A stretch of 64,000 nucleotides of DNA from Bacteroidota bacterium. GTDB lineage: Bacteria > Bacteroidota > Bacteroidia > UKL13-3. The notes below the pieces were generated by a model, which saw only the letters and a list, made by a program, of their open reading frames with translations, had not been told where the DNA came from and made no database searches. Location of the stretch: the NCBI GenBank assembly GCA_947477885.1, contig CANJUD010000002.1, positions 1 to 64,000 on the forward strand, written 5' to 3'. Shown one piece after another: positions 1 through 64,000 of this stretch. Each line of letters opens with the position of its first letter. The stretch's first letter is position 1. A program made the position numbers and the translations under genes.

Positions 1-551
<551 letters not shown>

Positions 552-741
552 AAAGATGTTTGAAAATTGGCTCACTTAATTTTTTAAAAATTCACAAACT
601 CAAAAGAATTTGCGAGAGTCCACTATTTCTATCAATACTTCAAAGAACTTTAGATTTATATATTGTAAAATAAACCTGTTAATTTTAATAACCAAAAACG
701 CTTCCTGTTTTTTGCAAAAATCTCTTTCGATTTTGGGACTG

Positions 742-771
742 CAAAAGTAGGGGTTTTTTTTGAATTACAAA
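742..771 (-). promoter_or_regulatory. Proximal rRNA operon promoter (Bacteroidota type)
   Basis: On the minus strand there is TTTG at 768-771, an 18-bp spacer, and TACTTTTG at 742-749, followed by CAGTCCCAAAATCG. It is about 190 bp upstream of the 16S 5' end. Together with the element at 857-887 it forms a tandem rRNA promoter pair. The leader between here and 551 has no obvious gene. Confidence 0.72.
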
Positions 772-856
772 ATATATTTTAAACTTTTTTTTCTTGCGAA
801 TAAACAAGGGTAAAATATGCTTCGTTTTTCTGTTTTTTCCTACGTTTTTGGGGCTG

Positions 857-887
857 CAAAGGTAAGACTATTTTATATCCTTACAAA
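857..887 (-). promoter_or_regulatory. Distal rRNA operon promoter (Bacteroidota type)
   Basis: On the minus strand there is TTTG at 884-887, a 19-bp spacer, and TACCTTTG at 857-864. This fits the Bacteroidota -33 TTTG / -7 TAnnTTTG consensus with the usual 19-21 bp spacing. TACCTTTG is followed by CAGCCCCAAAAACG, which nearly repeats the sequence after the proximal promoter. It lies about 310 bp upstream of the mature 16S 5' end. Confidence 0.75.
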
Positions 888-990
888 TTATTATGTAATA
901 TTTTTCTTATTATTAAGTCAATCATTTGTTATTCAGGTAGAATAATTTTTAGACTTTGATTTTAGATGCCCTGTTTTGAGTACTTCTACT

Positions 991-998
991 TAATTTTG
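991..998 (+). promoter_or_regulatory. -7 element TAATTTTG before the CorA gene
   Basis: TAATTTTG matches TAnnTTTG and ends 8 nt before the ATG at 1007. I see no good -33 TTTG at the right distance. If used, the transcript would have almost no 5' leader. Confidence 0.45.
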
Positions 999-1006
999 CA
1001 CTACTA

Positions 1007-1939
1007 ATGATTAATTACTTCCAGACAAAAGATTCCAAGCTCACAGCTATTAGGCAGTACGAAAAAAACTGCTGGATCAGTGTTGTGGCTCCCACTGAAG
1101 ATGAGCTAAAGCAGCTACTTGAAGACTTTCCATTGGCCGAGGACTACGTTAACTATCCATTAGATATGGATGAAAAAGCACGTATTGAAAAGGACGATGA
1201 TGCCTTTTTTGTACTTATGAGGATGCCACACTTTGTAGGAATTAAAGAAGAAGTGCCTTTTACAACTATCCCTTTAGGTATTATTTTAACTAAAGACAAT
1301 ATCATATCTATATGCAAAGAAGATAATGTAATTGTTGAAGAATTAGAAAATGGTCGTATTAAAGGTGCGAATCCTGCTAAGAAATTTAGGTTCTTACTTC
1401 AGATTTTGTTTAAAGCTGCCAATAAATACCTTACCCACCTGCGTGAAATTAATAAAATAGTAGACGGTTTGGAAGATAGTCTTCAAATGTCGATGCGAAA
1501 TAAGGAATTGCAGGAGCTACTAAAATACCAAAAGATTCTAGTGTATTACACCACTGCTCTTAAATCAAATGAACTAATGCTGGAAAGGTTACAGAGAAGT
1601 GGTAGCTTTAGTAATTATAGTGACGATGCTGAATTGCTTGAAGACGTTATCATCGAATTTCAACAGGCAATTGAGATGACTAATATATCTAACAATATCC
1701 TTACCCAAATGATGGGAGCCTATGCTTCTATTATTAATAACAATATGAATATCGTAATTAAGTTCCTAACTATTATTACAATTACCTTGGCTATTCCTAC
1801 TTTAATAGCAAGCTTATACGGTATGAATGTTCCATTACCCGGGCATGATAATCCTGATATGTTTAAATATATACTCGGGCTTTGTGCTGGATTAATAACT
1901 ATTGTTATGATTTTCTTTTACCGCCGAGGCTGGTTTTAG
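1007..1939 (+). CDS. corA: CorA-family divalent metal ion (Mg2+) transporter
   Basis: 310 aa, a normal length for a short CorA/MRS2-type channel that moves Mg2+ (or Co2+/Ni2+) through the inner membrane as a pentamer. The N-terminal ~240 residues are soluble and rich in charged helices. The C-terminus has two membrane segments (about 245-268 and 285-304). The first ends in the family's YGMN signature (GMN at 272-274), the selectivity-filter motif. The C-terminus is basic (YRRGWF), as in CorA. It stands alone ahead of aat, 28 nt downstream on the same strand, and a -7-like box lies just before the start codon. The family assignment is firm; the ion is inferred. Confidence 0.92.
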   Translation: MINYFQTKDSKLTAIRQYEKNCWISVVAPTEDELKQLLEDFPLAEDYVNYPLDMDEKARIEKDDDAFFVLMRMPHFVGIKEEVPFTTIPLGIILTKDNIISICKEDNVIVEELENGRIKGANPAKKFRFLLQILFKAANKYLTHLREINKIVDGLEDSLQMSMRNKELQELLKYQKILVYYTTALKSNELMLERLQRSGSFSNYSDDAELLEDVIIEFQQAIEMTNISNNILTQMMGAYASIINNNMNIVIKFLTIITITLAIPTLIASLYGMNVPLPGHDNPDMFKYILGLCAGLITIVMIFFYRRGWF

Positions 1940-1967
1940 CTTAAACCTCTTTTATTATAGTACCGAA

Positions 1968-2537
1968 ATGGATGAATGGTTAAGTCCCCAAACTGTGTTG
2001 CAGGGAATATATAAAGGAATATTTCCGATGGCTGATGCTGAAGAAAGTGGCAGGATAGATTGGTATGAGCCTGAATTGCGTGGCATCATTCCTTTGGACG
2101 GACTTAAGGTGAGCAGTTCATTACGCAATATATTGAATCGGAATAAATTTGAAATAAAAGTTGATACCTCTTTTGAAGAAGTAGTGAGAAAATGCGGGGA
2201 GACCAGAGAACAGACCTGGATTAGCGAACAAATTGTAGAAACTTATTGTGGATTGCATCACATGGGATTTGCCCACAGTGTAGAGGTATTTGAAAACAAG
2301 AAACTAGTTGGCGGTTTATATGGTGTTGCTGTAAAAAGACTTTTTAGCGGCGAGAGTATGTTTCATCTTGTACCCAATGCATCGAAAGTGGCTTTATATT
2401 ATTTAGTAAAATTATTAAACAATAACGATTTTACTTTATTAGATACCCAATATATCAATCCTTTCTTGCAACAAATGGGTGGGATAGAAATAGAAAAGGA
2501 AGAATACCTTAAGCGTTTGGAAGAAGCAGTAGCTTAA
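1968..2537 (+). CDS. aat: Leucyl/phenylalanyl-tRNA--protein transferase
   Basis: 189 aa, the short form common in Bacteroidota. Aat transfers Leu or Phe from charged tRNA onto proteins with N-terminal Arg or Lys, marking them for ClpS/ClpAP (N-degron pathway). The family's early block is present as GIYKGIFPMAD, in place of the usual YRNGIFPW. The central block AHSVEVFENKKLVGGLYG and the following FSGESMFH match the conserved substrate-binding core (residues about 103-135). LLDTQYINPFLQQMG gives the C-terminal motif. It follows corA by 28 nt and may share its transcript. Confidence 0.95.
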   Translation: MDEWLSPQTVLQGIYKGIFPMADAEESGRIDWYEPELRGIIPLDGLKVSSSLRNILNRNKFEIKVDTSFEEVVRKCGETREQTWISEQIVETYCGLHHMGFAHSVEVFENKKLVGGLYGVAVKRLFSGESMFHLVPNASKVALYYLVKLLNNNDFTLLDTQYINPFLQQMGGIEIEKEEYLKRLEEAVA

Positions 2538-2572
2538 TCATTATATACTTTTGAATTAATATTTTACATTTT

Positions 2573-2995
2573 ATGAAACATCTAATAATAGTATTTGTCA
2601 TGATTTTAATATCATTTGCTAGTCAAGCTCAAAAGGCTGAGAAGCAAATTTTGTTAGTACTGGACAGCCAATCTGCATGCTGGAACCGAGGAGACATTGA
2701 AGGTTTTATGCAAGGCTATTGGCATAATGATAGCCTTAAATTTATTGGTAAAAATGGTTTACGCTGCGGATGGCAGCAAACTTTAGATGCTTATAAGAAA
2801 GGATATCCCGATAAAGCCGCAATGGGAAGGTTGAAATTCGGCATCATTAATATAGGTGCTGTTGCCAAAGGATTATATCAAGTAGTTGGCACTTGGCAGG
2901 TCAATTCAACCAAAGGTGATCTTAAGGGCGTTTTCTCTTTACTATTTAAAAAGATTGATGGGAAATGGGTTATTATCATGGATCACACTAGTTAG
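2573..2995 (+). CDS. Exported SnoaL/DUF4440-like (NTF2-fold) protein
   Basis: 140 aa with an N-terminal signal peptide ending near SQAQK (about residue 20). The remainder looks like a single NTF2-like/SnoaL domain: an initial helix with the typical ACWNRGDIEGFMQGYW pattern, then strands ending in GTWQV and FKKIDGKWVIIMDHTS. Family members range from ketosteroid isomerases to pure ligand-binding proteins, so no reaction can be given. It is likely periplasmic. It lies 35 nt after aat in the same direction. Confidence 0.75.
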   Translation: MKHLIIVFVMILISFASQAQKAEKQILLVLDSQSACWNRGDIEGFMQGYWHNDSLKFIGKNGLRCGWQQTLDAYKKGYPDKAAMGRLKFGIINIGAVAKGLYQVVGTWQVNSTKGDLKGVFSLLFKKIDGKWVIIMDHTS

Positions 2996-3140
2996 GAATC
3001 AGGGGTTGGGATTACGAAGCGAGAACCGAAGCGGTTTCAGGATTTGGGAGCCCTACGGCAGATATCATCAGCAACTTCTTCTATGGATGAAGTCTGCGGC
3101 AATGCACTTCCGACTTCATCATTTTGGAAACCCCGAATCC

Positions 3141-4376
3141 TCAGTAGCTTACGCGGAAATTTTCTTTGGCGATCAAATCTTTTCCCATTACCACAAGCAG
3201 ATAACTTCCCGCAGGAAGCTTGCCTGTATCAAATACCAACTGATTGTAACCTTTTTGAGATGATAATTGTTTTTTTGAGAATATTTGCCTGTTGCTATAA
3301 TCTATAATATAATAATCAAGAGTGAGTGGCTGCTGGAGTGTTATTTCGGTATTAACCAAACCTTGTAGGGTGTTGGCACTAGTTTTTAAATCTTCTACAA
3401 ATTTATTATTCAAATAGTGGGCGTCAGTAGGATTAATGTAGCTTGCTGCACTTACATAATTAAGTTGTTGTTGGGCAATGCCCTTGAAGTTTTCTGAACT
3501 TAGATACAAACTTAACGTGTCAGGAATCGCAAGTCCTTCCATTTGCCCTAGTGTTAATGCACTGCCTAAACTTATATATCTTTTATTTCCTTTTGTAAAC
3601 TGAAAATTTTCATAACCATACAAAAGCCACACACCAATATTCCCCAACTTATCATAACCACAAATTGCAGCCCATTTCCCATTAGGCGATACATCGGCAG
3701 CTGTAATGAGTAAGCCTGCATAAAAACTATCTACCAAATGGGCGGTGTACTCCCCTACTTTAGCAGGTAATGTATAATGTTTGGTCCATTTGTTTAACCA
3801 ATTTTTAGTAAATAAGTGTAAAGTATCGTTCCAATAAAAAAATGCTTCGCAATCGTAATTGTGTTTGTGGTCACGTTTACTGAAGTCAATTTGGTCGGGA
3901 TATTTAAAAGATATTTCTTCCACATCGGCAAGGGTATCAATCAATTTAGTTTTGTCCAATATATAAATCTTCAACTTTTTACGACTACCATTATTATTCC
4001 CAAAATCACCTATATATATATGTTTATCATCCTGTGCAATGTCTTCCCAATCTTTGTTTTTTGCATTGAGTTTTAACACATGCAACACTTTCCCCGTTTG
4101 TGGGTCTATTCTATATATGGATGCTGAATTGTTTCCATCATTATGCCCCCAAAGTTGGCCATTTATTGATACTATACCAGAAATTTCTTTTAAAGTAATT
4201 GGTAATTTTGCCACTTCATCAGGAACGGCATTGGTATATTTATATTCACACTTACCATCGCTTACGATAGCCTGCGGATTATAATTTAATGCCTGTGGAT
4301 CATTACACCCGCATACCTGCGATTGCAAATTTGAATATGAAGAAACAAGAATTAGTATTAATATTGCACGAAACAT
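3141..4376 (-). CDS. Secreted protein with a C-terminal T9SS-type sorting tail
   Basis: 411 aa from the ATG at 4376; a longer reading would run into the divergent gene. A signal peptide (about 1-20) precedes a Cys-containing segment CGCNDPQALNYNP, of the kind found as a calcium-rich or 'staphylococcal-like' repeat in Bacteroidota secreted proteins. The middle looks like a beta-propeller-type fold (repeated W/G-D patterns, e.g. GHNDGNN, YIGDFGNN). The last ~70 residues end KLPAGSYLLVVMGKDLIAKENFRVSY, resembling a type A T9SS tail in which the protein is secreted and the tail cleaved. Its start codon is only 12 nt from that of the divergent TMTC-like gene. Function unknown. Confidence 0.72.
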   Translation of the reverse strand: MFRAILILILVSSYSNLQSQVCGCNDPQALNYNPQAIVSDGKCEYKYTNAVPDEVAKLPITLKEISGIVSINGQLWGHNDGNNSASIYRIDPQTGKVLHVLKLNAKNKDWEDIAQDDKHIYIGDFGNNNGSRKKLKIYILDKTKLIDTLADVEEISFKYPDQIDFSKRDHKHNYDCEAFFYWNDTLHLFTKNWLNKWTKHYTLPAKVGEYTAHLVDSFYAGLLITAADVSPNGKWAAICGYDKLGNIGVWLLYGYENFQFTKGNKRYISLGSALTLGQMEGLAIPDTLSLYLSSENFKGIAQQQLNYVSAASYINPTDAHYLNNKFVEDLKTSANTLQGLVNTEITLQQPLTLDYYIIDYSNRQIFSKKQLSSQKGYNQLVFDTGKLPAGSYLLVVMGKDLIAKENFRVSY

Positions 4377-4388
4377 AGAAAAAAACTG

Positions 4389-6197
4389 ATGAGCAAAAGT
4401 AACTCCAAAATCAAAGCCAAACAACCATGGTGGGAAAACCTTGGTTTTCAGATTTTTGCCGTATGTATTTCTGCATTTATATTATATTATAATACTTTTA
4501 CCAATGGGTTTGTATTGGACGATTTGAGTGCGGTACAACAAAACGAGCAAGTACAAAAAGGCATCAAAGCAATTCCTGAAATCATGACCACCCCCTACCA
4601 TTATGGCTACGACCATAAAGATGGCGGGCTATACAGACCCATGAGTGTTGCGGTATTGGCCATAGAAAAATCAATGTTCGGCAATCAAGCCAAAGCATTT
4701 CATATATTTCAAACATTAATGTATATGCTCAGTTGCATGATTGTTCTTTTAGCTTGTAGAAGGTTGCTGAAAAATAAATTGGGAGCATTATTTGTAAGTT
4801 TGTTCTTTGTTTTCAACCCGGTACATACTGAGGTGGTCGCAAATATTAAAAGTTTGGATGAAATACTTGGCTTGCTTGGTTTCGTGATTTCTTTATTTTT
4901 CTTCTTAAAATATTTAGACGACAGTAAAACAAAAGACTTAGTTTTTTCTTTATTGGGCTTTCTCTTCGCATTGTTTAGCAAAGAAAGTACGATTGCCTTA
5001 TTGCCTGTATTCCCCTTACTTGTATGGCTGCGTGACGGATTGAATATAAAAAAAATGTTCAAACAAACTTATTTATATATAGTCCCTACAATTCTATTTA
5101 TTATATGCTTTATTACTTTTACAAATGGCAACGAGGCACAAGGAGATATTCAACTTGTAGAGAATGCAATATTGGGATGTGATGGGACTATACAATTAAT
5201 TTTATTTAAGATTCAGCTACTGTATACTTATATAGTTCAGTCTATTATTAATGTTAATCCAACTCACGATTACGCATATAGACATTTTGAGTACTATAGT
5301 TTTGCTGACTGGCAAGCATGGGCATATTCTTTAATTGTCATTTTATATTTTGTATTTTGTATTTTGAACTTTAATAGAAATAAAATTGTATTCTTGGGAT
5401 TTGCAATTTGGTTATTGCCGCTATTGGTTACCTCCAACTTATTATTCAATATCAGATGGACATTTGGGGAAAGGTTTATGTTCTTGCCCATATTGGGTAT
5501 GGGTTTGGTATTATATGAATTATTAGACCAACTTTCGAAAAAATATATCAAAAGCAAAAACGGAATCCTAACCTTTCTGTTCTTATATATTATAGTATCA
5601 AGTTTTACGGTGATAAACCGCAACAAAGAATGGAAAACAAATATGAGTTTGTTTGAAGCCGATGCAAAAAAATCATCTAATAATGTTCGCATACATGCTT
5701 TGCTTGCCAAGGAATTCCACGATAAAGCTATTGAAACTAGAGACAAAGCATTGCTTCAAAAAAGCACAGATGAATATCACAAATCAATCGCTATTAAACC
5801 CATTGCTGAATTTGTAAATGGCCTTGGAATAAACTTTATGGATTTAGAACAATATGACTCTGCTTTGAAATATTTTGAACAATCGGTTGTCCTAAAACCC
5901 AATTTGGTTGACACATGGCATAATTTGGGCAACGCACATAATGGATTGAAACAAACTGAAGCAGCCAAAATTTCTTATCTGAAAGCTTTGGAATTTAATC
6001 CAAACTATTATAACTCCGTAGTAAATTTGGCAAATATGTATATGGAACAAGGCCAATATCCCAATGCTATTAAGTATGGCCTAAAAGCTTTGCAGTTAAG
6101 CCCTGGCGATAAAAATGTGATGCGAAATCTTTCTATATATTATTTAAAAAACAATCAGAAAGATTCGTCAGATTATTATATGCAGATAGCCAAATAG
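4389..6197 (+). CDS. TMTC-like multi-pass membrane protein with C-terminal TPRs
   Basis: 602 aa. The N-terminal ~400 residues hold about ten hydrophobic segments. The first loop carries FVLDDLSAVQQN (about 34-45) and GGLYRPMSV, and a later loop has FNPVHTEVVANIKSLDEI and FALFSKES. This is the signature of the TMTC/DUF1736 family of dolichol- or polyprenol-phosphate mannose-dependent O-mannosyltransferases. The last ~180 residues form about four TPR motifs (e.g. GINFMDLEQYDSALKYFEQSV, then WHNLGNAHNGLKQTEAAKISY). Enzyme activity is inferred from the family; the acceptor is unknown. It is divergent from the T9SS-tail gene with 12 nt between start codons, so its promoter probably lies inside that gene. 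Confidence 0.8.
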   Translation: MSKSNSKIKAKQPWWENLGFQIFAVCISAFILYYNTFTNGFVLDDLSAVQQNEQVQKGIKAIPEIMTTPYHYGYDHKDGGLYRPMSVAVLAIEKSMFGNQAKAFHIFQTLMYMLSCMIVLLACRRLLKNKLGALFVSLFFVFNPVHTEVVANIKSLDEILGLLGFVISLFFFLKYLDDSKTKDLVFSLLGFLFALFSKESTIALLPVFPLLVWLRDGLNIKKMFKQTYLYIVPTILFIICFITFTNGNEAQGDIQLVENAILGCDGTIQLILFKIQLLYTYIVQSIINVNPTHDYAYRHFEYYSFADWQAWAYSLIVILYFVFCILNFNRNKIVFLGFAIWLLPLLVTSNLLFNIRWTFGERFMFLPILGMGLVLYELLDQLSKKYIKSKNGILTFLFLYIIVSSFTVINRNKEWKTNMSLFEADAKKSSNNVRIHALLAKEFHDKAIETRDKALLQKSTDEYHKSIAIKPIAEFVNGLGINFMDLEQYDSALKYFEQSVVLKPNLVDTWHNLGNAHNGLKQTEAAKISYLKALEFNPNYYNSVVNLANMYMEQGQYPNAIKYGLKALQLSPGDKNVMRNLSIYYLKNNQKDSSDYYMQIAK

Positions 6198-6251
6198 CTT
6201 TGTGGACGCAATGTTTACTATACACAACTTATAATACCCACTTTTGTAACC

Positions 6252-6890
6252 ATGCACCAATTTCTTTGTATAGAAGGCAATATAGGCACTGGCAAAACTG
6301 AGCTTGCAAAAATGCTGGCCAAAGATTTTGGAAAGAAATTGGTATTGGAAGAATTTGACGACAATCCATTTTTGCCCAAGTTTTATAAGCAACCAAAAAC
6401 TTATGCATTCCCCTTGGAGATGAGTTTTCTGGCTGCGAGATTTAATCAGTTCAAAAAAGAAATAACGCAGGCAGACCTTTTCCAGCAAGGTTGGGTGAGT
6501 GATTATATATTTTTCAAATGTCTTATTTTTTCTAAAATAAATTTGAATGATGATGAATATGAATTGTATACAAAAATGTTTGAAATAATTAATGTACAAT
6601 TGCCCAAACCCGATTTACTTGTTTATCTACACAAACCGATCGACAAATTATTATATAATATAAAAAAGCGTAACCGTGACTATGAACAAAGTATTACAGA
6701 TGAATACTTATTTAAGATTCAACAAGGCTATTTTGATTTTCTATACCAGCTACCCGACCAAAAAATATTGATGATAAATACCGAGGATATTGATTTCTTG
6801 AACAAAAGAGGAGACTACGAGTTGATGGTGGAACTGATTAATAAGGAATATAATAATGGGCTTACCATTATAAATAATATTCCATCTTAA
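6252..6890 (+). CDS. Deoxynucleoside kinase (dNK/dGK family)
   Basis: 212 aa. The P-loop GNIGTGKT is at residues 9-16. It is followed by LVLEEFDDNPFLPKFY, the dNK-family 'E...NP.L..FY' motif, and by FPLEMSFLAARFNQFKK, corresponding to the substrate-binding Q/R helix. YNIKKRNRDYEQ is the lid-like Arg-rich stretch. The enzyme phosphorylates deoxynucleosides in salvage, with ATP as donor. The exact base specificity (dA/dG/dC/dT) cannot be read from the sequence. It begins 54 nt after the TPR protein and is followed by about 500 bp of non-coding DNA. Confidence 0.88.
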   Translation: MHQFLCIEGNIGTGKTELAKMLAKDFGKKLVLEEFDDNPFLPKFYKQPKTYAFPLEMSFLAARFNQFKKEITQADLFQQGWVSDYIFFKCLIFSKINLNDDEYELYTKMFEIINVQLPKPDLLVYLHKPIDKLLYNIKKRNRDYEQSITDEYLFKIQQGYFDFLYQLPDQKILMINTEDIDFLNKRGDYELMVELINKEYNNGLTIINNIPS

Positions 6891-7384
<494 letters not shown>

Positions 7385-7654
7385 ATGAAAAATGAAATGA
7401 TTCTTGGATTACCAGAAATATTCTTAGGAATAATTATGGTTCTGTCGTTCGTGTCAAGCTATTTTTGGAAGAGAAAATTTGGGAAAATTTTACAATTTTA
7501 TAGCAATGGTACCTTGGTAGGAATGGCATTAACGCTTTGGATTACTCGTGATTTAAATATTTTCTGGGGTGTTTTAGCCCTTGCTAGTTTTATCTATAAT
7601 ATTTATACAATGAATATTTATATTAAAAAACACCCAGAAGCAAAACTAAATTAA
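7385..7654 (+). CDS. Small membrane protein, unknown function
   Basis: 89 aa with three hydrophobic segments (about 8-26, 40-57, 62-80) and positively charged connectors (FWKRKFGK), ending in a Lys-rich tail. I do not recognise a family. The codon use and the A-rich stretch AAAAAAACAAAA before the ATG are like those of neighbouring genes. It stands alone between the microsatellite region and the M28 peptidase gene, which is transcribed toward it. Confidence 0.6.
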   Translation: MKNEMILGLPEIFLGIIMVLSFVSSYFWKRKFGKILQFYSNGTLVGMALTLWITRDLNIFWGVLALASFIYNIYTMNIYIKKHPEAKLN

Positions 7655-7698
7655 GTTTTACTACATTATAAATTTACCCACGGGCCTTATTCGCCCAG

Positions 7699-8991
7699 TT
7701 AATAATCCATCACTTTCAAAAAATTACTGATGAGCTGATAGGCTTGGTTGTAGCGGTTTAGAGGCAATGCTTCGTTGGTATCATATATATCGTGATAATT
7801 GGTATAGTTGCCCATCAAGTATATAAAAAATGAAGGAACTCCCTTCTCAGAAAAAAAGTAATGGTCGCTGTTTGATGCTTTGCCACGGATATTTACTGCG
7901 GGCAAAAGTGACAACGTATTATTGAGATATACTAAAGTATCAAACTGCTTTCGGTATTCGGTACCATTTACTATGGTAGCCCCATTCTCGCCAGTGCCCA
8001 TCAAATCCATATTAAATAGAAATCTGATTTGAGGCAATGGAAAAAAGGGATAGCTTGTATAATATAATGAACCTATGAGTCCAGCTTCTTCTCCCGCAAA
8101 ACATATAAAAGCAACCGAGCAATTATTTTTTTGCTTGCTTACTTGTTTTGCCAAATCCAATAACATAGCTACACCTGATGCATTATCATTGGCTCCTGAA
8201 AAGTATGCATCGGGCCCCATTCTGCCTAAATGGTCGTAATGTGCGGTGAATACCAAAAAGCTGTCGGGGTATTTGGTTCCCTTTATATAGCCTACTACAT
8301 TTTGCGTTTCGTGGCCTGCAGTAAATTGCGGTTGAATATTAAGATTGATATGATATCTGAAAGATTTGAAAATTTCTCTTTTCACGGATATAACTGGGAA
8401 TTTAGCTTGCTTAGTAGAAACCGACCAAGTAAATTTATCTTCTATATATATAATACCACGTGCTTTCACTTCGTTGTGTACTATCATATTATAGTTTTCT
8501 TTCTGTATAATATTTGCAACAGTATGTTTATCTATTATTATAAAACAGTTACGTTTCCGATGTTTTAAAAATTTCTTCCAAAGGGCACTGTTATCGAGGG
8601 TTTGAGAATCGAGTCGGATAAAATCATATTCTCCTAAAACAGGCGGGCAATCGGGCGAAACTATAAAATCTTTGCCCGGAATTAATTCCAATCCATCTAT
8701 ATCTGCTTTTACATCATAAGGAAATTTATTGACGGGAAAAGAGAATGGCTGAAAGTAATTATTTTCTTCAAATGATTGCAGGCCGATTCTTTTAAACTCG
8801 TAAGCGATATATTTTGCAGCTTTCGAATCGCCTTCATTTACATAGCCACGTCCTTCAAAGTTGGGAGCAGTAAGTGTTTTTATAACCTGCCGGGCATAGG
8901 TTGAATCTTGAGCAATTGTATTATTAGTAGCCAAGAACAATAAAAATACACTATATATTTTTATGCGATTATTGACAGAAAGCAAATTCAT
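7699..8991 (-). CDS. Exported M28-family zinc aminopeptidase
   Basis: 430 aa. A signal peptide (about 1-27, ...NNTIAQ) is followed by a PA-like insert region (about 100-220) and an M28 catalytic domain. Metal ligands are visible in TAHYDHLG (His and Asp), FSGANDNASG (bridging Asp), FAGEEAGLIGS (Glu-Glu pair) and a late His in SDHYFFSEKGVPSFF. This is a periplasmic or secreted metallopeptidase that trims N-terminal residues from peptides. It is the last gene of a minus-strand run and lies 32 nt from purS. Confidence 0.9.
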   Translation of the reverse strand: MNLLSVNNRIKIYSVFLLFLATNNTIAQDSTYARQVIKTLTAPNFEGRGYVNEGDSKAAKYIAYEFKRIGLQSFEENNYFQPFSFPVNKFPYDVKADIDGLELIPGKDFIVSPDCPPVLGEYDFIRLDSQTLDNSALWKKFLKHRKRNCFIIIDKHTVANIIQKENYNMIVHNEVKARGIIYIEDKFTWSVSTKQAKFPVISVKREIFKSFRYHINLNIQPQFTAGHETQNVVGYIKGTKYPDSFLVFTAHYDHLGRMGPDAYFSGANDNASGVAMLLDLAKQVSKQKNNCSVAFICFAGEEAGLIGSLYYTSYPFFPLPQIRFLFNMDLMGTGENGATIVNGTEYRKQFDTLVYLNNTLSLLPAVNIRGKASNSDHYFFSEKGVPSFFIYLMGNYTNYHDIYDTNEALPLNRYNQAYQLISNFLKVMDY

Positions 8992-9023
8992 GAATTTTTT
9001 ATATTTGCTCTAATTGAATGAAA

Positions 9024-9275
9024 CTATACTTCTTCCAATTGGAAATCATAGGTTTCCATGATCATATTTGCCAATAACTTTTTACAAGCTGTATCCACTT
9101 TTTCTTTAGCCGACTCAGCATTTTCTGCTTCTATTTCTAAGGTTATGTGTTTGCCTACTCTCACATTTTTAACTTCGGGCAATCCTATGTTTTTCATACT
9201 GCCTGTAACTGCTTTTCCTTGTGGGTCGAGCAAAGCCTTTTGAGGCATCACATTAATATTTGCTTTAAATTTCAT
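9024..9275 (-). CDS. purS: Phosphoribosylformylglycinamidine synthase subunit PurS
   Basis: 83 aa, the usual length. PurS bridges PurL and PurQ so that ammonia from glutamine reaches FGAR in step 4 of purine synthesis. The pattern KANINVMPQKALLDPQGKAVTGSM and the VRVGKHITLEIE strand match the family. The gene lies 3 nt after the DUF4290 gene and probably shares its transcript. purL and purQ are not in this window. Confidence 0.93.
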   Translation of the reverse strand: MKFKANINVMPQKALLDPQGKAVTGSMKNIGLPEVKNVRVGKHITLEIEAENAESAKEKVDTACKKLLANMIMETYDFQLEEV

Positions 9276-9278
9276 ATC

Positions 9279-9977
9279 TTATTTACGCTTCTTATTATAT
9301 TTATTGTTTTTGTTACGGTTATTATTATTGTTATTTTTCTTATTATTATATTTATTTGTTGATGCTAATGGATTTGTACTTTTTGCTGAACGTGCCATAT
9401 CCAACGAAAACTTGTAACCATCGTATTCTAAGTTCAACCTGCCACCGCTCAATTCGTTTATCTGGCCAATAATGGCTTGGTCGCTCACATTCTCGTCGTT
9501 CCAAGATTTGCAAGAGCTTTTCATAAATGAGCCTAGAAGTTTTATATATTCATTCTTCTCTTCACCATCGGCCATATCTGCAATTTTGTCGAGATATAGC
9601 TCTACTGATTTACCATAAAACCTATATTTAATTCTGTTAATATTATATTCAACAGGTTTTGGTTTTTCATATATTTTTTCAGGGACTGGTTTTTCATAAG
9701 GACCATCTATATCCAATTTGAATTCACCAATCACATGCAAATGGTCCCAAAGTTTGTGTCTGAAATCATCATTATCTTTTGGTCCGGGGTTAAGCAATCC
9801 CATCACTGCAACAATAGCTTTGGCAAGTCTGTTGCGTTTTTCACGATCGGGTTCATTGGGCAATTCCTCAATCATGTTCTGCACATTGCGGCCATATTCG
9901 CCAAATGCAATTTTGGGTTTGAGTGTATTATATTCCAGCTCGTCCAATACAAATGCTGGTTTCTGTAGTTTGTTCAT
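9279..9977 (-). CDS. DUF4290 domain protein
   Basis: 232 aa. The N-terminal ~195 residues match DUF4290, a Bacteroidota-specific family of unknown function (LEYNTLKPKIAFGEYGRNVQNMIE; DFRHKLWDHLHVI). The last ~35 residues are a low-complexity Asn/Lys tail (KYNNKKNNNNNNRNKNNKYNKKRK in part), strongly basic and perhaps nucleic-acid binding. It is packed between a glycosyltransferase gene (2-nt gap) and purS (3-nt gap). The Asn/Lys tail is encoded by AAT/AAC-rich DNA at about 9282-9360, which looks repeat-expanded. Confidence 0.88.
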   Translation of the reverse strand: MNKLQKPAFVLDELEYNTLKPKIAFGEYGRNVQNMIEELPNEPDREKRNRLAKAIVAVMGLLNPGPKDNDDFRHKLWDHLHVIGEFKLDIDGPYEKPVPEKIYEKPKPVEYNINRIKYRFYGKSVELYLDKIADMADGEEKNEYIKLLGSFMKSSCKSWNDENVSDQAIIGQINELSGGRLNLEYDGYKFSLDMARSAKSTNPLASTNKYNNKKNNNNNNRNKNNKYNKKRK

Positions 9978-9979
9978 TT

Positions 9980-10999
9980 TTATTTCTTAAAAAATTGATC
10001 TAATATATTATACCATTTCAAGCTGATATGTTTCCAATCGAAAGTCTCAGCTTTTTGGCGTGCGTTTTTTGCTATTATAGCGGCCTTGTTATTATTTTCT
10101 AAAAGGTCGATGATGGCGGCGGCTAGTTGCTCGGGTTTGTCTTTTTCTACTAAAATTCCATCTACTCCATTTTCTATCAAGTAAGGCATTCCACCTGCAT
10201 TGGTGCTAACCACAGGCAAGCCTAGTGACATAGCTTCTATCAAGCTTACCGGATGGTTATCGAAATTGGTAGTACTCATAAATATATCATAGTCTTCAGA
10301 TAGTTTTTGCCAATCGCGTTTGGGCAAAAATCCAGTAAATTTCATGTGGTCAATCACAGCTAGTTCAGTTGCTAGAGAAGTTACTTCAGCTAAGGAACCA
10401 TCTTTATCGCCACCCACCATGCACATTTGGGCATCGGGATATTTGGTGAGGATGATTTTGAGAATTTTTGGTGCAAGCGTAGGGTTATATATGTAATGAA
10501 ACGATCTTACCCACAGAATATTGGGCTTAAAAGTGTTTCGTTGTTTGAAAGGATAAGTTTCTATTTCTAATGAATTAGGAATATATTCTACTTTGAAATT
10601 ATGTTCTTCAAAAGCTTCCTTTAAGTATATGGAAGGAGATATGTTGCAGGCAGCATTTCCAAAAACACGTTTGCACTTACGTGGAGAGGATTGCAGGCGA
10701 TCAGGGAAATTGCCCCCGTGCAATATGGGGATATAAGGAATCTTATACATTTGGCAAAGGAGAGAAACAAAATAGGTATACCAAAAAGCTAAGCTACTGT
10801 ATGAATCTATTAAAACTACTTCACAATTTTTTCTGTTTTTGTAAACGGTCCACATCATTTGAAAAAAGCGTGGAATGATTTGTTTCTTGCTGGATGTGCT
10901 TACTACAGTATATTTCTGTGAGAACCGATTGGATAATACTTCGATAACACCCACCGAAGAGCCATGAACCGAGAGCATATTTCCGACGTAAACTATCAT
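9980..10999 (-). CDS. Glycosyltransferase, GT4 family
   Basis: 339 aa from the ATG at 10999 (a TTG 15 nt upstream is less likely). This is a GT-B fold enzyme. The N-terminal part contains VGNMLSVHGSS and LIDSYSSLAFWY. The C-terminal domain (about 180-330) has FTGFLPKRDW, MSTTNFDNHPVSLIEAMSLGLPVVSTNAGGMPYLI, with the EX7E-type motif, and GVDGILVEKDKPEQLA. It probably transfers a sugar from a nucleotide donor to a cell-surface lipid or glycan; donor and acceptor are unknown. It is the first gene of a tight trio with DUF4290 and purS. Confidence 0.87.
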   Translation of the reverse strand: MIVYVGNMLSVHGSSVGVIEVLSNRFSQKYTVVSTSSKKQIIPRFFQMMWTVYKNRKNCEVVLIDSYSSLAFWYTYFVSLLCQMYKIPYIPILHGGNFPDRLQSSPRKCKRVFGNAACNISPSIYLKEAFEEHNFKVEYIPNSLEIETYPFKQRNTFKPNILWVRSFHYIYNPTLAPKILKIILTKYPDAQMCMVGGDKDGSLAEVTSLATELAVIDHMKFTGFLPKRDWQKLSEDYDIFMSTTNFDNHPVSLIEAMSLGLPVVSTNAGGMPYLIENGVDGILVEKDKPEQLAAAIIDLLENNNKAAIIAKNARQKAETFDWKHISLKWYNILDQFFKK

Positions 11000-11050
11000 T
11001 GTCTTAATCTGCAAATATCCACCTAAATGGCCATATAAAAAAACCTTCTA

Positions 11051-13504
11051 TTACAAATTGCCCGAATAGTTTGGTATAATTGGTTGTACAACAATAGAGG
11101 TACGGCTTTTATCAACCATATTTTGAACCCTTGCTACCCTAAAGCCAATATTAAGTTTGAAAGCCCTGTTGAGATAGCATTCAGCATATACTTCAATACC
11201 TTGAGAATTGTTGAGCTGTGTATTATTATTATGTGTAGCCAACGCCGCATCTAAAAACACTGAGCCTCGCACTGCTTTTACATATAGCCATTTATGATAA
11301 GAATAATCCAACAAAGCTATGGGAAAAGCGCACTCTATATTAATATAATAGGCTTGGTTGAACCTCATCCTATAATTGCCCCTGTTGAGCATGAAATTGT
11401 AATAATATCCAAAATTACTTCTACCCTGTTGGTCTGATATAAATCCAATTTTTGAAATAATGTGTGCATTGAAACCAGTTTTTTGAATACCTTCAGCAAA
11501 CACATGATAACGTTGAGTACCTGAACTGAAATTCTTTAAATCCTGAATATAAACCAATCCCATATTTAATGCCTTGTTACTATATATATTACCATGGCAT
11601 ACAGGTTTCATTATCTTATAGGAATAGCTCATATCTATATAAGGAATGGTATAGATATTTCTAATATTCAAGCCTGGTTTAATTTGGGCATACTGCACAT
11701 GCTGATAACCTTTTGTGAACTTGTTTGAATGGACATTATACTCCAAATTGATGGTGTGCGTATTTAGAAAAGTTATACCATCGGGTTGAAGCCTTCTAGG
11801 AATAAAACCGTATTTAATACTAATCTCAGAATTATTAATTGCCTTTGAAAAACCAATAACAGGAGAGATTGATCTCTCTATACGATTGAAATCTAATGCC
11901 GCAACAAAAGACGTGCTTTTTAGTATTGAACCGCGATTGTATATAATACTTCCAATTGGTCTTTGCACAATAATTTTATAGGTATTATAATAGAGTTCTT
12001 TTGAGTTTGTACTTTTATATTTTTTAGTGGTATTACTAATTGAAGTTCTATATTGCTCAATCCAACCAATATAGTTAAGTCGCACCTCAGGTATATCTAG
12101 TATTTTTTCTACTTTTCTCCATTTGTCAAATTCTATTACATTAACTACCATCAAATTTTTGCCTACGTGGGTGTATTCTGTAAATAATAATTTGTCTTCG
12201 CTTTCGTTTGATGCAGGATGGTAGCAGCCACTTAGGCGATTGGTGACTGTAACTACTTTCTTTTGTAGCAAATCATAACAATATATATTATTGAGTCCGC
12301 TAAAGCTGGCATCGAAATATAAAAATTTACGACCTACATGTATAGAACTAATATGGTGGTAAGTAAAATCTACTACCATACTTTTTGTTCCGGTTTTCAC
12401 GTTGAATTTAATCATGGCGTTTCTATCATTGGTATCAGTAGCAACCACATAAATGTCTTTACCATCCCAGGAATAGCTTGGGTACGCGTACTTATATGAT
12501 GAATCAATCACCATTTCTTCTTGCCCTGATTTTGCATCTAGTTGACAGAGGTAATCATAGGTTTTGCCTTTTCTAACTGCTGCAATAGAATATCCCTCTT
12601 CACTTGGACTAGGAAAATGGTAGGGCAAATTAGATGTTAACTTGACTGATTTACGTCTCACCATATCATAACAATATATATTGCCAAACTCGTTACCATA
12701 CTTATCAATTTGTTTTTCGCTCCAATATGTTTTCTTGTTTCTATAAGCAAAATACATATCCAAAAAACCTGTAGCATCTTTTATAGTATGCTCTTTAGCT
12801 TCCGCATCAATCCTAATTAATTTGGGATTATTGATATACGTATTTTTTATTGTGAGAACTTCATCGTTATTAATAAATTGCGGAAAATTAAAATCAGTAT
12901 AATCTCTTGGGGAATTGGTACCCATGAAATGAAACTCAGCCGCATATTTAAAATTACCAATTGTTGAATAATGCTTTTCATAAAACAAATTAAAACTGTC
13001 CATAGCTATTGCCATTACACTGTCTTTATCCTTAATAGTCATAAATTTAGGATATTTCTGTGTGAGCATATTTTCCCAAATCTGATAATACTCATAATCG
13101 GGGATATGGCTTTTGTACGAACCAAATATAATTTTATTATTGGGATATTTCAACATGGCTAAATACTGACTGCGCAGTGGGTCGTATGTATCCATAATAT
13201 TTAAACGCTTAACACCTATAGGTTTGGTTTGTACAATATTCAAATTGCTTAATTTATTCATAGGCTCATCGTGCATCGTTCCCAAAGAATACCGGCTATC
13301 AATATTATTGTTGAAATCCGGATTGCTTGTATAGAAATATTTATGGTAGCTATATTTATCAAAATTAATTAATCCAATATCAAAGGAGCGACTACCTAGA
13401 TAAATACTTCTGCCGGCTGTATCAAGCCTAACCCATTGATTTTTTTGACCAAAAGAATGATAAGAAATTGCCAATACAAATAAGATTAATAGGAGTTTTT
13501 TCAT
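11051..13504 (-). CDS. Exported PD40/beta-propeller protein with a C-terminal barrel-like region
   Basis: 817 aa from the ATG at 13504 (MKKLLLILFVLAISYHSFG signal peptide). The first ~520 residues contain repeated strand patterns like TolB/PD40 propeller blades (e.g. NLPYHFPSPSEEGYSIAAVRKGKTYDYLCQ; YAYPSYSWDGKDIYVVATDTNDRNAM). From about 540 on, alternating hydrophobic strands with aromatic ends suggest a membrane beta-barrel or surface module. The pattern fits Bacteroidota proteins annotated as 'WD40-like repeat/outer membrane' of unknown function. It is the most upstream gene of the minus-strand run. Confidence 0.7.
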   Translation of the reverse strand: MKKLLLILFVLAISYHSFGQKNQWVRLDTAGRSIYLGSRSFDIGLINFDKYSYHKYFYTSNPDFNNNIDSRYSLGTMHDEPMNKLSNLNIVQTKPIGVKRLNIMDTYDPLRSQYLAMLKYPNNKIIFGSYKSHIPDYEYYQIWENMLTQKYPKFMTIKDKDSVMAIAMDSFNLFYEKHYSTIGNFKYAAEFHFMGTNSPRDYTDFNFPQFINNDEVLTIKNTYINNPKLIRIDAEAKEHTIKDATGFLDMYFAYRNKKTYWSEKQIDKYGNEFGNIYCYDMVRRKSVKLTSNLPYHFPSPSEEGYSIAAVRKGKTYDYLCQLDAKSGQEEMVIDSSYKYAYPSYSWDGKDIYVVATDTNDRNAMIKFNVKTGTKSMVVDFTYHHISSIHVGRKFLYFDASFSGLNNIYCYDLLQKKVVTVTNRLSGCYHPASNESEDKLLFTEYTHVGKNLMVVNVIEFDKWRKVEKILDIPEVRLNYIGWIEQYRTSISNTTKKYKSTNSKELYYNTYKIIVQRPIGSIIYNRGSILKSTSFVAALDFNRIERSISPVIGFSKAINNSEISIKYGFIPRRLQPDGITFLNTHTINLEYNVHSNKFTKGYQHVQYAQIKPGLNIRNIYTIPYIDMSYSYKIMKPVCHGNIYSNKALNMGLVYIQDLKNFSSGTQRYHVFAEGIQKTGFNAHIISKIGFISDQQGRSNFGYYYNFMLNRGNYRMRFNQAYYINIECAFPIALLDYSYHKWLYVKAVRGSVFLDAALATHNNNTQLNNSQGIEVYAECYLNRAFKLNIGFRVARVQNMVDKSRTSIVVQPIIPNYSGNL

Positions 13505-13513
13505 TAAGGGCAA

Positions 13514-13672
13514 ATGTATATGGTAGATGGGGAAGTGAGGTCACATTTTTTGCACAACCGAATACGGGAATCAGGATTCAAGGGAAGACGCATCATTTAT
13601 CATTCATCATTAACCATTAACCATTTATAATTGACTATTTATAATTGACTAGAATATCAGATATTTGCAGCA
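13514..13672. repeat. Intergenic repeat words between divergent genes
   Basis: No gene. It contains ACGGGAATCAGGATTCAAG (about 13563-13581; a similar word, inverted, is at about 57536-57555), then ATCATTTATCATTCATCATTAACC and ATTAACCATTTATAATTGAC-type tandem words (13596-13650). Related ATTAACCATT words recur near 30400 and 49080. The divergent genes' promoters must lie in or near these words. Confidence 0.7.
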
Positions 13673-14326
13673 GTGCTAAAGCAAACACAAATACTATTGA
13701 AACACTTGTTGCTGAATGAATGGCGACAATTATATGCAGTGATGGCTTTGCTATTGCAGGTAGTGAGCAGTATTTTTGTGCTATACCTTGCCGCCAAATT
13801 TTTGGACAAACCAACTTGGAATGCAGTGTATTGGGTGCTCCTACTTTTTCTTTCAGTTAATGCAGTAGGTAGAAGTTTTATACAAGAACCCAAAGGCAGA
13901 TTGATGTATTATTATCAACTCTGTTCCCCATCCTCTATTATTATTTCCCGAATTATATATAATACTTTAATCACTTTATTTATAGCTTTATTGAGCTTGT
14001 TTTTATATAGTGTGTGGATGGGCAACCCTGTTGAGAAAATGGGACTTTATACAATGGTAATTTGTTTGGCTGCTATTGGTTATTCATCAGTTCTCACCTT
14101 AATGTCGGCAATCTCATCGCATTCAGGAAATAGCTACATTATCATGCCAGTATTGAGTTTCCCTGTTATTATACCTCTGCTTAATTTATCGGTACACGCT
14201 GCTAAGCAAGCGATGGATGGGATTGATAGTTCCCTGATTTACCAAAACATCATATACCTCGGTTGCCTTGATTTAATTATTTTCGGGATGGCTTATATAC
14301 TTTTTCCGTATTTGTGGAAGGATTAA
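13673..14326 (+). CDS. ccmB: Heme exporter membrane subunit CcmB
   Basis: 217 aa with six hydrophobic segments, the CcmB size. The N-terminus LLKHLLLNEWRQLYAVMALLLQVVSSIFVLYLA and the block AVGRSFIQEPKGRLMYYYQLCSPSSIIISRIIYNT correspond to the CcmB pattern (F..E...G.L..Y...SP..I...K...N). CcmB works with the ATPase CcmA and with CcmC in moving heme to CcmE for cytochrome c maturation. A GTG start is used; no in-frame ATG is near the N-terminus. It is separated from ccmCDEF (38.5 kb region) and no ccmA is in the window. A 14-bp repeat array begins 4 nt after the stop. Confidence 0.88.
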   Translation: MLKQTQILLKHLLLNEWRQLYAVMALLLQVVSSIFVLYLAAKFLDKPTWNAVYWVLLLFLSVNAVGRSFIQEPKGRLMYYYQLCSPSSIIISRIIYNTLITLFIALLSLFLYSVWMGNPVEKMGLYTMVICLAAIGYSSVLTLMSAISSHSGNSYIIMPVLSFPVIIPLLNLSVHAAKQAMDGIDSSLIYQNIIYLGCLDLIIFGMAYILFPYLWKD

Positions 14327-14329
14327 AAT

Positions 14330-14794
14330 AGTAATCAGTAGTTAGTAATCAGTAGTTAGTAATCAGTAGACAGTAATCAGTAGACAGTAATCAGTAGACA
14401 GTAATCAGTAGACAGTAATCAGTAGACAGTAATCAGTAGACAGTAATCAGTAGACAGTAATCAGTAGTTAGTAAACAGTAGTTAGTAATCAGTAGTTAGT
14501 AAACAGTAGTTAGTAATCAGTAGACAGTAATCAGTAGACAGTAATCAGTAGTTAGTAATCAGTAGACAGTAATCAGTAGACAGTAATCAGTAGACAGTAA
14601 TCAGTAGACAGTAATCAGTAGACAGTAATCAGTAGACAGTAATCAGTAGACAGTAATCAGTAGACAGTAATCAGTAGACAGTAATCAGTAGTTAGTAATC
14701 AGTAGTTAGTAAACAGTAGTTAGTAAACAGTAGTTAGTAAACAGTAGTTAGTAATCAGTAGTTAGTAATCAGTAGTTAGTAATCAGTAGTTAGT
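14330..14794. repeat. Minisatellite: 32 perfect-length copies of a 14-bp unit
   Basis: From 14341 to 14788 there are 32 full 14-mers in strict register, with partial units at both ends. Three unit types occur: GACAGTAATCAGTA (18 copies), GTTAGTAATCAGTA (9) and GTTAGTAAACAGTA (5). They are arranged in blocks, e.g. seven GAC units in a row, nine in a row, and three GTTAGTAAACAGTA in a row. This pattern indicates slippage or unequal exchange. The array ends at TTAGT immediately before GCCATTCGGC (14795-14804). No frame stays open through it. Confidence 0.97.
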
Positions 14795-14893
14795 GCCATT
14801 CGGCAGAAAACAGATAACCTTATAGTGGTTGGTCACCAGACACAATGACAGGCAGACAATAGATAAGAAGTGCGGACGGCTGTGCGAACTTAA

Positions 14894-14918
14894 TACTGAC
14901 TACTGTTTACTAACTACT
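14894..14918. repeat. Inverted copy of the minisatellite word at the end of the BamA-like gene
   Basis: Reads as the reverse complement of the AGTAGTTAGTAAACAGTAG word family and overlaps the TAG stop of the BamA-like gene (14917-14919). Together with 14330-14804 it gives the layout direct array, GCCATTCGGC, inverted copy, which is also seen at 21892-22010. Confidence 0.88.
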
Positions 14919-17292
14919 AGAAAGGGTATCCAATTCCAAAATTAATATTGGTTGCTTTATATACAGATTTCATATCGGCATAATTATGGTAAACCCATCT
15001 TTCGCCAGCTATTTTGCTAGGGTTTCGCATGGGCACGGCCCCATCTACCCGTATTATAAAGAAATTAAAATTGAAACGTAGGCCTATTCCTGCATCTAAG
15101 GCAAAACCTTCTCGGAAATTTTTCAACCCACTTTTCCCAATAATATTAGCACCAATAAAATTGGGATTATATTGTAGGAACCATATATTTCCAAAATCAG
15201 TAAAAATAGCAGACTCAAGAGAATTGCCAGCAAACTTAAAAACACGGAAACGGTATTCAAGATTTCCTTCCAGTTTCATATCGCCAGTCCTATTAATGGT
15301 ATTACTAGTATCATCAAAAGTGCCAGGGCCAAGGGTTCTAATTTGCCAACCACGCAAACTAATTGCTCCACCACTAAAATATCTTTTTTCGTAAGGAAGT
15401 GAAGTTTCGCCAAAAGTTGGAATTCCAATTCCTCCATTCAAACGCATCACCAATAATCTGTTTTTGGAAATTTGTATATAATGTCTCACATCCAAATCAG
15501 TTTTTATATAGGAGAAATAGCGAGACCCCAATAATTTCAATACCCCATTTACAGGTGGATTCCCCATCACAGGCAAAACCAGTCTTCCCATATTGCCCGA
15601 TGTTTCTACATTCCAACGTCTGTTGGTCCACGAACGTCCCATATGTATACTTTGATTTGAATAAGATCGAGAATACCGAACTGCGGTAATTAAGTTTTGA
15701 CCAAAAAGATTTTTTACCAACTGACCTTGAGGAGTTTTTAGATAAGTATCAAGTTTGGTACTTAAATTACTCGTTAAAATATAACTTGCTTCAAAGGGTA
15801 CAAAAGTATTATTTTTAAGAGGGTTCTTTTTGCTTCGCCAATTATAACTCCAGTTCAACACAAATAATCGTCTATCGAAATCGCGGTTGGTTTCCCAAAT
15901 AACAGAAGCAGAATAACTAGTGCGGTTTAGCAAACTATTACTAGGTTTTAAAATCTTTGCAAATCCTTTTGATATGCGCAGTCCAGGAAAATCGAACGAT
16001 GCATTTAAACTGTTTTCTATACTATAATAATTATTATTACCTTGCGATTTACTTAGTTGGTATTCGGAAGAGTTGCGAAAACGCAGTCGGAAGATATCTC
16101 CACGTTTTAACAAATTATTATTAGTATATTTTATTGAATTTACAATACCGTAATTCCTATAAGTTCCTATAACGTTTGTAGTACTCGATTGGTCGGCAAT
16201 GGTAAGTTGGGGTTCATATATAATACTTTGCTTTACCAATGGCATAATTTTAATGGTGCAGTTCAGTATATTATAATTCGTATCGGGTATATCGAATTTG
16301 ATATTGATAAATTTGAATAACTGCAACTGTACCAATTCCGAATAAGTATAACCCACACTATCTATTCTATATAAATCACCGGGTCTAAAATTAATTGTTC
16401 TGGCTAGCACATCCTTAAGCATTGCATATCCATTCCTTTTAAATAGAATACCATCGTATGTTTTTTCCAAATCCACCAAGCGTTTGGTACCAGCAGTATC
16501 GCACTCAAGCAATATTTTGCCAATTGTAAATATTTTGTGAATTCCACTTTCAGGCGATTTAAATAATATAGTCACTTTAAGTTTGTTGCTTGAATCATCT
16601 ACTATATAATTTATATAATCGCTGCTAAAATTATAATACCCATTATTTTTATATAAATTGACAATACGTAGTCTTTCGTTTACAAACTTAAGATTTGAAA
16701 ATGGTTCCCCTACTTTGATAAATGAGTTTTTGATACCTTCACAATATATAGGAGCAATTGCAGAATCTTCGAAAACATAGCGAAGCGTATCTATGATATG
16801 CTGTTGCCCCAAAAATACATGGTAAATAACGGAGGTGTACTTAAAAATTGTTTTGTGTGTATAGCTTACATTGGCATTGAAATATCCATTGTTAAATAAA
16901 TATTGTTTGATAGAAGAAACCGAACTCTCAGCTGATGTAGAGTCATAAATTACCGGAGGCTCTCCCACGGTGCTGGTTAGCCACCTGCTAATTTTATTGT
17001 CGTGCTTAAAGCTTATACCAAGCCTGTACATGGACAAATGAAACTTAAAAGTGCCCAAAATTTTGCGATTAGGCTTTTGTTTAATATTCAATTTAATTCC
17101 CTCTTCCAAATTATTGTCTTTCACTTTCACATGATTAGCATCTAAAAGCGTTTGGTTTTCTTTCAGCATTCTGTGCAACCTGCAAGAAGAGGTGGAAATA
17201 AGAACAAAAACAGCGAATATTGCCCCAATAAAAAGCCTATAACGAAAATGCTTTCCCGCAACGAAATTTTGTTTATCAAAGAATTGCACCAT
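14917..17292 (-). CDS. BamA/TamA-family outer membrane assembly protein
   Basis: 791 aa from the ATG at 17292. A hydrophobic leader ends in ISTSSC, a plausible lipobox as often seen in Bacteroidota TamA-like proteins. POTRA-like segments occupy about 60-340 (e.g. VSSIKQYLFNNGYFNANVSY; RTINFRPGDLYRIDSVGYTYSELVQLQLFKFINIKFDI). The C-terminal Omp85 barrel carries FSGGAISLRGWQIRTLGPGTF, the region equivalent to the VRGF/Y loop, and ends GIGYPF with a terminal aromatic. The likely role is insertion or export of outer membrane proteins or lipids. Its 5' end overlaps the start of the divergent methyltransferase gene by about 45 bp. Confidence 0.85.
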   Translation of the reverse strand: MVQFFDKQNFVAGKHFRYRLFIGAIFAVFVLISTSSCRLHRMLKENQTLLDANHVKVKDNNLEEGIKLNIKQKPNRKILGTFKFHLSMYRLGISFKHDNKISRWLTSTVGEPPVIYDSTSAESSVSSIKQYLFNNGYFNANVSYTHKTIFKYTSVIYHVFLGQQHIIDTLRYVFEDSAIAPIYCEGIKNSFIKVGEPFSNLKFVNERLRIVNLYKNNGYYNFSSDYINYIVDDSSNKLKVTILFKSPESGIHKIFTIGKILLECDTAGTKRLVDLEKTYDGILFKRNGYAMLKDVLARTINFRPGDLYRIDSVGYTYSELVQLQLFKFINIKFDIPDTNYNILNCTIKIMPLVKQSIIYEPQLTIADQSSTTNVIGTYRNYGIVNSIKYTNNNLLKRGDIFRLRFRNSSEYQLSKSQGNNNYYSIENSLNASFDFPGLRISKGFAKILKPSNSLLNRTSYSASVIWETNRDFDRRLFVLNWSYNWRSKKNPLKNNTFVPFEASYILTSNLSTKLDTYLKTPQGQLVKNLFGQNLITAVRYSRSYSNQSIHMGRSWTNRRWNVETSGNMGRLVLPVMGNPPVNGVLKLLGSRYFSYIKTDLDVRHYIQISKNRLLVMRLNGGIGIPTFGETSLPYEKRYFSGGAISLRGWQIRTLGPGTFDDTSNTINRTGDMKLEGNLEYRFRVFKFAGNSLESAIFTDFGNIWFLQYNPNFIGANIIGKSGLKNFREGFALDAGIGLRFNFNFFIIRVDGAVPMRNPSKIAGERWVYHNYADMKSVYKATNINFGIGYPF

Positions 17293-18042
17293 AAAAAAGG
17301 TCGTTCGGAACAACTGCTGTTTGTAGTTGAGGGCAGTAAGTCGGTGTCCGAACTTTTGGGTTCAAAATTAGGGGTAAAAAAATTATTCTCACTGCCTAAG
17401 TGGCTGGCCGAAAATCAAAAATTGGTCCAAAGGGTGGAAGAAGTGCACACCATCTCGGAAAAAGACTTGGAAAGAATCTCTCAGCATAAGACACCACAGG
17501 AAGTTTTGGCCTTGGCTGAACTGCCCGATTATAAGTTGGAGCAGCTGTGGTTCGACTCCGCTCACCACGACTCCGCTCACCACGACTCCGCTCACCACGA
17601 CTCCGCTCACCGCGGCATTACCCTCATGCTCGATGGAATACAAGACCCTGGAAATCTGGGCACCATTATTCGCACCGCCGATTGGTATGGTGTGCAGAAT
17701 ATTATATGCTCGCCCACCACAGCCGATTGTTTCCAACACAAAGTGGTGCAAGCATGCATGGGCTCACTATTTCGCACAGCAATATATTATACTGATTTAA
17801 AATCTTATCTCGCCAAACACAAACCTTATATAATAGGTGCGGTGCTCGATGGGCAAAATGCGAACGAAGCAAAATTCCCGAAAGATGGATGCTTATTAAT
17901 TGGCAGCGAAGGAAAAGGAATCTCCGATGAGTTGCTTCCATATATCAATCTCAAAGTTTCTATACCGAGGATTGGGAAAGCGGAGAGTTTGAATGCGGGG
18001 ATTGCTACTGCAATTTTATTAGATAGGCTTGCAGGAAGATAA
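17248..18042 (+). CDS. SpoU/TrmH-family rRNA 2'-O-methyltransferase with an in-frame repeat insertion
   Basis: 264 aa from the ATG at 17248 (MLSRNEILFIKEL...). The N-terminal substrate-binding domain (about 1-95) has the VVEGSKSVSELL pattern. The SPOUT domain carries motif 1 LMLDGIQDPGNLGTIIRTADW, motif 2 IGSEGKGISDELL and motif 3 SIPRIGKAESLNAGIATAILL, so the knot and SAM site are intact. Between the two domains lies (DSAHH)3-DSAHR, encoded by four 15-bp repeats, which is not a family feature. It methylates a ribose 2'-OH, probably in 23S rRNA; the exact nucleotide is unknown. Confidence 0.9.
   Translation: MLSRNEILFIKELHHKKGRSEQLLFVVEGSKSVSELLGSKLGVKKLFSLPKWLAENQKLVQRVEEVHTISEKDLERISQHKTPQEVLALAELPDYKLEQLWFDSAHHDSAHHDSAHHDSAHRGITLMLDGIQDPGNLGTIIRTADWYGVQNIICSPTTADCFQHKVVQACMGSLFRTAIYYTDLKSYLAKHKPYIIGAVLDGQNANEAKFPKDGCLLIGSEGKGISDELLPYINLKVSIPRIGKAESLNAGIATAILLDRLAGR
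17554..17613 (+). repeat. Four 15-bp in-frame repeats inside the methyltransferase gene
   Basis: GACTCCGCTCACCAC three times, then GACTCCGCTCACCGC. The same word occurs between genes (AACTCCGCTCACCACAAC at about 23889-23906). The repeat length is a multiple of three, so the frame is kept and DSAHH blocks are added to the interdomain linker. Confidence 0.96.
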
Positions 18043-18044
18043 TA

Positions 18045-18527
18045 TTATTCCTCCTTTTGTCTCAACTCTTCTATTCTTGCCAATTTATATAAATCATCTA
18101 AATCCCTTGGTCTTCCAGCAATAAGTTTATTAGCCTTTAAATGATTTATATGTAGAAATGATAAGGCTAAGCCATCTACTTCTGCCTCTTTTCGCATTGG
18201 CCAAGCTTCATTCCAATTTACTCCAACTATTTTGGTTAAAAAATCAATAATAAATGGTGGATTACTTCCAATATGAAAAACTGTTGGCTTAGAAAAATCA
18301 GATTTTTGTATCAAGCTTATATCATCTTCAAAAATCTTTATTTCTCTTAAAGCTGCAATTAACTTACTTTTATTTTCATTGTTGGGACTTAACCATATAT
18401 CCAAATCTCCAGTTGGTCTGCTATATCCATAGAAATTTACTGCTGCCCCACCAATTAAAAGAAATTCTATTTGGTGCTTCTGTAATATTTTAAGATAGTC
18501 TATATGTTCTTCACAAAAAAGATTCAT
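18045..18527 (-). CDS. Nucleotidyltransferase-fold protein (DUF6036/AbiEii-like)
   Basis: 160 aa. The nucleotidyltransferase core is visible as LLIGGAAVNFYGYSRPTGDLDIW, with GG at 26-27 and catalytic-type Asp at 41 and 43. A third acidic residue may be in FIIDFLTKIVGV (about 94). The helix HLKANKLIAGRPRDLDDLYKL near the C-terminus is the usual partner segment in minimal nucleotidyltransferases of the MNT/AbiEii group. Its start overlaps the end of the preceding small gene by 17 nt, so the two are translationally coupled. Such pairs can be toxin-antitoxin or modification systems. The substrate is unknown. Confidence 0.82.
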   Translation of the reverse strand: MNLFCEEHIDYLKILQKHQIEFLLIGGAAVNFYGYSRPTGDLDIWLSPNNENKSKLIAALREIKIFEDDISLIQKSDFSKPTVFHIGSNPPFIIDFLTKIVGVNWNEAWPMRKEAEVDGLALSFLHINHLKANKLIAGRPRDLDDLYKLARIEELRQKEE

Positions 18528-18741
18528 AACTTGTAAATATTATACGATTGGATTTAGGGCTATCATCATGTTTTTTACCAAATGCTATTTCATTAAGTTG
18601 CCTCATTACGCCCATTCGTTCAGCTGGACTTAAGCTTAACGAATGACGCAATTGTATATCCCATTGTGTTTCAACACTACTAAATGTGATGCGATTATAT
18701 GCCGAAGCTGGTTCGTTTAATTCTGGGTTTTGTTCTTTCAT
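18511..18741 (-). CDS. Small partner protein of the nucleotidyltransferase, unknown
   Basis: 76 aa from the ATG at 18741. Visible features are a helical middle (VETQWDIQLRHSLSLSPAERMGVMRQLNEIAFGKK) and a short beta-like tail (SNRIIFTSYESFL). It has no HEPN RX4-6H motif, so it is not a classical HEPN partner. The phrase SPAERMGVMRQLNEIAFGK resembles small proteins found upstream of DUF6036 nucleotidyltransferases. It is read first in a two-gene operon, overlapping the nucleotidyltransferase start by 17 nt. It may be an antitoxin or adaptor; this is inference. Confidence 0.68.
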   Translation of the reverse strand: MKEQNPELNEPASAYNRITFSSVETQWDIQLRHSLSLSPAERMGVMRQLNEIAFGKKHDDSPKSNRIIFTSYESFL

Positions 18742-18777
18742 TTTGGATAATTGCAAATTTAGGACATAATGGATAAA

Positions 18778-20193
18778 TTATTTAATAGTATATACCAACG
18801 GATCTACCTTATCTGATATTTGCCCGCTCTCATCAATAGATTTGATATCCGTAAAGATTACTAAATCTCCAACATAACATTTTGTAATTTCTTTTTTCAA
18901 ATCTGGTGAAATGGCTCCACCAATGATATGATATTGTTTACTCTTCTCCTGATGAGTAATATTACAAGTGTAACTACAAACTGAATATGTATGCGGGTAT
19001 TTATAAGGACGCGGGTATAATGGGTCTGGCCATCTAACGTAAATAGAGTCAATTTGATTTAATTCCTTTCTATCTAACGTTCCCTTACCATTTGTAAATG
19101 TATGTGTATATAAAACACCAACTAAATGAGGTAATTCTAAAACTCTATAGATCCACCTTCCCATCATTTTACCTTTTATAGAGCCTGTTATATACACTTC
19201 TTTGAATCCTTTTGGAACCCGAACAATATATTTTCCATTTCTTTCTTTTTTTAGTTCACAACCAGAAGCAGTAATATCCATATCGCTACTATAAAATCCA
19301 TCGATAGAACAATATATATAATTATCATAGTCTGTATAAAGCACATTAAAGTTTTCGTCAGCTGATACAAGAAATTGAGATTTCATTACCTGCAATTCTT
19401 CTGTTTTAGATACAGTTATATATATCCCTTCTTTATTTTTCATTTTTATGGTGCAAACGAGAGTAGAATCACCTTCACCAAGAACATAGTTCATACTATA
19501 TGTCCATTTCCCATTATAATAATTCAACGTTTCACCGTTGATTGAAACAACAGGTGTGTCCTTCTCAAAGTGTTCAAGCATATATATAGTTAACACATAA
19601 TCCTCACCTTCTACAATATACCTTTTGTTTGGAATAAGCAATGCAACTTTATTAAATTCCCAATCTTCCGCCGTTATTTTCTCTATTAAATACCGTTCAA
19701 CTCCCTCACAATTTGACTTCATCGACCAAAGGTATTCAAATATTTCTTCCATTGTTTGCAGGGTATGATGATCCTTCCAATAATAGTTTCCATATTTGTT
19801 GATGAGTGTATCTTTTGTAAAGTCTTTAATATACCTCCTATAATATCCATCCGAAAATGTATCTGGATCTATATGTAAAAACGCTTTAATCAAATTTTGA
19901 GTCTTGCACTGAATTATTGCTCCTTTATCATACTGAAAACTATAATCTTGTATCACATACTTGCCATTTCTAGTAATAGGGGTAACGAATCCGCCTCCAC
20001 TTTCCGGATCTCTGATTTTGGTGTCTTGTAAAAAAGTTACAATCGAATCAATAAACAACACATAATCATCCGTCAGTTTTTCAACTTCAGCAATGATTTC
20101 TTTTTTGGTTTTGGGAGTTGTAGTTTTATGTTGGGAGAATGCAGGAAATGAAAAGAGTAAACTTAGAAATGATATAATAATTTTCGCTTTCAT
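18778..20193 (-). CDS. GldM-like protein with a signal peptide instead of a membrane anchor
   Basis: 471 aa. A cleavable signal peptide (about 1-20, FSFPAFSQ) replaces the N-terminal transmembrane helix of true GldM/PorM. After it come a helical N-domain (about 30-170), a beta domain (about 185-275, VALLIPNKRYIVEGEDYVLTIYM), a domain opening QFLVSADENFNVLYTDYDN (compare GldM's VSADKMNVLYRGVDNP), and a C-domain ending CYVGDLVIFTDIKSIDESGQISDKVDPLVYTIK, like the GldM end (GD.V.F..IKA..PDG...L..I.F.IK). GldM spans the periplasm in the T9SS motor. This copy has no gldKLN neighbours and would be soluble. Its role is unknown. Confidence 0.72.
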   Translation of the reverse strand: MKAKIIISFLSLLFSFPAFSQHKTTTPKTKKEIIAEVEKLTDDYVLFIDSIVTFLQDTKIRDPESGGGFVTPITRNGKYVIQDYSFQYDKGAIIQCKTQNLIKAFLHIDPDTFSDGYYRRYIKDFTKDTLINKYGNYYWKDHHTLQTMEEIFEYLWSMKSNCEGVERYLIEKITAEDWEFNKVALLIPNKRYIVEGEDYVLTIYMLEHFEKDTPVVSINGETLNYYNGKWTYSMNYVLGEGDSTLVCTIKMKNKEGIYITVSKTEELQVMKSQFLVSADENFNVLYTDYDNYIYCSIDGFYSSDMDITASGCELKKERNGKYIVRVPKGFKEVYITGSIKGKMMGRWIYRVLELPHLVGVLYTHTFTNGKGTLDRKELNQIDSIYVRWPDPLYPRPYKYPHTYSVCSYTCNITHQEKSKQYHIIGGAISPDLKKEITKCYVGDLVIFTDIKSIDESGQISDKVDPLVYTIK

Positions 20194-20207
20194 AAAATAT
20201 AAAATAA

Positions 20208-20651
20208 CTAAGCTTTATCGTTTCTATATTCCAATAATTCCTTTGTATTATATACAGATTTATACTTCGCCTTTTTCAAACCTTTATATAGTTCTTTGTC
20301 TCCAGTCCATATATGGGCTTTCAAATATTTTCTTAGAGCAACGAAATCAGTATCATCGATATCAATGTTTGCTACTAATTTTTCTGATTGTTGCCATATT
20401 TTTGCTGGGATTAGCTCTTCATTTATGAAACTAATCTTTTCGTAAATTCTAAATTGAGATTCTAATATTTCATCTTCTTTTAATTTAGAAATAGACTTGA
20501 GTTTTTTCCAATGTTTGGTAATTTCATAACGCATATAATTGCAGCTATAAAATTCAAGAATAGAATCTGAGTTAAATAAGATATCTCCAATAACACCATT
20601 AGAGTTTAAGAGAGCACTGAAAATAATATTCGTGTCTACTACAATTTTCAC
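20208..20651 (-). CDS. PIN-domain toxin (VapC-like ribonuclease)
   Basis: 147 aa. It begins MKIVVDTNIIFSALL (first acidic Asp at 6), then has a conserved Glu in MRYEITKHW (about 43) and the late acidic cluster DIDDTDFVALRKYLKAHIWTGDKELYKGL, with D98-100 and a GDKEL motif at about 116-120. These are the metal-binding residues of PIN RNases. The start codon is GTG, overlapping the antitoxin stop in a GTGA arrangement, so translation is coupled. The target RNA cannot be inferred. Confidence 0.85.
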   Translation of the reverse strand: MKIVVDTNIIFSALLNSNGVIGDILFNSDSILEFYSCNYMRYEITKHWKKLKSISKLKEDEILESQFRIYEKISFINEELIPAKIWQQSEKLVANIDIDDTDFVALRKYLKAHIWTGDKELYKGLKKAKYKSVYNTKELLEYRNDKA

Positions 20652-20851
20652 TTCACAAAACGACTTTTGTTTTCAGCCCACCAACCTTTTTTCACTTCTT
20701 TCGCAAGCTTGTCTAAATCTGATTGCTTAGCTTTTGATTTGGCTGTGGCCTCTTTGTAGCTTAGATAATCTATCAATCTTTGCAATCCTTCGGTATCCAC
20801 ATAAGATGGCAACCTAATAATTACTTCATTCGATGTTCTTTCTATAAGCAT
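20648..20851 (-). CDS. Antitoxin partner of the PIN-domain toxin
   Basis: 67 aa from the ATG at 20851. The N-terminus (MLIERTSNEVIIRLPSYVDTEGLQRLIDYLSYKEATAKSKAKQSDLDKLAKEVK, quoted in part) has a short strand then a helix, as in small antitoxins that pair with PIN toxins. The basic C-terminus KKGWWAENKSRFVK could occupy the toxin's active site. It overlaps the toxin gene by 4 nt and precedes it in the operon, the usual antitoxin-first order. Confidence 0.82.
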   Translation of the reverse strand: MLIERTSNEVIIRLPSYVDTEGLQRLIDYLSYKEATAKSKAKQSDLDKLAKEVKKGWWAENKSRFVK

Positions 20852-20898
20852 GGTATCCAAATATTATATTTCAAAGATAAGAAAATATTTTTACATTA

Positions 20899-21852
20899 TC
20901 ACACCTCCACATAAGCCCCCATCTTCGAGAACTTATCGATGCGTTCGGTAATCAATCGGTCGGATGGGATTTTTGATAACTCATCCAAATATTTTTTGAT
21001 TTCGGTTTTGAAGGTATTATACATTTGTGCAGGATCATTATGTGCTCCGCCAAGTGGTTCGGGAACAATGCCATCTATTAAACCATTGCCCAACATTTCG
21101 TTTGCAGATAGTTTTAATTCGGCGGCCGCTTTCTCTTTGAAATCCCAGCTACGCCATAAGATGGATGAGCATGATTCAGGCGAAATAACCGAGTACCAAG
21201 TGTTTTCTAACATCAATACTTTATCGCCCACGCCTATACCAAGTGCACCACCAGATGCACCCTCTCCTATAATAACACATATGACTGGAACTTTTAATAC
21301 AGACATTTCTAACAAATTGCGTGCAATGGCTTCTCCTTGTCCGCGTTCTTCGGCTTCAATACCGGGCGATGCACCTGGAGTATCAATCAATGTTATAATA
21401 GGTTTGTTGAATTTCTCGGCAAGCTTCATCAGGCGCAATGCTTTTCTATATCCCTCGGGATTGGGCATTCCGAAATTGCGGAACTGACGCATCTTTGTAT
21501 TGCGTCCTTTCTGTTGGCCAATCACCATTACCGTGCGTCCTTCAAAATGTGCAAAACCACCAACTATGGCTTTATCATCTTTCACATTACGGTCGCCATG
21601 CTGCTCTATGAAACCTGTCATGGTGTTTTCTATATAGTCCAAAGTATAAGGCCTGTCTGGATGACGGCTCACTTGTACTTTTTGCCAACCATTAAGGTTA
21701 CTATATATATCGCGTTTGGCTTTATCTATTTTTTGTTCGAGCTCTTTAAAAGTAGCAGACATATCTATCTTGCTCTTTTCGCCGACTTGTTTGGCTTTTT
21801 CCAGTTGTTCTTGTAACTCAATTATAGGTTTTTCAAAATCAAAAGTGGTCAT
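20899..21852 (-). CDS. accA: Acetyl-CoA carboxylase carboxyltransferase subunit alpha
   Basis: 317 aa, the normal AccA size. Conserved blocks are [91 protein letters not shown] and [39 protein letters not shown] (quoted in parts). With AccD it transfers CO2 from biotin on BCCP to acetyl-CoA, giving malonyl-CoA for fatty-acid synthesis. It is transcribed alone. A repeat array with an inverted copy (21892-22010) separates it from the regulator upstream. Confidence 0.97.
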
Positions 21853-21891
21853 GGGATTATTTTATGTTTTGTAATTATTATTTAGTATTTT

Positions 21892-22010
21892 AGTAAACAG
21901 TAATCAGTAGTCAGTAATCAGTAGTCAGTAGTCAGTAATCAGTAGTCAGTAAACAGTAGTCAGTGCCATTCGGCGTCAGCACTGATTACTGACTACTGTT
22001 TACTGACTAC
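21892..22010. repeat. Word array with GCCATTCGGC and an inverted copy (23-bp perfect stem)
   Basis: Direct words of the AGTAATCAGTAGTC type run from 21892 to 21964 and end at GCCATTCGGC (21965-21974). The inverted words follow at about 21981-22013. The segments 21942-21964 and 21988-22010 are exact reverse complements (23 bp) with a 23-nt spacer. The stem ends at the stop of the NtrC-like gene (22011). It could form a strong RNA hairpin acting as a terminator for the regulator gene. Confidence 0.95.
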
Positions 22011-23384
22011 TTAATCTAAATCAGCACGACTAAGTCTGTACCGATCTATTTTATTATATAAGTGACTACGTTGTATATCTATTTCTTGGGCGGTGCGGGC
22101 TACGTTCCAGCCGTTCTTTTTTAGTTTTTCTTCGATGAATTTTTTCTCTACAAAGTCTTTAAAATCTTGAAGTGTATCGAACATTTCATATACCGTTGGC
22201 TTTTTACTTTCATCAATTTTTGAATGGGCAGGGTTGGCATACATCTGCACATCGGTATCCGTAATTTTTGCACCACTTAGGATTACAAGTCTTTCAATTA
22301 CATTTCTAAGTTCACGGATATTTCCAGTCCATTTTATTTTTTTCAGTTCTTGCAAAGCTGGCGGTGTAAAACTTTTTTTGCTCATGCCTATATCTTCACA
22401 AATCTCAATCAAAAATTTCTCAGATATTAAAGGTATATCATCAATACGTTCATTTAAAGTGGGAACATGAATTAATATAACACTGAGCCTATGATATAAG
22501 TCCATTCTAAAATTGCCCATGTCAATCTCTTTGATTAAATCTTTATTGGTTGCGGCAACTACTCTCACATCTACTGAGAAATCTTTATCGCCACCAACTC
22601 TGGTAATTTTATTTTCTTGCAAGGCTCTCAATACTTTTGCTTGAGCAGACAAACTCATATCGCCAATCTCATCCAAAAACAAAGTACCTCCAGTAGCTTG
22701 TTCAAATTTCCCAATCTTCTGTTTATAAGCTGATGTGAAGGAACCTTTCTCATGTCCGAACAATTCGCTTTCAATTAATTCTGATGGGATAGCTGCACAG
22801 TTTACTTCTATCATAGGTCCGTTGCTGCGGTTGCTTTGTTCGTGTATCCAGCGTGCAACGAGTTCTTTTCCTGTTCCATTTTCGCCGGTGATAAGTACAC
22901 GTGCATCTGTGGGTGCAACTTTTGCGATTGTATCTTTTATTTTTTTAACACCCAGAGTATCTCCAATTATTTCGCGGGTTTTAGTAACTTTACGTTTTAA
23001 AACTTTGGTTTCAATTACCAGAATATTTTTATCGCAAGCATTACGAACAGTAACAACTAATTGATTAAGATCTGGTGGTTTTTGAAGGAAGGCATAGGCA
23101 CCTTGCTTGGTAGCTTCCACAGCAGTTTCAATACTTCCGTGGCCGGATATCATAATGATAGGAACTTCCTCCTCGAGCATTTTCATTTTACTCAAAAATT
23201 CCATGCCATCCACCTTTGGCATTTTGATATCGCAGAGAATTGCATCATAACTATTCTCTTTTACCATATCCAAAGCTTTTTGTCCGTCTTCGGCCTCTTC
23301 CACTTTGTGGCCTTCGTATTCCAGTATCTCTTTAAGTGTGGAGCGGATTACTTTCTCGTCGTCAACTACAAGTATTCGTGACAT
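22011..23384 (-). CDS. Sigma-54-dependent response regulator, NtrC family
   Basis: 457 aa. The receiver domain (1-120) starts ILVVDDEKVIRSTL and has the phosphoacceptor Asp in AILCDIKMPKVDG (about 52). The AAA+ domain (about 135-375) has Walker A GENGTGKE, Walker B GGTLFLDEIGDM and the sigma-54 contact loop as GSFTSA instead of the canonical GAFTGA. A Fis-type helix-turn-helix ends the protein (ARTAQEIDIQRSHLYNKIDRYRL). It presumably opens sigma-54 promoters after phosphorylation. No sensor kinase gene lies nearby, so the signal is unknown. A repeat hairpin follows directly after the stop. Confidence 0.95.
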   Translation of the reverse strand: MSRILVVDDEKVIRSTLKEILEYEGHKVEEAEDGQKALDMVKENSYDAILCDIKMPKVDGMEFLSKMKMLEEEVPIIMISGHGSIETAVEATKQGAYAFLQKPPDLNQLVVTVRNACDKNILVIETKVLKRKVTKTREIIGDTLGVKKIKDTIAKVAPTDARVLITGENGTGKELVARWIHEQSNRSNGPMIEVNCAAIPSELIESELFGHEKGSFTSAYKQKIGKFEQATGGTLFLDEIGDMSLSAQAKVLRALQENKITRVGGDKDFSVDVRVVAATNKDLIKEIDMGNFRMDLYHRLSVILIHVPTLNERIDDIPLISEKFLIEICEDIGMSKKSFTPPALQELKKIKWTGNIRELRNVIERLVILSGAKITDTDVQMYANPAHSKIDESKKPTVYEMFDTLQDFKDFVEKKFIEEKLKKNGWNVARTAQEIDIQRSHLYNKIDRYRLSRADLD

Positions 23385-23547
23385 AATGTGTTCAATAAAT
23401 TAGACGTCAAAAGTATTGACTTTTTGGGTTAAAATGGAAATTATTTTTCTATACTTTTTCCATATCCCCGATTGTGCAAAAAAATGACACTTAGCCAACA
23501 AGTTAAGTCCTTATTTTTGTTCTTATAAAAATCTATTCCTAAACATT

Positions 23548-23727
23548 ATGAAAAAAATAATCACATTGGCTCTTGCCATTTTATTTGTTTTTGCTTCAAT
23601 GCAAATGCAAGCTCAAAAAACTCCAAGACCTCACCACCCAAAAGGAACACATCACAAAACTGTGAAAAAGAAAGTGGTGAAAAAACACGTTGAGAAAAAG
23701 CCACCTGTGGAGAAGAAGAAACTTTAG
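23548..23727 (+). CDS. Small exported basic protein, unknown
   Basis: 59 aa. It begins MKKIITLALAILFVFASMQMQAQ, a clear signal peptide. The mature part is about 36 residues of Lys/His/Pro (PRPHHPKGTHHKTVKKKVV and a second PPVEKKKL end). It is low-complexity and strongly basic, so it may bind anionic surface polymers or nucleic acid; this is inference. An A-rich leader with AAAAATCTATTCCTAAACATT precedes the ATG, and a hairpin repeat starts within 10 nt of the stop, which supports a real gene unit. Confidence 0.72.
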   Translation: MKKIITLALAILFVFASMQMQAQKTPRPHHPKGTHHKTVKKKVVKKHVEKKPPVEKKKL

Positions 23728-23815
23728 TACTCCATTGTGGTTGGTGAAAACACCAACCACAGGCATTAAACTTTAGTACTCCGGTTGTGGTTGGCGACAA
23801 CGCCAAACCACAGGC
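23719..23815. repeat. Tandem pair of hairpin repeats (GTGGTTGG family)
   Basis: Two similar ~48-bp units, each beginning ACTTTAGTACTCC (23721 and 23770). The first forms a perfect 11-bp stem, TGTGGTTGGTG (23736-23746) with CACCAACCACA (23751-23761), and an AAAA loop. The second has TGTGGTTGGCG and CGCCAAACCACA with one mismatch. The first unit overlaps the end of the small basic protein gene. A further degenerate copy with TTCAACTCCGCTCACCAC follows at about 23869-23917, and another family member is at about 59336-59369. Confidence 0.93.
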
Positions 23816-23924
23816 ATGGTACTATGTTGCAAACCACTCAAACAATTGGATGGTTTTTTTTGTGCTACGTTGTGGTTGGTGATGGTTCAACTCCGCTCAC
23901 CACAACAACCACAGGCAGTGTGTA

Positions 23925-24179
23925 TTACAACAAACTCATTTGCCCTCTACTCAATAAAGCTCCTTCAAGTTGGAGCAATGCTTTTTTGTTTAGCAATCCT
24001 CCCGAATAACCTACCAATTTACCATCTGTTCCAATTACGCGGTGGCAGGGAATTATAATACTGATTGGATTTTTGAAAACGGTACTTATAATTTTAAAAA
24101 AATGATGCTCCTTGTTGAGCAAATGATGAAATAGTAAATGAAACATTAATATAATAACCAGGGTTAGTTTTTCAGTCAT
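23925..24179 (-). pseudogene. ogt: Remnant of methylated-DNA--protein-cysteine methyltransferase
   Basis: The C-terminal part [39 protein letters not shown] (quoted in part) is typical of Ogt/MGMT, including the PCHR active-site Cys. The upstream part of this 84-aa frame ([31 protein letters not shown]) does not resemble the N-terminal domain or the helix-turn-helix with the Arg finger, which in intact enzymes takes about 110 more residues. The region upstream is AT-rich and contains no remaining Ogt sequence. This is a truncated gene, probably inactive. Confidence 0.75.
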
Positions 24180-24274
24180 AATGTTATTATATTTTTAAAA
24201 ATTAAGAGATTAGAGATTAACTAACATACAATTATCAATTAAAAATTGCTGCATAGCTTTATTTGAATTAGCAA

Positions 24275-24282
24275 TAACTTTG
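24275..24282 (+). promoter_or_regulatory. -7 element TAACTTTG before pth
   Basis: TAACTTTG matches TAnnTTTG, 31 nt before the pth ATG. No well-spaced -33 TTTG is visible (a TTG is about 26 nt upstream of it). Confidence 0.55.
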
Positions 24283-24313
24283 CATCGCAAATTTTTATAT
24301 AGAATCATAACCA

Positions 24314-24880
24314 ATGGAAAAATATCTGATTGCGGGTTTAGGTAATATCGGCAATGAATATACCGGCACCCGTCATAATATTGGTTTTGCTGTGGTTGAA
24401 TACGCTGCCATTCAATGGGGTGGCAAATGGGAAGAAGGCCGCTATGCTCATGTTTGCGAAACCAAAGTGAAAGGCCGACCCGTTACTTTAATAAAGCCCA
24501 CCACTTATATGAACCTAAGCGGTAAGGCTGTTCAGTATTGGAAACAACAAATGAAAATTGAGAACTCCAATATAATGGTAGTGACTGATGACTTGCAAAT
24601 CCCGTTGGGCAAACTTCGCCTGCGTGGACAAGGAACACCAGGCGGACATAATGGACTTACAGATATTATAGAGAAACTAAATACGCTTGATTTTCCACGT
24701 TTGCGTTTTGGCATTGGCAACGATTATCCCAAGGGCATGCAGGTAGAATATGTGCTGGGCAGGTGGTTTAAAGAGGAAGAGCCTATTGTGAGCGAAGGAA
24801 TTAAAACCGCTGTAGATGCCCTTCAATGCTATATTTTTGCAGGATTGTCGCAGGCCATGACCAGCTATAACAAAAAATAA
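24314..24880 (+). CDS. pth: Peptidyl-tRNA hydrolase
   Basis: 188 aa, the usual size. The block GLGNIGNEYTGTRHNIGF contains the catalytic His (about 20). KPTTYMNLSGKAVQYW has the substrate-binding Asn. GTPGGHNGLTDIIEKL and FPRLRFGIGNDYPKGMQVEYVLGRW complete the family. The enzyme frees tRNA from peptidyl-tRNA dropped from the ribosome. It stands alone. The ~190 bp downstream contain a repeat-like GCTCGGCTTCGGTCGGGC (about 24999-25016). Confidence 0.97.
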   Translation: MEKYLIAGLGNIGNEYTGTRHNIGFAVVEYAAIQWGGKWEEGRYAHVCETKVKGRPVTLIKPTTYMNLSGKAVQYWKQQMKIENSNIMVVTDDLQIPLGKLRLRGQGTPGGHNGLTDIIEKLNTLDFPRLRFGIGNDYPKGMQVEYVLGRWFKEEEPIVSEGIKTAVDALQCYIFAGLSQAMTSYNKK

Positions 24881-25056
24881 TTTTCGTCCATTTGTAAAAA
24901 AATAATATTTTGGATACAACCAATTAATAAATTCCCTTATGTTTGCACCGCCTTCGAAAGAGGGCAAAGGTTTAAGTTTGTTTTCATAGCGTATAGGGCT
25001 CGGCTTCGGTCGGGCCTTGTGCGTATAACACGTTTTGGTAAGCCTCGTTTAGCCCC

Positions 25057-25064
25057 TACCTTTG
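25057..25064 (+). promoter_or_regulatory. -7 element TACCTTTG immediately before the MBOAT gene
   Basis: TACCTTTG ends 6 nt before the ATG at 25071, so a transcript from it would be leaderless or nearly so. The same box, TACCTTTG, is the rRNA promoter's -7 element. Confidence 0.45.
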
Positions 25065-25070
25065 CCCAGC

Positions 25071-26495
25071 ATGTTGTTCAACTCCTTGGTGTTTATGCTT
25101 TTCCTGCCTATAGTGTTCGGTATATACTGGGCACTGAGCAAGCAATTGCGTTGGCAGAACCTTTGGATTTTTGCTACCAGTTTATTTTTTTATGGCTGGT
25201 GGGATTGGCGTTTTCTTAGTCTGCTCATTTTTACCATGACCAACGATTTTGCACTGGGGTGGTGGATTGATAAAACTGAAAACGAAAAAAAACGAAAATG
25301 GCTTTTGATATTTAGTATCATCAGTAATATTGGAGTATTGTGTATATTTAAGTATTATAATTTCTTCCTCCAATCGTGGGCTGATTTATGGGCTTTATTT
25401 GATATTAAAATTAGTTTTACGTATTGGCAAATGATATTGCCCATCGGGATTTCGTTTTATACTTTTCATTCGCTTAGTTATACTATTGATATATATAGAA
25501 GAAAATTAAATCATACCAAAGATTATATCGCTTTTGGTGCGTTTATTACTTTCTTCCCGCAACTTGTGGCTGGGCCAATAGCTAGGGCTACACAGCTTTT
25601 ACCACAGTTTATGAAACCCAAAATATTCGATTTGGCAAATGCCAAAGATGGTTTCAGACAAATGCTTTGGGGCTTGTTTAAAAAAGTTGTGGTGGCTGAT
25701 ACATTGGCCATGTTTGTTGATGAAATATTTTCGCACCAAAACCAAATGCCCGGTAGTATGATGTGGCTCGGATCTCTATATTTTGCCATACAAGTATATG
25801 CTGATTTTAGTGGGTACAGTGATATGGCGATTGGTATTGCAAAAATGTTCGGTATTGGCTTGATGAAGAATTTTAGTTTACCTTTCTTCTCCAATAATAT
25901 GGCTGAGTTCTGGCATAAGTGGCATATCTCCTTATCAACGTGGTTTCGTGATTATATATATTTCCCATTGGGTGGTTCACAAAAAGGGAAATGGAAATAT
26001 ATTTTCAATCTCTCTATAGTATTTGCTCTGAGTGGCCTGTGGCACGGGCCTAAATGGAATTATATATGGTGGGGATTATTGAACGTATTATACATAGCAC
26101 CAGTGACTTTACTTTTCAAAAATAGGAACAAAGAGAAAAGTTTGCAACCAAAAACATATAGAGATCTTCCAGCGATGTTATTTACTCTGATACTGTTTAC
26201 TTTTTCTGTTGGAATATTCAGAACTGAGAGTACACATTTGGCTTTAAATTTACCTTCCAAATTATTGCACTTCGATACAAAATTCTTCAGTTATTTTTTC
26301 GATAGTATTGAAAGATTTGCAATGGAAGGATTTTTATTTGTGGTATTACTTTTATTTTTCGAGTGGACCAATCGCACAAAAGAACATCCACTTCAAGGCA
26401 AATATGCAGAATGGAAATCTATTGTCATTCTAGGGCTGATACTTATTTTTGGCATTTTCTCCGATTATAAAGCATTCATCTATTTTCAGTTTTAA
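25071..26495 (+). CDS. MBOAT-family O-acyltransferase (AlgI-like)
   Basis: 474 aa from the ATG at 25071. About ten membrane segments. Conserved blocks are PIGISFYTFHSLSYTIDIYRR, FFPQLVAGPIARA, FADFSGYSDMAIGIAKMFGI (starting YADFSG) and EFWHKWHISLSTWFRDYIYFPLGG, with the family His in ALSGLWHGPKWNYIWWG (about 325-335). It moves acyl groups, usually acetyl, across the inner membrane onto exported polysaccharides or cell-wall polymers. The SGNH-like gene downstream overlaps it by 1 nt, a typical AlgI/AlgJ-type arrangement. Confidence 0.93.
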   Translation: MLFNSLVFMLFLPIVFGIYWALSKQLRWQNLWIFATSLFFYGWWDWRFLSLLIFTMTNDFALGWWIDKTENEKKRKWLLIFSIISNIGVLCIFKYYNFFLQSWADLWALFDIKISFTYWQMILPIGISFYTFHSLSYTIDIYRRKLNHTKDYIAFGAFITFFPQLVAGPIARATQLLPQFMKPKIFDLANAKDGFRQMLWGLFKKVVVADTLAMFVDEIFSHQNQMPGSMMWLGSLYFAIQVYADFSGYSDMAIGIAKMFGIGLMKNFSLPFFSNNMAEFWHKWHISLSTWFRDYIYFPLGGSQKGKWKYIFNLSIVFALSGLWHGPKWNYIWWGLLNVLYIAPVTLLFKNRNKEKSLQPKTYRDLPAMLFTLILFTFSVGIFRTESTHLALNLPSKLLHFDTKFFSYFFDSIERFAMEGFLFVVLLLFFEWTNRTKEHPLQGKYAEWKSIVILGLILIFGIFSDYKAFIYFQF

Positions 26496-27361
26496 TGAGA
26501 GCATTTATTATATATATCGCAAAATGGATTCTGATACTTTTGGTATTGGCATTTTCGTTTGATTATATATATACCAAATCATATACTGAAAATAAATCAC
26601 GCTCGGTTTATCAAATTATCAGAGGGATGAAACATGAGAAATTTGATTATATATTTCTTGGTTCGAGCAGGGTAAAAAGACATATTAACCATGAACTTAT
26701 TAATAAACAAACTGGACTGAAAGGCTTGAACCTGGGCTTAAGTGCGGCAGGACCTAGTGAAGTACTATTATATTTAGAGACATTTATAGCAAACAATAAT
26801 TCTGCAAAAACTATTTATATAGAAATTGGTGATAAATGGAACCAAGAATATCCAGATAGTTTGGCTTCTGTATATGAATTGCCTTTTGTGCATGATACTG
26901 AAGTATATAATTTGTTTAGTCCTTACGATAAATATATAAGTTATAAAAGAAATATTCCATATTATCGTTATGCCATCAATAGCACCAAGATTGGCTACCG
27001 TGCTGTGCTGGCGAATTTTGCTGATAACAATATTGAGAAGGCTCTAAAATTCAGACCTTATAAAGAAACTTTATTAAATACAAAACCGATTGATACACGG
27101 ATAAAAATTAATCACAATATTTGTATTGATAGAATTATAGATTTTTGCAAGAAGCATGATATACATTTGGTGTTTTTTACTTCGCCCTATTTGAAAGTAA
27201 ATGACGATGGATATAAGACATTCTTTAAAGTCAACTTGCCTGAATACCATGATTTCTCTGGCAGTATCAGCGATTCAACTTGCTATAGAGACGCATTGCA
27301 CTTGAATGAGAAAGGGGCCGATAGGTTTACGCGGATGGTGGTGGATAGTTTGATGAAGTAG
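26495..27361 (+). CDS. SGNH/GDSL-like membrane-anchored partner of the MBOAT protein
   Basis: 288 aa. One N-terminal membrane segment (about 8-27) is followed by a periplasmic domain. Recognisable SGNH elements are IFLGSSRVKRHI (Ser-type block I, about 52-63), LNLGLSAAGP (Gly block), and CYRDALHLNEKGADRF near the end, giving the D-x-x-H pair (D-A-L-H). AlgJ/AlgX/DltD-like proteins with these motifs take an acyl group from the MBOAT partner and put it on a glycan. The ATG overlaps the MBOAT stop (TAATG). The substrate is unknown. Confidence 0.78.
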   Translation: MRAFIIYIAKWILILLVLAFSFDYIYTKSYTENKSRSVYQIIRGMKHEKFDYIFLGSSRVKRHINHELINKQTGLKGLNLGLSAAGPSEVLLYLETFIANNNSAKTIYIEIGDKWNQEYPDSLASVYELPFVHDTEVYNLFSPYDKYISYKRNIPYYRYAINSTKIGYRAVLANFADNNIEKALKFRPYKETLLNTKPIDTRIKINHNICIDRIIDFCKKHDIHLVFFTSPYLKVNDDGYKTFFKVNLPEYHDFSGSISDSTCYRDALHLNEKGADRFTRMVVDSLMK

Positions 27362-27363
27362 TG

Positions 27364-27494
27364 CCCTTCAACTCCGCTCAGGGTGGCAATGAGCGTCATT
27401 GCGAGGAGCAGTGTGCAAGCCCGAGTAAAGAGCGACGAAGCAATCTCAGGAGAAGCACGTTTATCCTGAGATTGCTTTGTTCCTCGCAATGACG
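27364..27494. repeat. Compound intergenic palindrome (TTCAACTCCGCTCAGGG and TCATTGCGAGGA families)
   Basis: CCCTTCAACTCCGCTCAGGG at 27364-27383 is followed by CGTCATTGCGAGGA (27394-27407), which is inverted at 27481-27494. An inner arm AAGCAATCTCAGGA (27438-27451) pairs with TCCTGAGATTGCTT (27464-27477). The whole element could fold into a long branched hairpin between two convergent genes. The left half recurs, inverted and 51/54 identical, at 54111-54164. Confidence 0.92.
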
Positions 27495-27500
27495 ATTCTG

Positions 27501-28619
27501 TTATATAACCGCAATCAACTTCTTTATGTTCTCCTGATTCGAGAACTGAGCACTTAATATAGTTTCTCTTAGTTTTGAATCTTCACTAGTCCATTTTTTA
27601 TCCCAGAGTTCTGTAATTCGTTTTATCGTAGCTTGTTGGGTATTTTCTATATAACATAGCGGTTCAAGTCCTGTGTTTTTAACCATGGGAGTATTGACTA
27701 TGCAGAATCTGCTATTATACAATGCATTTATCAATTTTAATTTTATTCCTGTTGCTTGAAATGTAGGAAGAACATTGATATGGGCTTGTTTGATGAGATC
27801 GATAATTTGTTCGGTATTATAATCTGTAATAAGTTTGATATTGTTACAAGACGCTGCCATATATAGCAATTGTTTTGAAGGATTATTTCCCGCTATTATA
27901 ATAGGTTTGTCTATTTGGTTAAATACTTCTCGTACCAAATATTTTGCGGCTTCGTCATTTTCTCCTACACCCAAGTTGCCATGATACAATATAAAATCTC
28001 CGCGTTCAGAACAATTGTTTATATGTTCATTTTCGTGAAAAGGTGGGAGGTGAAATACATTTTTGAAACGTTTGGAGAGATAAGTTACATCAGACGGAGA
28101 TATCGCAGCAATATGGGCAGCGTGTGACAAATTCTGTTGAAATTTTTTCAGCTTTTCAGCTTCGACTTTAAAGAAATACTTTTTGAAATAGTTAGTTTCT
28201 ACTAATTCCAGACTCTTATAATAATCGTGCTCTATATTATGTGTGCGAACAATTTTTATTCGGTCTTTTAGTCTTGCATCCTTTAAATAATAGCAAGTGT
28301 GTAATCCTTCAAATAATATGGGATAATTGTTCTTTTGCAGATTATCAATCAGCTCTTTGGTATTGCGGGTATTGATGATATAAGGTAATTTCCCGTAGAA
28401 AGGATTCTTATATATATTGCGTTTATAATAATGTACTTCATCACAAATTTTGTTCAACTCATCTGCACACTCACGGCCATATTCGTAGCAATGCAAAATG
28501 ACTTTGACTCCCGATTCTTTTAGTGCTTTCAGTTTATAATAAACATCTATCACCCCGCCATAGCTTGCTGGCCATGGGATATCGAACGATATAACATTTA
28601 AATGCTTACTTGATTTCAT
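27501..28619 (-). CDS. Glycosyltransferase (GT-B type)
   Basis: 372 aa from the ATG at 28619 (MKSSKHLNVISFDIPWPASYGGVIDVYYKLK). The PASYGGVIDVYYK block is the N-terminal nucleotide-binding glycine loop of GT4-like enzymes. RTHNIEHDYYKSLE, NPSKQLLY, LPTFQATGIKLKLINALYNSRFCIVNTPMV correspond to the C-terminal donor-binding part. It probably acts on surface glycans; sugar and acceptor are unknown. The start overlaps the preceding glycosyltransferase by 14 nt. Confidence 0.83.
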   Translation of the reverse strand: MKSSKHLNVISFDIPWPASYGGVIDVYYKLKALKESGVKVILHCYEYGRECADELNKICDEVHYYKRNIYKNPFYGKLPYIINTRNTKELIDNLQKNNYPILFEGLHTCYYLKDARLKDRIKIVRTHNIEHDYYKSLELVETNYFKKYFFKVEAEKLKKFQQNLSHAAHIAAISPSDVTYLSKRFKNVFHLPPFHENEHINNCSERGDFILYHGNLGVGENDEAAKYLVREVFNQIDKPIIIAGNNPSKQLLYMAASCNNIKLITDYNTEQIIDLIKQAHINVLPTFQATGIKLKLINALYNSRFCIVNTPMVKNTGLEPLCYIENTQQATIKRITELWDKKWTSEDSKLRETILSAQFSNQENIKKLIAVI

Positions 28620-29715
28620 CAAACAATTGTATCAGTTTTTTTGATTCGTTTTCCCAATTTAATTCTTTACGAGCTTCCATACAATTAGAGACCATTTTAT
28701 GATAAAGGGTTGCATCGCACAACAAAAGATTTATTTTTTTCGACAATTCAGCTGGGTCAATGTTAGAAGTAACTCCCACAGGGTATTGTTTCAATATATG
28801 GACATACTCGGGGAAGTTGCTTGATATGGAAGGCGTACCATATTGTATATAGTCGAAAAATTTATTGCTGAGGGAGTAGTAATAGCTCAGGCCATCATTT
28901 TCCAAAACATTATATCCTAATGTTGCTTCTTCGGTTAATTTTCCCATTTCATCGGGTTTATATAGTCCTTTAAAAATTATTTTATCTTGCAAATGCATAT
29001 TATCAACCAAAGATTTTAATTCATTTTCCAAATCGCCAGTACCCACTATCCAGAGCGTTGCATCTATATGTTGCATGGCGTGTATCAATTGCTGCAGGCC
29101 ACGTCCGCGGTTCAATGCACCTTGGTATATAATAATTTTTCTATCATACTTTTGGGTTATATACTTATCGTCGATAACAATATTTTTCTGCAGAGGCACA
29201 CTTCTAATTACTTCAAATTTTTTATTCAAATTTGCCGACAATACCTTGGCCAATTCAGGTGCAACAGTATAACACAATACTGCTTTTTTTACAGCAAATT
29301 TTTCTATCGATTTCCATATATTTTTTACAAATTTTCTGTTTGTAACTTCGGGTACTTCCGTAAAATATTCATGGGCATCATATACTAGTTTCTTGCCTTT
29401 AATCATTGATACCAATGCTTGCGGCAAGATTGTATCAGCATCAACGGCATAATATATATCAAACTTATTGAACAGTAAAAAAAATAAAAGTCTGATATTA
29501 TACTCGGCATAAAAAAGCATGCCTTTATTAAATATACATTTGATACGTTTTTGCTGATAGGATTTGGTATCAAGAGACTTGCTTACATTAAGCAATCGCC
29601 CAACCAATAATATATGATAACCATGCAATGAAAGTGTTCCGCATATCCTGTGCATACGTTGGTCGTAGCTGAGGTCATTGATGACGGTAAAAACTATTTT
29701 TTTACCTGAGTTCAA
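28606..29715 (-). CDS. Glycosyltransferase, GT4-like
   Basis: 369 aa. The only plausible start is TTG at 29715, because an in-frame stop lies three codons upstream and no ATG occurs before residue ~20. Pattern: NDLSYDQRMHRICGTLSLHGYHILLVGR, AVDADTILPQALVSM, VYDAHEYFTEVPEV, IYQGALNRGRGLQQLI and YNVLENDGLSYYYSLSNKFFDYIQYGTPSISSNFPEY, typical of GT4 enzymes. It forms a unit with the overlapping glycosyltransferase downstream and possibly with the CoA-transferase gene 21 nt upstream. Confidence 0.85.
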   Translation of the reverse strand: MNSGKKIVFTVINDLSYDQRMHRICGTLSLHGYHILLVGRLLNVSKSLDTKSYQQKRIKCIFNKGMLFYAEYNIRLLFFLLFNKFDIYYAVDADTILPQALVSMIKGKKLVYDAHEYFTEVPEVTNRKFVKNIWKSIEKFAVKKAVLCYTVAPELAKVLSANLNKKFEVIRSVPLQKNIVIDDKYITQKYDRKIIIYQGALNRGRGLQQLIHAMQHIDATLWIVGTGDLENELKSLVDNMHLQDKIIFKGLYKPDEMGKLTEEATLGYNVLENDGLSYYYSLSNKFFDYIQYGTPSISSNFPEYVHILKQYPVGVTSNIDPAELSKKINLLLCDATLYHKMVSNCMEARKELNWENESKKLIQLFDEIK

Positions 29716-29736
29716 ATATATATACTATTATAATGA

Positions 29737-30390
29737 TTAGATGACCATTGTTTGCAGATTGTCTGCAATTACCAAACGTCCTAGAGTTTTGGCTTTCACT
29801 TCTTCCACTGTTACATCGGGTGCAATTTCAACCAATTTAAAACCTTCGGGCGTAATTTCGAACATGCCCAATTCAGTCACTACTTTTTTCACACAAGCAA
29901 CTCCGGTTATTGGCAAATCGCATTTGGGTAATAGTTTACTTTCGCCCGCTTTATTTACATGCTGCATCGCAACTATAATATTCTCTGCCGATGCAACTAA
30001 ATCCATCGCACCGCCCATACCTTTCACCATTTTGCCTGGAATTTTCCAATTAGCAATATCGCCTTTATCACTCACTTCCATAGCACCCAATACGGTGAGG
30101 TGCACATGTCCGCCGCGTATCATGGCAAAGCTGGTAACTGAATCGAAAAACGAAGAACCTGGGATTGTTGTAATAGTTTGTTTACCTGCATTAATCAAGT
30201 CTGGATCTTCATCTCCTTCAAAAGGGAATGGGCCCATACCAAGCATTCCGTTTTCACTTTGCAGCACTACGTTAATGCCTTGAGGAATATAGTTGGCCAC
30301 CAATGTTGGGATGCCAATGCCCAAATTTACATAATACCCATCTTTGAATTCTCGGGCTATGCGTTTGGCTATCTGATTTTTATCGAGCAT
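29737..30390 (-). CDS. scoB: 3-oxoacid CoA-transferase subunit B
   Basis: 217 aa. The catalytic Glu motif is in VVLQSENGMLGMG (about 42-54). Other family blocks are YVNLGIGIPTLVANYIP, INAGKQTITTIPGSSFFDSVTSFAMIRGGHVHLTVLGAMEVS and NWKIPGKMVKGMGGAMDLV (quoted in part). SCOT moves CoA between succinyl-CoA and acetoacetate. The alpha subunit (scoA) normally sits directly upstream but is absent here: the next gene upstream is a GT39-like membrane protein. The alpha subunit must be elsewhere, or the enzyme is partnerless. Confidence 0.94.
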   Translation of the reverse strand: MLDKNQIAKRIAREFKDGYYVNLGIGIPTLVANYIPQGINVVLQSENGMLGMGPFPFEGDEDPDLINAGKQTITTIPGSSFFDSVTSFAMIRGGHVHLTVLGAMEVSDKGDIANWKIPGKMVKGMGGAMDLVASAENIIVAMQHVNKAGESKLLPKCDLPITGVACVKKVVTELGMFEITPEGFKLVEIAPDVTVEEVKAKTLGRLVIADNLQTMVI

Positions 30391-30498
30391 GTATTTTTAA
30401 TGGTTAATGGTTAATGGGCTTACGCCTGATTTGTAGTCCTTGGTCGTTAGTGGCTTACGCGTGATTTTGGGAGTATATTAGATGGCAAATATAGGGCA
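30391..30498. repeat. Intergenic words: TTAATGGTTAATGG and GCTTACGCCTGATT
   Basis: TTTAATGGTTAATGGTTAATGGG (about 30396-30418, three overlapping copies of TTAATGG) is followed by GCTTACGCCTGATTTG (30418-30433) and GGCTTACGCGTGATTTTG (about 30453-30470). The CGCCTGA/TCAGGCG word recurs near 33738, 33780, 49069, 59315 and 59378. Confidence 0.85.
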
Positions 30499-32343
30499 TT
30501 AAAGTTTTTCATAAAAGCCATATAATAATGGATTTCCTTTTCGTACTCGCAATCTGATTTGTTTGATGCGAAGATTCTGGAGACCTTTATTCCAGAGGAA
30601 GAATTTTAGTTTGAGGTTGTCTCCGAGTTGTTTACAGTCGGCCATATTCAAACTATGGCACGCTGTGAAATGATTTTGACCTAATTGAAAAACGCTGATG
30701 TTTTGTTCTCGCCATTGTTTTACTGTTGTATCATTCATTAGTAGGGAAACGATGGAAGCCTTTGATATTGGGGAGTCTGCTTCCAATTCATGTATGATGT
30801 CTATAATATTATTGGGGTGCATTAAGATTTTATTCAGATTAAATTCGTAAGCTGCTGTCCATTCATTATATGAATCTATATTAATTGGCTCTGGCGATAT
30901 AACAGAATCCAGAATTAGCTCCTCAATTGTATTGTTAGATTTGTTTTTTGAAAGTATATAGTAGTTCCCGATAAAATAATCTTTCTTTACTTCAATATAA
31001 GGGAAGTATTGTTGTAAGTATGGCAACCACATTGGGTTTTCGCTACTTAAAGTGCCATAAACCAATTTGTCTCCTTTGAATGCTGTCAGTGTATCGTGCA
31101 TAAATTTCATGAATGAATCTCCATGTTCATTCAAATCAATATAGTTGAAATTATACTTATACTTTTCGCTAAAATATTGATTGAACTTAGAATTTGTGAA
31201 TAATAAAACCATCGGCTTTTTTGTTTCACTATTATAATAAGTATTTGCCTCTGTTAATATTTCCTGATGCGGTGATTTGTAGAAATAACTATAATACTGT
31301 CGTTCTTTAATCAAAGAAAATACATTGATACAAAGAATGCAGAACACCAGTGTTAACAATTGTCTTGGTTTGATAGCAGGGATGTTCCCAAATAAAAAGA
31401 ACAATACAAATGGGAAGGCAAAAATCAATACACTGTACTGTAGAACAGGATTAATTACAACCGAATATATATAACCCGTTAGAAATACCAGTGCAAACAC
31501 AATAAAGGAAAATAAGACGAGTGTATTGTCAAAAAAACTTTTCAATCCGCATAAAAATAGTATAATAACCGACGATTTAATCCACCATGAAAAATTGAAA
31601 GAATAATCAAAATAATTAATAATAAAGGTAGCTGATGGTTCTGACAGCCAACCGCCCACACCGCCTGTGTTGAGCTGCTGTAGGAAGATATTGATATTGG
31701 GCAAATACAAGGCTATTAAAACCAAATTCCATATAATATATTTTATTCTCGACTCTTTGTTTACCCAATATAAACCCATCAAACCCAATATAGCAATAGT
31801 AAGCAAACTAAAATAATGGGTAGTGGCTGTTAAAATTCCAAACAATATATATAATACAATTGTTTTCCATTGATATTTATTTTCTTTTACAATCTGAGTC
31901 CAGTATATTATAAATATTAAAGTGAAAAACAAACCGCAGATATAGGGTCTGGCTAATTGAGAATAGAAAATAGTATATTGCAAACTGGCTATATAAACAG
32001 TACATACAATTGCTGAGGTGCTATTGAACCATTTTTTGCACGCCATATATGTTAGTGGGATGCAAGCAATACCCATCAATAAAAACGGTAATTTAATCCA
32101 CACCGTATTTTCTCCACCTATCTGAATCCAATAATACAAAAATAATTGCACCAAGGCTGGGTGCCCATCGGGTTTGATCCCTTTGTCTAATAGTTCGCCC
32201 AGGCTGCTATAATGTGTACGGAAGATGGCACTGAGTTCGTCGTTCATTAAAGGAATATTGGCGACATCCCATAATCGTAGAACCGCTCCCACCAAGGTGA
32301 TGAAAGCCACTAACAAGTATTCTGGTCTTATTTTTTTTAACAT
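30499..32343 (-). CDS. GT39-like (PMT family) polyprenol-linked glycosyltransferase
   Basis: 614 aa from the ATG at 32343. The N-terminal segment has PLMNDELSAIFRTHYSS, the loop with acidic residues that characterises PMT/ArnT-type enzymes, and GIKPDGHPALVQLFLYYWIQIGGENTVWIKLP. About eleven membrane segments fill residues 10-360, then a ~250-residue soluble domain. It probably transfers a sugar from a polyprenol-phosphate carrier in the periplasm; the acceptor is unknown. It is divergent from the photolyase, with 44 nt between start codons. A TAGTTTTG (-7-like) box lies 12 nt before its start on the minus strand (32356-32363). Confidence 0.82.
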   Translation of the reverse strand: MLKKIRPEYLLVAFITLVGAVLRLWDVANIPLMNDELSAIFRTHYSSLGELLDKGIKPDGHPALVQLFLYYWIQIGGENTVWIKLPFLLMGIACIPLTYMACKKWFNSTSAIVCTVYIASLQYTIFYSQLARPYICGLFFTLIFIIYWTQIVKENKYQWKTIVLYILFGILTATTHYFSLLTIAILGLMGLYWVNKESRIKYIIWNLVLIALYLPNINIFLQQLNTGGVGGWLSEPSATFIINYFDYSFNFSWWIKSSVIILFLCGLKSFFDNTLVLFSFIVFALVFLTGYIYSVVINPVLQYSVLIFAFPFVLFFLFGNIPAIKPRQLLTLVFCILCINVFSLIKERQYYSYFYKSPHQEILTEANTYYNSETKKPMVLLFTNSKFNQYFSEKYKYNFNYIDLNEHGDSFMKFMHDTLTAFKGDKLVYGTLSSENPMWLPYLQQYFPYIEVKKDYFIGNYYILSKNKSNNTIEELILDSVISPEPINIDSYNEWTAAYEFNLNKILMHPNNIIDIIHELEADSPISKASIVSLLMNDTTVKQWREQNISVFQLGQNHFTACHSLNMADCKQLGDNLKLKFFLWNKGLQNLRIKQIRLRVRKGNPLLYGFYEKL

Positions 32344-32387
32344 TTGAACTAGGTACAAAACTAAATGACGAAACCATTGTTTGTATC

Positions 32388-33707
32388 ATGATGCAAAAAA
32401 TAAACATCCATTGGTTCAGAAGAGATTTAAGATTGCAAGACAATGCAGCACTTTACCATGCATTAAAAAGTAGCAAGCCTGTATTATGTGTATTTATTTT
32501 CGACAAAACCATATTAGACAAATTAGAAAACAAATATGATAAACGTGTAGATTTCATTCATCAAACTATTATACAATTAAAAAAAGAATTAGAAGAGAAA
32601 GGTTCATCATTGCTAATTAAATATAATACTGCTGAAGGAGCATGGAAAGAAATTACGGATGAATATGATATAGCTAAAGTATTTACCAACCACGATTATG
32701 AACCTGCTGCTATTGAGCGTGAAAAAAGTATTGAAACATTGCTGAAAACGAAAAACATTGCTTTCCATACCTATAAAGACCAAGTAATATTTGAGAAAGA
32801 CGAGGTAGTAAAAGACGATGGAACACCTTATACCGTTTTTACACCTTACAGCAAAAAATGGAAAGCATGCTTCGACTTCGCTCAGCATTCCAATTTTTAT
32901 ACAATATCTTATCCGAATGAAAAATATGATACCAACTATTATCATATAACGCCACTAAAAAATATAATTTTATCAGAAATCGGATTTGAGAAAACTGATA
33001 TGATAGTTCCACCCAAAAGTGTTACCTCTGGATTAATAAAAAACTATGCTGATACCCGTGACATCCCAAGCATTTTAGGCACTTCCCGATTGGGAATTCA
33101 TTTGCGTTTTGGTACTATTTCTATCCGCGAAAAAGTGGCGAAGGCTTTAACACTTTCAGAAACATTTCTAAATGAATTGATATGGCGTGAATTTTATATG
33201 CAAATACTATATCATTTTCCGCATGTGGTGAAAAATAGTTTTAGAGAAAAGTATAACAATATAAAATGGATTAATAATGAAGAACAATTCGCTCGCTGGT
33301 GCAAGGGGCAAACGGGCTACCCGATTGTAGATGCAGGTATGCGAGAACTCAATGCAATAGGCTATATGCATAACAGAGTACGTATGATAACTGCATCCTT
33401 TCTCACCAAACATTTATTAATAGACTGGCGATGGGGTGAATGGTACTTTGCTCAGAAATTATTGGATTATGAACTTGCCTCAAACAATGGAGGCTGGCAA
33501 TGGGCCGCGGGTTGCGGTACTGATGCTGCTCCATATTTCAGAATATTTAATCCCTATTTGCAAACAGAAAAATTCGATAAAGATAATATATATATTAAAA
33601 AGTGGGTGCCTGAATATTTATCTGATGAATATCCGAAGCCTATTGTAGAGCATGATTTTGCGAGGAAGCGATGTTTGGAAGTATATAAAAAGGGAATCGG
33701 GAATTGA
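32388..33707 (+). CDS. phr: Deoxyribodipyrimidine photolyase (cryptochrome/photolyase family)
   Basis: 439 aa. An N-terminal Rossmann antenna domain begins INIHWFRRDLRLQDNAAL. The FAD domain carries TSRLGIHLRFGTISIRE, LNELIWREFYMQILYHFPHV, WCKGQTGYPIVDAGMRELNAIGYMHNRVRMITASFLTKHL and ASNNGGWQWAAGCGTDAAPYFRIFNP (quoted in parts). The core Trp and FAD-binding residues are intact, suggesting an active class I CPD photolyase. A repeat-derived in-frame segment (CFDFAQHS, about residues 162-169) interrupts the linker after SKKWKA. It could also be a cryptochrome. Confidence 0.93.
   Translation: MMQKINIHWFRRDLRLQDNAALYHALKSSKPVLCVFIFDKTILDKLENKYDKRVDFIHQTIIQLKKELEEKGSSLLIKYNTAEGAWKEITDEYDIAKVFTNHDYEPAAIEREKSIETLLKTKNIAFHTYKDQVIFEKDEVVKDDGTPYTVFTPYSKKWKACFDFAQHSNFYTISYPNEKYDTNYYHITPLKNIILSEIGFEKTDMIVPPKSVTSGLIKNYADTRDIPSILGTSRLGIHLRFGTISIREKVAKALTLSETFLNELIWREFYMQILYHFPHVVKNSFREKYNNIKWINNEEQFARWCKGQTGYPIVDAGMRELNAIGYMHNRVRMITASFLTKHLLIDWRWGEWYFAQKLLDYELASNNGGWQWAAGCGTDAAPYFRIFNPYLQTEKFDKDNIYIKKWVPEYLSDEYPKPIVEHDFARKRCLEVYKKGIGN
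32865..32888 (+). repeat. Intergenic repeat word lodged in frame in the photolyase gene
   Basis: This 24-nt segment, starting GCATGCTTCGACTTC, is an exact reverse complement of 33753-33776 in the non-coding DNA downstream of the same gene. It is translated as ACFDFAQH. The TTCGACTTCGCTCAG core belongs to the same class as the words at 27366, 50242 and in the methyltransferase gene. Confidence 0.95.
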
Positions 33708-33948
33708 TTTACGATTTACGATTTACGATTTTTGCTGACGCCTGAGGTTGCTATGCTGAGCGAAGTCGAAGCATGCTAACGCCTGATTTTTTCAACCATT
33801 AAGAAGTTAAGGATATTAAGGTTTTTTCTTAATGTATCTTAATTCCTTAATGGTTCAAATGCTGCACATCTATTAATAATATTATAATCTCCTAAAAATC
33901 ACCTATCTTTGCAGCAATAAATTATTATAGAACAATTAGAAAGAATAC
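33708..33948. repeat. Intergenic repeat cluster: AATCGTAAAT words, TTCGAC word, inverted repeat
   Basis: Contains GATTTACGATTTACGATTTACGATTTTT (33711-33733; inverted family member at 59391-59411), CTGACGCCTGA (33736-33746), the exact inverse of the photolyase insert (33753-33776), CTAACGCCTGA, and an inverted repeat AACCATTAAG (33794-33803) with CTTAATGGTT (33846-33855). The last may serve as a terminator. The TATCTTTG box for the helicase gene follows at 33904. Confidence 0.9.
33904..33911 (+). promoter_or_regulatory. -7 element TATCTTTG before the helicase gene
   Basis: TATCTTTG fits TAnnTTTG, 38 nt before the ATG at 33949, leaving a leader of about 30 nt. No -33 TTTG is found at the ideal spacing. 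Confidence 0.55.
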
Positions 33949-35187
33949 ATGTCATTTGAAAATTTGAACCTGATAGAGCCTATTTTGAGAGCTCTTAAGA
34001 CAGAAGGTTACACCACACCAACACCCATTCAGCAACAATCCATTCCTATTATACTTGACCGCAAAGACCTTCTTGGTTGTGCACAAACAGGTACTGGAAA
34101 AACTGCTGCATTTGCTATCCCCATGCTACAAATATTACATGGCGAACACACCAAAGGAAACAGAACAGGGCACATTAGTGCATTAATACTTACTCCTACC
34201 CGCGAACTTGCTATACAAATTGACGAAAGTTTTGAAGCCTATGGAAAACATACTGGCTTGAAACATTTGGTTATATTTGGCGGCGTTCCACAGAATCCAC
34301 AAACCACTGGATTACGCAATAAACCCGATGTATTGATTGCCACACCTGGCCGATTACTTGACCTAATGAATCAAGGATTTGTACATTTACAACATCTTAA
34401 AATATTTGTATTAGACGAAGCAGACCGCATGCTGGACATGGGTTTTATACATGATGTAAAAAAAGTAATTGCAAAACTTCCAGTTAAAAGACAATCGTTA
34501 TTTTTCTCTGCCACTATGCCACCGGAGATTGTAATATTGGCAAAAACTATATTACATGAACCCGTAAAAGTAGAAGTAACTCCCGAATCGACAACAGCAG
34601 ATACCATACAACAATATATATATATGGTTAACAAAGCTGACAAGAGAAAGCTATTAATACATCTATTAAAAACCGAACCTATTAAAACAGTTTTAGTTTT
34701 TACCAGAACCAAACATGGAGCTGATAGAGTAGCGAAAGACCTAGTAAAAGCTGGCATTAAGGCCGAAGCTATACATGGAGATAAATCGCAAAATGCAAGA
34801 CAACGTGCATTGACTAATTTTAAGAATCAGACTACACGTGTGCTTGTTGCAACCGATATAGCAGCACGTGGAATTGATATAGACGATCTATCGCATGTAA
34901 TTAATTTTGAGTTGCCAAATGTGCCCGAAAGTTATGTGCATCGTATTGGTCGCACAGGCAGAGCAAAGGCAAGTGGAATTGCATTTTCATTTTGTGATGA
35001 AACCGAACTTGATTATTTAAAAGATATACAAAAACTAATCGGAAAACAAATTCCATTAGTTACTGAACATCCGTTCCCATTAACCGATGAAGCAATTGCA
35101 GAACATAAAGCTGCGACTGCTAAGCCTGCAAAAGGACAAGGAAATAAGCCCGCTCCGAGTAGGAGATTTGGGAATAAGAGAAGGTAA
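33949..35187 (+). CDS. rhlE: DEAD-box ATP-dependent RNA helicase (RhlE-like)
   Basis: 412 aa. All core motifs are present: Q motif (YTTPTPIQQQSIP), motif I AQTGTGKT, Ia PTRELA, Ib TPGR, II DEAD (VLDEADRMLDMGFIHD), III SAT, IV VFTRTK, V ATDIAARGIDI, VI HRIGRTGR. The C-terminal tail from about 380 is short, basic and Ala/Lys/Pro-rich (KPAKGQGNKPAPSRRFGNKRR), as in RhlE. It remodels RNA, typically in ribosome assembly or RNA decay. It is transcribed alone. Confidence 0.95.
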   Translation: MSFENLNLIEPILRALKTEGYTTPTPIQQQSIPIILDRKDLLGCAQTGTGKTAAFAIPMLQILHGEHTKGNRTGHISALILTPTRELAIQIDESFEAYGKHTGLKHLVIFGGVPQNPQTTGLRNKPDVLIATPGRLLDLMNQGFVHLQHLKIFVLDEADRMLDMGFIHDVKKVIAKLPVKRQSLFFSATMPPEIVILAKTILHEPVKVEVTPESTTADTIQQYIYMVNKADKRKLLIHLLKTEPIKTVLVFTRTKHGADRVAKDLVKAGIKAEAIHGDKSQNARQRALTNFKNQTTRVLVATDIAARGIDIDDLSHVINFELPNVPESYVHRIGRTGRAKASGIAFSFCDETELDYLKDIQKLIGKQIPLVTEHPFPLTDEAIAEHKAATAKPAKGQGNKPAPSRRFGNKRR

Positions 35188-35345
35188 GGCAGAATCAAGT
35201 ATTTGTAGCTGCTTCCGCTAACTAGTATAAACACAAAAGTATAAAGTATCAAGTATTTTTTGCTGCTTGCGGTCTATATTATTGACGACTATATTATAAT
35301 AAGGCAGGCGGCAGCCCATTAACAAATACAATTAATCATTCATAA
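35188..35345. repeat. Intergenic words GTATCAAGTATTT and GCTGCTTGCGG
   Basis: AATCAAGTATTTGTAGCTGCTTCCGC (about 35193-35218) is loosely repeated as ATCAAGTATTTTTTGCTGCTTGCGG (about 35247-35271), an imperfect direct repeat of about 25 bp. GTATCAAGTA words recur at 49068, 52170-52195 and 52855-52880. No gene is seen. Confidence 0.8.
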
Positions 35346-37811
35346 TTAATTCCCCAGTCCAAGTCTCCTCGCATCCCTCCTGCGTTTGAAGAAAGCTATA
35401 AAGAATCCTATTACCATTATTACAGTTCCTGCCCACAATAAATTTACATAAGGGAAACGAAGTGCTTTTAATACAATATAATCGCTCATGGTATTCTTGA
35501 ATGACGAAATTAAGGTTACTTTTAAGTTCTTTTTATTACCATCAGTAATTGGTTTAATATCCAGTAAATCCAATCGTGTAAGTGAGTCTTTATCTATTGC
35601 AGCATTTACCCATTTATCTCCCGCTAAGTTGAACTGCATAGTTAGTGCTTCTTCATGTTTTAGACTCTTAAGTGTAAAGTGCAGCTCATAATCAAATTTT
35701 AATTTCTGAAGAGGCTTAATTTCTAAAAGTGTTAGCTGATTATTATTTGCCAACATAATTTGTTGCCCCACTGTTATATTAACAGTATCTGCATTTACCC
35801 ATTCCTCCTCGTTTTCTTGTGGGTCAAGCCCGCTAAATGAAGTAACATGGGTATATATATCATTTGTTATATAATGCCTTGTATCAGGATTGGCAACCAT
35901 ACCCATTTTAGGATTTACTTGCACATTGGGATGCAAAGTAAATTGCTCAACAACTTTATTAGTTGCGGTATCTATTTTTTCATATTCCACAGCCAAATAA
36001 TGATTCACTCCTATATTACTATCGCCACGATAAGTTGCAGAATATTCTCCTATTTGCACAGGTATATCCTTTCTCAATAGCATATTCTCTGCCTGTGTAG
36101 AGTCGATTTTTCCATCAGGCATCGGGAAATTATTTGATGTTAGCACTTTTTTACCTGTGGTGGAAACTAGTATCCCTACCAACATCAAACCAAAACCTAT
36201 ATGCCCAACACTGGCGCCAGATATTGAAAACTTCCCTTTGAGCACTTGCGTGATATATCCTATATTGCCTACTATCGCAAATATGGATGTGAATAGCATA
36301 GTTACATATTCAGGATTGTATGTTTTAAATATATATATTCCAGCAACAGTTAATATAATACTAATTGTTATATATAATAAAAGGGAACGAAGAATCTTTT
36401 TTATATCTGTATTTTTATATTTAAAGAATTGCGTGACTGCTGTGAGTATACCAACCAAAATCGCAATGGGCAATTGTATTCTATTATATACATCTATTTT
36501 GGGTGGTGCCACATTGGAATTAAACACATTTTCAAGACCTGTCATAGTTACTATTTTATTCCACACTGGTAGTGAGGTAGTGAATATAATTTGCATAGCA
36601 GACAATACCAAAACTAAGGAACCTATAAACATCCAAAACTCACGACTCCAAAGCTGCTGCTCGGTTTTGAGTGAAGGTATTTCTTTCCAACTTCTCACCA
36701 ATAAAACTATATTGATGATAACAAACAACATCATAAATACAAACAACTGATTCGATAAACCATCATCGGTAAATGCATGTACTGATGTGTTTTGTAATAT
36801 ACCGCTGCGAGTTAAAAATGTAGAATATAATATCAGAAGAAATGTGATAGTAATTAATATAAAAGCTTCTTTCAAACTATGCCCTGTACTCTTGGCAATG
36901 AGCATTACATGCAACCCTGCAACTAGTGTGAGCCAAGGAACGAGTGATGCATTCTCTACCGGATCCCAAGCCCAAAAACCTCCAAAACTTAATGATTCAT
37001 AAGCCCACATAGCACCCATTACCACACCAGTTCCCAATATAGCTGCCGAGAATAATGTCCAAGGCAGTGCGGGTACAATCCATTCTTTATAATTGCGTTT
37101 CCACAGTGCACTCATTGCAAATGCAAAGGGAACAATTGTACTTGCAAATCCTAAAAATAATGTGGGCGGATGTATTACCATCCAATAATTTTGTAATAGC
37201 GGATTGAGCCCGTTTCCATCTTTTATCAGCGATAAGTAATCGCTAGTTTGTAGGCCACGCATTGCATATACTGGCAGGTTTGGATCTATCCATGAAGTAT
37301 CATGATCACGCAAAAGCTCGAAAGGGCTGCTACCGAAATGGAACCAATCAAAATTGACTCCGAGCAACATGGATGATAATACTATCTGCGATAAAGCGAT
37401 AAAAACCATCACAGGGCTCGTCCATTTATTCACTTTAAAAAGTACAAAAACACCAAGAACCATTTGCCAGAAAAGCCATAATAAAAAGCTTCCCTCCTGC
37501 CCTTCCCAGAAACAAGATATCATATACTCGCCAGGCAAATCGAGGCTGCTATGTCGCCAAGCGTAGTGGTATTCGAAATAGTGACTTTTAATGATAAAGA
37601 AGAGGCAAGCTACAATTCCTGCAACTGCAATTCCGTGTATCCAAAATGCCCAACGTCCTATTTTAAACCACTTGATTTTTTGGTCACCATCTTTCGATGC
37701 AAAAATGAAACTAATGAGTGCAAGTAGTGATACTCCAAAAGTGATTGCCACGGCCAAATGACCGAGGTTACCAATGAGCAGATGTTCGTTCTTAAAGTAG
37801 TTTTCTTCCAT
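35346..37811 (-). CDS. ccmF: Cytochrome c maturation protein CcmF (heme lyase)
   Basis: 821 aa, longer than the ~650 aa E. coli protein, from the ATG at 37811. The heme-handling WWD signature is GFWAWDPVENASLVPWL (about 265-281). Conserved His residues lie in MVIHPPTLFLGF and near YHYAWRHSS. About fifteen membrane segments; a large periplasmic domain lies at about 580-790 (start NFPMPDGKIDSTQ). CcmF, with CcmH-type proteins, attaches heme from CcmE to apocytochromes. It follows ccmE by 113 nt; a hairpin repeat with the start region lies between. Confidence 0.93.
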   Translation of the reverse strand: MEENYFKNEHLLIGNLGHLAVAITFGVSLLALISFIFASKDGDQKIKWFKIGRWAFWIHGIAVAGIVACLFFIIKSHYFEYHYAWRHSSLDLPGEYMISCFWEGQEGSFLLWLFWQMVLGVFVLFKVNKWTSPVMVFIALSQIVLSSMLLGVNFDWFHFGSSPFELLRDHDTSWIDPNLPVYAMRGLQTSDYLSLIKDGNGLNPLLQNYWMVIHPPTLFLGFASTIVPFAFAMSALWKRNYKEWIVPALPWTLFSAAILGTGVVMGAMWAYESLSFGGFWAWDPVENASLVPWLTLVAGLHVMLIAKSTGHSLKEAFILITITFLLILYSTFLTRSGILQNTSVHAFTDDGLSNQLFVFMMLFVIINIVLLVRSWKEIPSLKTEQQLWSREFWMFIGSLVLVLSAMQIIFTTSLPVWNKIVTMTGLENVFNSNVAPPKIDVYNRIQLPIAILVGILTAVTQFFKYKNTDIKKILRSLLLYITISIILTVAGIYIFKTYNPEYVTMLFTSIFAIVGNIGYITQVLKGKFSISGASVGHIGFGLMLVGILVSTTGKKVLTSNNFPMPDGKIDSTQAENMLLRKDIPVQIGEYSATYRGDSNIGVNHYLAVEYEKIDTATNKVVEQFTLHPNVQVNPKMGMVANPDTRHYITNDIYTHVTSFSGLDPQENEEEWVNADTVNITVGQQIMLANNNQLTLLEIKPLQKLKFDYELHFTLKSLKHEEALTMQFNLAGDKWVNAAIDKDSLTRLDLLDIKPITDGNKKNLKVTLISSFKNTMSDYIVLKALRFPYVNLLWAGTVIMVIGFFIAFFKRRRDARRLGLGN

Positions 37812-37819
37812 GAGCCTCA

Positions 37820-37860
37820 CCCCTGCCCCACTCCGGTGGAGTGGGGTGCTTTCGCACTAG
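37820..37860. repeat. Hairpin repeat just upstream of ccmF
   Basis: CCCCACTCC (37826-37834) and GGAGTGGGG (37838-37846) form a perfect 9-bp stem with loop GGT. It is preceded by ACCCCTGCCCC of the same kind. The stem begins 14 nt from the ccmF start codon on the minus strand and lies in the ccmE-ccmF gap, so it may affect read-through or ccmF translation. Confidence 0.88.
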
Positions 37861-37924
37861 GGATTTCTTAGTTTTATTATATATTTATTTAATATCTGCA
37901 CTAATTTTTAGTTAGTGGAAAGGT

Positions 37925-38311
37925 TTATTTCTCAGTTTTTTTTTCTTTGTCAGTATTATACTTCGATGGGCATTTAAGTAAAATTTTATCTGCATGAAAA
38001 TGGTCTCCATCCATTTTACCTGATACTACAATCTTATCGCTGCGGTCAAAATCCGGAGGCTTGGGATTATCATATATTACTTGTTTTGTTTCTTGCAAAG
38101 TATCTGTTAAGTAAAATGAAAAATGGTTTGGTTTTGCGGGGTCATACTCCATGGGTTTTGTTTTATCCAATACGCCCACTATATGAACCTCATTGCCTGA
38201 TGCCGCCGCTTCATTGAAGCTTACATATTCAGAATTTTTGTTGAATAAAAAAAGTATGATGCCTAAAGCGGCAGCCATAAACACCAATAATACAATTCGA
38301 CTGGTTTTCAT
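37925..38311 (-). CDS. ccmE: Cytochrome c maturation heme chaperone CcmE, CxxxY type
   Basis: 128 aa. One N-terminal membrane anchor (about 5-22) and a periplasmic OB-fold (about 35-115). The usual heme-binding motif HxxxY is present as KCPSKY, with Cys in place of His (about 117-121). This form is known for CcmE in Desulfovibrio and some archaea. CcmE receives heme from CcmC and hands it to CcmF. The gene is 3 nt from the small ccmD-like gene upstream. The protein is complete; only the residue at the binding site is changed. Confidence 0.9.
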   Translation of the reverse strand: MKTSRIVLLVFMAAALGIILFLFNKNSEYVSFNEAAASGNEVHIVGVLDKTKPMEYDPAKPNHFSFYLTDTLQETKQVIYDNPKPPDFDRSDKIVVSGKMDGDHFHADKILLKCPSKYNTDKEKKTEK

Positions 38312-38313
38312 GC

Positions 38314-38535
38314 TTAACTTTTCTTTTGATTTTCTAATTCTTTTTCCAATTTGCTGATACGCCTTTCTTGTCTGAACAAAAAGAAGGCAATTCCTGCGAA
38401 GATCATAGATAACACAGCTACTACTACATTTATTTTGCCTGAGCTGCGGAAGGTATCATCCATAAAATTATTTTGTGCCATAACATTTGTTGTTTGAATA
38501 ATATATATAATAATAATCAGAAAGAGTTTGTTCAT
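38314..38535 (-). CDS. ccmD: Small membrane protein of the CcmD type
   Basis: 73 aa. A short signal-like N-terminus (LFLIIIIYIIQTTNVMAQ), one further membrane segment (about 33-54) and a positively charged amphipathic tail RQERRISKLEKELENQKKS. CcmD proteins are small, poorly conserved membrane polypeptides that help release holo-CcmE. The identification rests on position: the gene overlaps ccmC by 4 nt (ATGA) and lies 3 nt before ccmE. Confidence 0.7.
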   Translation of the reverse strand: MNKLFLIIIIYIIQTTNVMAQNNFMDDTFRSSGKINVVVAVLSMIFAGIAFFLFRQERRISKLEKELENQKKS

Positions 38536-39212
38536 TTCAATTGCGATTTAATTTTAGACATTCTGTATTTCATCTGGGTCATCCACAGTGCGATGCCCAT
38601 CCAACCAATCACTGCGGGGTAAAACACCAAACGCATCGTATTCGTTTGTCCATACTGACTAAATGCAGGATTTCCTTTATTGCCAGGGTGCAGTGAATCT
38701 ATTTGGTCAGGGATTAATTTGATTAAAACGAGAAAAAGCGGGAAAGCAAATATATTATATACAGCAGATATACGGGCTTTTTTCATGGGGTCTTCAATGC
38801 CATTACGTAATATAATATAGGCGGCATATAATAACATGCCCACGGCAACGCCTTTCAGTTTGCTATCTTGTTCGGGCCAAAAATCGCCCCAAGTATATTG
38901 TGCCCATAGCATACCTGTGAGCATACCCAACACGCCCAATAGAAGAGCCACATTGATTGCCTCGAAAGCTTTGCGGTCACTTTCTATATTTTCTTTTCTT
39001 AGGTATTGAATGCTATGCCACACTGAAAATCCTTGCAGAAACATCATGGCAAACCACATGGGCACGTGGAAAAACAGGTTACGCATGGTTTCGTCAAGCA
39101 CACTGGTTTTGGCTTCCTCCGACAGTGGAACGTAAAATCCATAAATGACACTGTACATCACCAATGCCACAGCAATCCACTTCCAACCTTGTTTGATAAA
39201 AATATTTTTCAT
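38532..39212 (-). CDS. ccmC: Heme exporter CcmC, with a divergent WWD-type signature
   Basis: 226 aa with six membrane segments, the CcmC size. Family features are the His in LFFHVPMWFAMMFLQG, and the region WAQYTWGDFWPEQDSKLKGVAVGMLLYAAYIIL, where canonical CcmC has WGxxWxWD. Here the WGDFWPEQD form lacks the last Trp of the signature. CcmC binds heme in the periplasm and loads CcmE. It is the first gene of ccmC-D-E-F; ccmA and ccmB are not adjacent (ccmB is at 13673). Confidence 0.9.
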   Translation of the reverse strand: MKNIFIKQGWKWIAVALVMYSVIYGFYVPLSEEAKTSVLDETMRNLFFHVPMWFAMMFLQGFSVWHSIQYLRKENIESDRKAFEAINVALLLGVLGMLTGMLWAQYTWGDFWPEQDSKLKGVAVGMLLYAAYIILRNGIEDPMKKARISAVYNIFAFPLFLVLIKLIPDQIDSLHPGNKGNPAFSQYGQTNTMRLVFYPAVIGWMGIALWMTQMKYRMSKIKSQLK

Positions 39213-39291
39213 CGCTTATTTCGGCAAATTTCGGGTGTAAATACCAATATTAGGCAGATTTTTTTTTGCCGATTGTTTGACCCCCGATGGG

Positions 39292-39332
39292 GTCGCAGGT
39301 TTATAATCCAAACAATACTATAAACCTGCGAC
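39292..39332. terminator. Perfect 14-bp inverted repeat near the ccm promoter region
   Basis: GTCGCAGGTTTATA (39292-39305) pairs perfectly with TATAAACCTGCGAC (39319-39332), leaving a 13-nt loop. It lies between the divergent ccmC and channel-like genes, so it is more likely a repeat or an operator than a terminator for either. CGATGGGGTCGCAGG-type words like this are common intergenic repeats in Bacteroidota. Confidence 0.75.
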
Positions 39333-39501
39333 TTAGAACGAGTCGGACATCGTTGTGAAGCGCTATACCTAAGAATGGCAATCAAGATGTTGAGATAAAC
39401 CAGAATATATGCAAGAAAATTACATTTTTTATGTCAGAAAAAAATGTTGACAATTTTTATATAGCATTATCAAGTATTATTGTGGTGAAAATAATAAAAA
39501 A

Positions 39502-39840
39502 ATGTTTGAACATAAATCACAACCACTTGCTTCAAAAAAGAAGTTTTATAACCGAATATTTAAAGCCGTCACCTTTTCCTTCGCGCTTATTTTCGTATGC
39601 TTGATGATTGGAATATTAGGCTATCACTTCACTGATAATATATCTTGGATTGATTCCCTTCACAATGCTTCCATGATTTTAGCTGGCATGGGCCCTGTGG
39701 TAAATATAACTTCAGATATAGGAAAATATTTTTCTTCTTTCTACGCTTTGTTCAGCGGGATTGTATTTATATCAAATGTGGGATTAATATTAGCACCTCT
39801 TGCACACAGATTATTTCACAGGTTGAATTTGGAAGATTAA
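39502..39840 (+). CDS. Membrane protein with an ion-channel-like pore module
   Basis: 112 aa with two membrane segments (about 23-43 and 79-100) and a re-entrant-looking helix between them: SWIDSLHNASMILAGMGPVVNITSDIGKYFSSFYALFSG. The arrangement helix, pore helix, turn, helix resembles a two-TM potassium channel pore (ion_trans_2), but the usual TVGYG filter is replaced by GMGPV. It may have lost K+ selectivity or be another channel type. The gene is alone; function not proven. Confidence 0.65.
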   Translation: MFEHKSQPLASKKKFYNRIFKAVTFSFALIFVCLMIGILGYHFTDNISWIDSLHNASMILAGMGPVVNITSDIGKYFSSFYALFSGIVFISNVGLILAPLAHRLFHRLNLED

Positions 39841-39928
39841 TTATATGTCATCACTATGATATATAATCAATCTTGAGATAAAAAAAACGTTCCTTTATTA
39901 AATAATTTTCCCCTTTATATTGCAAAAT

Positions 39929-41269
39929 ATGAGAACAAAAAAAGAACTCTTACTATTAGTAATTTGTATAATACTATGTAAAATTTCATCTGCACAGTTT
40001 AACAAAGATGATTTCAATTTTCATTATCAAACTACCTTCGTTCCACAATATAATTTCAAAGCTAAGAAACCTTTGAGTTACGCTACTGCCAATACTTTCG
40101 GCACAACTACTGACCAGGCAACTACTATTACAGCAACCGGATATTTGGGATGGCGATGGGGGAAGAATACTGGTATATATTTCAATCCAGAAGTTGCGGG
40201 AGGCAAGGGATTAAACAAAGCTTTAGGCATTGCAGGTTTCTGCAACGGAGAATCTTTCAGAGTAGGAAATCCTGAGCCGGCTTTTTATATAGCTCGTGCA
40301 TATATTAGTCATTACTTTCCGTTGAAAAAAGAGAGAGAAGATTTGGATGATGCACAAAACCAAGTGAAAGGTAGTAAACCTTTAAAGTATATAAGACTTG
40401 TTGCAGGCAAATTTTCGATGGCCGATTTTTTTGATTTTAATAGTTATAGTCACGATGCACGCACACACTTTCTCAACTGGGCACTAATGAGCAATGGTGC
40501 ATGGGACTATCCTGCCAACACCCGCGGATATACAATTGGTGCAATGATTGAATATAAGAACACACCCAAAAATGTATCATATAGATTAGCTTGGTCACTG
40601 CCACCAAATACTGCCAATGGCCCTAACTATGACTATCATATAAAAAATGCAATGTGTTATACAGGTGAGGTGGAACGCAAATTCAAACTGTTCAAAAAAG
40701 ATATAACTATTCGGGGACTTGCATTTATAAATCGTTCATTGGCGGGTATATATAATGAATCGGCAGGCATATTATACAAGCCAGGGCAACCCACAGGTCC
40801 GCTGAGGAAATTAACGAACGATGCTTATCATATAAAATATGGTTATGCAATTAATATGGAAATAGATTTTAATAATTGGAATGGAATGTTTATGCGGGCA
40901 GGATATAATAATGGCAAAACAGAAACGTGGGCATTCACGGAGATTGATGCTTCAGTAAGCTTGGGCTATGTTGCACTGGGCAAAAAATGGAACCGAAAAA
41001 ATGATCATTGTGGAATAGCTATACTAGCAAACGGCATCTCACCCGACCACAGAAATTATCTAAAAAATGGAGGCTATGGTTTTATGCTCGGCGATGGCAA
41101 TTTGAATTACGCCCCTGAGATGATTTCAGAATTATATTATTGTATATCTTTATTCAATAACCAACTTTCTATATCACCCGATTACCAGATTATTATAAAC
41201 CCGGGATATAATAAAGATAATCACGGACCTATACAGGTAATTGGGGCAAGGGTGCATGTGGAGTTTTGA
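39929..41269 (+). CDS. OprB-like carbohydrate-selective outer membrane porin
   Basis: 446 aa from the ATG at 39929, with a signal peptide (about 1-23). Beta-barrel strands with aromatic girdles run throughout; the end GARVHVEF closes in a terminal Phe, typical of outer membrane barrels. The pattern ISPDHRNYLKNGGYGFMLGDGNLNYAPEMISELYYCISLFNNQLSISPDYQIIINPGYNKDNHGP (quoted in part) matches the C-terminal region of the OprB family. The likely role is passive uptake of sugars or other small solutes. It is followed 3 nt later by the convergent T9SS protein gene. Confidence 0.8.
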   Translation: MRTKKELLLLVICIILCKISSAQFNKDDFNFHYQTTFVPQYNFKAKKPLSYATANTFGTTTDQATTITATGYLGWRWGKNTGIYFNPEVAGGKGLNKALGIAGFCNGESFRVGNPEPAFYIARAYISHYFPLKKEREDLDDAQNQVKGSKPLKYIRLVAGKFSMADFFDFNSYSHDARTHFLNWALMSNGAWDYPANTRGYTIGAMIEYKNTPKNVSYRLAWSLPPNTANGPNYDYHIKNAMCYTGEVERKFKLFKKDITIRGLAFINRSLAGIYNESAGILYKPGQPTGPLRKLTNDAYHIKYGYAINMEIDFNNWNGMFMRAGYNNGKTETWAFTEIDASVSLGYVALGKKWNRKNDHCGIAILANGISPDHRNYLKNGGYGFMLGDGNLNYAPEMISELYYCISLFNNQLSISPDYQIIINPGYNKDNHGPIQVIGARVHVEF

Positions 41270-41272
41270 TGC

Positions 41273-44200
41273 CTAATTCTTCACAAACCTATCACTCCTA
41301 AACCCTTCCTCGGTCTGGCTTAGAAAGTAATACACTCCTCTGGCCAAATTAGATATATCGATGGTTGTTTGTATATCTGTTAGTTTTCCTATTATAATAG
41401 TTTGGCCGAGTATATTGATGATTTTATACTCCTTGTTTTGGAACTGGAATTGATTGTTGGTAATGCTCAATTCTTCACTGGCGGGATTGGGAAATATTTT
41501 AATCTTTTCATTCTTCACCAATAAATATATACCAGCATTTATTGTTACTTTTACTAAATACGTTTTTGTATTAATATTGTTCTGAGCTTTAATGGTTAGA
41601 TGAAGTGTGTCTGTATAATCATTTGGTGTGATGGATGATTGTTGTAATGTTGTATTTACAAAAGCTTTTGCACTATCACTTATGGTGAATTGCGATATCA
41701 ATTTTGTAACATTAGTACCGAATGGAACCGCAATGTTTACTAACCCTCCCGCTGTATTGGCAGTTATCATTCCAGTTGCATTTGGGCTTATAATATTATA
41801 AGTAATTAAATCGCAAGCAGAATTTGAATCTGATAAAACTGTCACAATATAGGTTTTGGAATAATTGGTGTCCTGTGCCACAATTTTGTATGATAAGGGC
41901 GAAGTGAAATTATTGACCGTAACACCTGTCTGTTGCTTTACAGAATTTATATATACTGTGCCACTATCGCTTACAGTAAACAATGCTATCAAACTATTCA
42001 AATATGTACCGAAAGGAACTCGTACACTTACCGTCCCGCCTGTGTTGCCAGTGGGTGTGATAGTTCCAGTTATTGAAGGTGCTATAGCATAAGTTAATAA
42101 ATTGCAAGCCTTGTTTTTGTCGAATTTGATATTGATATAATATGTTTTATGATAATTGGTATCTTTGGCAACAATTTTATATGCTACCAACGAAGTGAAA
42201 TTATTGGAAGTAACATTACTGATTTGATTTACCGAACTTATATAAGCGTTGGCACTGTCGCTTAGGGTAAAATAGGGAACTATATTTGAGAGCGGAGTTC
42301 CGTAAGGCACCGTCAAATCAACTGTTCCTCCCGTTGATATCTGGGTAATGCTTCCACTTACAGATGGATTTACAAAACCATAAGTGAGTAAATTGCATTC
42401 TGTATTTTTATTTGTGATTACTGTAATATTATATGTTTTGGTTATCGAACTATCAATGGAAGTTATAATATATGTTAAAGTAGAATTAAAATTATTCTTA
42501 TTAGTGGTTGACACTTGCTTTACTGTACCAATATATGCATTTGAAGAATCAGATAAAGTAAATGTAGCAATTAATGAATCTACAATAGTTGCATATGGCA
42601 AATAGCTTGTAATACTTCCACCTGTAGTATTTTGCGTAATCGTATCTTTCACACTCAGCCCTGCAAATGTATAAGTTTTTATTCCCAAAAAGAAAGTGGT
42701 AGAATCTAAAATTAGACTATTATAATTCCCTGCCAAGTCAGTAAAACCATTGGCATTGATACTTACTTTTACTTGTGCATTATTGATAGGAATAATTTTA
42801 GCCGAATAAGTATATCCATCTATTTGTGTAAAGTTTGCAATAGTTGCATTGCTCACAACTACATCATTCACATCAAATCCATATACAATTTCTGAGGTCT
42901 TGAATGCCGCTACGAAGCCATTGCTCACTGTGGGTTTGGGAATAGTAATAGCAACAGTAGGTTTAGCTTTATCAATATATATAGCATAGTCCTCGCTTTG
43001 TCCATAACTAAGTGTGCCGCACGATGAGATTACATTATTATAATCGCTCACCACACGCATTCGAACAAATTTATCATATACAGTTGGATTCGACAATAAA
43101 GTAATACTACACGAACGCCTACCCTGCCCTGTTGAGATAGTTCCTACCAATTCAAATGAATCTGTAAACACGCCGTTATTATTATAGTCGATATAAATTT
43201 TTGCATTCTCATTGTAGGAGTTACCGTTTGTAACCCAAGCATTGTAAGTACCTCCCGCTTTTACAATTGTATTATTACTACAAGAAAAATCTTCATAACT
43301 TGTATTCCCTGTGCTCGATGATTTATCAATAGTATTAAATTCAAATCTATATATTCCAATTGTGAAGCCCCCCAAATTAGTAGTAGTAGTTGAACATTGA
43401 GCAGATACAGAAATATTAGAATAATTATAGTTAACAGTTTTGGTATTTGAGCCAGATGCATTGCTTACAGTTAAAGATATATAATACATTCCAGAAGAAG
43501 TGAATTGAATCTCTGCTCGCGATGAAGAAGAATCTGTTCCATTAATATAACTCCACCCAGATGCAGGCGTGATCAGCCACTGACGTGATGTGGGCGAATA
43601 CAAAGAATTATCAACCAATATAATAGTGCTGGCGCAAGGTTGCGAGGAAGAAGGCTCAATAGTATAATCGGCAAATGGTGCTAAATTGGTATTATTATAT
43701 AAATCTGTTTGCCAAATCCCCCTACCATACATGGCAATATGCAAGCGACTTTTTGAAGTTCCATCACTCATAATCTCCATATCAGAAATTTGAGCAACAG
43801 TGGGCAAACCTTTTGAAAAATTAATCCAATTCTTCAAATTTCTATTCCTGTAATACACGCCAAAAGCCGTGGATACATACATGCTCGAATCTTTTGCTTT
43901 TTGATTCAGTAAAAATTTAATGATATTGGAGTTGGGTAAATTCTTACTGATATTTTCCCAAGTTGCCCCTTTGTCTTTAGATTTGAATAAGCGAGCTTGG
44001 TTAGTGGCCATATATATTATATTGGAATCATAATCGCAGGTTTCAAGTCCCCTAACTTGTTCGTTGCTATTAAATGTGAAGCTTGTAATTTTTGTGAAGG
44101 TAGGCGAGGCAGCATTTATATTATCACTTCTATATATTGTTTGTGGATTAAAAGCCACGTAAAAAGTCCCATAAGAAGATTTTGAATATGACATTGCTCT

Positions 44201-45700
44201 GGGAGAAGTTAATCCAGAAAAACTGCTAAGCTTACTCCAGGCGACGTTTGTAGAAGGGCTTGTTCTTAAATTTTTTGTTATATATAAATCTGTTGTGGCC
44301 TCAAACATCACATTGCTATCTTTAGGATGCGCGCAATATATACCTCCTTGGCCATTGATACTTCCTGTTGCATTGCTAACTATATTTCTTTTGATTCCAC
44401 CATTTTCATATAATATGCTGCTGTCGAATACATCGAAAGCAAAGTCTCCAGTCCAATCACCGCCGCGAACTGTAGAGAATTTCTTATCAATAGATATATC
44501 CATTCCATTGTCCTGCAATCCACCAATTATATAATCATTATATAATACACTATTACCCATTTTATAAAATTCAGATGCACTCAATCCATCTTCCAAGGTT
44601 GTCCATGTGTTGCCACCATCAAGGCTCCTATCGAGTCCACCATCGTGGTTTATATATAATTTATTTTTATTAAAAGGCGAAAAAGTAATACCGTGCTTAT
44701 CTGCATGTACTCCATAAGCCCAATGCGATTTCATCGTAAACGACACACCTTGGTCAGTCGATTTCCACACATTAATTCCAACAACATATACAGTATTTGC
44801 ATTTGACGGATCGGCTATAATACCCAAGTTATATGAGCCTTGACCATCTTGACTGGTGCCATTTGACGAGTATCCCAAAAGATTTGGCGTATCAACTTGT
44901 AATGTAAATGATGTACCATTATTTGTAGATTTATATACGCCCCCAAACGGACTTGCACCGCCTTTCCACACCACACAATATAGTTTTGAAGTATCGCTAG
45001 GGCAAATGGCAATCTTGATTCCCGCACAAGTTATATTACTATTCAGATCCGATTGTATCCACGTATCTCCACCATCATACGAGCGATAAAAATAGGTATT
45101 GGTTGCAGCATATACTATTTTAAAACTATTGGCTCTAAACATCAAATCACGATAGCTTGCAGTTACCGAAGTTTTCTTTGCCCAGCTACTTCCGCTGTTT
45201 GTACTTTTATATATTCCATCTGAGCAGGCTGCAAGCAAAGTACTCGTATCATTGGGTATGAAACGAATATATGATACCAATTTATTTCCCATTCCTGAGT
45301 TTGATTGCACCCAATTATTTCCACCGTCTACAGTTTTCCATAGGCCCAATCCGCCTCCATTGTAGTTTGCATCGCCAGTACCTAAGTACATTACATTCGG
45401 ATTTAATGGATTAATTGCCAACGAAGCACAAGCAGTTTGTGGTATATAATCGCTAATCGGCTTCCAAGTATTTCCTTCATTCGACGATTTAAAAACGCCA
45501 CCCGATGCTGTTACCGCAAATATTATATTACTGTCTTTGGGATGATATACAAGTTGCGAAACCCGCCCCATACCAGTAGTTTGCACACTTGGATTGTTTG
45601 GAAATTTAACGGGACCCACTTGTGTAAAGTTTGCTAAATTCTGAGAAATCCCCATTAATGGAAGTATTATATATAATACAAATAAGTATATTTTTTTCAT
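41273..45700 (-). CDS. Giant secreted BNR-repeat protein with T9SS sorting domain
   Basis: 1475 aa from the ATG at 45700, signal peptide about 1-19. Domains in order: VPS10/BNR-type propeller repeats (about 30-690, e.g. GGLGLWKTVDGGNNWVQS), a PKD-like domain (about 690-770), a GEVED-type domain (about 790-925, YIDYNNNGVFTDSFELVG), an Ig-like domain (about 930-1020), five DUF5018-like ~80-aa repeats with CNLLTY or CDLITY starts (about 1030-1390), and a type A T9SS tail (about 1395-1475, IFPNPASEELSI...DRFVKN). It is exported by T9SS to the surface. The upstream gene overlaps its start by 4 nt. Confidence 0.9.
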   Translation of the reverse strand: MKKIYLFVLYIILPLMGISQNLANFTQVGPVKFPNNPSVQTTGMGRVSQLVYHPKDSNIIFAVTASGGVFKSSNEGNTWKPISDYIPQTACASLAINPLNPNVMYLGTGDANYNGGGLGLWKTVDGGNNWVQSNSGMGNKLVSYIRFIPNDTSTLLAACSDGIYKSTNSGSSWAKKTSVTASYRDLMFRANSFKIVYAATNTYFYRSYDGGDTWIQSDLNSNITCAGIKIAICPSDTSKLYCVVWKGGASPFGGVYKSTNNGTSFTLQVDTPNLLGYSSNGTSQDGQGSYNLGIIADPSNANTVYVVGINVWKSTDQGVSFTMKSHWAYGVHADKHGITFSPFNKNKLYINHDGGLDRSLDGGNTWTTLEDGLSASEFYKMGNSVLYNDYIIGGLQDNGMDISIDKKFSTVRGGDWTGDFAFDVFDSSILYENGGIKRNIVSNATGSINGQGGIYCAHPKDSNVMFEATTDLYITKNLRTSPSTNVAWSKLSSFSGLTSPRAMSYSKSSYGTFYVAFNPQTIYRSDNINAASPTFTKITSFTFNSNEQVRGLETCDYDSNIIYMATNQARLFKSKDKGATWENISKNLPNSNIIKFLLNQKAKDSSMYVSTAFGVYYRNRNLKNWINFSKGLPTVAQISDMEIMSDGTSKSRLHIAMYGRGIWQTDLYNNTNLAPFADYTIEPSSSQPCASTIILVDNSLYSPTSRQWLITPASGWSYINGTDSSSSRAEIQFTSSGMYYISLTVSNASGSNTKTVNYNYSNISVSAQCSTTTTNLGGFTIGIYRFEFNTIDKSSSTGNTSYEDFSCSNNTIVKAGGTYNAWVTNGNSYNENAKIYIDYNNNGVFTDSFELVGTISTGQGRRSCSITLLSNPTVYDKFVRMRVVSDYNNVISSCGTLSYGQSEDYAIYIDKAKPTVAITIPKPTVSNGFVAAFKTSEIVYGFDVNDVVVSNATIANFTQIDGYTYSAKIIPINNAQVKVSINANGFTDLAGNYNSLILDSTTFFLGIKTYTFAGLSVKDTITQNTTGGSITSYLPYATIVDSLIATFTLSDSSNAYIGTVKQVSTTNKNNFNSTLTYIITSIDSSITKTYNITVITNKNTECNLLTYGFVNPSVSGSITQISTGGTVDLTVPYGTPLSNIVPYFTLSDSANAYISSVNQISNVTSNNFTSLVAYKIVAKDTNYHKTYYINIKFDKNKACNLLTYAIAPSITGTITPTGNTGGTVSVRVPFGTYLNSLIALFTVSDSGTVYINSVKQQTGVTVNNFTSPLSYKIVAQDTNYSKTYIVTVLSDSNSACDLITYNIISPNATGMITANTAGGLVNIAVPFGTNVTKLISQFTISDSAKAFVNTTLQQSSITPNDYTDTLHLTIKAQNNINTKTYLVKVTINAGIYLLVKNEKIKIFPNPASEELSITNNQFQFQNKEYKIINILGQTIIIGKLTDIQTTIDISNLARGVYYFLSQTEEGFRSDRFVKN

Positions 45701-46143
45701 CGTGTAAGTGTGTCGCTTCGTAATTTTTTCCATTGTTCTAAAACTTCTTCGGGAGTCATGACCGTGCCGTCTTGTTTCACCAAATTTTTATTGCGTTGTT
45801 GCCAGTTCAAAAATTGTTTGTATTCATAGACATATTGTATGGGGCGTTTTTCCTCTTTTTCTTTCTCCTCTTTTGTTTTCTCTTTTCCAAATAAATCTTT
45901 TCCTTCCCCATCATCTTCAGTAGGTTTTTCTCTGTGCTCCCAATATTTCTCAAATGCTTCCACCGCTTTATAATAGTTCACCCCTGAACTGTCCATCATG
46001 GCTATCCATGCAGGAGGACTCAGTGTATCATCTTGCCTTGCTAAAGAAATCGAATTGTGGGCATGGGTTTTACAACTGCAATGCGTAATGCATATATATG
46101 AAGTCGCAATAATTAAAATTAGTAAATGTTTTGTTACCTGCAT
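45697..46143 (-). CDS. Small exported partner of the BNR/T9SS protein, unknown
   Basis: 148 aa from the ATG at 46143. A signal peptide with possible lipobox (ITHCSC, about 21-24) is followed by an acidic, Glu/Lys-rich stretch (ENREKPTEDDGEGKDLFGKEKTKEEKEKEEK, with its first residues as HREKPTE). The C-terminal VYEYKQFLNWQQRNKNLVKQDGTVMTPEEVLEQWKK is a pattern I associate with small proteins encoded next to T9SS BNR proteins. The stop overlaps the next start by 4 nt (ATGA), so production is coupled. A joint surface function is likely but unproven. Confidence 0.75.
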   Translation of the reverse strand: MQVTKHLLILIIATSYICITHCSCKTHAHNSISLARQDDTLSPPAWIAMMDSSGVNYYKAVEAFEKYWEHREKPTEDDGEGKDLFGKEKTKEEKEKEEKRPIQYVYEYKQFLNWQQRNKNLVKQDGTVMTPEEVLEQWKKLRSDTLTR

Positions 46144-46308
46144 CAACCACAAAAATAATTACATTTACCCATGTGTGCTAATTGATTTTTTGAGATATTT
46201 TTTGTACACCGCAATCGCTAAAAATAGCTGACGGCATGGTATCTTGTTTATTCTTACAGGAAATCTTTTTCAAAACATAGCAATACAATTCACCATATTT
46301 GCACTCCC

Positions 46309-47376
46309 ATGCAAGAGGATGAAAAAATAAGAGGCCGCGGAGCACAACTCCATACCAATAACAAATACCAGCAATACCATTATGTAACCGAACATATAGA
46401 AGGGTTAGACGAGCCACTAATTGATGGCAGCAGGGAAACAAAAATATATACAGAGAATCCGAAAAAAATTGTAACTCATGTCGAGAGTCCCGATGTGTAT
46501 GGGATGTATTCTATCAATCCCTACCAAGGTTGCGAACATGGATGTATATATTGCTATGCACGTCCTACACACGAGTACTGGGGTTATAACGCGGGTTTAG
46601 ATTTTGAACGAAATATTATAGTAAAACACAATGCCCCTGATTTGCTCCGGAGTTTTTTCGACAAAAAATCGTGGAAGCCAAGTGTAATAAATGTATCTGG
46701 AAATACAGATTGTTATCAGCCTATCGAACGGAAATTAAAAATCACACGCCAACTTTTAGAAGTATTTTTAGAATATAAAAACCCAGTAGGTATGATTACA
46801 AAAAACAGTTTAATACTTCGCGATTTAGATATACTAAAACAATTGGCTGAATTGAATTTGGTGCATGTAATGGTGAGTATTACAAGTCTGGATGAAAGTT
46901 TACGAAGGTTAATGGAACCCCGCACTGCCAGTAGTTTAAACCGATTAAAAGTTTTAGAAGTACTGAGCAAAAACAATATATCCTGTGGGGTAATGACGGC
47001 TCCAATTATTCCAGGATTAAATAGTAGTGAAGTACCCGAAATATTAAAAGCTGCTGCCAATCATGGAGCAAGAAATGCAGAATATACTATAGTAAGATTG
47101 AACGGGCCAAATGAAGCAATTTTTCATGATTGGATACATAAACATTTCCCTAACAAAGCCAACAAAGTATGGAATCTTATTAAAGAATGTCATGGCGGCA
47201 AAGTGAGTGATAGTCGCTACCGCTTAAGGATGCGTGGCGAAGGTGCAACGGCTGATAGTATTGCCCAGCTATTTAATCTAGCAGTAAGAAAACATTTTAA
47301 AGGACCGAAAGCAACGGCAATGGATTGTAGTATTTTTGAGAGACCGAGTAAATATGGGCAGATTAAACTATTATAA
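46309..47376 (+). CDS. PA0069/Rv2578c-family radical SAM protein
   Basis: 355 aa. The [4Fe-4S]-binding Cx3Cx2C motif is CEHGCIYCYARP (about 76-87). The surroundings MYSINPYQGCEHGCIYCYARPTHEYWGYNAGLDFERNI (quoted in part) match this family. Further blocks are VNVSGNTDCYQPIERKLKITRQLLEV and ITKNSLILRDLDILKQLAELNLVHVMVSITSLDE. The substrate is not known for the family. The gene is alone, followed by a palindromic repeat. Confidence 0.92.
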   Translation: MQEDEKIRGRGAQLHTNNKYQQYHYVTEHIEGLDEPLIDGSRETKIYTENPKKIVTHVESPDVYGMYSINPYQGCEHGCIYCYARPTHEYWGYNAGLDFERNIIVKHNAPDLLRSFFDKKSWKPSVINVSGNTDCYQPIERKLKITRQLLEVFLEYKNPVGMITKNSLILRDLDILKQLAELNLVHVMVSITSLDESLRRLMEPRTASSLNRLKVLEVLSKNNISCGVMTAPIIPGLNSSEVPEILKAAANHGARNAEYTIVRLNGPNEAIFHDWIHKHFPNKANKVWNLIKECHGGKVSDSRYRLRMRGEGATADSIAQLFNLAVRKHFKGPKATAMDCSIFERPSKYGQIKLL

Positions 47377-47381
47377 TACTT

Positions 47382-47491
47382 CGTCATTGCGAGGAACGAC
47401 GAGTTGGCTAGTGAGGTTGGGTGACGAAGCAAACTCAGTAGAAGCAAGTTTCTCCCGAGTTTGCTTCGTCGGAAGCCTCATCGCAATGACG
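47382..47491. repeat. Compound palindrome of the TCATTGCGAGGA family
   Basis: CGTCATTGCGAGG (47382-47394) is matched by an inverted CCTCATCGCAATGACG (47476-47491). An inner arm GACGAAGCAAACTC (47423-47436) pairs perfectly with GAGTTTGCTTCGTC (47457-47470). The layout equals that of 27394-27494. It is placed between convergent genes (radical SAM and accC). Confidence 0.92.
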
Positions 47492-47501
47492 GACTTTCTT
47501 T

Positions 47502-49007
47502 CTACCGCTTCCCAGCCCTATTCAACCGCCAAGGAGAAAACGACTTATTGGTATTATGCTGGCTGAGCGGTCCCGAATCTAATTCGGGAGAAGCCACATT
47601 CCAAAAAGCATCAGCAGCTATTGCTGCAACAAGCTCTTCATCTTCTTCCAATGCTTCATTAAGCATTTCAGGTTTGAAATAGTTGTCAATAAACTTCGTA
47701 TCAAAATTACCACTTCTAAAAGCTTCGTGACGCATCACAAATTTTCCAAATGAAAGTGTAGTTTCAATTCCACTTATATGATAATCATCCACTGCTTGTA
47801 TCATCTTTTCCATCGCTTCCTCACGGGTGGCTGCATATACAATTAGTTTGGCAATCATGGGGTCATATTGTATAGGAATTTCCATCCCTTGCTGGTAGGC
47901 ATCATCAACGCGGACACCATATCCTTGAGGGATTTTGTAAGTTATTAGTTTACCAATATCAGGTAAAAAATTATTGGCAGGATCTTCCGCACAAATTCTT
48001 AGTTCTATACTATGTCCTGTAATATTTAAATCTTCTTGGGTGAAAGAAAGTTTATGTCCGCGAGCTACATTTATTTGTTCTTTTACCAAGTCAATTCCTG
48101 TGATCATTTCTGTTACAGGATGCTCCACTTGTAATCTTGTATTCATTTCTAAAAAGTAGAAATTCAATTTCTCATCAAGCAAAAATTCGATAGTTCCTGC
48201 TCCACTATAATTACAAGCTTTGGCAGCATTAACAGCAGCCTTGCCCATCTCATCACGCATCTGCGGCGTAAGTACAGAGCTCGGTGCTTCTTCCACTAAT
48301 TTCTGATGGCGGCGTTGTATACTACATTCACGTTCGAACAAATGAACCACATTGCCATGATTATCTGCCATAATTTGGAATTCTATATGTCTGGGTGCAG
48401 CTACATATTTTTCAATAAAAACCGCATCATCACCAAAAGAAGATTTGGCTTCGTTCTGTGCCATTTTTATTTGTTCTTCAAATTCATTCTCTGCATTCAC
48501 TACCCGCATTCCCTTGCCACCGCCACCTGCAGAGGCTTTTATTAAAACAGGATATCCTATAATATTTGCAATTTTCTTAGCTTCGTTCACATCTGTTATT
48601 GCTTCATCAATTCCAGGAACCAAGGGCACACCGAAATTTCTCACCGCTTGTTTTGCTCCAATTTTACTTCCCATCGTCTCCATACTTTCAGCACTCGGAC
48701 CGATAAATATTAAACCTGCTTGTTTCACCATGCGGCTGAACTCTGCATTCTCACTGAGGAAACCATAGCCTGGATGAATCCCTTCAGCACCGGTAAGTTT
48801 GGCAACTTCAATAATTTTATGTCCTAGTAAATAACTTTGATTGGAAGGCGGCGGACCGATACAAACTGCTTCATCAGCATAACGGGTATGTAGGGCATTC
48901 GCATCGGCTTCGCTATAAACGGCTACAGTTTTTATGCCCATCTCTTTGCATGCACGCATCACACGCAGGGCTATTTCGCCACGATTGGCTATGAGGATTT
49001 TTTTCAT
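47502..49007 (-). CDS. accC: Acetyl/propionyl-CoA carboxylase biotin carboxylase subunit
   Basis: 501 aa. ATP-grasp core with [11 protein letters not shown] (glycine loop), [21 protein letters not shown] and [13 protein letters not shown]-terminal [20 protein letters not shown]. It carboxylates biotin on BCCP using ATP and bicarbonate. The C-terminal ~30 residues extend past the core and carry a palindromic DNA segment, TCCCGAATCTAATTCGGGA (47573-47591), read as [11 protein letters not shown]. The protein ends WRLNRAGKR, close to the WR..R tail of Bacteroidota AccC. The beta subunit (57589) and accA (20899) are elsewhere. Confidence 0.95.
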
Positions 49008-49129
49008 AATTGAGGTGCGAAATTAAGGGAAAATGGTATCAATTAGCGAGCATCAGGGATCAAGTATTTCAGGCGTCAGCCATTAACCATTTGTTATGCT
49101 AAGCGTAGTCGAAGCAAACCATTCATCAC

Positions 49130-50182
49130 TCACTCTACCCTTATCGCCCATCTCAACTTCGCCGATTTCGCCCTGGGATTATCATTGCATTCTTGTGCCG
49201 ACGGACGAATAGGCTCCGATGCAATCTCTTTAAAAATCCCAACATTATATAAACTCTGGAAACTTTTTTTAACACGACGGTCTTCGCCGCTGTGGAAGGT
49301 GAGGATGGCTACACGACCGCCCGGGGCAAGGACCTTGGGGAGTTTGTCTAAGAATTTATTCAATACACCAAACTCATTATTTACTTCAATACGCAAAGCT
49401 TGGAAACAACGTTGACATGATTTTTTTATTATATCATTTCTTGTTTGGGCTGGTAAAAATACAAGAGCTTCTGTTATAATATTTTTTAATTGTGTGGTGG
49501 TTTTAATTTCTATGCCGCGTGATATATATAATATAATAGTTCTTGAAATTTCTTCGGCATAAGGCTCGTCTGAATTTTCAAATAATATATCTTTTAACTC
49601 TTGTTGTTTTACAGTTTTTAAAAATGCCGCTGCCGATTTCCCACTTTTGGGATTGAGCCTCAAATCAAGCGGGCCTTCGGTTTTAAAGGAGAAGCCGCGT
49701 TCGGGATTATCAATCTGCATAGATGATACACCCAAATCTGCAAGCACAAAATCCAGCGGACCACTTTCATATATAATTTGATCCATCTCCGAAAAATTCA
49801 TTTTCTTGATAATCAAAACTTCAGGACCATAACCCAAATTTTCCAAACGTTCTTTGGTACGAGGTAATTCTATCGGGTCCACATCAATGGCAAACAAACG
49901 CCCATTGGGAGCCAATCTTTTCAGCATCTCCAAACTATGTCCACCATAACCCAGTGTAGCATCCAGCCCAGTTTGTCCGGGTTTTATATTCAGAAATTCC
50001 ATAATCTCATCCACACAAATACTACGATGCATTCCCGCCGGCGTGCGACCTTGCTTTAATATATTTTCTATATCATTTGTATATTGCTCAGGCTGCAACT
50101 CCTTATACTTTTCTTTAAAAGCTTTTGGGTGCGTGCCTTTGTAGCGTATGCGGCGTGAGGGTTTGGGTGTTTGGTCATCCAT
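49130..50182 (-). CDS. rsmH: RsmH-type rRNA cytosine-N4 methyltransferase (divergent form)
   Basis: 350 aa. The SAM-binding fold has LDATLGYGGHSLEMLKRLAPNGRLFAIDVDP, then FVLADLGVSSMQIDNPERGFSFKTEGPLDLRLNP and GGRVAILTFHSGEDRRVK (quoted in part). N4-methylation of 16S C1402 is the family reaction. The N-terminus (RRIRYKGTHPKAFKEKYKELQPEQYTN, from residue 10) differs from the usual YHIPVLL start. The locus lacks the mraZ/ftsL/ftsI neighbours of the normal rsmH in the dcw cluster. It may therefore be a second, paralogous copy. Confidence 0.88.
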   Translation of the reverse strand: MDDQTPKPSRRIRYKGTHPKAFKEKYKELQPEQYTNDIENILKQGRTPAGMHRSICVDEIMEFLNIKPGQTGLDATLGYGGHSLEMLKRLAPNGRLFAIDVDPIELPRTKERLENLGYGPEVLIIKKMNFSEMDQIIYESGPLDFVLADLGVSSMQIDNPERGFSFKTEGPLDLRLNPKSGKSAAAFLKTVKQQELKDILFENSDEPYAEEISRTIILYISRGIEIKTTTQLKNIITEALVFLPAQTRNDIIKKSCQRCFQALRIEVNNEFGVLNKFLDKLPKVLAPGGRVAILTFHSGEDRRVKKSFQSLYNVGIFKEIASEPIRPSAQECNDNPRAKSAKLRWAIRVE

Positions 50183-50186
50183 GTTG

Positions 50187-50194
50187 CAAAAATA
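50187..50194 (-). promoter_or_regulatory. -7 element TATTTTTG adjacent to the RsmH-type gene
   Basis: On the minus strand TATTTTTG ends 4 nt before the ATG at 50182, again suggesting a very short or absent leader. Confidence 0.4.
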
Positions 50195-50239
50195 GTATAT
50201 AGATTAAAGACAATAGACAAAAGTATAAAGATTGTATCA

Positions 50240-50358
50240 CCCTTCGACTCCGCTCAGGGTGTCATTATAGAGGTTTGTCATCCTGAGTCTATCGAAGGGC
50301 GACAAACCTAAGCATGAGTAATTCTCCGGACGTCTTCGATAAACTCAGACTGACAAAC
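50240..50358. repeat. Cluster of TTCGACTCCGCTCAGG / GTTTGTC repeat elements
   Basis: CCCTTCGACTCCGCTCAGGGTG (50240-50261) is a palindrome-like word. It is followed by GTTTGTCATCCTGAGTCTATCGAAGGGCGACAAAC (50273-50307), whose ends GTTTGTC and GACAAAC pair. Then comes CTTCGATAAACTCAGACTGACAAAC (50334-50358). All belong to one family of stem-forming intergenic elements widespread in bacterial genomes. They lie between divergent genes. Confidence 0.9.
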
Positions 50359-50403
50359 ACTTCAAGCCGACAAACAAACCAAGCATCACAAAAAATTATC
50401 CCG

Positions 50404-50411
50404 TACTTTTG
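50404..50411 (+). promoter_or_regulatory. -7 element TACTTTTG before adk
   Basis: TACTTTTG is identical to the proximal rRNA -7 element, 20 nt before the adk ATG. No close -33 TTTG is seen. Confidence 0.6.
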
Positions 50412-50430
50412 CACCTCCTAAAAAACACAC

Positions 50431-51015
50431 ATGCTCAACATCGTATTATTTGGTCCCCCGGGGGCAGGCAAAGGCACACAATCGGCCAAGTTGATTGAAA
50501 AATATGGATTGGTTCACCTGAGCACGGGTGATATTTTCAGAGCCAATATTAAAGGCAACACTGAACTGGGAGCGAAAGCCAAAAGTTATATGGACCAAGG
50601 CAAACTGGTACCCGATGAAGTAACTATAAGCATGTTGGAAGCTGAAGTAGCCGAAACACCAGAAGCCAAAGGTTATATATTTGATGGTTTCCCCAGAAAC
50701 AAATTTCAGGCAGAATCGCTGGATGAGTTTTTGGAAATACTAGGTTGCTCCATCACGCTGATGCTCGCATTAGAAGTGGAAGAGGATGAACTAAGAACCC
50801 GTCTCCTCCTCCGTGGAAAAGACAGTGCCCGTGCGGATGATGTGGATCCAGCCATTATTCAAAAACGCATTGATGTATATAATAACGAAACCGCACCGGT
50901 GAAGGATTATTATAGTGCTCAAGGGAAATATAGAGGCATTAATGGCGTGGGGAGTATTGATGGGGTTTTTGGGCAGTTGTGTGAGGAAATAAAAGGAATA
51001 AGCAGTAAGGAGTAA
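50431..51015 (+). CDS. adk: Adenylate kinase
   Basis: 194 aa, the short form without a long LID insert. P-loop GPPGAGKGTQ (7-16); core motifs LVHLSTGDIFRANI, YIFDGFPRNKFQAESLD and LLLRGKDSARADD. It interconverts ATP + AMP and 2 ADP. The short LID (LLRGKDSARADDVD) lacks the Zn-type Cys residues. Preceded by a good Bacteroidota -7 element and followed by a repeat region and obg. Confidence 0.97.
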   Translation: MLNIVLFGPPGAGKGTQSAKLIEKYGLVHLSTGDIFRANIKGNTELGAKAKSYMDQGKLVPDEVTISMLEAEVAETPEAKGYIFDGFPRNKFQAESLDEFLEILGCSITLMLALEVEEDELRTRLLLRGKDSARADDVDPAIIQKRIDVYNNETAPVKDYYSAQGKYRGINGVGSIDGVFGQLCEEIKGISSKE

Positions 51016-51181
51016 GGAGTACACACCCCCGCTGAACACACGGGCTTGCACCCCCCTCTCCAGAGGGGAGGCGTCGCTGCTAGGTGAAGTAGGAATATAA
51101 AAGGAAGTATGCTCGGGTCTCCCCTCAGGGGATTCGCCGCGGCGAATAGAGGGGCTAAACGACAATAAAAGAGAAAAAATT
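51016..51181. repeat. Intergenic GC-rich palindromes between adk and obg
   Basis: AGTAAGGAGTAAGGAGT (51004-51020; the first part overlaps the adk end), then stems of the CCCCTCTCC-type (51053-51070), and a perfect 16-bp palindrome ATTCGCCGCGGCGAAT (51132-51147) flanked by CCCCTCAGGGG and AGAGGGGC. A related TCCGCCGCGGCGGA palindrome is at 53358-53371. Confidence 0.9.
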
Positions 51182-52171
51182 TTGGCAGATAACAACTTTG
51201 TAGATTACGTAAAAATATGTTGCCGCACGGGTAAGGGCGGGGCGGGAAGCTCACACTTGCACCGCGACAAGATTACTGCCATGGGCGGTCCTGATGGTGG
51301 CGATGGTGGCCGTGGCGGACATATTATACTCCGTGGCAATAGCAATTTCTGGACTTTGCTGCATCTGAAATATAGAAAACATATAATAGCACCCGATGGC
51401 GGACCTGGCCAAAGCGGCAACAAAACTGGGAAAGAAGGGGAGGATGAATTTCTGGATGTTCCCTTGGGAACCGTTGCCCGTGATGCAGAAACTGGAGAAT
51501 TTATTCTAGAAATCACCGATCACGGACAAGAAAAAATATTACTAAAAGGTGGTCGTGGCGGACAGGGCAATACCCATTTTAAAAGTCCGACGAGGCAGAC
51601 GCCACGCTTTGCACAGCCTGGAGAAGATGGTCAGGAAGTGTGGAATATATTAGAACTAAAAGTGCTTGCCGATGTGGGCTTGGTAGGTTTCCCCAATGCG
51701 GGTAAATCAACTTTACTATCGGTGGTAAGTGCCGCCAAACCTGAGATTGCGGATTATCCGTTTACCACGCTAACCCCACAACTGGGCATTGTGCAGTACA
51801 GAGATTATCGCTCGTTTATCATGGCCGATATCCCCGGTATTATAGAAGGTGCCCACGAAGGCAAAGGTTTGGGCCACCGATTTTTGAGACATATAGAACG
51901 TAATTCGTTATTACTATTTATGGTGCCTTGCGATACGAATGATATCATAAAAGAATACGAAATTCTAGAAAACGAGCTTGTGCAGTTTAATCCTGAGTTG
52001 CTTGATAAACCAAGGCTGCTCGCCATCACCAAATGTGACATGATAGATGATGAAATGCAGGAACAAATGAAAGCTCATTTGCCTGAGGGGGTTGATTGTA
52101 TATTTATTTCTTCAGTAACTGGGAAAGGGATTGAGGGGTTGAAGGATAAGATTTGGGGAGTGCTTAATTAG
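51182..52171 (+). CDS. obgE: GTPase Obg/CgtA
   Basis: 329 aa. The Obg glycine-rich fold (1-160) starts [26 protein letters not shown], followed by a G domain with G1 [10 protein letters not shown]2 [11 protein letters not shown]3 [17 protein letters not shown] and G4 ITKCD. It helps in late 50S assembly and stress signalling. The start codon is TTG at 51182; it is supported by the family's conserved first residues (M-A[10 protein letters not shown]), while no ATG fits. GAGAAAAAATT precedes it. Confidence 0.95.
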
Positions 52172-52423
52172 TATCAAGTAGCTAGTATCAAGTATTTGTC
52201 GCGGTTATTATAATAGACCATCATTGTAGCTACGCATCATTCTGAACCCAATGCGTATGCCCGTGTGTGAGCTGGGTGAAGAATCCCATGGAGTGTGCGC
52301 TCCGTATGATGGGAGTTACGCTGAGAGTTAAAATACCGAGCATACACCCAATGGGATTCTTCGCAGGAAGCCTGCTCAGAATGACGGCAGCTTTAAGAGC
52401 CTCCTCGCAATGACGGCGTAAAC
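52172..52423. repeat. Non-coding region with GTATCAAGTA words and a 12-bp inverted repeat
   Basis: GTATCAAGTAGCTAGTATCAAGTATTT (about 52171-52197) is a doubled GTATCAAGTA word. GAAGAATCCCAT (52278-52289) pairs perfectly with ATGGGATTCTTC (52351-52362) 61 nt later, enclosing further palindrome-like sequence. CTCCTCGCAATGACGGCG at the end belongs to the TCATTGCGAGGA family. Confidence 0.88.
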
Positions 52424-52840
52424 TCAAAATAGTAGATTCACAAACGCATTCTTAGGCTCAATTTTAACAGGGTAAGCCAAGTTCACACCTCTTATTTCTT
52501 TGAACGTGTTTGTATAATGTATCGGATCTTTTATCTGGTAATTTCCTTTGATCATCCAGAAATAGTCTATCGGTTTTAGGTGCGGAACCAAAGCTTGCTT
52601 GCTCTTATTTCCAATCAAATAAAAATCAACTTCCAAATCTAAATCTTGGAAATGATATACTGGATATGCATCGATTTCTTTTTGCTTGGGATGTTTTACT
52701 TCTAAGTCTTCGATGCGTTGTAGTTCAATATCGAGATGCCTGTTAATAGCCGCTGCAAACATATAGCCTTTGGCAGAGACCGAGATGCCGAACAGGTCGA
52801 AATTATAGTCGTAGGCGATATCAAGGGTTATTTTTTTCAA
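52424..52840 (-). CDS. IPExxxVDY family protein
   Basis: 138 aa if TTG at 52840 is the start (MKKITLDIAYDYNFDLFGISV), which fits the family; an upstream TTG at 52876 lies in repeat DNA and is unlikely. The pattern DFYLIGNKSKQALVPHLKPIDYFWMIKGN and DLFGISV/RHLDIELQR match the Bacteroidota IPExxxVDY family, of unknown function. The start codon choice is supported by the loss of coding character upstream. Convergent with obg. Confidence 0.78.
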   Translation of the reverse strand: MKKITLDIAYDYNFDLFGISVSAKGYMFAAAINRHLDIELQRIEDLEVKHPKQKEIDAYPVYHFQDLDLEVDFYLIGNKSKQALVPHLKPIDYFWMIKGNYQIKDPIHYTNTFKEIRGVNLAYPVKIEPKNAFVNLLF

Positions 52841-52958
52841 GGGAGCAAATATATAGTATCTAGTAGCTAGTATCAAGTAGGATGTACCTATTGCCGTCTG
52901 GCTTTAGCCGACGGAAGCAAGAAGCAAAAAAAATAGCCTAAATATTCTCCAATTATCA

Positions 52959-52966
52959 TACTTTTG
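52959..52966 (+). promoter_or_regulatory. -7 element TACTTTTG before the MerR-family gene
   Basis: TACTTTTG, 11 nt from the ATG at 52977, implying a very short leader. Its -33 partner is not clear. Confidence 0.5.
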
Positions 52967-52976
52967 AAACATCATC

Positions 52977-53294
52977 ATGGACATAGAAAAGAAACTATAT
53001 AGAATTGCAGAAGTAACTAAGATAATGGAATTGCCAGCATCTACAATCAGGCATTGGGTGAAGGAATTTCCGCAACTGAAGCCTGAGAAAAATGCAAAAG
53101 GAACTGTATATTATAGACATGAAGATCTGCAAACAATGATACAAATAAAACATCTGCTAAAAGAACAAGGCATGACTATAGAAGGAACCAAGCAATATTT
53201 AAAAGCCTCGAAAAATGGGTCGGATAATTTCGAGGTGATTGAGAGGTTGAAAGTGGTGAGGACGTTTTTGGAAGAGTTGAGAGATAGTATTTAA
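52977..53294 (+). CDS. MerR-family transcriptional regulator (helix-turn-helix only)
   Basis: 105 aa. The MerR-type winged helix-turn-helix lies at about 5-75: KLYRIAEVTKIMELPASTIRHWVKEFPQLKP, YYRHEDLQTMIQIKHLLKEQGMTIEGTKQYLK. A short C-terminal helix follows (about 85-105) with no metal- or ligand-binding Cys pairs, so a Bacteroidota 'MerR short' type. It binds DNA as a dimer; the target is not known. The ATG lies 11 nt after a TACTTTTG box. Confidence 0.93.
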   Translation: MDIEKKLYRIAEVTKIMELPASTIRHWVKEFPQLKPEKNAKGTVYYRHEDLQTMIQIKHLLKEQGMTIEGTKQYLKASKNGSDNFEVIERLKVVRTFLEELRDSI

Positions 53295-53385
53295 TTGTGG
53301 GTTCTGAGAAAACTACAAATTTTGCAAGCGATATTGGATTAATATGAGCAAAAATAGTCCGCCGCGGCGGATAGTACACCTTAAA

Positions 53386-54021
53386 TTATTTCCCCAATTT
53401 CAGCGTCAAAGTATTGGCAACTCCCTTTTCGTCATAGCCATTTACAATAAGTGTAAGTGAATTTGTAGTTTCGCTTTGGGGTACTTCAAAATACAATGCT
53501 GTGCTCATAGTTTGCCCCATCACCAAAACCTGTGTATCTGTTTTTTGATCGGGTACATTTATGGTGTTTAAGTGTATGGAAGTATGCACTGTTATACCAT
53601 TAGCAATCTATAAATGGAATTGAGCAAAGTTATAGGTATAAGGTTCTTCACAGTTTGATAGTAAATCCATTTCTATACGCACAAATTGTTTTTTTATCTT
53701 GTTGGGATTGTCTATGTTTTCTGCATTAGTGGGCCAGAAGTCGAGTGTTGCGTTTGCTAAAGTAATGTTGGCACATGCGGTAAAATTAGTGGTTGTTCCA
53801 GTAACGCCTATTTCAGTTTTTATTTGTTTGTGCTCAGGTTTGATTTTAATAGGAGGTTTGGTCCCGGTATTTAACTTGGGTTTGTATGGAGTTTGTTTGC
53901 CACTAGTTGCAGCAGCAGCAGCTTTGGCGGACTTATCGGCTGTAGGTTTTCCCTGCTGGGCAATTGCATAACTGATAGAAGAAAAAAATATAGCAAAGGA
54001 TAGTGTGAAGATTAGTTTCAT
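53386..54021 (-). pseudogene. Secreted protein gene interrupted by an in-frame TAG
   Basis: Reading starts MKLIFTLSFAIFFSSISYAIAQ (signal peptide) and gives 137 aa, ending NFAQFHL at a TAG codon (53610-53608). The same frame continues without a shift as IANGITVHTSIHLNTINVPDQ and runs to 53386, ending LIVNGYDEKGVANTLTLKLGK. Without the TAG the product would be about 211 aa. The second part alone has no good start. Causes could be a nonsense mutation, a sequencing error, or suppression. TAG is used as a normal stop in this window (BamA-like gene). No known family; the N-terminal region is Ala/Lys/Thr-rich. Confidence 0.8.
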
Positions 54022-54110
54022 CGATTTAGTTATATATATTAGCTATTACAAAAGTACAGTACTATTTCTATATAAATATATTTAAATCTACAGGAACACA
54101 TTAACTCAAT

Positions 54111-54164
54111 GAGATTGCTTCGTCGCTCTTTACTCAGGCATTCACACTGCTCCTCGCAATGACG
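54111..54164. repeat. Single half-element of the TCATTGCGAGGA family
   Basis: Matches the reverse complement of the left half of the element at 27394-27447 with 51 of 54 positions identical. It stands between the split gene and adenine deaminase, without the inverted second half, so it is either an ancestral half or a remnant. Confidence 0.9.
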
Positions 54165-54174
54165 TGAAGGGTAA

Positions 54175-55809
54175 TTATACCAAATCTACAAACCCAAAAG
54201 CATCCACATCAAACAATCCCAAATCTGTGATTTTAAGAGACGGAATTACCGGCAAAGCCATAAATGAAAATGTCATATAAGGAGATTTTAAATTGGTACC
54301 CGTTATACGTTTGGCATGTTTGTCTATTTCTTGATAATCGTGGGCAATTTTTTCTGCGGGTAGATTGCTCATCAAACCTGCTACTGGCAAGGCCATTGAG
54401 TGTGTTTCTGTGGCAGATGCTACAGAAATTCCACCTCGCATTTGTATAATACTATTGATGGCTTTTAACAAATCTTCATCATTACTTCCCACCGCCACTA
54501 TATTATGACTATCATGTGCCACACTTGATGCAATGGCTCCATTTTGTATATTAAAATTTTTGATAAATCCCATACTAATTTTTGCTTCATTATACCTATT
54601 TACCACACAAATTTTATTATATAGTTTATCTTTGGGATATAATACTTTGTCACCTACAATTTCTATTTCAGTTTTTGATTTGCCCGTAACCAGTTGTCCT
54701 TCTATCGCATCAATTGCTATCGCCTCATGCTTTCCATCGGGCTTATCAGAATTTAATTGTAAATCATTTATATTGATTTCTGATATATTAAAATTATTAA
54801 TCGGCTCCTCAGTTTCTGTTTCGAACAAACATTTTTCATCAAATACTTTTTGTCCTTTTATATATGTTTCTACGGTTTTGAAATTTGTTAAATCTTCCAC
54901 CAAAATAAAATCTGCGGCATCACCCACTTGCAATTTCCCCACAGGTAATTTATAATGATTGATGGGATTGATGCAAGCAGAAATTATTATATCATATATA
55001 TCCAAACCCGCCGCTACAGCCCTTGCCGCCAACTGATTAATATGCCCCAATATAAGTTCATCGGGATGTTTATCATCACTGCAAAACATTATTTTTTCGG
55101 GATAATCTTTGATTAGCGGAATCAGTGCCTCAAAGTTTTTTGCCGCACTTCCTTCACGAATCAAAATTTTCATTCCTTTTTGTAGTTTCTCCAATCCCTC
55201 TTCATAAGTAAAACATTCATGATCGCTGGTAATTCCTGCTTGTATATATTTGTCCAATAATATTCCCCTAAGTGCGGGTGCGTGACCGTCCACAGGTTTA
55301 TGATATTGATGGGCAAGTTTAATTTTCTCCATCACTTCAGGCACTTCATGAATCACGCCCGGAAAGTTCATCATCTCGCTTAAATATAGTATTTCGGGCA
55401 TTTGCAAAAGGGCATCAATATCATTTGCATCCAAAGCAGCACCAGCAGTTTCAAAAGTGGTAGCCGGCACGCACGATGGTGCTCCAAAGAAAAAGTGAAA
55501 GGGAACTTTTGCACCGTTGGCAATCATATATTTCACACCTTCCATACCGCACACATTGGCAATCTCGTGCGGGTCACTCACAGTGGCAACGGTGCCATGG
55601 GTAACTGCCAGTCGGGCAAATTCAGTGGGCAGCATCATCGAACTTTCAATATGTATATGTGCATCAATAAAACCAGGCATAGCGAAATGCTCACATATAG
55701 CAGCATCGCAGGGTTCAATGGAAAATATAAGTCCATTATCTACACTGATAGTGGCTGGAAGTATTTCTCTTTTAGCCCAATTAACCCAAAAAGTATTGAC
55801 TGTAAACAT
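54175..55809 (-). CDS. ade: Adenine deaminase
   Basis: 544 aa from the ATG at 55809 (MFTVNTFWVNWAKREILPATISV); an upstream ATG at 55848 is less likely. The metal-binding HxH is in MPGFIDAHIHIESSMMLP. Other blocks are DPHEIANVCGMEGV, LRGILLDKYIQAGITSDHE (catalytic His/Asp region) and SDDKHPDELI. It converts adenine to hypoxanthine in purine salvage. Divergent from the exported-protein pair, with 74 nt between start codons. Confidence 0.95.
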   Translation of the reverse strand: MFTVNTFWVNWAKREILPATISVDNGLIFSIEPCDAAICEHFAMPGFIDAHIHIESSMMLPTEFARLAVTHGTVATVSDPHEIANVCGMEGVKYMIANGAKVPFHFFFGAPSCVPATTFETAGAALDANDIDALLQMPEILYLSEMMNFPGVIHEVPEVMEKIKLAHQYHKPVDGHAPALRGILLDKYIQAGITSDHECFTYEEGLEKLQKGMKILIREGSAAKNFEALIPLIKDYPEKIMFCSDDKHPDELILGHINQLAARAVAAGLDIYDIIISACINPINHYKLPVGKLQVGDAADFILVEDLTNFKTVETYIKGQKVFDEKCLFETETEEPINNFNISEININDLQLNSDKPDGKHEAIAIDAIEGQLVTGKSKTEIEIVGDKVLYPKDKLYNKICVVNRYNEAKISMGFIKNFNIQNGAIASSVAHDSHNIVAVGSNDEDLLKAINSIIQMRGGISVASATETHSMALPVAGLMSNLPAEKIAHDYQEIDKHAKRITGTNLKSPYMTFSFMALPVIPSLKITDLGLFDVDAFGFVDLV

Positions 55810-55883
55810 TTTGTTTGTAATTTTGATGAATGAATATAAGGTTTGCAAATCAACTATAATTAAATTTGCAAATTGCTATCTAA

Positions 55884-56663
55884 ATGAAAAAAGTTTTATT
55901 TTTATTTTTAATCGGATTTTCGTTTGTTATAAAGGCGCAGCATCCTAACTATGCTTTGGCCGAAAAAAAATTTGAAGAAGGATATGCAAATGAGAGAAAG
56001 TACTATGTCAATTTCAACCAAGAATATTTTGTGAATAGCTATAGTGCTTATCATGATGCTGCGAATTTATATTTAGACGCGTTGAAGAAAGGTGTAGCCG
56101 GCGAAAAAATATATGCCAGTTACCATGCCATGAAATGTTTGTATGCCGAGGCAGAAGTTTTTAATGCGATGGAAAGTCCGAAAAAAATATATGATTTATA
56201 TGTTTTAAATTTCGACAAATTAATTGCAGATAGTTTATATAAAAGCTGTAAGCAGTCTCCCCCATTTAATATAAAAAAAGAATTTTATGATTCACTTTGG
56301 ACATCCACATTAGATATATTATATAAGTCGAGTGTGAAAGCAAAAAAAGAATTATATGTTATTAAATGCGGAAGTATGCTATTGAAGCATCTGCCCCAGA
56401 CATCGCATGATTATTTTGAAATTCTTTATGAAGTTGCTGCTACTACTGCAAAAATAGGTGATGCAGACAATTTGTTACGCTCCTTAAAACTATGGGTAAA
56501 CAAAAGCCAGAAGCCTTACCATGAAACAGAACGCCGAATGCTGGAGGTGATAGAAATAGGAGTTAAGGACCATCCAGATAGTTTTAGCGAAGAACAGTTG
56601 AAGGAATTGGAAGAATATAAAAAGGAAATATTATCTTGGACAACTATTGTTGACCATAAATAG
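55884..56663 (+). CDS. Exported helical protein, unknown
   Basis: 259 aa. Signal peptide about 1-18 (VLFLFLIGFSFVIKAQ). The mature part is almost all helical and acidic, with repeated A-Y/L spacing of the TPR kind (YSAYHDAANLYLDALKKG, YASYHAMKCLYAEAEVF). No known catalytic motif. It may be a scaffold for the beta-barrel protein encoded 14 nt downstream. TAAATTTG (55861-55868) gives a -7 box 16 nt before the start. Confidence 0.7.
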   Translation: MKKVLFLFLIGFSFVIKAQHPNYALAEKKFEEGYANERKYYVNFNQEYFVNSYSAYHDAANLYLDALKKGVAGEKIYASYHAMKCLYAEAEVFNAMESPKKIYDLYVLNFDKLIADSLYKSCKQSPPFNIKKEFYDSLWTSTLDILYKSSVKAKKELYVIKCGSMLLKHLPQTSHDYFEILYEVAATTAKIGDADNLLRSLKLWVNKSQKPYHETERRMLEVIEIGVKDHPDSFSEEQLKELEEYKKEILSWTTIVDHK

Positions 56664-56677
56664 TCTATAAAACATAT

Positions 56678-57472
56678 ATGAACAAAAAAACAATTATCAC
56701 TATTGTATTTGCTATAAGTATTATAACAAAACTACAAGCTCAATGGGAAGTATCGTCAGTAGGCTTTCAGGTTGGACCTGGCCTTGGAATTAAATTTCAG
56801 AAATCAACTACTGCAGATTTGGTTCCCGGATTTAATTTTTCCTATCAAAAAATGAATGACTCCACCAACAAAACTGATTATTTCCGTGTGGGTTATGATG
56901 TAGGTTTTAATGCCATGTTCAATAATGGAGGTACCTTTTTTTTACAAGCAGGAATACAATATCGTGCCGTAGGTTTTCGTCGCCTTATAGAAGGCCTTAA
57001 GACCCATGATTCTATTCAATATTTTGGATATATAGATGGCAATAGTCAGACAGGTTCTAAAGATGTTCGTTATCAATATCAGTATCATATGATAGAGTTG
57101 CCGCTTAATTATTTAATTGGTATGCAAAATATAGAAAAAATGTTCAATCCCTTCACCTGGTTTATCATAGTTGGAGTAACGCCTTCCTTCTTGTTTACAA
57201 ACACGATGTGGGCTCATACCTATGGTTTCGATATACAAGGTGTAAATATAATCAGGGGACAAAAAGATGTGAATTTTAACTATAAAAAAATTATGATACA
57301 TGGGAATATAGGTGCCAAATTTATGTTCCGCAACCCTGAGAATGACAATATAAAATTCAGTATACAACCAACTATATATATCCCCACAGGCTCAATGACA
57401 GCAGCAGGTTCAGGACTTAATATGTGGATTCCCTCCATTAATTTGCATGCGGGGATTAACTATACATTTTAG
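56678..57472 (+). CDS. Outer membrane beta-barrel protein
   Basis: 264 aa with signal peptide (about 1-21, KLQAQ). Alternating strands with aromatic residues, e.g. VGFQVGPGLGIKFQK, FRVGYDVGFNAMF, GTFFLQAGIQYRAVGF, YHMIELPLNYLIGM, ending INLHAGINYTF with a terminal Phe. It resembles 8- to 10-strand 'outer membrane protein beta-barrel domain' (PorT/OmpW-like) proteins. It is probably co-transcribed with the helical exported protein 14 nt upstream. Confidence 0.77.
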   Translation: MNKKTIITIVFAISIITKLQAQWEVSSVGFQVGPGLGIKFQKSTTADLVPGFNFSYQKMNDSTNKTDYFRVGYDVGFNAMFNNGGTFFLQAGIQYRAVGFRRLIEGLKTHDSIQYFGYIDGNSQTGSKDVRYQYQYHMIELPLNYLIGMQNIEKMFNPFTWFIIVGVTPSFLFTNTMWAHTYGFDIQGVNIIRGQKDVNFNYKKIMIHGNIGAKFMFRNPENDNIKFSIQPTIYIPTGSMTAAGSGLNMWIPSINLHAGINYTF

Positions 57473-57588
57473 GATTTGGCAATTAGGATTCAGTGAAACT
57501 ATGTTGAAATATCTGGCGAAAGCACCCCAAATCCCGATTCCCGAATCCTGAATCCTATTTCCTATATTTGCATCCCAATAATCACTAC
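57473..57588. repeat. Short intergenic word region ATTCCCGAATCC
   Basis: AGGATTTGGCAATTAGGATTCAG (57475-57497) and ATTCCCGAATCCTGAATCCTATTT (57537-57560) are inverted relatives. A similar ACGGGAATCAGGATTC occurs near 13563. This may act as a terminator for the barrel gene. The -7 box for the next gene overlaps its end. Confidence 0.75.
57563..57570 (+). promoter_or_regulatory. -7 element TATATTTG before the carboxylase beta gene
   Basis: TATATTTG, fitting TAnnTTTG, 18 nt before the ATG at 57589. Confidence 0.55.
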
Positions 57589-59136
57589 ATGAAAAAAAGA
57601 GAAGAATTGATTGAACTACGTCAGCAAGCCTTACTGGGCGGCGGAGTTGATAGAATTGCATCGCAGCATAAAAAAGGAAAACTAACTGCTAGAGAGCGTA
57701 TACATTTCTTAATGGACGAAGGTTCTTTTGAAGAAATAGGCTCGATGGTGATGCACCGCAGCAAAGATTTCGGAATGGAAACACAGCAGTTTTTGGGCGA
57801 TGGAGTCATCACGGGATACGGCACAATCAATGGCCGATTGGTATATGTTTTCTCACAAGATTTTACTGTGTTCGGAGGTTCACTAAGTGAGACCCACGCA
57901 GAAAAAATTTGCAAGATTATGGACATGGCCATGAAGAATGGAGCACCCGTAATCGGACTGAATGATAGCGGTGGAGCACGAATACAAGAAGGTGTGGTTT
58001 CACTCGGTGGTTATGCAGATATATTTTATCGCAATACTATGGCAAGTGGCGTTATTCCACAGATTTCAGCCATCATGGGCCCATGTGCAGGTGGTGCTGT
58101 ATATAGTCCTGCCATCACAGATTTTATAATGATGGTGGAGCATACCAGTTATATGTTTGTTACCGGACCCAATGTAGTAAAAACCGTTACGCATGAAGAA
58201 GTAACGAGCGAAGAATTGGGCGGTGCATCGGTGCATGGAACAAAATCAGGCGTGGCACATTTTACTGCTGCTAATGAAATTGAATGTATAAACCAACTGA
58301 AAAGATTGTTGAGTTATATGCCACAGAATTGTGAAGAACAAGCACCCGCATTGCAATATGAAATTACAAATTGGGAAAATGAAACCAGAGAAAATCTCAC
58401 CAAAATTATTCCCGAAAATGCCAACCAACCTTATGATATGCGTGAGGTAATAAATGGAATTATAGATGAAAATACTTTTCATGAAGTACATAAAGATTTT
58501 GCAGAAAACATAGTCGTAGGTTTTGGTCGACTAGCTGGCAGAAGTATTGGTATTGTTGGCAATCAGCCGTCACAATTAGCGGGATGTTTGGATATACATG
58601 CCTCACAAAAAGCTGCACGTTTCGTGCGTTTCTGCGATTGCTTTAATATACCTTTATTGGTGTTTGAAGATGTGCCCGGTTTCCTTCCTGGAACCGATCA
58701 AGAATGGAATGCTATTATAACAAATGGTGCCAAACTATTATATGCTTTTTGCGAATCAACGGTTCCAAGAATCACAGTAATTACACGCAAAGCTTATGGT
58801 GGTGCGTATGATGTTATGAACAGCAAACATATAGGAAGCGATTTGAATTTCGCGTGGCCCAGTGCCGAGATTGCCGTGATGGGAGCCAAAGGAGCCGCAG
58901 AAATTATATTCAAACGCGAAATAGATGCAGCTGAAAATAAAGAAACCAAAATGCAAGAAAAAACCGACGAGTATGCCGAGATTTTTGCCAATCCATATCG
59001 TGCTGCTGAGCGTGGTTTTATAGATGAAGTTATATTACCCGAAGAAACCAGAATTAAATTAATAAAAGGTTTTCAAATGCTGGAAAATAAAGTAGCAACA
59101 CTGCCAAGGAAAAAGCATGGGAATATTCCTTTATAA
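57589..59136 (+). CDS. Acyl-CoA carboxylase (propionyl/acetyl-CoA) beta subunit
   Basis: 515 aa from the ATG at 57589 ([18 protein letters not shown]). A crotonase-fold carboxyltransferase of the PccB type: [127 protein letters not shown] (quoted in part). The final ~60 residues are typical too. The enzyme adds CO2 from biotin to an acyl-CoA; propionyl- versus acetyl-CoA cannot be decided here. accC is at 47502 and no BCCP gene is nearby. Confidence 0.95.
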
Positions 59137-59411
59137 TGTACGAAATGTGATTTAAAAAATACGCTGTGGATATATATAAGAAACAATAATTTTAAAGAAT
59201 AGACTTTATATATAATTGTTTAAATAGAAATCGCAAACATGCTAATTAGTCTTCAAGTCCCTTAGGGACGAAATATTGGTAAAATGAATAATACCACACA
59301 CACCAAACATCAATCAGGCGTAAGCTTGGTCGTCCGTTGTGGTTGGTCAAAAGACACAACCACAGGCAGTGCTGCAATCAGGCGTAAGCAAAATCGTAAA
59401 TCGTAAATCGT
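59137..59411. repeat. Intergenic repeats up to the DUF1801 start codon
   Basis: Two CAATCAGGCGTAAGC words (about 59311-59325 and 59376-59390), a hairpin TTGTGGTTGGTC/GACACAACCACA (59336-59362), and AAATCGTAAATCGTAAATCG (about 59391-59410) running to the ATG of the next gene. The rest (59137-59280) is AT-rich with no gene. Confidence 0.9.
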
Positions 59412-59813
59412 ATGACCGCAACAGAATTCATAAACACCATCGAAGAGCCTCGCCGTTCTATCATAAAAGCTCTCAGAAAATCGATTATAGATAATGATAA
59501 AAGCGTAACAGAAATTGTAGGGAAAATGATGGGAAAGGAGATGCTGATATATAATGAAAAAGGAATATTTAAGTATGCCCTCAGCAGTGTGAAAACCCAC
59601 ATGAGTTTGCATAATATGATGATCTATGGCTCACCAGGAATGTTCAACAAATTTGTAGAAGCCCTGCCCACTGCGAAGTTCCAAAAGGGATGCATCAATT
59701 TCACCACATCCGAGCAAATGCCGCCGGATATTATAGCAAATCTAATTGCCGATTGTGCCGCAGTTGATTATGCAAAATTTTTTAGAGATGCATATAAGAG
59801 TAAGAAGAAATGA
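59412..59813 (+). CDS. DUF1801 (YdhG-like) domain protein
   Basis: 133 aa. The pattern YNEKGIFKYALSSVKTHMSLHNMMIYGSPGMFNKFVEAL and FQKGCINFTTSEQMPPDIIANLI fits DUF1801/YdhG, a family whose function is not established. The start codon directly follows an AATCGTA-repeat with no Shine-Dalgarno. The stop overlaps the next reading frame (ATGA at 59810), so translation may be coupled to the lipoprotein gene downstream. Confidence 0.85.
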   Translation: MTATEFINTIEEPRRSIIKALRKSIIDNDKSVTEIVGKMMGKEMLIYNEKGIFKYALSSVKTHMSLHNMMIYGSPGMFNKFVEALPTAKFQKGCINFTTSEQMPPDIIANLIADCAAVDYAKFFRDAYKSKKK

Positions 59814-59818
59814 TATCC

Positions 59819-60883
59819 ATGAAACGCTCCTTCCTAAATCCTTATTCCTTGCTCCTTCGACCTTACTCCTCCTTACTCATTATCCCTTTCTCATTATTCC
59901 TTTTGATTGCTTGTAAGCAAAACAACAACAAAATAAACTCCGCCTTCTACTATTGGAAAACCACATATGAATTGGATTCAACTGATATAAAAAATCTTCA
60001 AAAAAACCATTTCAATATATTATACCTCCGCATGTTCGATGTGGATTGGGATGCTGTAAAAAATATGCCGATCCCAAGGGCTACGATACAGTTTCCTCTG
60101 CCTCCAGATACCAGTTTACAGATTGTTCCTGTTGTATATATTACACAAACATGCTTGAAAAAAATATCATTGGATTCAGCTAGAATTTTGGGAGGATTGT
60201 TATCAAATAAAGTGAATGAAATTTGCGAATTCTTTCATATCAAATATTCACAAATACAGATTGATGCGGATTGGACTGAGAGTACCAAAAATAAATATTT
60301 CACATTGCTCACTGCAGTTAGAAGTGCACAGCAAAATAAACGCACCCTAAGTTGTACCATCCGCCTGCACCAAATCAAGTTCCCCGAAAAGACTGGTGTA
60401 CCGCCCGTCGACCGTGGGATGCTCATGTTTTATAATATGGGAGAATTGAGTGAGATAAACGAAAAAAATTCTATATATAATGAGCAAAGTGCAAGTCAGT
60501 ACACACAATATATCGACCATTATAAATTGCCCTTGGATATGGCATTGCCGCATTTTAGTTGGGGCATATTATATAGAAATAATAAAGCGGCTGCACTATT
60601 AAATGGAATGGAAAAAGAAAATCTGAACAATCCTTTTTTTGTGAAACAAAAAAATAATTGGTATAGCGTGAAATCCAATACCCAATGGGGCGGCAACGAT
60701 TTGCATGCGGGCGACAGGGTAAGATTGGAAACCGCTGATGAAAATACTTGCAAAGATGCTTGGGCTTTACTTAAATTGCACCAAAAATCGGACTCATTCA
60801 CGCTCACTTTTTTCGATTTGAAACCCCAAACCAATGAAAAAATATATCAAGATTTATATCATATTGCTCACAGCGGCGATTAG
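59819..60883 (+). CDS. Lipoprotein with conserved VPPVDRG-type domain, unknown
   Basis: 354 aa from the ATG at 59819; an ATG at 59810 overlapping the previous stop is an alternative. The leader has a lipobox (LLIAC|K, about 30). The N-terminal stretch PYSLLLRPYSSLLIIPFS is encoded by a TTACTCC-type repeat. The body carries YLRMFDVDWDAVKN, IQIDADWTESTKNKYF, LSCTIRLHQIKFPEKTGVPPVDRGMLMFYNMGE and ALPHFSWGILYRN. These patterns recur in a Bacteroidota family of presumed TIM-barrel lipoproteins without known function. The gene overlaps the next by 50 nt. Confidence 0.75.
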   Translation: MKRSFLNPYSLLLRPYSSLLIIPFSLFLLIACKQNNNKINSAFYYWKTTYELDSTDIKNLQKNHFNILYLRMFDVDWDAVKNMPIPRATIQFPLPPDTSLQIVPVVYITQTCLKKISLDSARILGGLLSNKVNEICEFFHIKYSQIQIDADWTESTKNKYFTLLTAVRSAQQNKRTLSCTIRLHQIKFPEKTGVPPVDRGMLMFYNMGELSEINEKNSIYNEQSASQYTQYIDHYKLPLDMALPHFSWGILYRNNKAAALLNGMEKENLNNPFFVKQKNNWYSVKSNTQWGGNDLHAGDRVRLETADENTCKDAWALLKLHQKSDSFTLTFFDLKPQTNEKIYQDLYHIAHSGD

Positions 60884-63152
60884 TTTAGGAACTTATACTT
60901 ATATAAAATCGTGCAGCGGTGGATTTTATGATCTAGATGCAGAGACGCATAATCTCATCACACAAGAACTGATAGGCGAAACACCTTATCATCCTTATCT
61001 CTTTGCTGCCAATTCGTATTTGTATGGAGACAATGAACCCAATACCGATGGAACTTTAAATGCAGAAGAATGGTCTGCTTATCTAATGACTAAAATTACC
61101 CCAAGTGATCTTTCATTTTTCACTGACCGTAGATATAATATATTTAATGCTGTCACCTATTTTGAGACGGGAAAATTTGCAAAGAGAAAGCCTGATGATA
61201 GCTATTATAACTATGACAGTGATTCAAGTATTTTGTCGAACCCTATATATAAAATAATTTTAGCAAATAAAGATAAAAAAACATTGTATTATATCAATAC
61301 AATTAGTGCAATTGAGTCAGTCTTAAGTCCTGATTACTGGGGCTACGCACCGCCCGATACACATAAGTTGGATTCGATATATAATAGTATTAAATCAATT
61401 TCATTAAAACAAAAATTGCCTCAATTTTTAAAAACTAGATATACTTTTTTATTATGCAAACTAAGTTTTTATACAGATAAATTTGACCGTTTTTATCCTG
61501 CTTTACAATCGTTGAAAATGCTAACTGCGAAATCTATTTTGCTTACTTGGTGCCGCGGATATAATGCCAGTTTTATATTACGCAGAGGGCAGGCAGATAG
61601 TGCATCGTACGAGTATTCACGAATCTTTGTCGAGTGTCCCGAAATCATGCATACGGCCTTCAGAAGTTTTTTCTGGTGCCAAGAGAAACATCATAGTTAT
61701 AATGCATACGGACTAAGTAATAGTTGGCAAGGCGAATCTAATACTTCCCAGCTTAATTTTCAGCAATATGCAGATTTTGGTACTGTACAAAAACTATTCA
61801 AAACACCCAAAGAACGTGCTGATTATTTTGGATTATATATCAACCGTTCTTATATACCCGTTTGCACCGATTTTATGGAAATGATTATAAGAGACGACCC
61901 AGCAAACGAATGGGTAGATGTGAATTTGATGCGTGGAATTGCACAATTGGAATTTTATAATTCGCTTTCCTATAAAGATACAAATATGAGCAATGACTTA
62001 ACCGAATTTCAAAATTTTATTGTAAGACATGCTTATGATAAAGAGCTGAAACGCCCGTGGCTGTGGCTTTTGGGGGCTGGTTATCTGTCGTATGTAAATG
62101 GAGAATATGCCCAAGCAGTCATGTATTATAAAGAAGCTGAGAAATTAAATACCAATGATTCAGCATTCCAAAACCAAGTAAAATTATTGCTGCCTTTAGC
62201 ATATATGAAATCACAGACTGTCATAACAATAAAAGAGGAAAGAGAAGCATTAAACTATCTTGAAAAACTAGAATCGGTCACCAATGTGCAACATAAAGAT
62301 GATATAAAGGATGAATTACTAAATATGTTCATAGATAAATATACCAAACAGCATGATGCTGCAAAAGGAATGGGGATTAAAAATATATATTACAATATTG
62401 ATAATTTGATTAATCATCCCCGCGATTTGAATCTTGATTCTATGATTAAATTCATGGAAACACCTTCTGTTAAACCCTATGATAATATATGCAAATTGTT
62501 AAGTAAATATAGTACATCCCAATTAAGAATAACTAGAGCAAGTGTGTTAATTGGGAAGCATCAATGGCGAGCAGCTCATGCGGAGATAGAACTTACAGGT
62601 GATTTATACACTGCCGATGGCGATGCATTTGTTAATATAGACATAGAAAGAACTAACAATGCGGGAATCAAAACCCAAAGAAGTGATTATTGCAAAAAGA
62701 TGCTTGAACTTCAGGAAAAAATAAATAACAATAAAGCGACTGCAGATGAAATTTTAAAATACGCAAACGGATTATATAATATCACCTATTGGGGAAATGT
62801 TACTTCACTTTCTGAATATAAATATACCACTTGTTTTAATTATTACAGCGACTTTGCTAAGTTATATGAATACCCCATGTTTGCATGCGAATCAGCCGAG
62901 AAATATTATTTGATGGCAGCTTCTATTGCTAAAGATATAGAGTTTCAAGCTAAATGTTATTTTAGTGCTGCTATCTGCGAACAGAATAGTTATTATACAA
63001 GCACAGACTATAGCAATGACAATGAAGCAGGTTTAAAAATAAAATACCGTACCTACTATAAAATCCTGAAACAGCAATATCGTAATACTAAGTACTATAC
63101 AGATGCTTTGAAAACTTGCAGTTATTTGGATGCATTTGACAAAATGAATTGA
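60834..63152 (+). CDS. Large exported TPR-type protein, partner of the lipoprotein
   Basis: 772 aa. The start ATG lies inside the previous gene (50-nt overlap in another frame). A hydrophobic leader runs IYIILLTAAISLGTYTYI, then SCSGGFYDLDAE. The C-terminal two-thirds are rich in helical A/Y/L repeats resembling TPR (e.g. LLGAGYLSYVNGEYAQAVMYYKEAEKL; YYLMAASIAKDIEFQAKCYFSAAI). The N-terminal block SGGFYDLDAETHNLITQ looks like that of Bacteroidota 'SGGG-type' proteins found next to the lipoprotein family. A surface or periplasmic complex is plausible; the role is unknown. Confidence 0.72.
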   Translation: MKKYIKIYIILLTAAISLGTYTYIKSCSGGFYDLDAETHNLITQELIGETPYHPYLFAANSYLYGDNEPNTDGTLNAEEWSAYLMTKITPSDLSFFTDRRYNIFNAVTYFETGKFAKRKPDDSYYNYDSDSSILSNPIYKIILANKDKKTLYYINTISAIESVLSPDYWGYAPPDTHKLDSIYNSIKSISLKQKLPQFLKTRYTFLLCKLSFYTDKFDRFYPALQSLKMLTAKSILLTWCRGYNASFILRRGQADSASYEYSRIFVECPEIMHTAFRSFFWCQEKHHSYNAYGLSNSWQGESNTSQLNFQQYADFGTVQKLFKTPKERADYFGLYINRSYIPVCTDFMEMIIRDDPANEWVDVNLMRGIAQLEFYNSLSYKDTNMSNDLTEFQNFIVRHAYDKELKRPWLWLLGAGYLSYVNGEYAQAVMYYKEAEKLNTNDSAFQNQVKLLLPLAYMKSQTVITIKEEREALNYLEKLESVTNVQHKDDIKDELLNMFIDKYTKQHDAAKGMGIKNIYYNIDNLINHPRDLNLDSMIKFMETPSVKPYDNICKLLSKYSTSQLRITRASVLIGKHQWRAAHAEIELTGDLYTADGDAFVNIDIERTNNAGIKTQRSDYCKKMLELQEKINNNKATADEILKYANGLYNITYWGNVTSLSEYKYTTCFNYYSDFAKLYEYPMFACESAEKYYLMAASIAKDIEFQAKCYFSAAICEQNSYYTSTDYSNDNEAGLKIKYRTYYKILKQQYRNTKYYTDALKTCSYLDAFDKMN

Positions 63153-63153
63153 T

Positions 63154-63780
63154 ATGGAAATCAATATCAGGAAAGCTATAAAAGCTGATTTAGAGTCAAT
63201 CGCAGCATGCCATTTGATGTGTTTCCCGAAATCCTTGGGATCAAAACTGGGTAAGAAATTTATGATGGATGCGTTGCGACCTTACTTGGTTGATGAAAAT
63301 AAATGTATATTCATCGCTCACGAAAATAATATTTGCATTGGTTATATAAGCTGCAAATTGCGAGATGGAAGTTTGGGCTCAGCAAGTGTGATGATACAAA
63401 GTGGATTTAAGCAGGGAATCAGATCATTTATTTCAAAACCTTGGTTATTGTTCCATCCCGAGATGATGAATAAATTGTCATTGGTTTTGAAAAATATATC
63501 CAGAAAAATACTGAATACTGAAACTGAAAAAACTATCATCTATGATAATGTTCCAACAGTTGGCTTGCCAGGTGTTTGTGTATCGCCGGCTTATCAGGGT
63601 AAGGGATTGGCCAAACAGTTGATTCATGCAGCTGAGGTAGAAGCAATACTTATGGGTTATGAAAAACTGCGGCTTACTGTTTCTAAACAAAATTTACCAG
63701 CCATAAGAGCTTATGAATATGCTCATTTTGTAATAGTTGCAGAAAATAAGGATAGTTATAAGATGGAGAAATATATTTAA
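63154..63780 (+). CDS. GNAT-family N-acetyltransferase
   Basis: 208 aa. GNAT fold: IRKAIKADLESIAACHLMCFP (strand/helix 1), an insert at about 80-125, then VCVSPAYQGKGLAKQLIHAAEVEA, containing the acetyl-CoA-binding Q-x-x-G-x-G/A signature (QGKGLA), and LRLTVSKQNLPAIRAYEYAHF. It moves an acetyl group to an amine; the substrate is unknown. It starts 1 nt after the TPR protein and belongs to the same transcript. Confidence 0.9.
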   Translation: MEINIRKAIKADLESIAACHLMCFPKSLGSKLGKKFMMDALRPYLVDENKCIFIAHENNICIGYISCKLRDGSLGSASVMIQSGFKQGIRSFISKPWLLFHPEMMNKLSLVLKNISRKILNTETEKTIIYDNVPTVGLPGVCVSPAYQGKGLAKQLIHAAEVEAILMGYEKLRLTVSKQNLPAIRAYEYAHFVIVAENKDSYKMEKYI

Positions 63781-63836
63781 AATAACTGCTCTATCAAAAT
63801 AGGTATAGTTGTTTGATAATAAGTGAAATGTGATTT

Positions 63837-63888
63837 TTTTTGCAAAAAATGCAAAAAAAACATTCCGTTTTTGCATTTTTTGCAAAAA
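63837..63888. terminator. Perfect 21-bp inverted repeat of TTTTTGCAAAAAATGC type
   Basis: Two 21-nt arms (63837-63857 and 63868-63888), exactly complementary, with a 10-nt loop (AAACATTCCG). The arms contain two GCA words and A/T runs. It lies 57 nt after the GNAT gene and 53 nt before the next start, so it may stop the upstream transcript or serve as an operator for the downstream gene. Confidence 0.85.
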
Positions 63889-63940
63889 TGGTAACTTACT
63901 TCGCCGACATCTTTGCCCGCACAAATAAAAAATAAAAAAT

Positions 63941-64000
63941 ATGCAAAAATTATCTTTACTCATTCTGCTTTCTGCATTTAGCACTTACATCTTTGGCCAG
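63941..64000 (+). CDS. Start of an exported protein, truncated by the window edge
   Basis: 20 codons: MQKLSLLILLSAFSTYIFGQ, a typical signal peptide with a cleavage site near the end. An A-rich leader AAATAAAAAATAAAAAAT precedes the ATG. Nothing more can be said about the product. Confidence 0.7.
   Translation, partial: MQKLSLLILLSAFSTYIFGQ

Follow-up and report, generated by a model that had tools for sequence, protein, structure and literature searches.

What kind of sequence is the long tandem array that starts at position 14330 of the window (the whole 64,000-nucleotide stretch of DNA analysed), and what does it share with a second, unrelated locus near 21892 that carries the same ten-base word? 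The array begins 4 bases past the stop codon of a CcmB-like gene (13673–14326). TRF returned a period of 14 with 32.9 copies and 95% matches over 14330–14789, in line with the 32-unit, 14-bp array originally noted. The array is present, but its true unit is 7 bp and not 14 bp. When read by eye, it resolves into head-to-tail heptads, which are mostly CAGTAAT and CAGTAGA, with CAGTAGT/TAGTAGT and CAGTAAA also found. The order originally described downstream of the array was recovered (Table 1): GCCATTCGGC is separated by approximately 90 bp of unlike sequence from an inverted copy that ends on a stop codon, and the final 3 bases of the inverted arm are the TAG stop codon of a minus-strand Omp85-family ORF (14917–17313).

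The second locus is flanked on one side by the stop of a sigma-54 response regulator gene and on the other by the start of an accA-like gene; both genes are encoded on the minus strand. As had been proposed, it repeats the layout of the first locus, with direct words, GCCATTCGGC (21965–21974), and inverted words that touch a stop codon, here that of a minus-strand ORF (22011–23384). Both loci do carry the ten-base word, but the real shared word is longer, since the complete core, GCCATTCGGCGTCAGC, is found at the second locus and at many others. At the first locus, the GTCAGC half of the core is missing and other sequence has been inserted in its place. The GCGAAC-type sequence in this interior, as judged by eye, is common to the elements at C2:89212 and C2:100880.

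Table 1. Core-bearing elements and half elements in the window.
Feature	Positions	Strand	Description
Expanded left arm	14330–14794	+	~66 direct heptads CAGTNNN/TAGTNNN; higher-order 14-bp unit AGTAATCAGTAGAC
Core left half GCCATTCGGC	14795–14804	+	3-bp stem GCC/GGC, loop ATTC; seen in folds
Interior replacing GTCAGC	14805–14894	+	GATAAC-type heptads, then nested dispersed module (TGGTTGGTCACCAGACACAATGACAGGCA), then GCGAAC-type sequence (by eye)
Inverted arm	14895–14919	-	~3.5 heptads; ends on Omp85-family ORF stop TAG
Left arm, second element	21892–21964	+	~10 direct heptads
Complete core GCCATTCGGCGTCAGC	21965–21980	+	
Inverted arm, second element	21981–22011	-	4 heptads; adjoins stop codon of ORF 22011–23384
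Half element	33706–33742	-	GGCGTCAGC (33734–33742, minus strand), then AAATCGT heptads
Half element	49050–49120	+	GGCGTCAGC at 49072–49080, then CATTAACCATT words

A dispersed family with a fixed architecture

Both loci belong to one family, in which over 100 short, hairpin-shaped repeats are scattered between genes. A genome-wide search (3.1 Mb) found 33 copies of GCCATTCGGC against 1 of the reversed word, and 113 copies of the extended core half GGCGTCAGC against 6 for its control. CAGTAATCAGTAGTCAGTA, with up to 2 mismatches, was found 448 times against 0 for its control, and CAGT-heptad palindromes 57 times against 0. The word is thus neither at random frequency nor lacking in further copies, which bears out the suggestion of a dispersed non-coding element common to unrelated loci. 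Across the whole 344-kb contig, 50 segments were detected at lag 7, compared with 0–5 at lags 4–6, 8–11, and 13, and up to 11 at lags 12 and 15; lags 14 and 21 are multiples of lag 7. Statistics for the family are based on one full contig and on stretches around core copies. Heptad tracts are common in Bacteroidia, and these could in principle be ordinary low-complexity tandem repeats in which the ten-base word is coincidental. We regard this as extremely improbable, and it is refuted by the copy numbers above and by the junctions between core and heptads, the core being joined directly to at least six unrelated heptad families.

The copies that were read follow one rule: direct heptads, GCC, a loop, GGC, GTCAGC, 0–3 bases, and inverted heptads. 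The loop is ATTC, ATGC, ATAC or a longer nested palindrome. Four CAGTNNN heptads, a 16-nt core (GCC-ATTC-GGC-GTCAGC), and four inverted heptads make up the standard unit. Under a strict parse of 25 core-bearing CAGT elements, exactly four words were counted in 19 left arms and 15 right arms; the unit is therefore approximately 80 bp long, and the array at 14330 is an outlier. It is one arm that has been locally expanded. Single long arms with higher-order periods also occur at C3:184830 (79 words) and C4:224827 (30 words), beside the 66 words at 14330, and the direct-word section can thus expand, as was originally envisaged. Many copies of GGCGTCAGC are half elements, with an arm on a single side.

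Other repeats are nested within the elements, namely CCCGATAG palindromes within the core loop and other dispersed modules within the interior at 14805–14894. The GCC/GGC stem is retained where the loop has been swapped for TCCCGATAG.TATCGGGA-type palindromes. At L084, L094, L101, L133, and other loci, the palindrome TCCCGATAGNTATCGGGA is found in place of the core loop, with GCC and GGCGTCAGC retained; it is a second dispersed palindrome nested in the core-bearing one. We also observed core-bearing elements tandemly copied as larger units at C2:100880–101115 (L015) and C6:11819–12139 (L129), with repeats of 113 bp x 3 and 78 bp.

Word families and agreement between arms

The same core carries further word families, including AAGGAGT, TTAATGG, ATCGTAA, and CCCGAAT. 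A recognisable heptad family directly follows GGCGTCAGC in 75 of the 99 copies examined (CAGT 32, ATCGT 21, TTAAT 11, AAGG 6, CCGAAT 3, and GAAGT 2), and lag-7 identity downstream of GGCGTCAGC is 0.63, compared with 0.27 at random places. Terminal inverted repeats of the kind expected of a MITE are present: of 31 elements with two classifiable arms, 27 have inverted arms drawn from a single word family, compared with a mean of 18.3 and a maximum of 23 over 2000 permutations. Hybrid elements exist as well. In L124, for example, the left arm is AAGG-like and the right arm is CAGT, while the congener G001 has AAGG on both sides.

On balance, and with modest confidence, we favour a small dispersed repeat that is palindromic and non-autonomous, with slippage and template switching as the processes that alter its arms. 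The unit may have spread only rarely, as a small hairpin element; this dispersal we infer, and the machinery for it was not found. Once in place, the direct heptads would change in word number through replication slippage, and this would have produced the array of 66 words. Switching of the nascent strand from one inverted arm to the other as template (quasipalindrome correction) would keep both arms in one word family and would also allow register shifts. Against slippage and template switching, the predicted word-by-word mirroring of the arms is weak, being only slightly above chance in oriented elements (best-offset p = 0.047; p = 0.024 at offset +1, among seven offsets), and a test in which arms were swapped was negative (folding energy -41.6 observed and -42.0 ± 0.9 swapped). 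Neither is a small, discrete word alphabet obviously expected from slippage and point mutation. Among 799 words, AGT accounts for 37%, GGT for 21%, AAT for 16%, AAA for 15%, and AGA for 5%, the first four together making up 89%.

Predicted RNA hairpins and placement at gene ends

Folding of the RNA of both elements, which had been proposed as a check, gave strong predicted hairpins (21892–22010: -47.9 kcal/mol, z = -8.8; 14739–14919: z = -5.1), and the GCC-N4-GGC stem appears in the predicted folds. Swapped arms fold as well as true pairs, and selection for an exact match between the arms was rejected on this basis. No Rfam family was matched at gathering score, and the sub-threshold matches to microRNA models were rejected as chance on a low-complexity hairpin.

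The elements occupy short intergenic gaps close to the ends of genes and usually adjoin or provide a stop codon. Of the 52 gene 3′ ends that face an element, approximately 40 overlap it or are no more than 10 nt away, and the stop codon often falls within the first or second word. The surrounding genes are co-directional in 38 cases, convergent in 6, and divergent in 2, as counted from simple longest-ORF calls in which some elements appear twice through overlapping parses. Judged by eye, the arms are not followed by the T run of an intrinsic terminator, and most elements are inside co-directional gene pairs.

Such placement could reflect functional RNA hairpins. In this reading, the palindromes act in the transcript, where they would protect, pause or separate messages at the ends of genes, and selection for pairing would hold the arms to one word family. 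The strength of the hairpins at both window loci would fit this, as would the avoidance of divergent promoter gaps, the position on stop codons, and the retention of stems at orthologous sites despite differing sequence. We nonetheless find it doubtful, given that true arm pairs fold no better than swapped ones, that a partner arm is lacking in long one-sided arrays and in many half elements, that the whole element at 21892–22010 is absent from the orthologous gap in the congener G002, and that no Rfam family is matched. We see the placement chiefly as a sign that insertions are tolerated where genes end, and a cellular function is not needed to explain it.

Comparison with congeners and wider relatives

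The genome of the window (G000) and its congeners G001 and G002 contain 113, 95, and 53 copies of GGCGTCAGC, respectively (controls 6, 5, and 6), while the 16 other genomes of the family that were searched are at background, with 0–6 copies. Judging from these counts, the element in its present form is probably confined to one genus, the only one enriched within the family. Farther afield, CAGTNNN-type heptad tracts are present in 14 of 40 relatives. Within the class, 9 of 295 genomes contain CAGT palindromes, but their centres are different. A 7.2-Mb genome from another family of the class (G024) has 103 copies of GGCGTCAGC against 15 for the control, counted as words alone, and enrichment may therefore extend beyond the genus. 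This genome also contains 362 CAGTNNN four-anchor matches with an alphabet of its own (GGG, TTG, ATG, and TGG), and inverted arms around unrelated centres. A scan of named genomes returned three matches in the distant taxa Phyllobacterium, Chloroflexia, and Paraburkholderia, which are probably due to chance.

Coding flanks are approximately 75–86% identical between G000 and G002. The clean absence at 21892 in G002 shows either a gain or a loss, and the sequence beside the element is too diverged at the empty site for a target-site duplication to be read. The G002 gap orthologous to the long array contains a different small palindrome (TAAAAGT words and GCTGACGC) in the opposite orientation. 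Using one genome per species, we compared 13 orthologous gaps in which both species have a recognisable core, a non-random sample gathered via earlier searches. By eye, orientation is the same in 12 of the 13. A change of word family affects at least one arm in 7 of these gaps, including 5 where it affects both. At locus 125914, for instance, GGCGTCAGC is surrounded by CAGT arms in G000 and by AAGG arms in G002. Of eight core loci taken from G001, four are orthologous to sampled G000 core loci, and comparison of G001 with G000 gave AAGG against CAGT at L049/L134, TTAGTC against CAGT at L055/L125, one switched arm at L053/L124, and the same family at L047/L064.

These comparisons qualify the idea of a mobile or copied element. 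The dispersed copies and the lack of the 21892 element in G002 agree with it, but most comparable elements are at orthologous places, with core and orientation kept and words changed, which implies that movement of elements is no more frequent than the rewriting of arms in place. One account of this pattern is that the core is inherited in place and a templated process rewrites both arms together to another heptad family, with four words per arm fixed. We give this account a fairly low probability. If true, it would amount to concerted rewriting of DNA, dependent on inverted repeats and proceeding in seven-base steps.

Changed words could also result from independent insertions, in which complete elements of differing word families repeatedly enter the same tolerant gaps and replace each other. 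Elements fill nearly the whole gap, some of them are nested or hybrid, and genes offer only a limited number of such gaps at their ends, all of which would suit such replacement, as would the one orthologous pair of opposite orientation (window 14330 and its G002 counterpart). The shared orientation of the other 12 pairs (one-sided binomial 0.0017) is not predicted, however, unless insertion is strongly oriented, and we think independent insertion unlikely.

Search for mobilising enzymes

The transposon-type genes sought were Y1 and RVT_1, and no transposase could be tied to the element. Four Y1_Tnp (RAYT-like) genes are present in the genome (L040–L043; G000 C8:147413, C6:86249, C10:84756, and C5:9301). 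Each has its own distinct palindromic repeat alongside (CCGTCGGTTGAAACCGACGG, CCCCGAAGGGGTGACA, CCCACGATTGAAATCGTGGG, and CGTTCTTCAAGAACGG, the fourth also given as CGTTCTTCAAGAACGGTGAC), making four separate REP/RAYT-like pairs in one genome. The present core flanks none of the four. No PF01797 (Y1_Tnp) match was detected in G002, a genome that is 96% complete and contains 53 copies of GGCGTCAGC against 6 for the control. Similarly, no PF00078 (RVT_1) match was detected in G000 or G002, and an origin of the words through reverse transcriptase or diversity generation was ruled out.

REPINs of the REPIN/RAYT system are dispersed, intergenic, palindromic elements (Bertels and Rainey, 2011; PMC3116915). 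The present element resembles them in these respects and in its similarly small size, but has no cognate RAYT and, in G002, occurs without any detected Y1 gene. A REP/REPIN-like repeat mobilised by a Y1 (RAYT) transposase, with cleavage at the GCC-ATTC-GGC hairpin, would account for a small, imperfect, dispersed, and intergenic hairpin in a genome with four Y1_Tnp genes. It is nevertheless very unlikely, as these genes carry other repeats and never the present core; RAYT mobilisation was rejected on the flanks of all four Y1 genes, together with G002.

Relation to known repeats

Elhai and co-workers reportedly described, in Genome Research in 2008, small dispersed repeats (SDRs) embedded in heptamers in Nostoc punctiforme. 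Both the Nostoc SDRs and the present element are very short, dispersed, and hairpin-forming, are often found within tandem heptamers, show nested insertions, are limited to one lineage, and have no transposase tied to them. SDR-like features observed here are the abutment of GGCGTCAGC on a heptad tract (75 of 99), the GCC-N4-GGC hairpin, and the nested repeats. Unlike the Nostoc SDRs, the present core centres a palindrome of fixed 4+4 heptads and is common to several unrelated heptad families, and from one species to another it stays in position and in orientation as the arms change; the phylum and the sequence are also different. In its features, the Nostoc SDR would be the nearest kind, and the present element does not appear to be a member of a named family. 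In the heptanucleotide STRRs of cyanobacteria, including that of the tRNA-Leu(UAA) intron hairpin, paired heptads flank a hairpin and copy number varies among strains. The STRR of the tRNA-Leu(UAA) intron is, however, a single intron locus without a dispersed 16-nt core, whereas the present element is dispersed. SDRs are also mentioned in the REPIN literature (PMC3116915).

A literature search for heptamer repeats led to MacGregor (2015; PMC4679880) only, and a search by sequence, among the papers listed, to unrelated ones only. Direct repeats of the heptamer TAACTGA are found between genes in Beggiatoaceae, cyanobacteria, and five Bacteroidetes; some of the Bacteroidetes and cyanobacteria have long arrays that reach 43 copies (MacGregor, 2015). 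The arrays differ in length in 7-nt steps, have strain-specific histories, and are read as start-codon-proximal regulator sites (MacGregor, 2015). They are intergenic 7-mer direct repeats, as are the 66 heptads at 14330–14794 with their lag-7 excess, but involve one word, with a single inverted repeat listed, and have neither a conserved core nor a palindromic unit (MacGregor, 2015). Intergenic heptamer repeats, widespread among Bacteroidia and cyanobacteria, have no accepted origin. In the one genus described here, they occur in more than 100 copies, with a fixed 4-core-4 architecture and interchangeable word families on one core. With these features, and with orthologous sites at which the words have changed, the origin and spread of heptad repeats become testable by comparison of close strains.

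Other repeats in the window

Heptads of the types ATCATTT and CATTAAC lie immediately 5′ of the start of the CcmB-like gene (13592–13651) and are largely absent in G002. Between 17553 and 17611, CGACTCCGCTCACCA forms approximately 4 in-frame repeats within a SpoU-type methyltransferase ORF (17152–18042) and is missing in G002. It matches the dispersed module TTCGACTCCGCTCACCA found between genes, and it seems that an intergenic repeat entered the coding sequence and expanded there. At 23719–23817, a dispersed module of the GTGGTTGGCGAAAACACCAAACCACAGGCA type is present in two copies of 50 bp.
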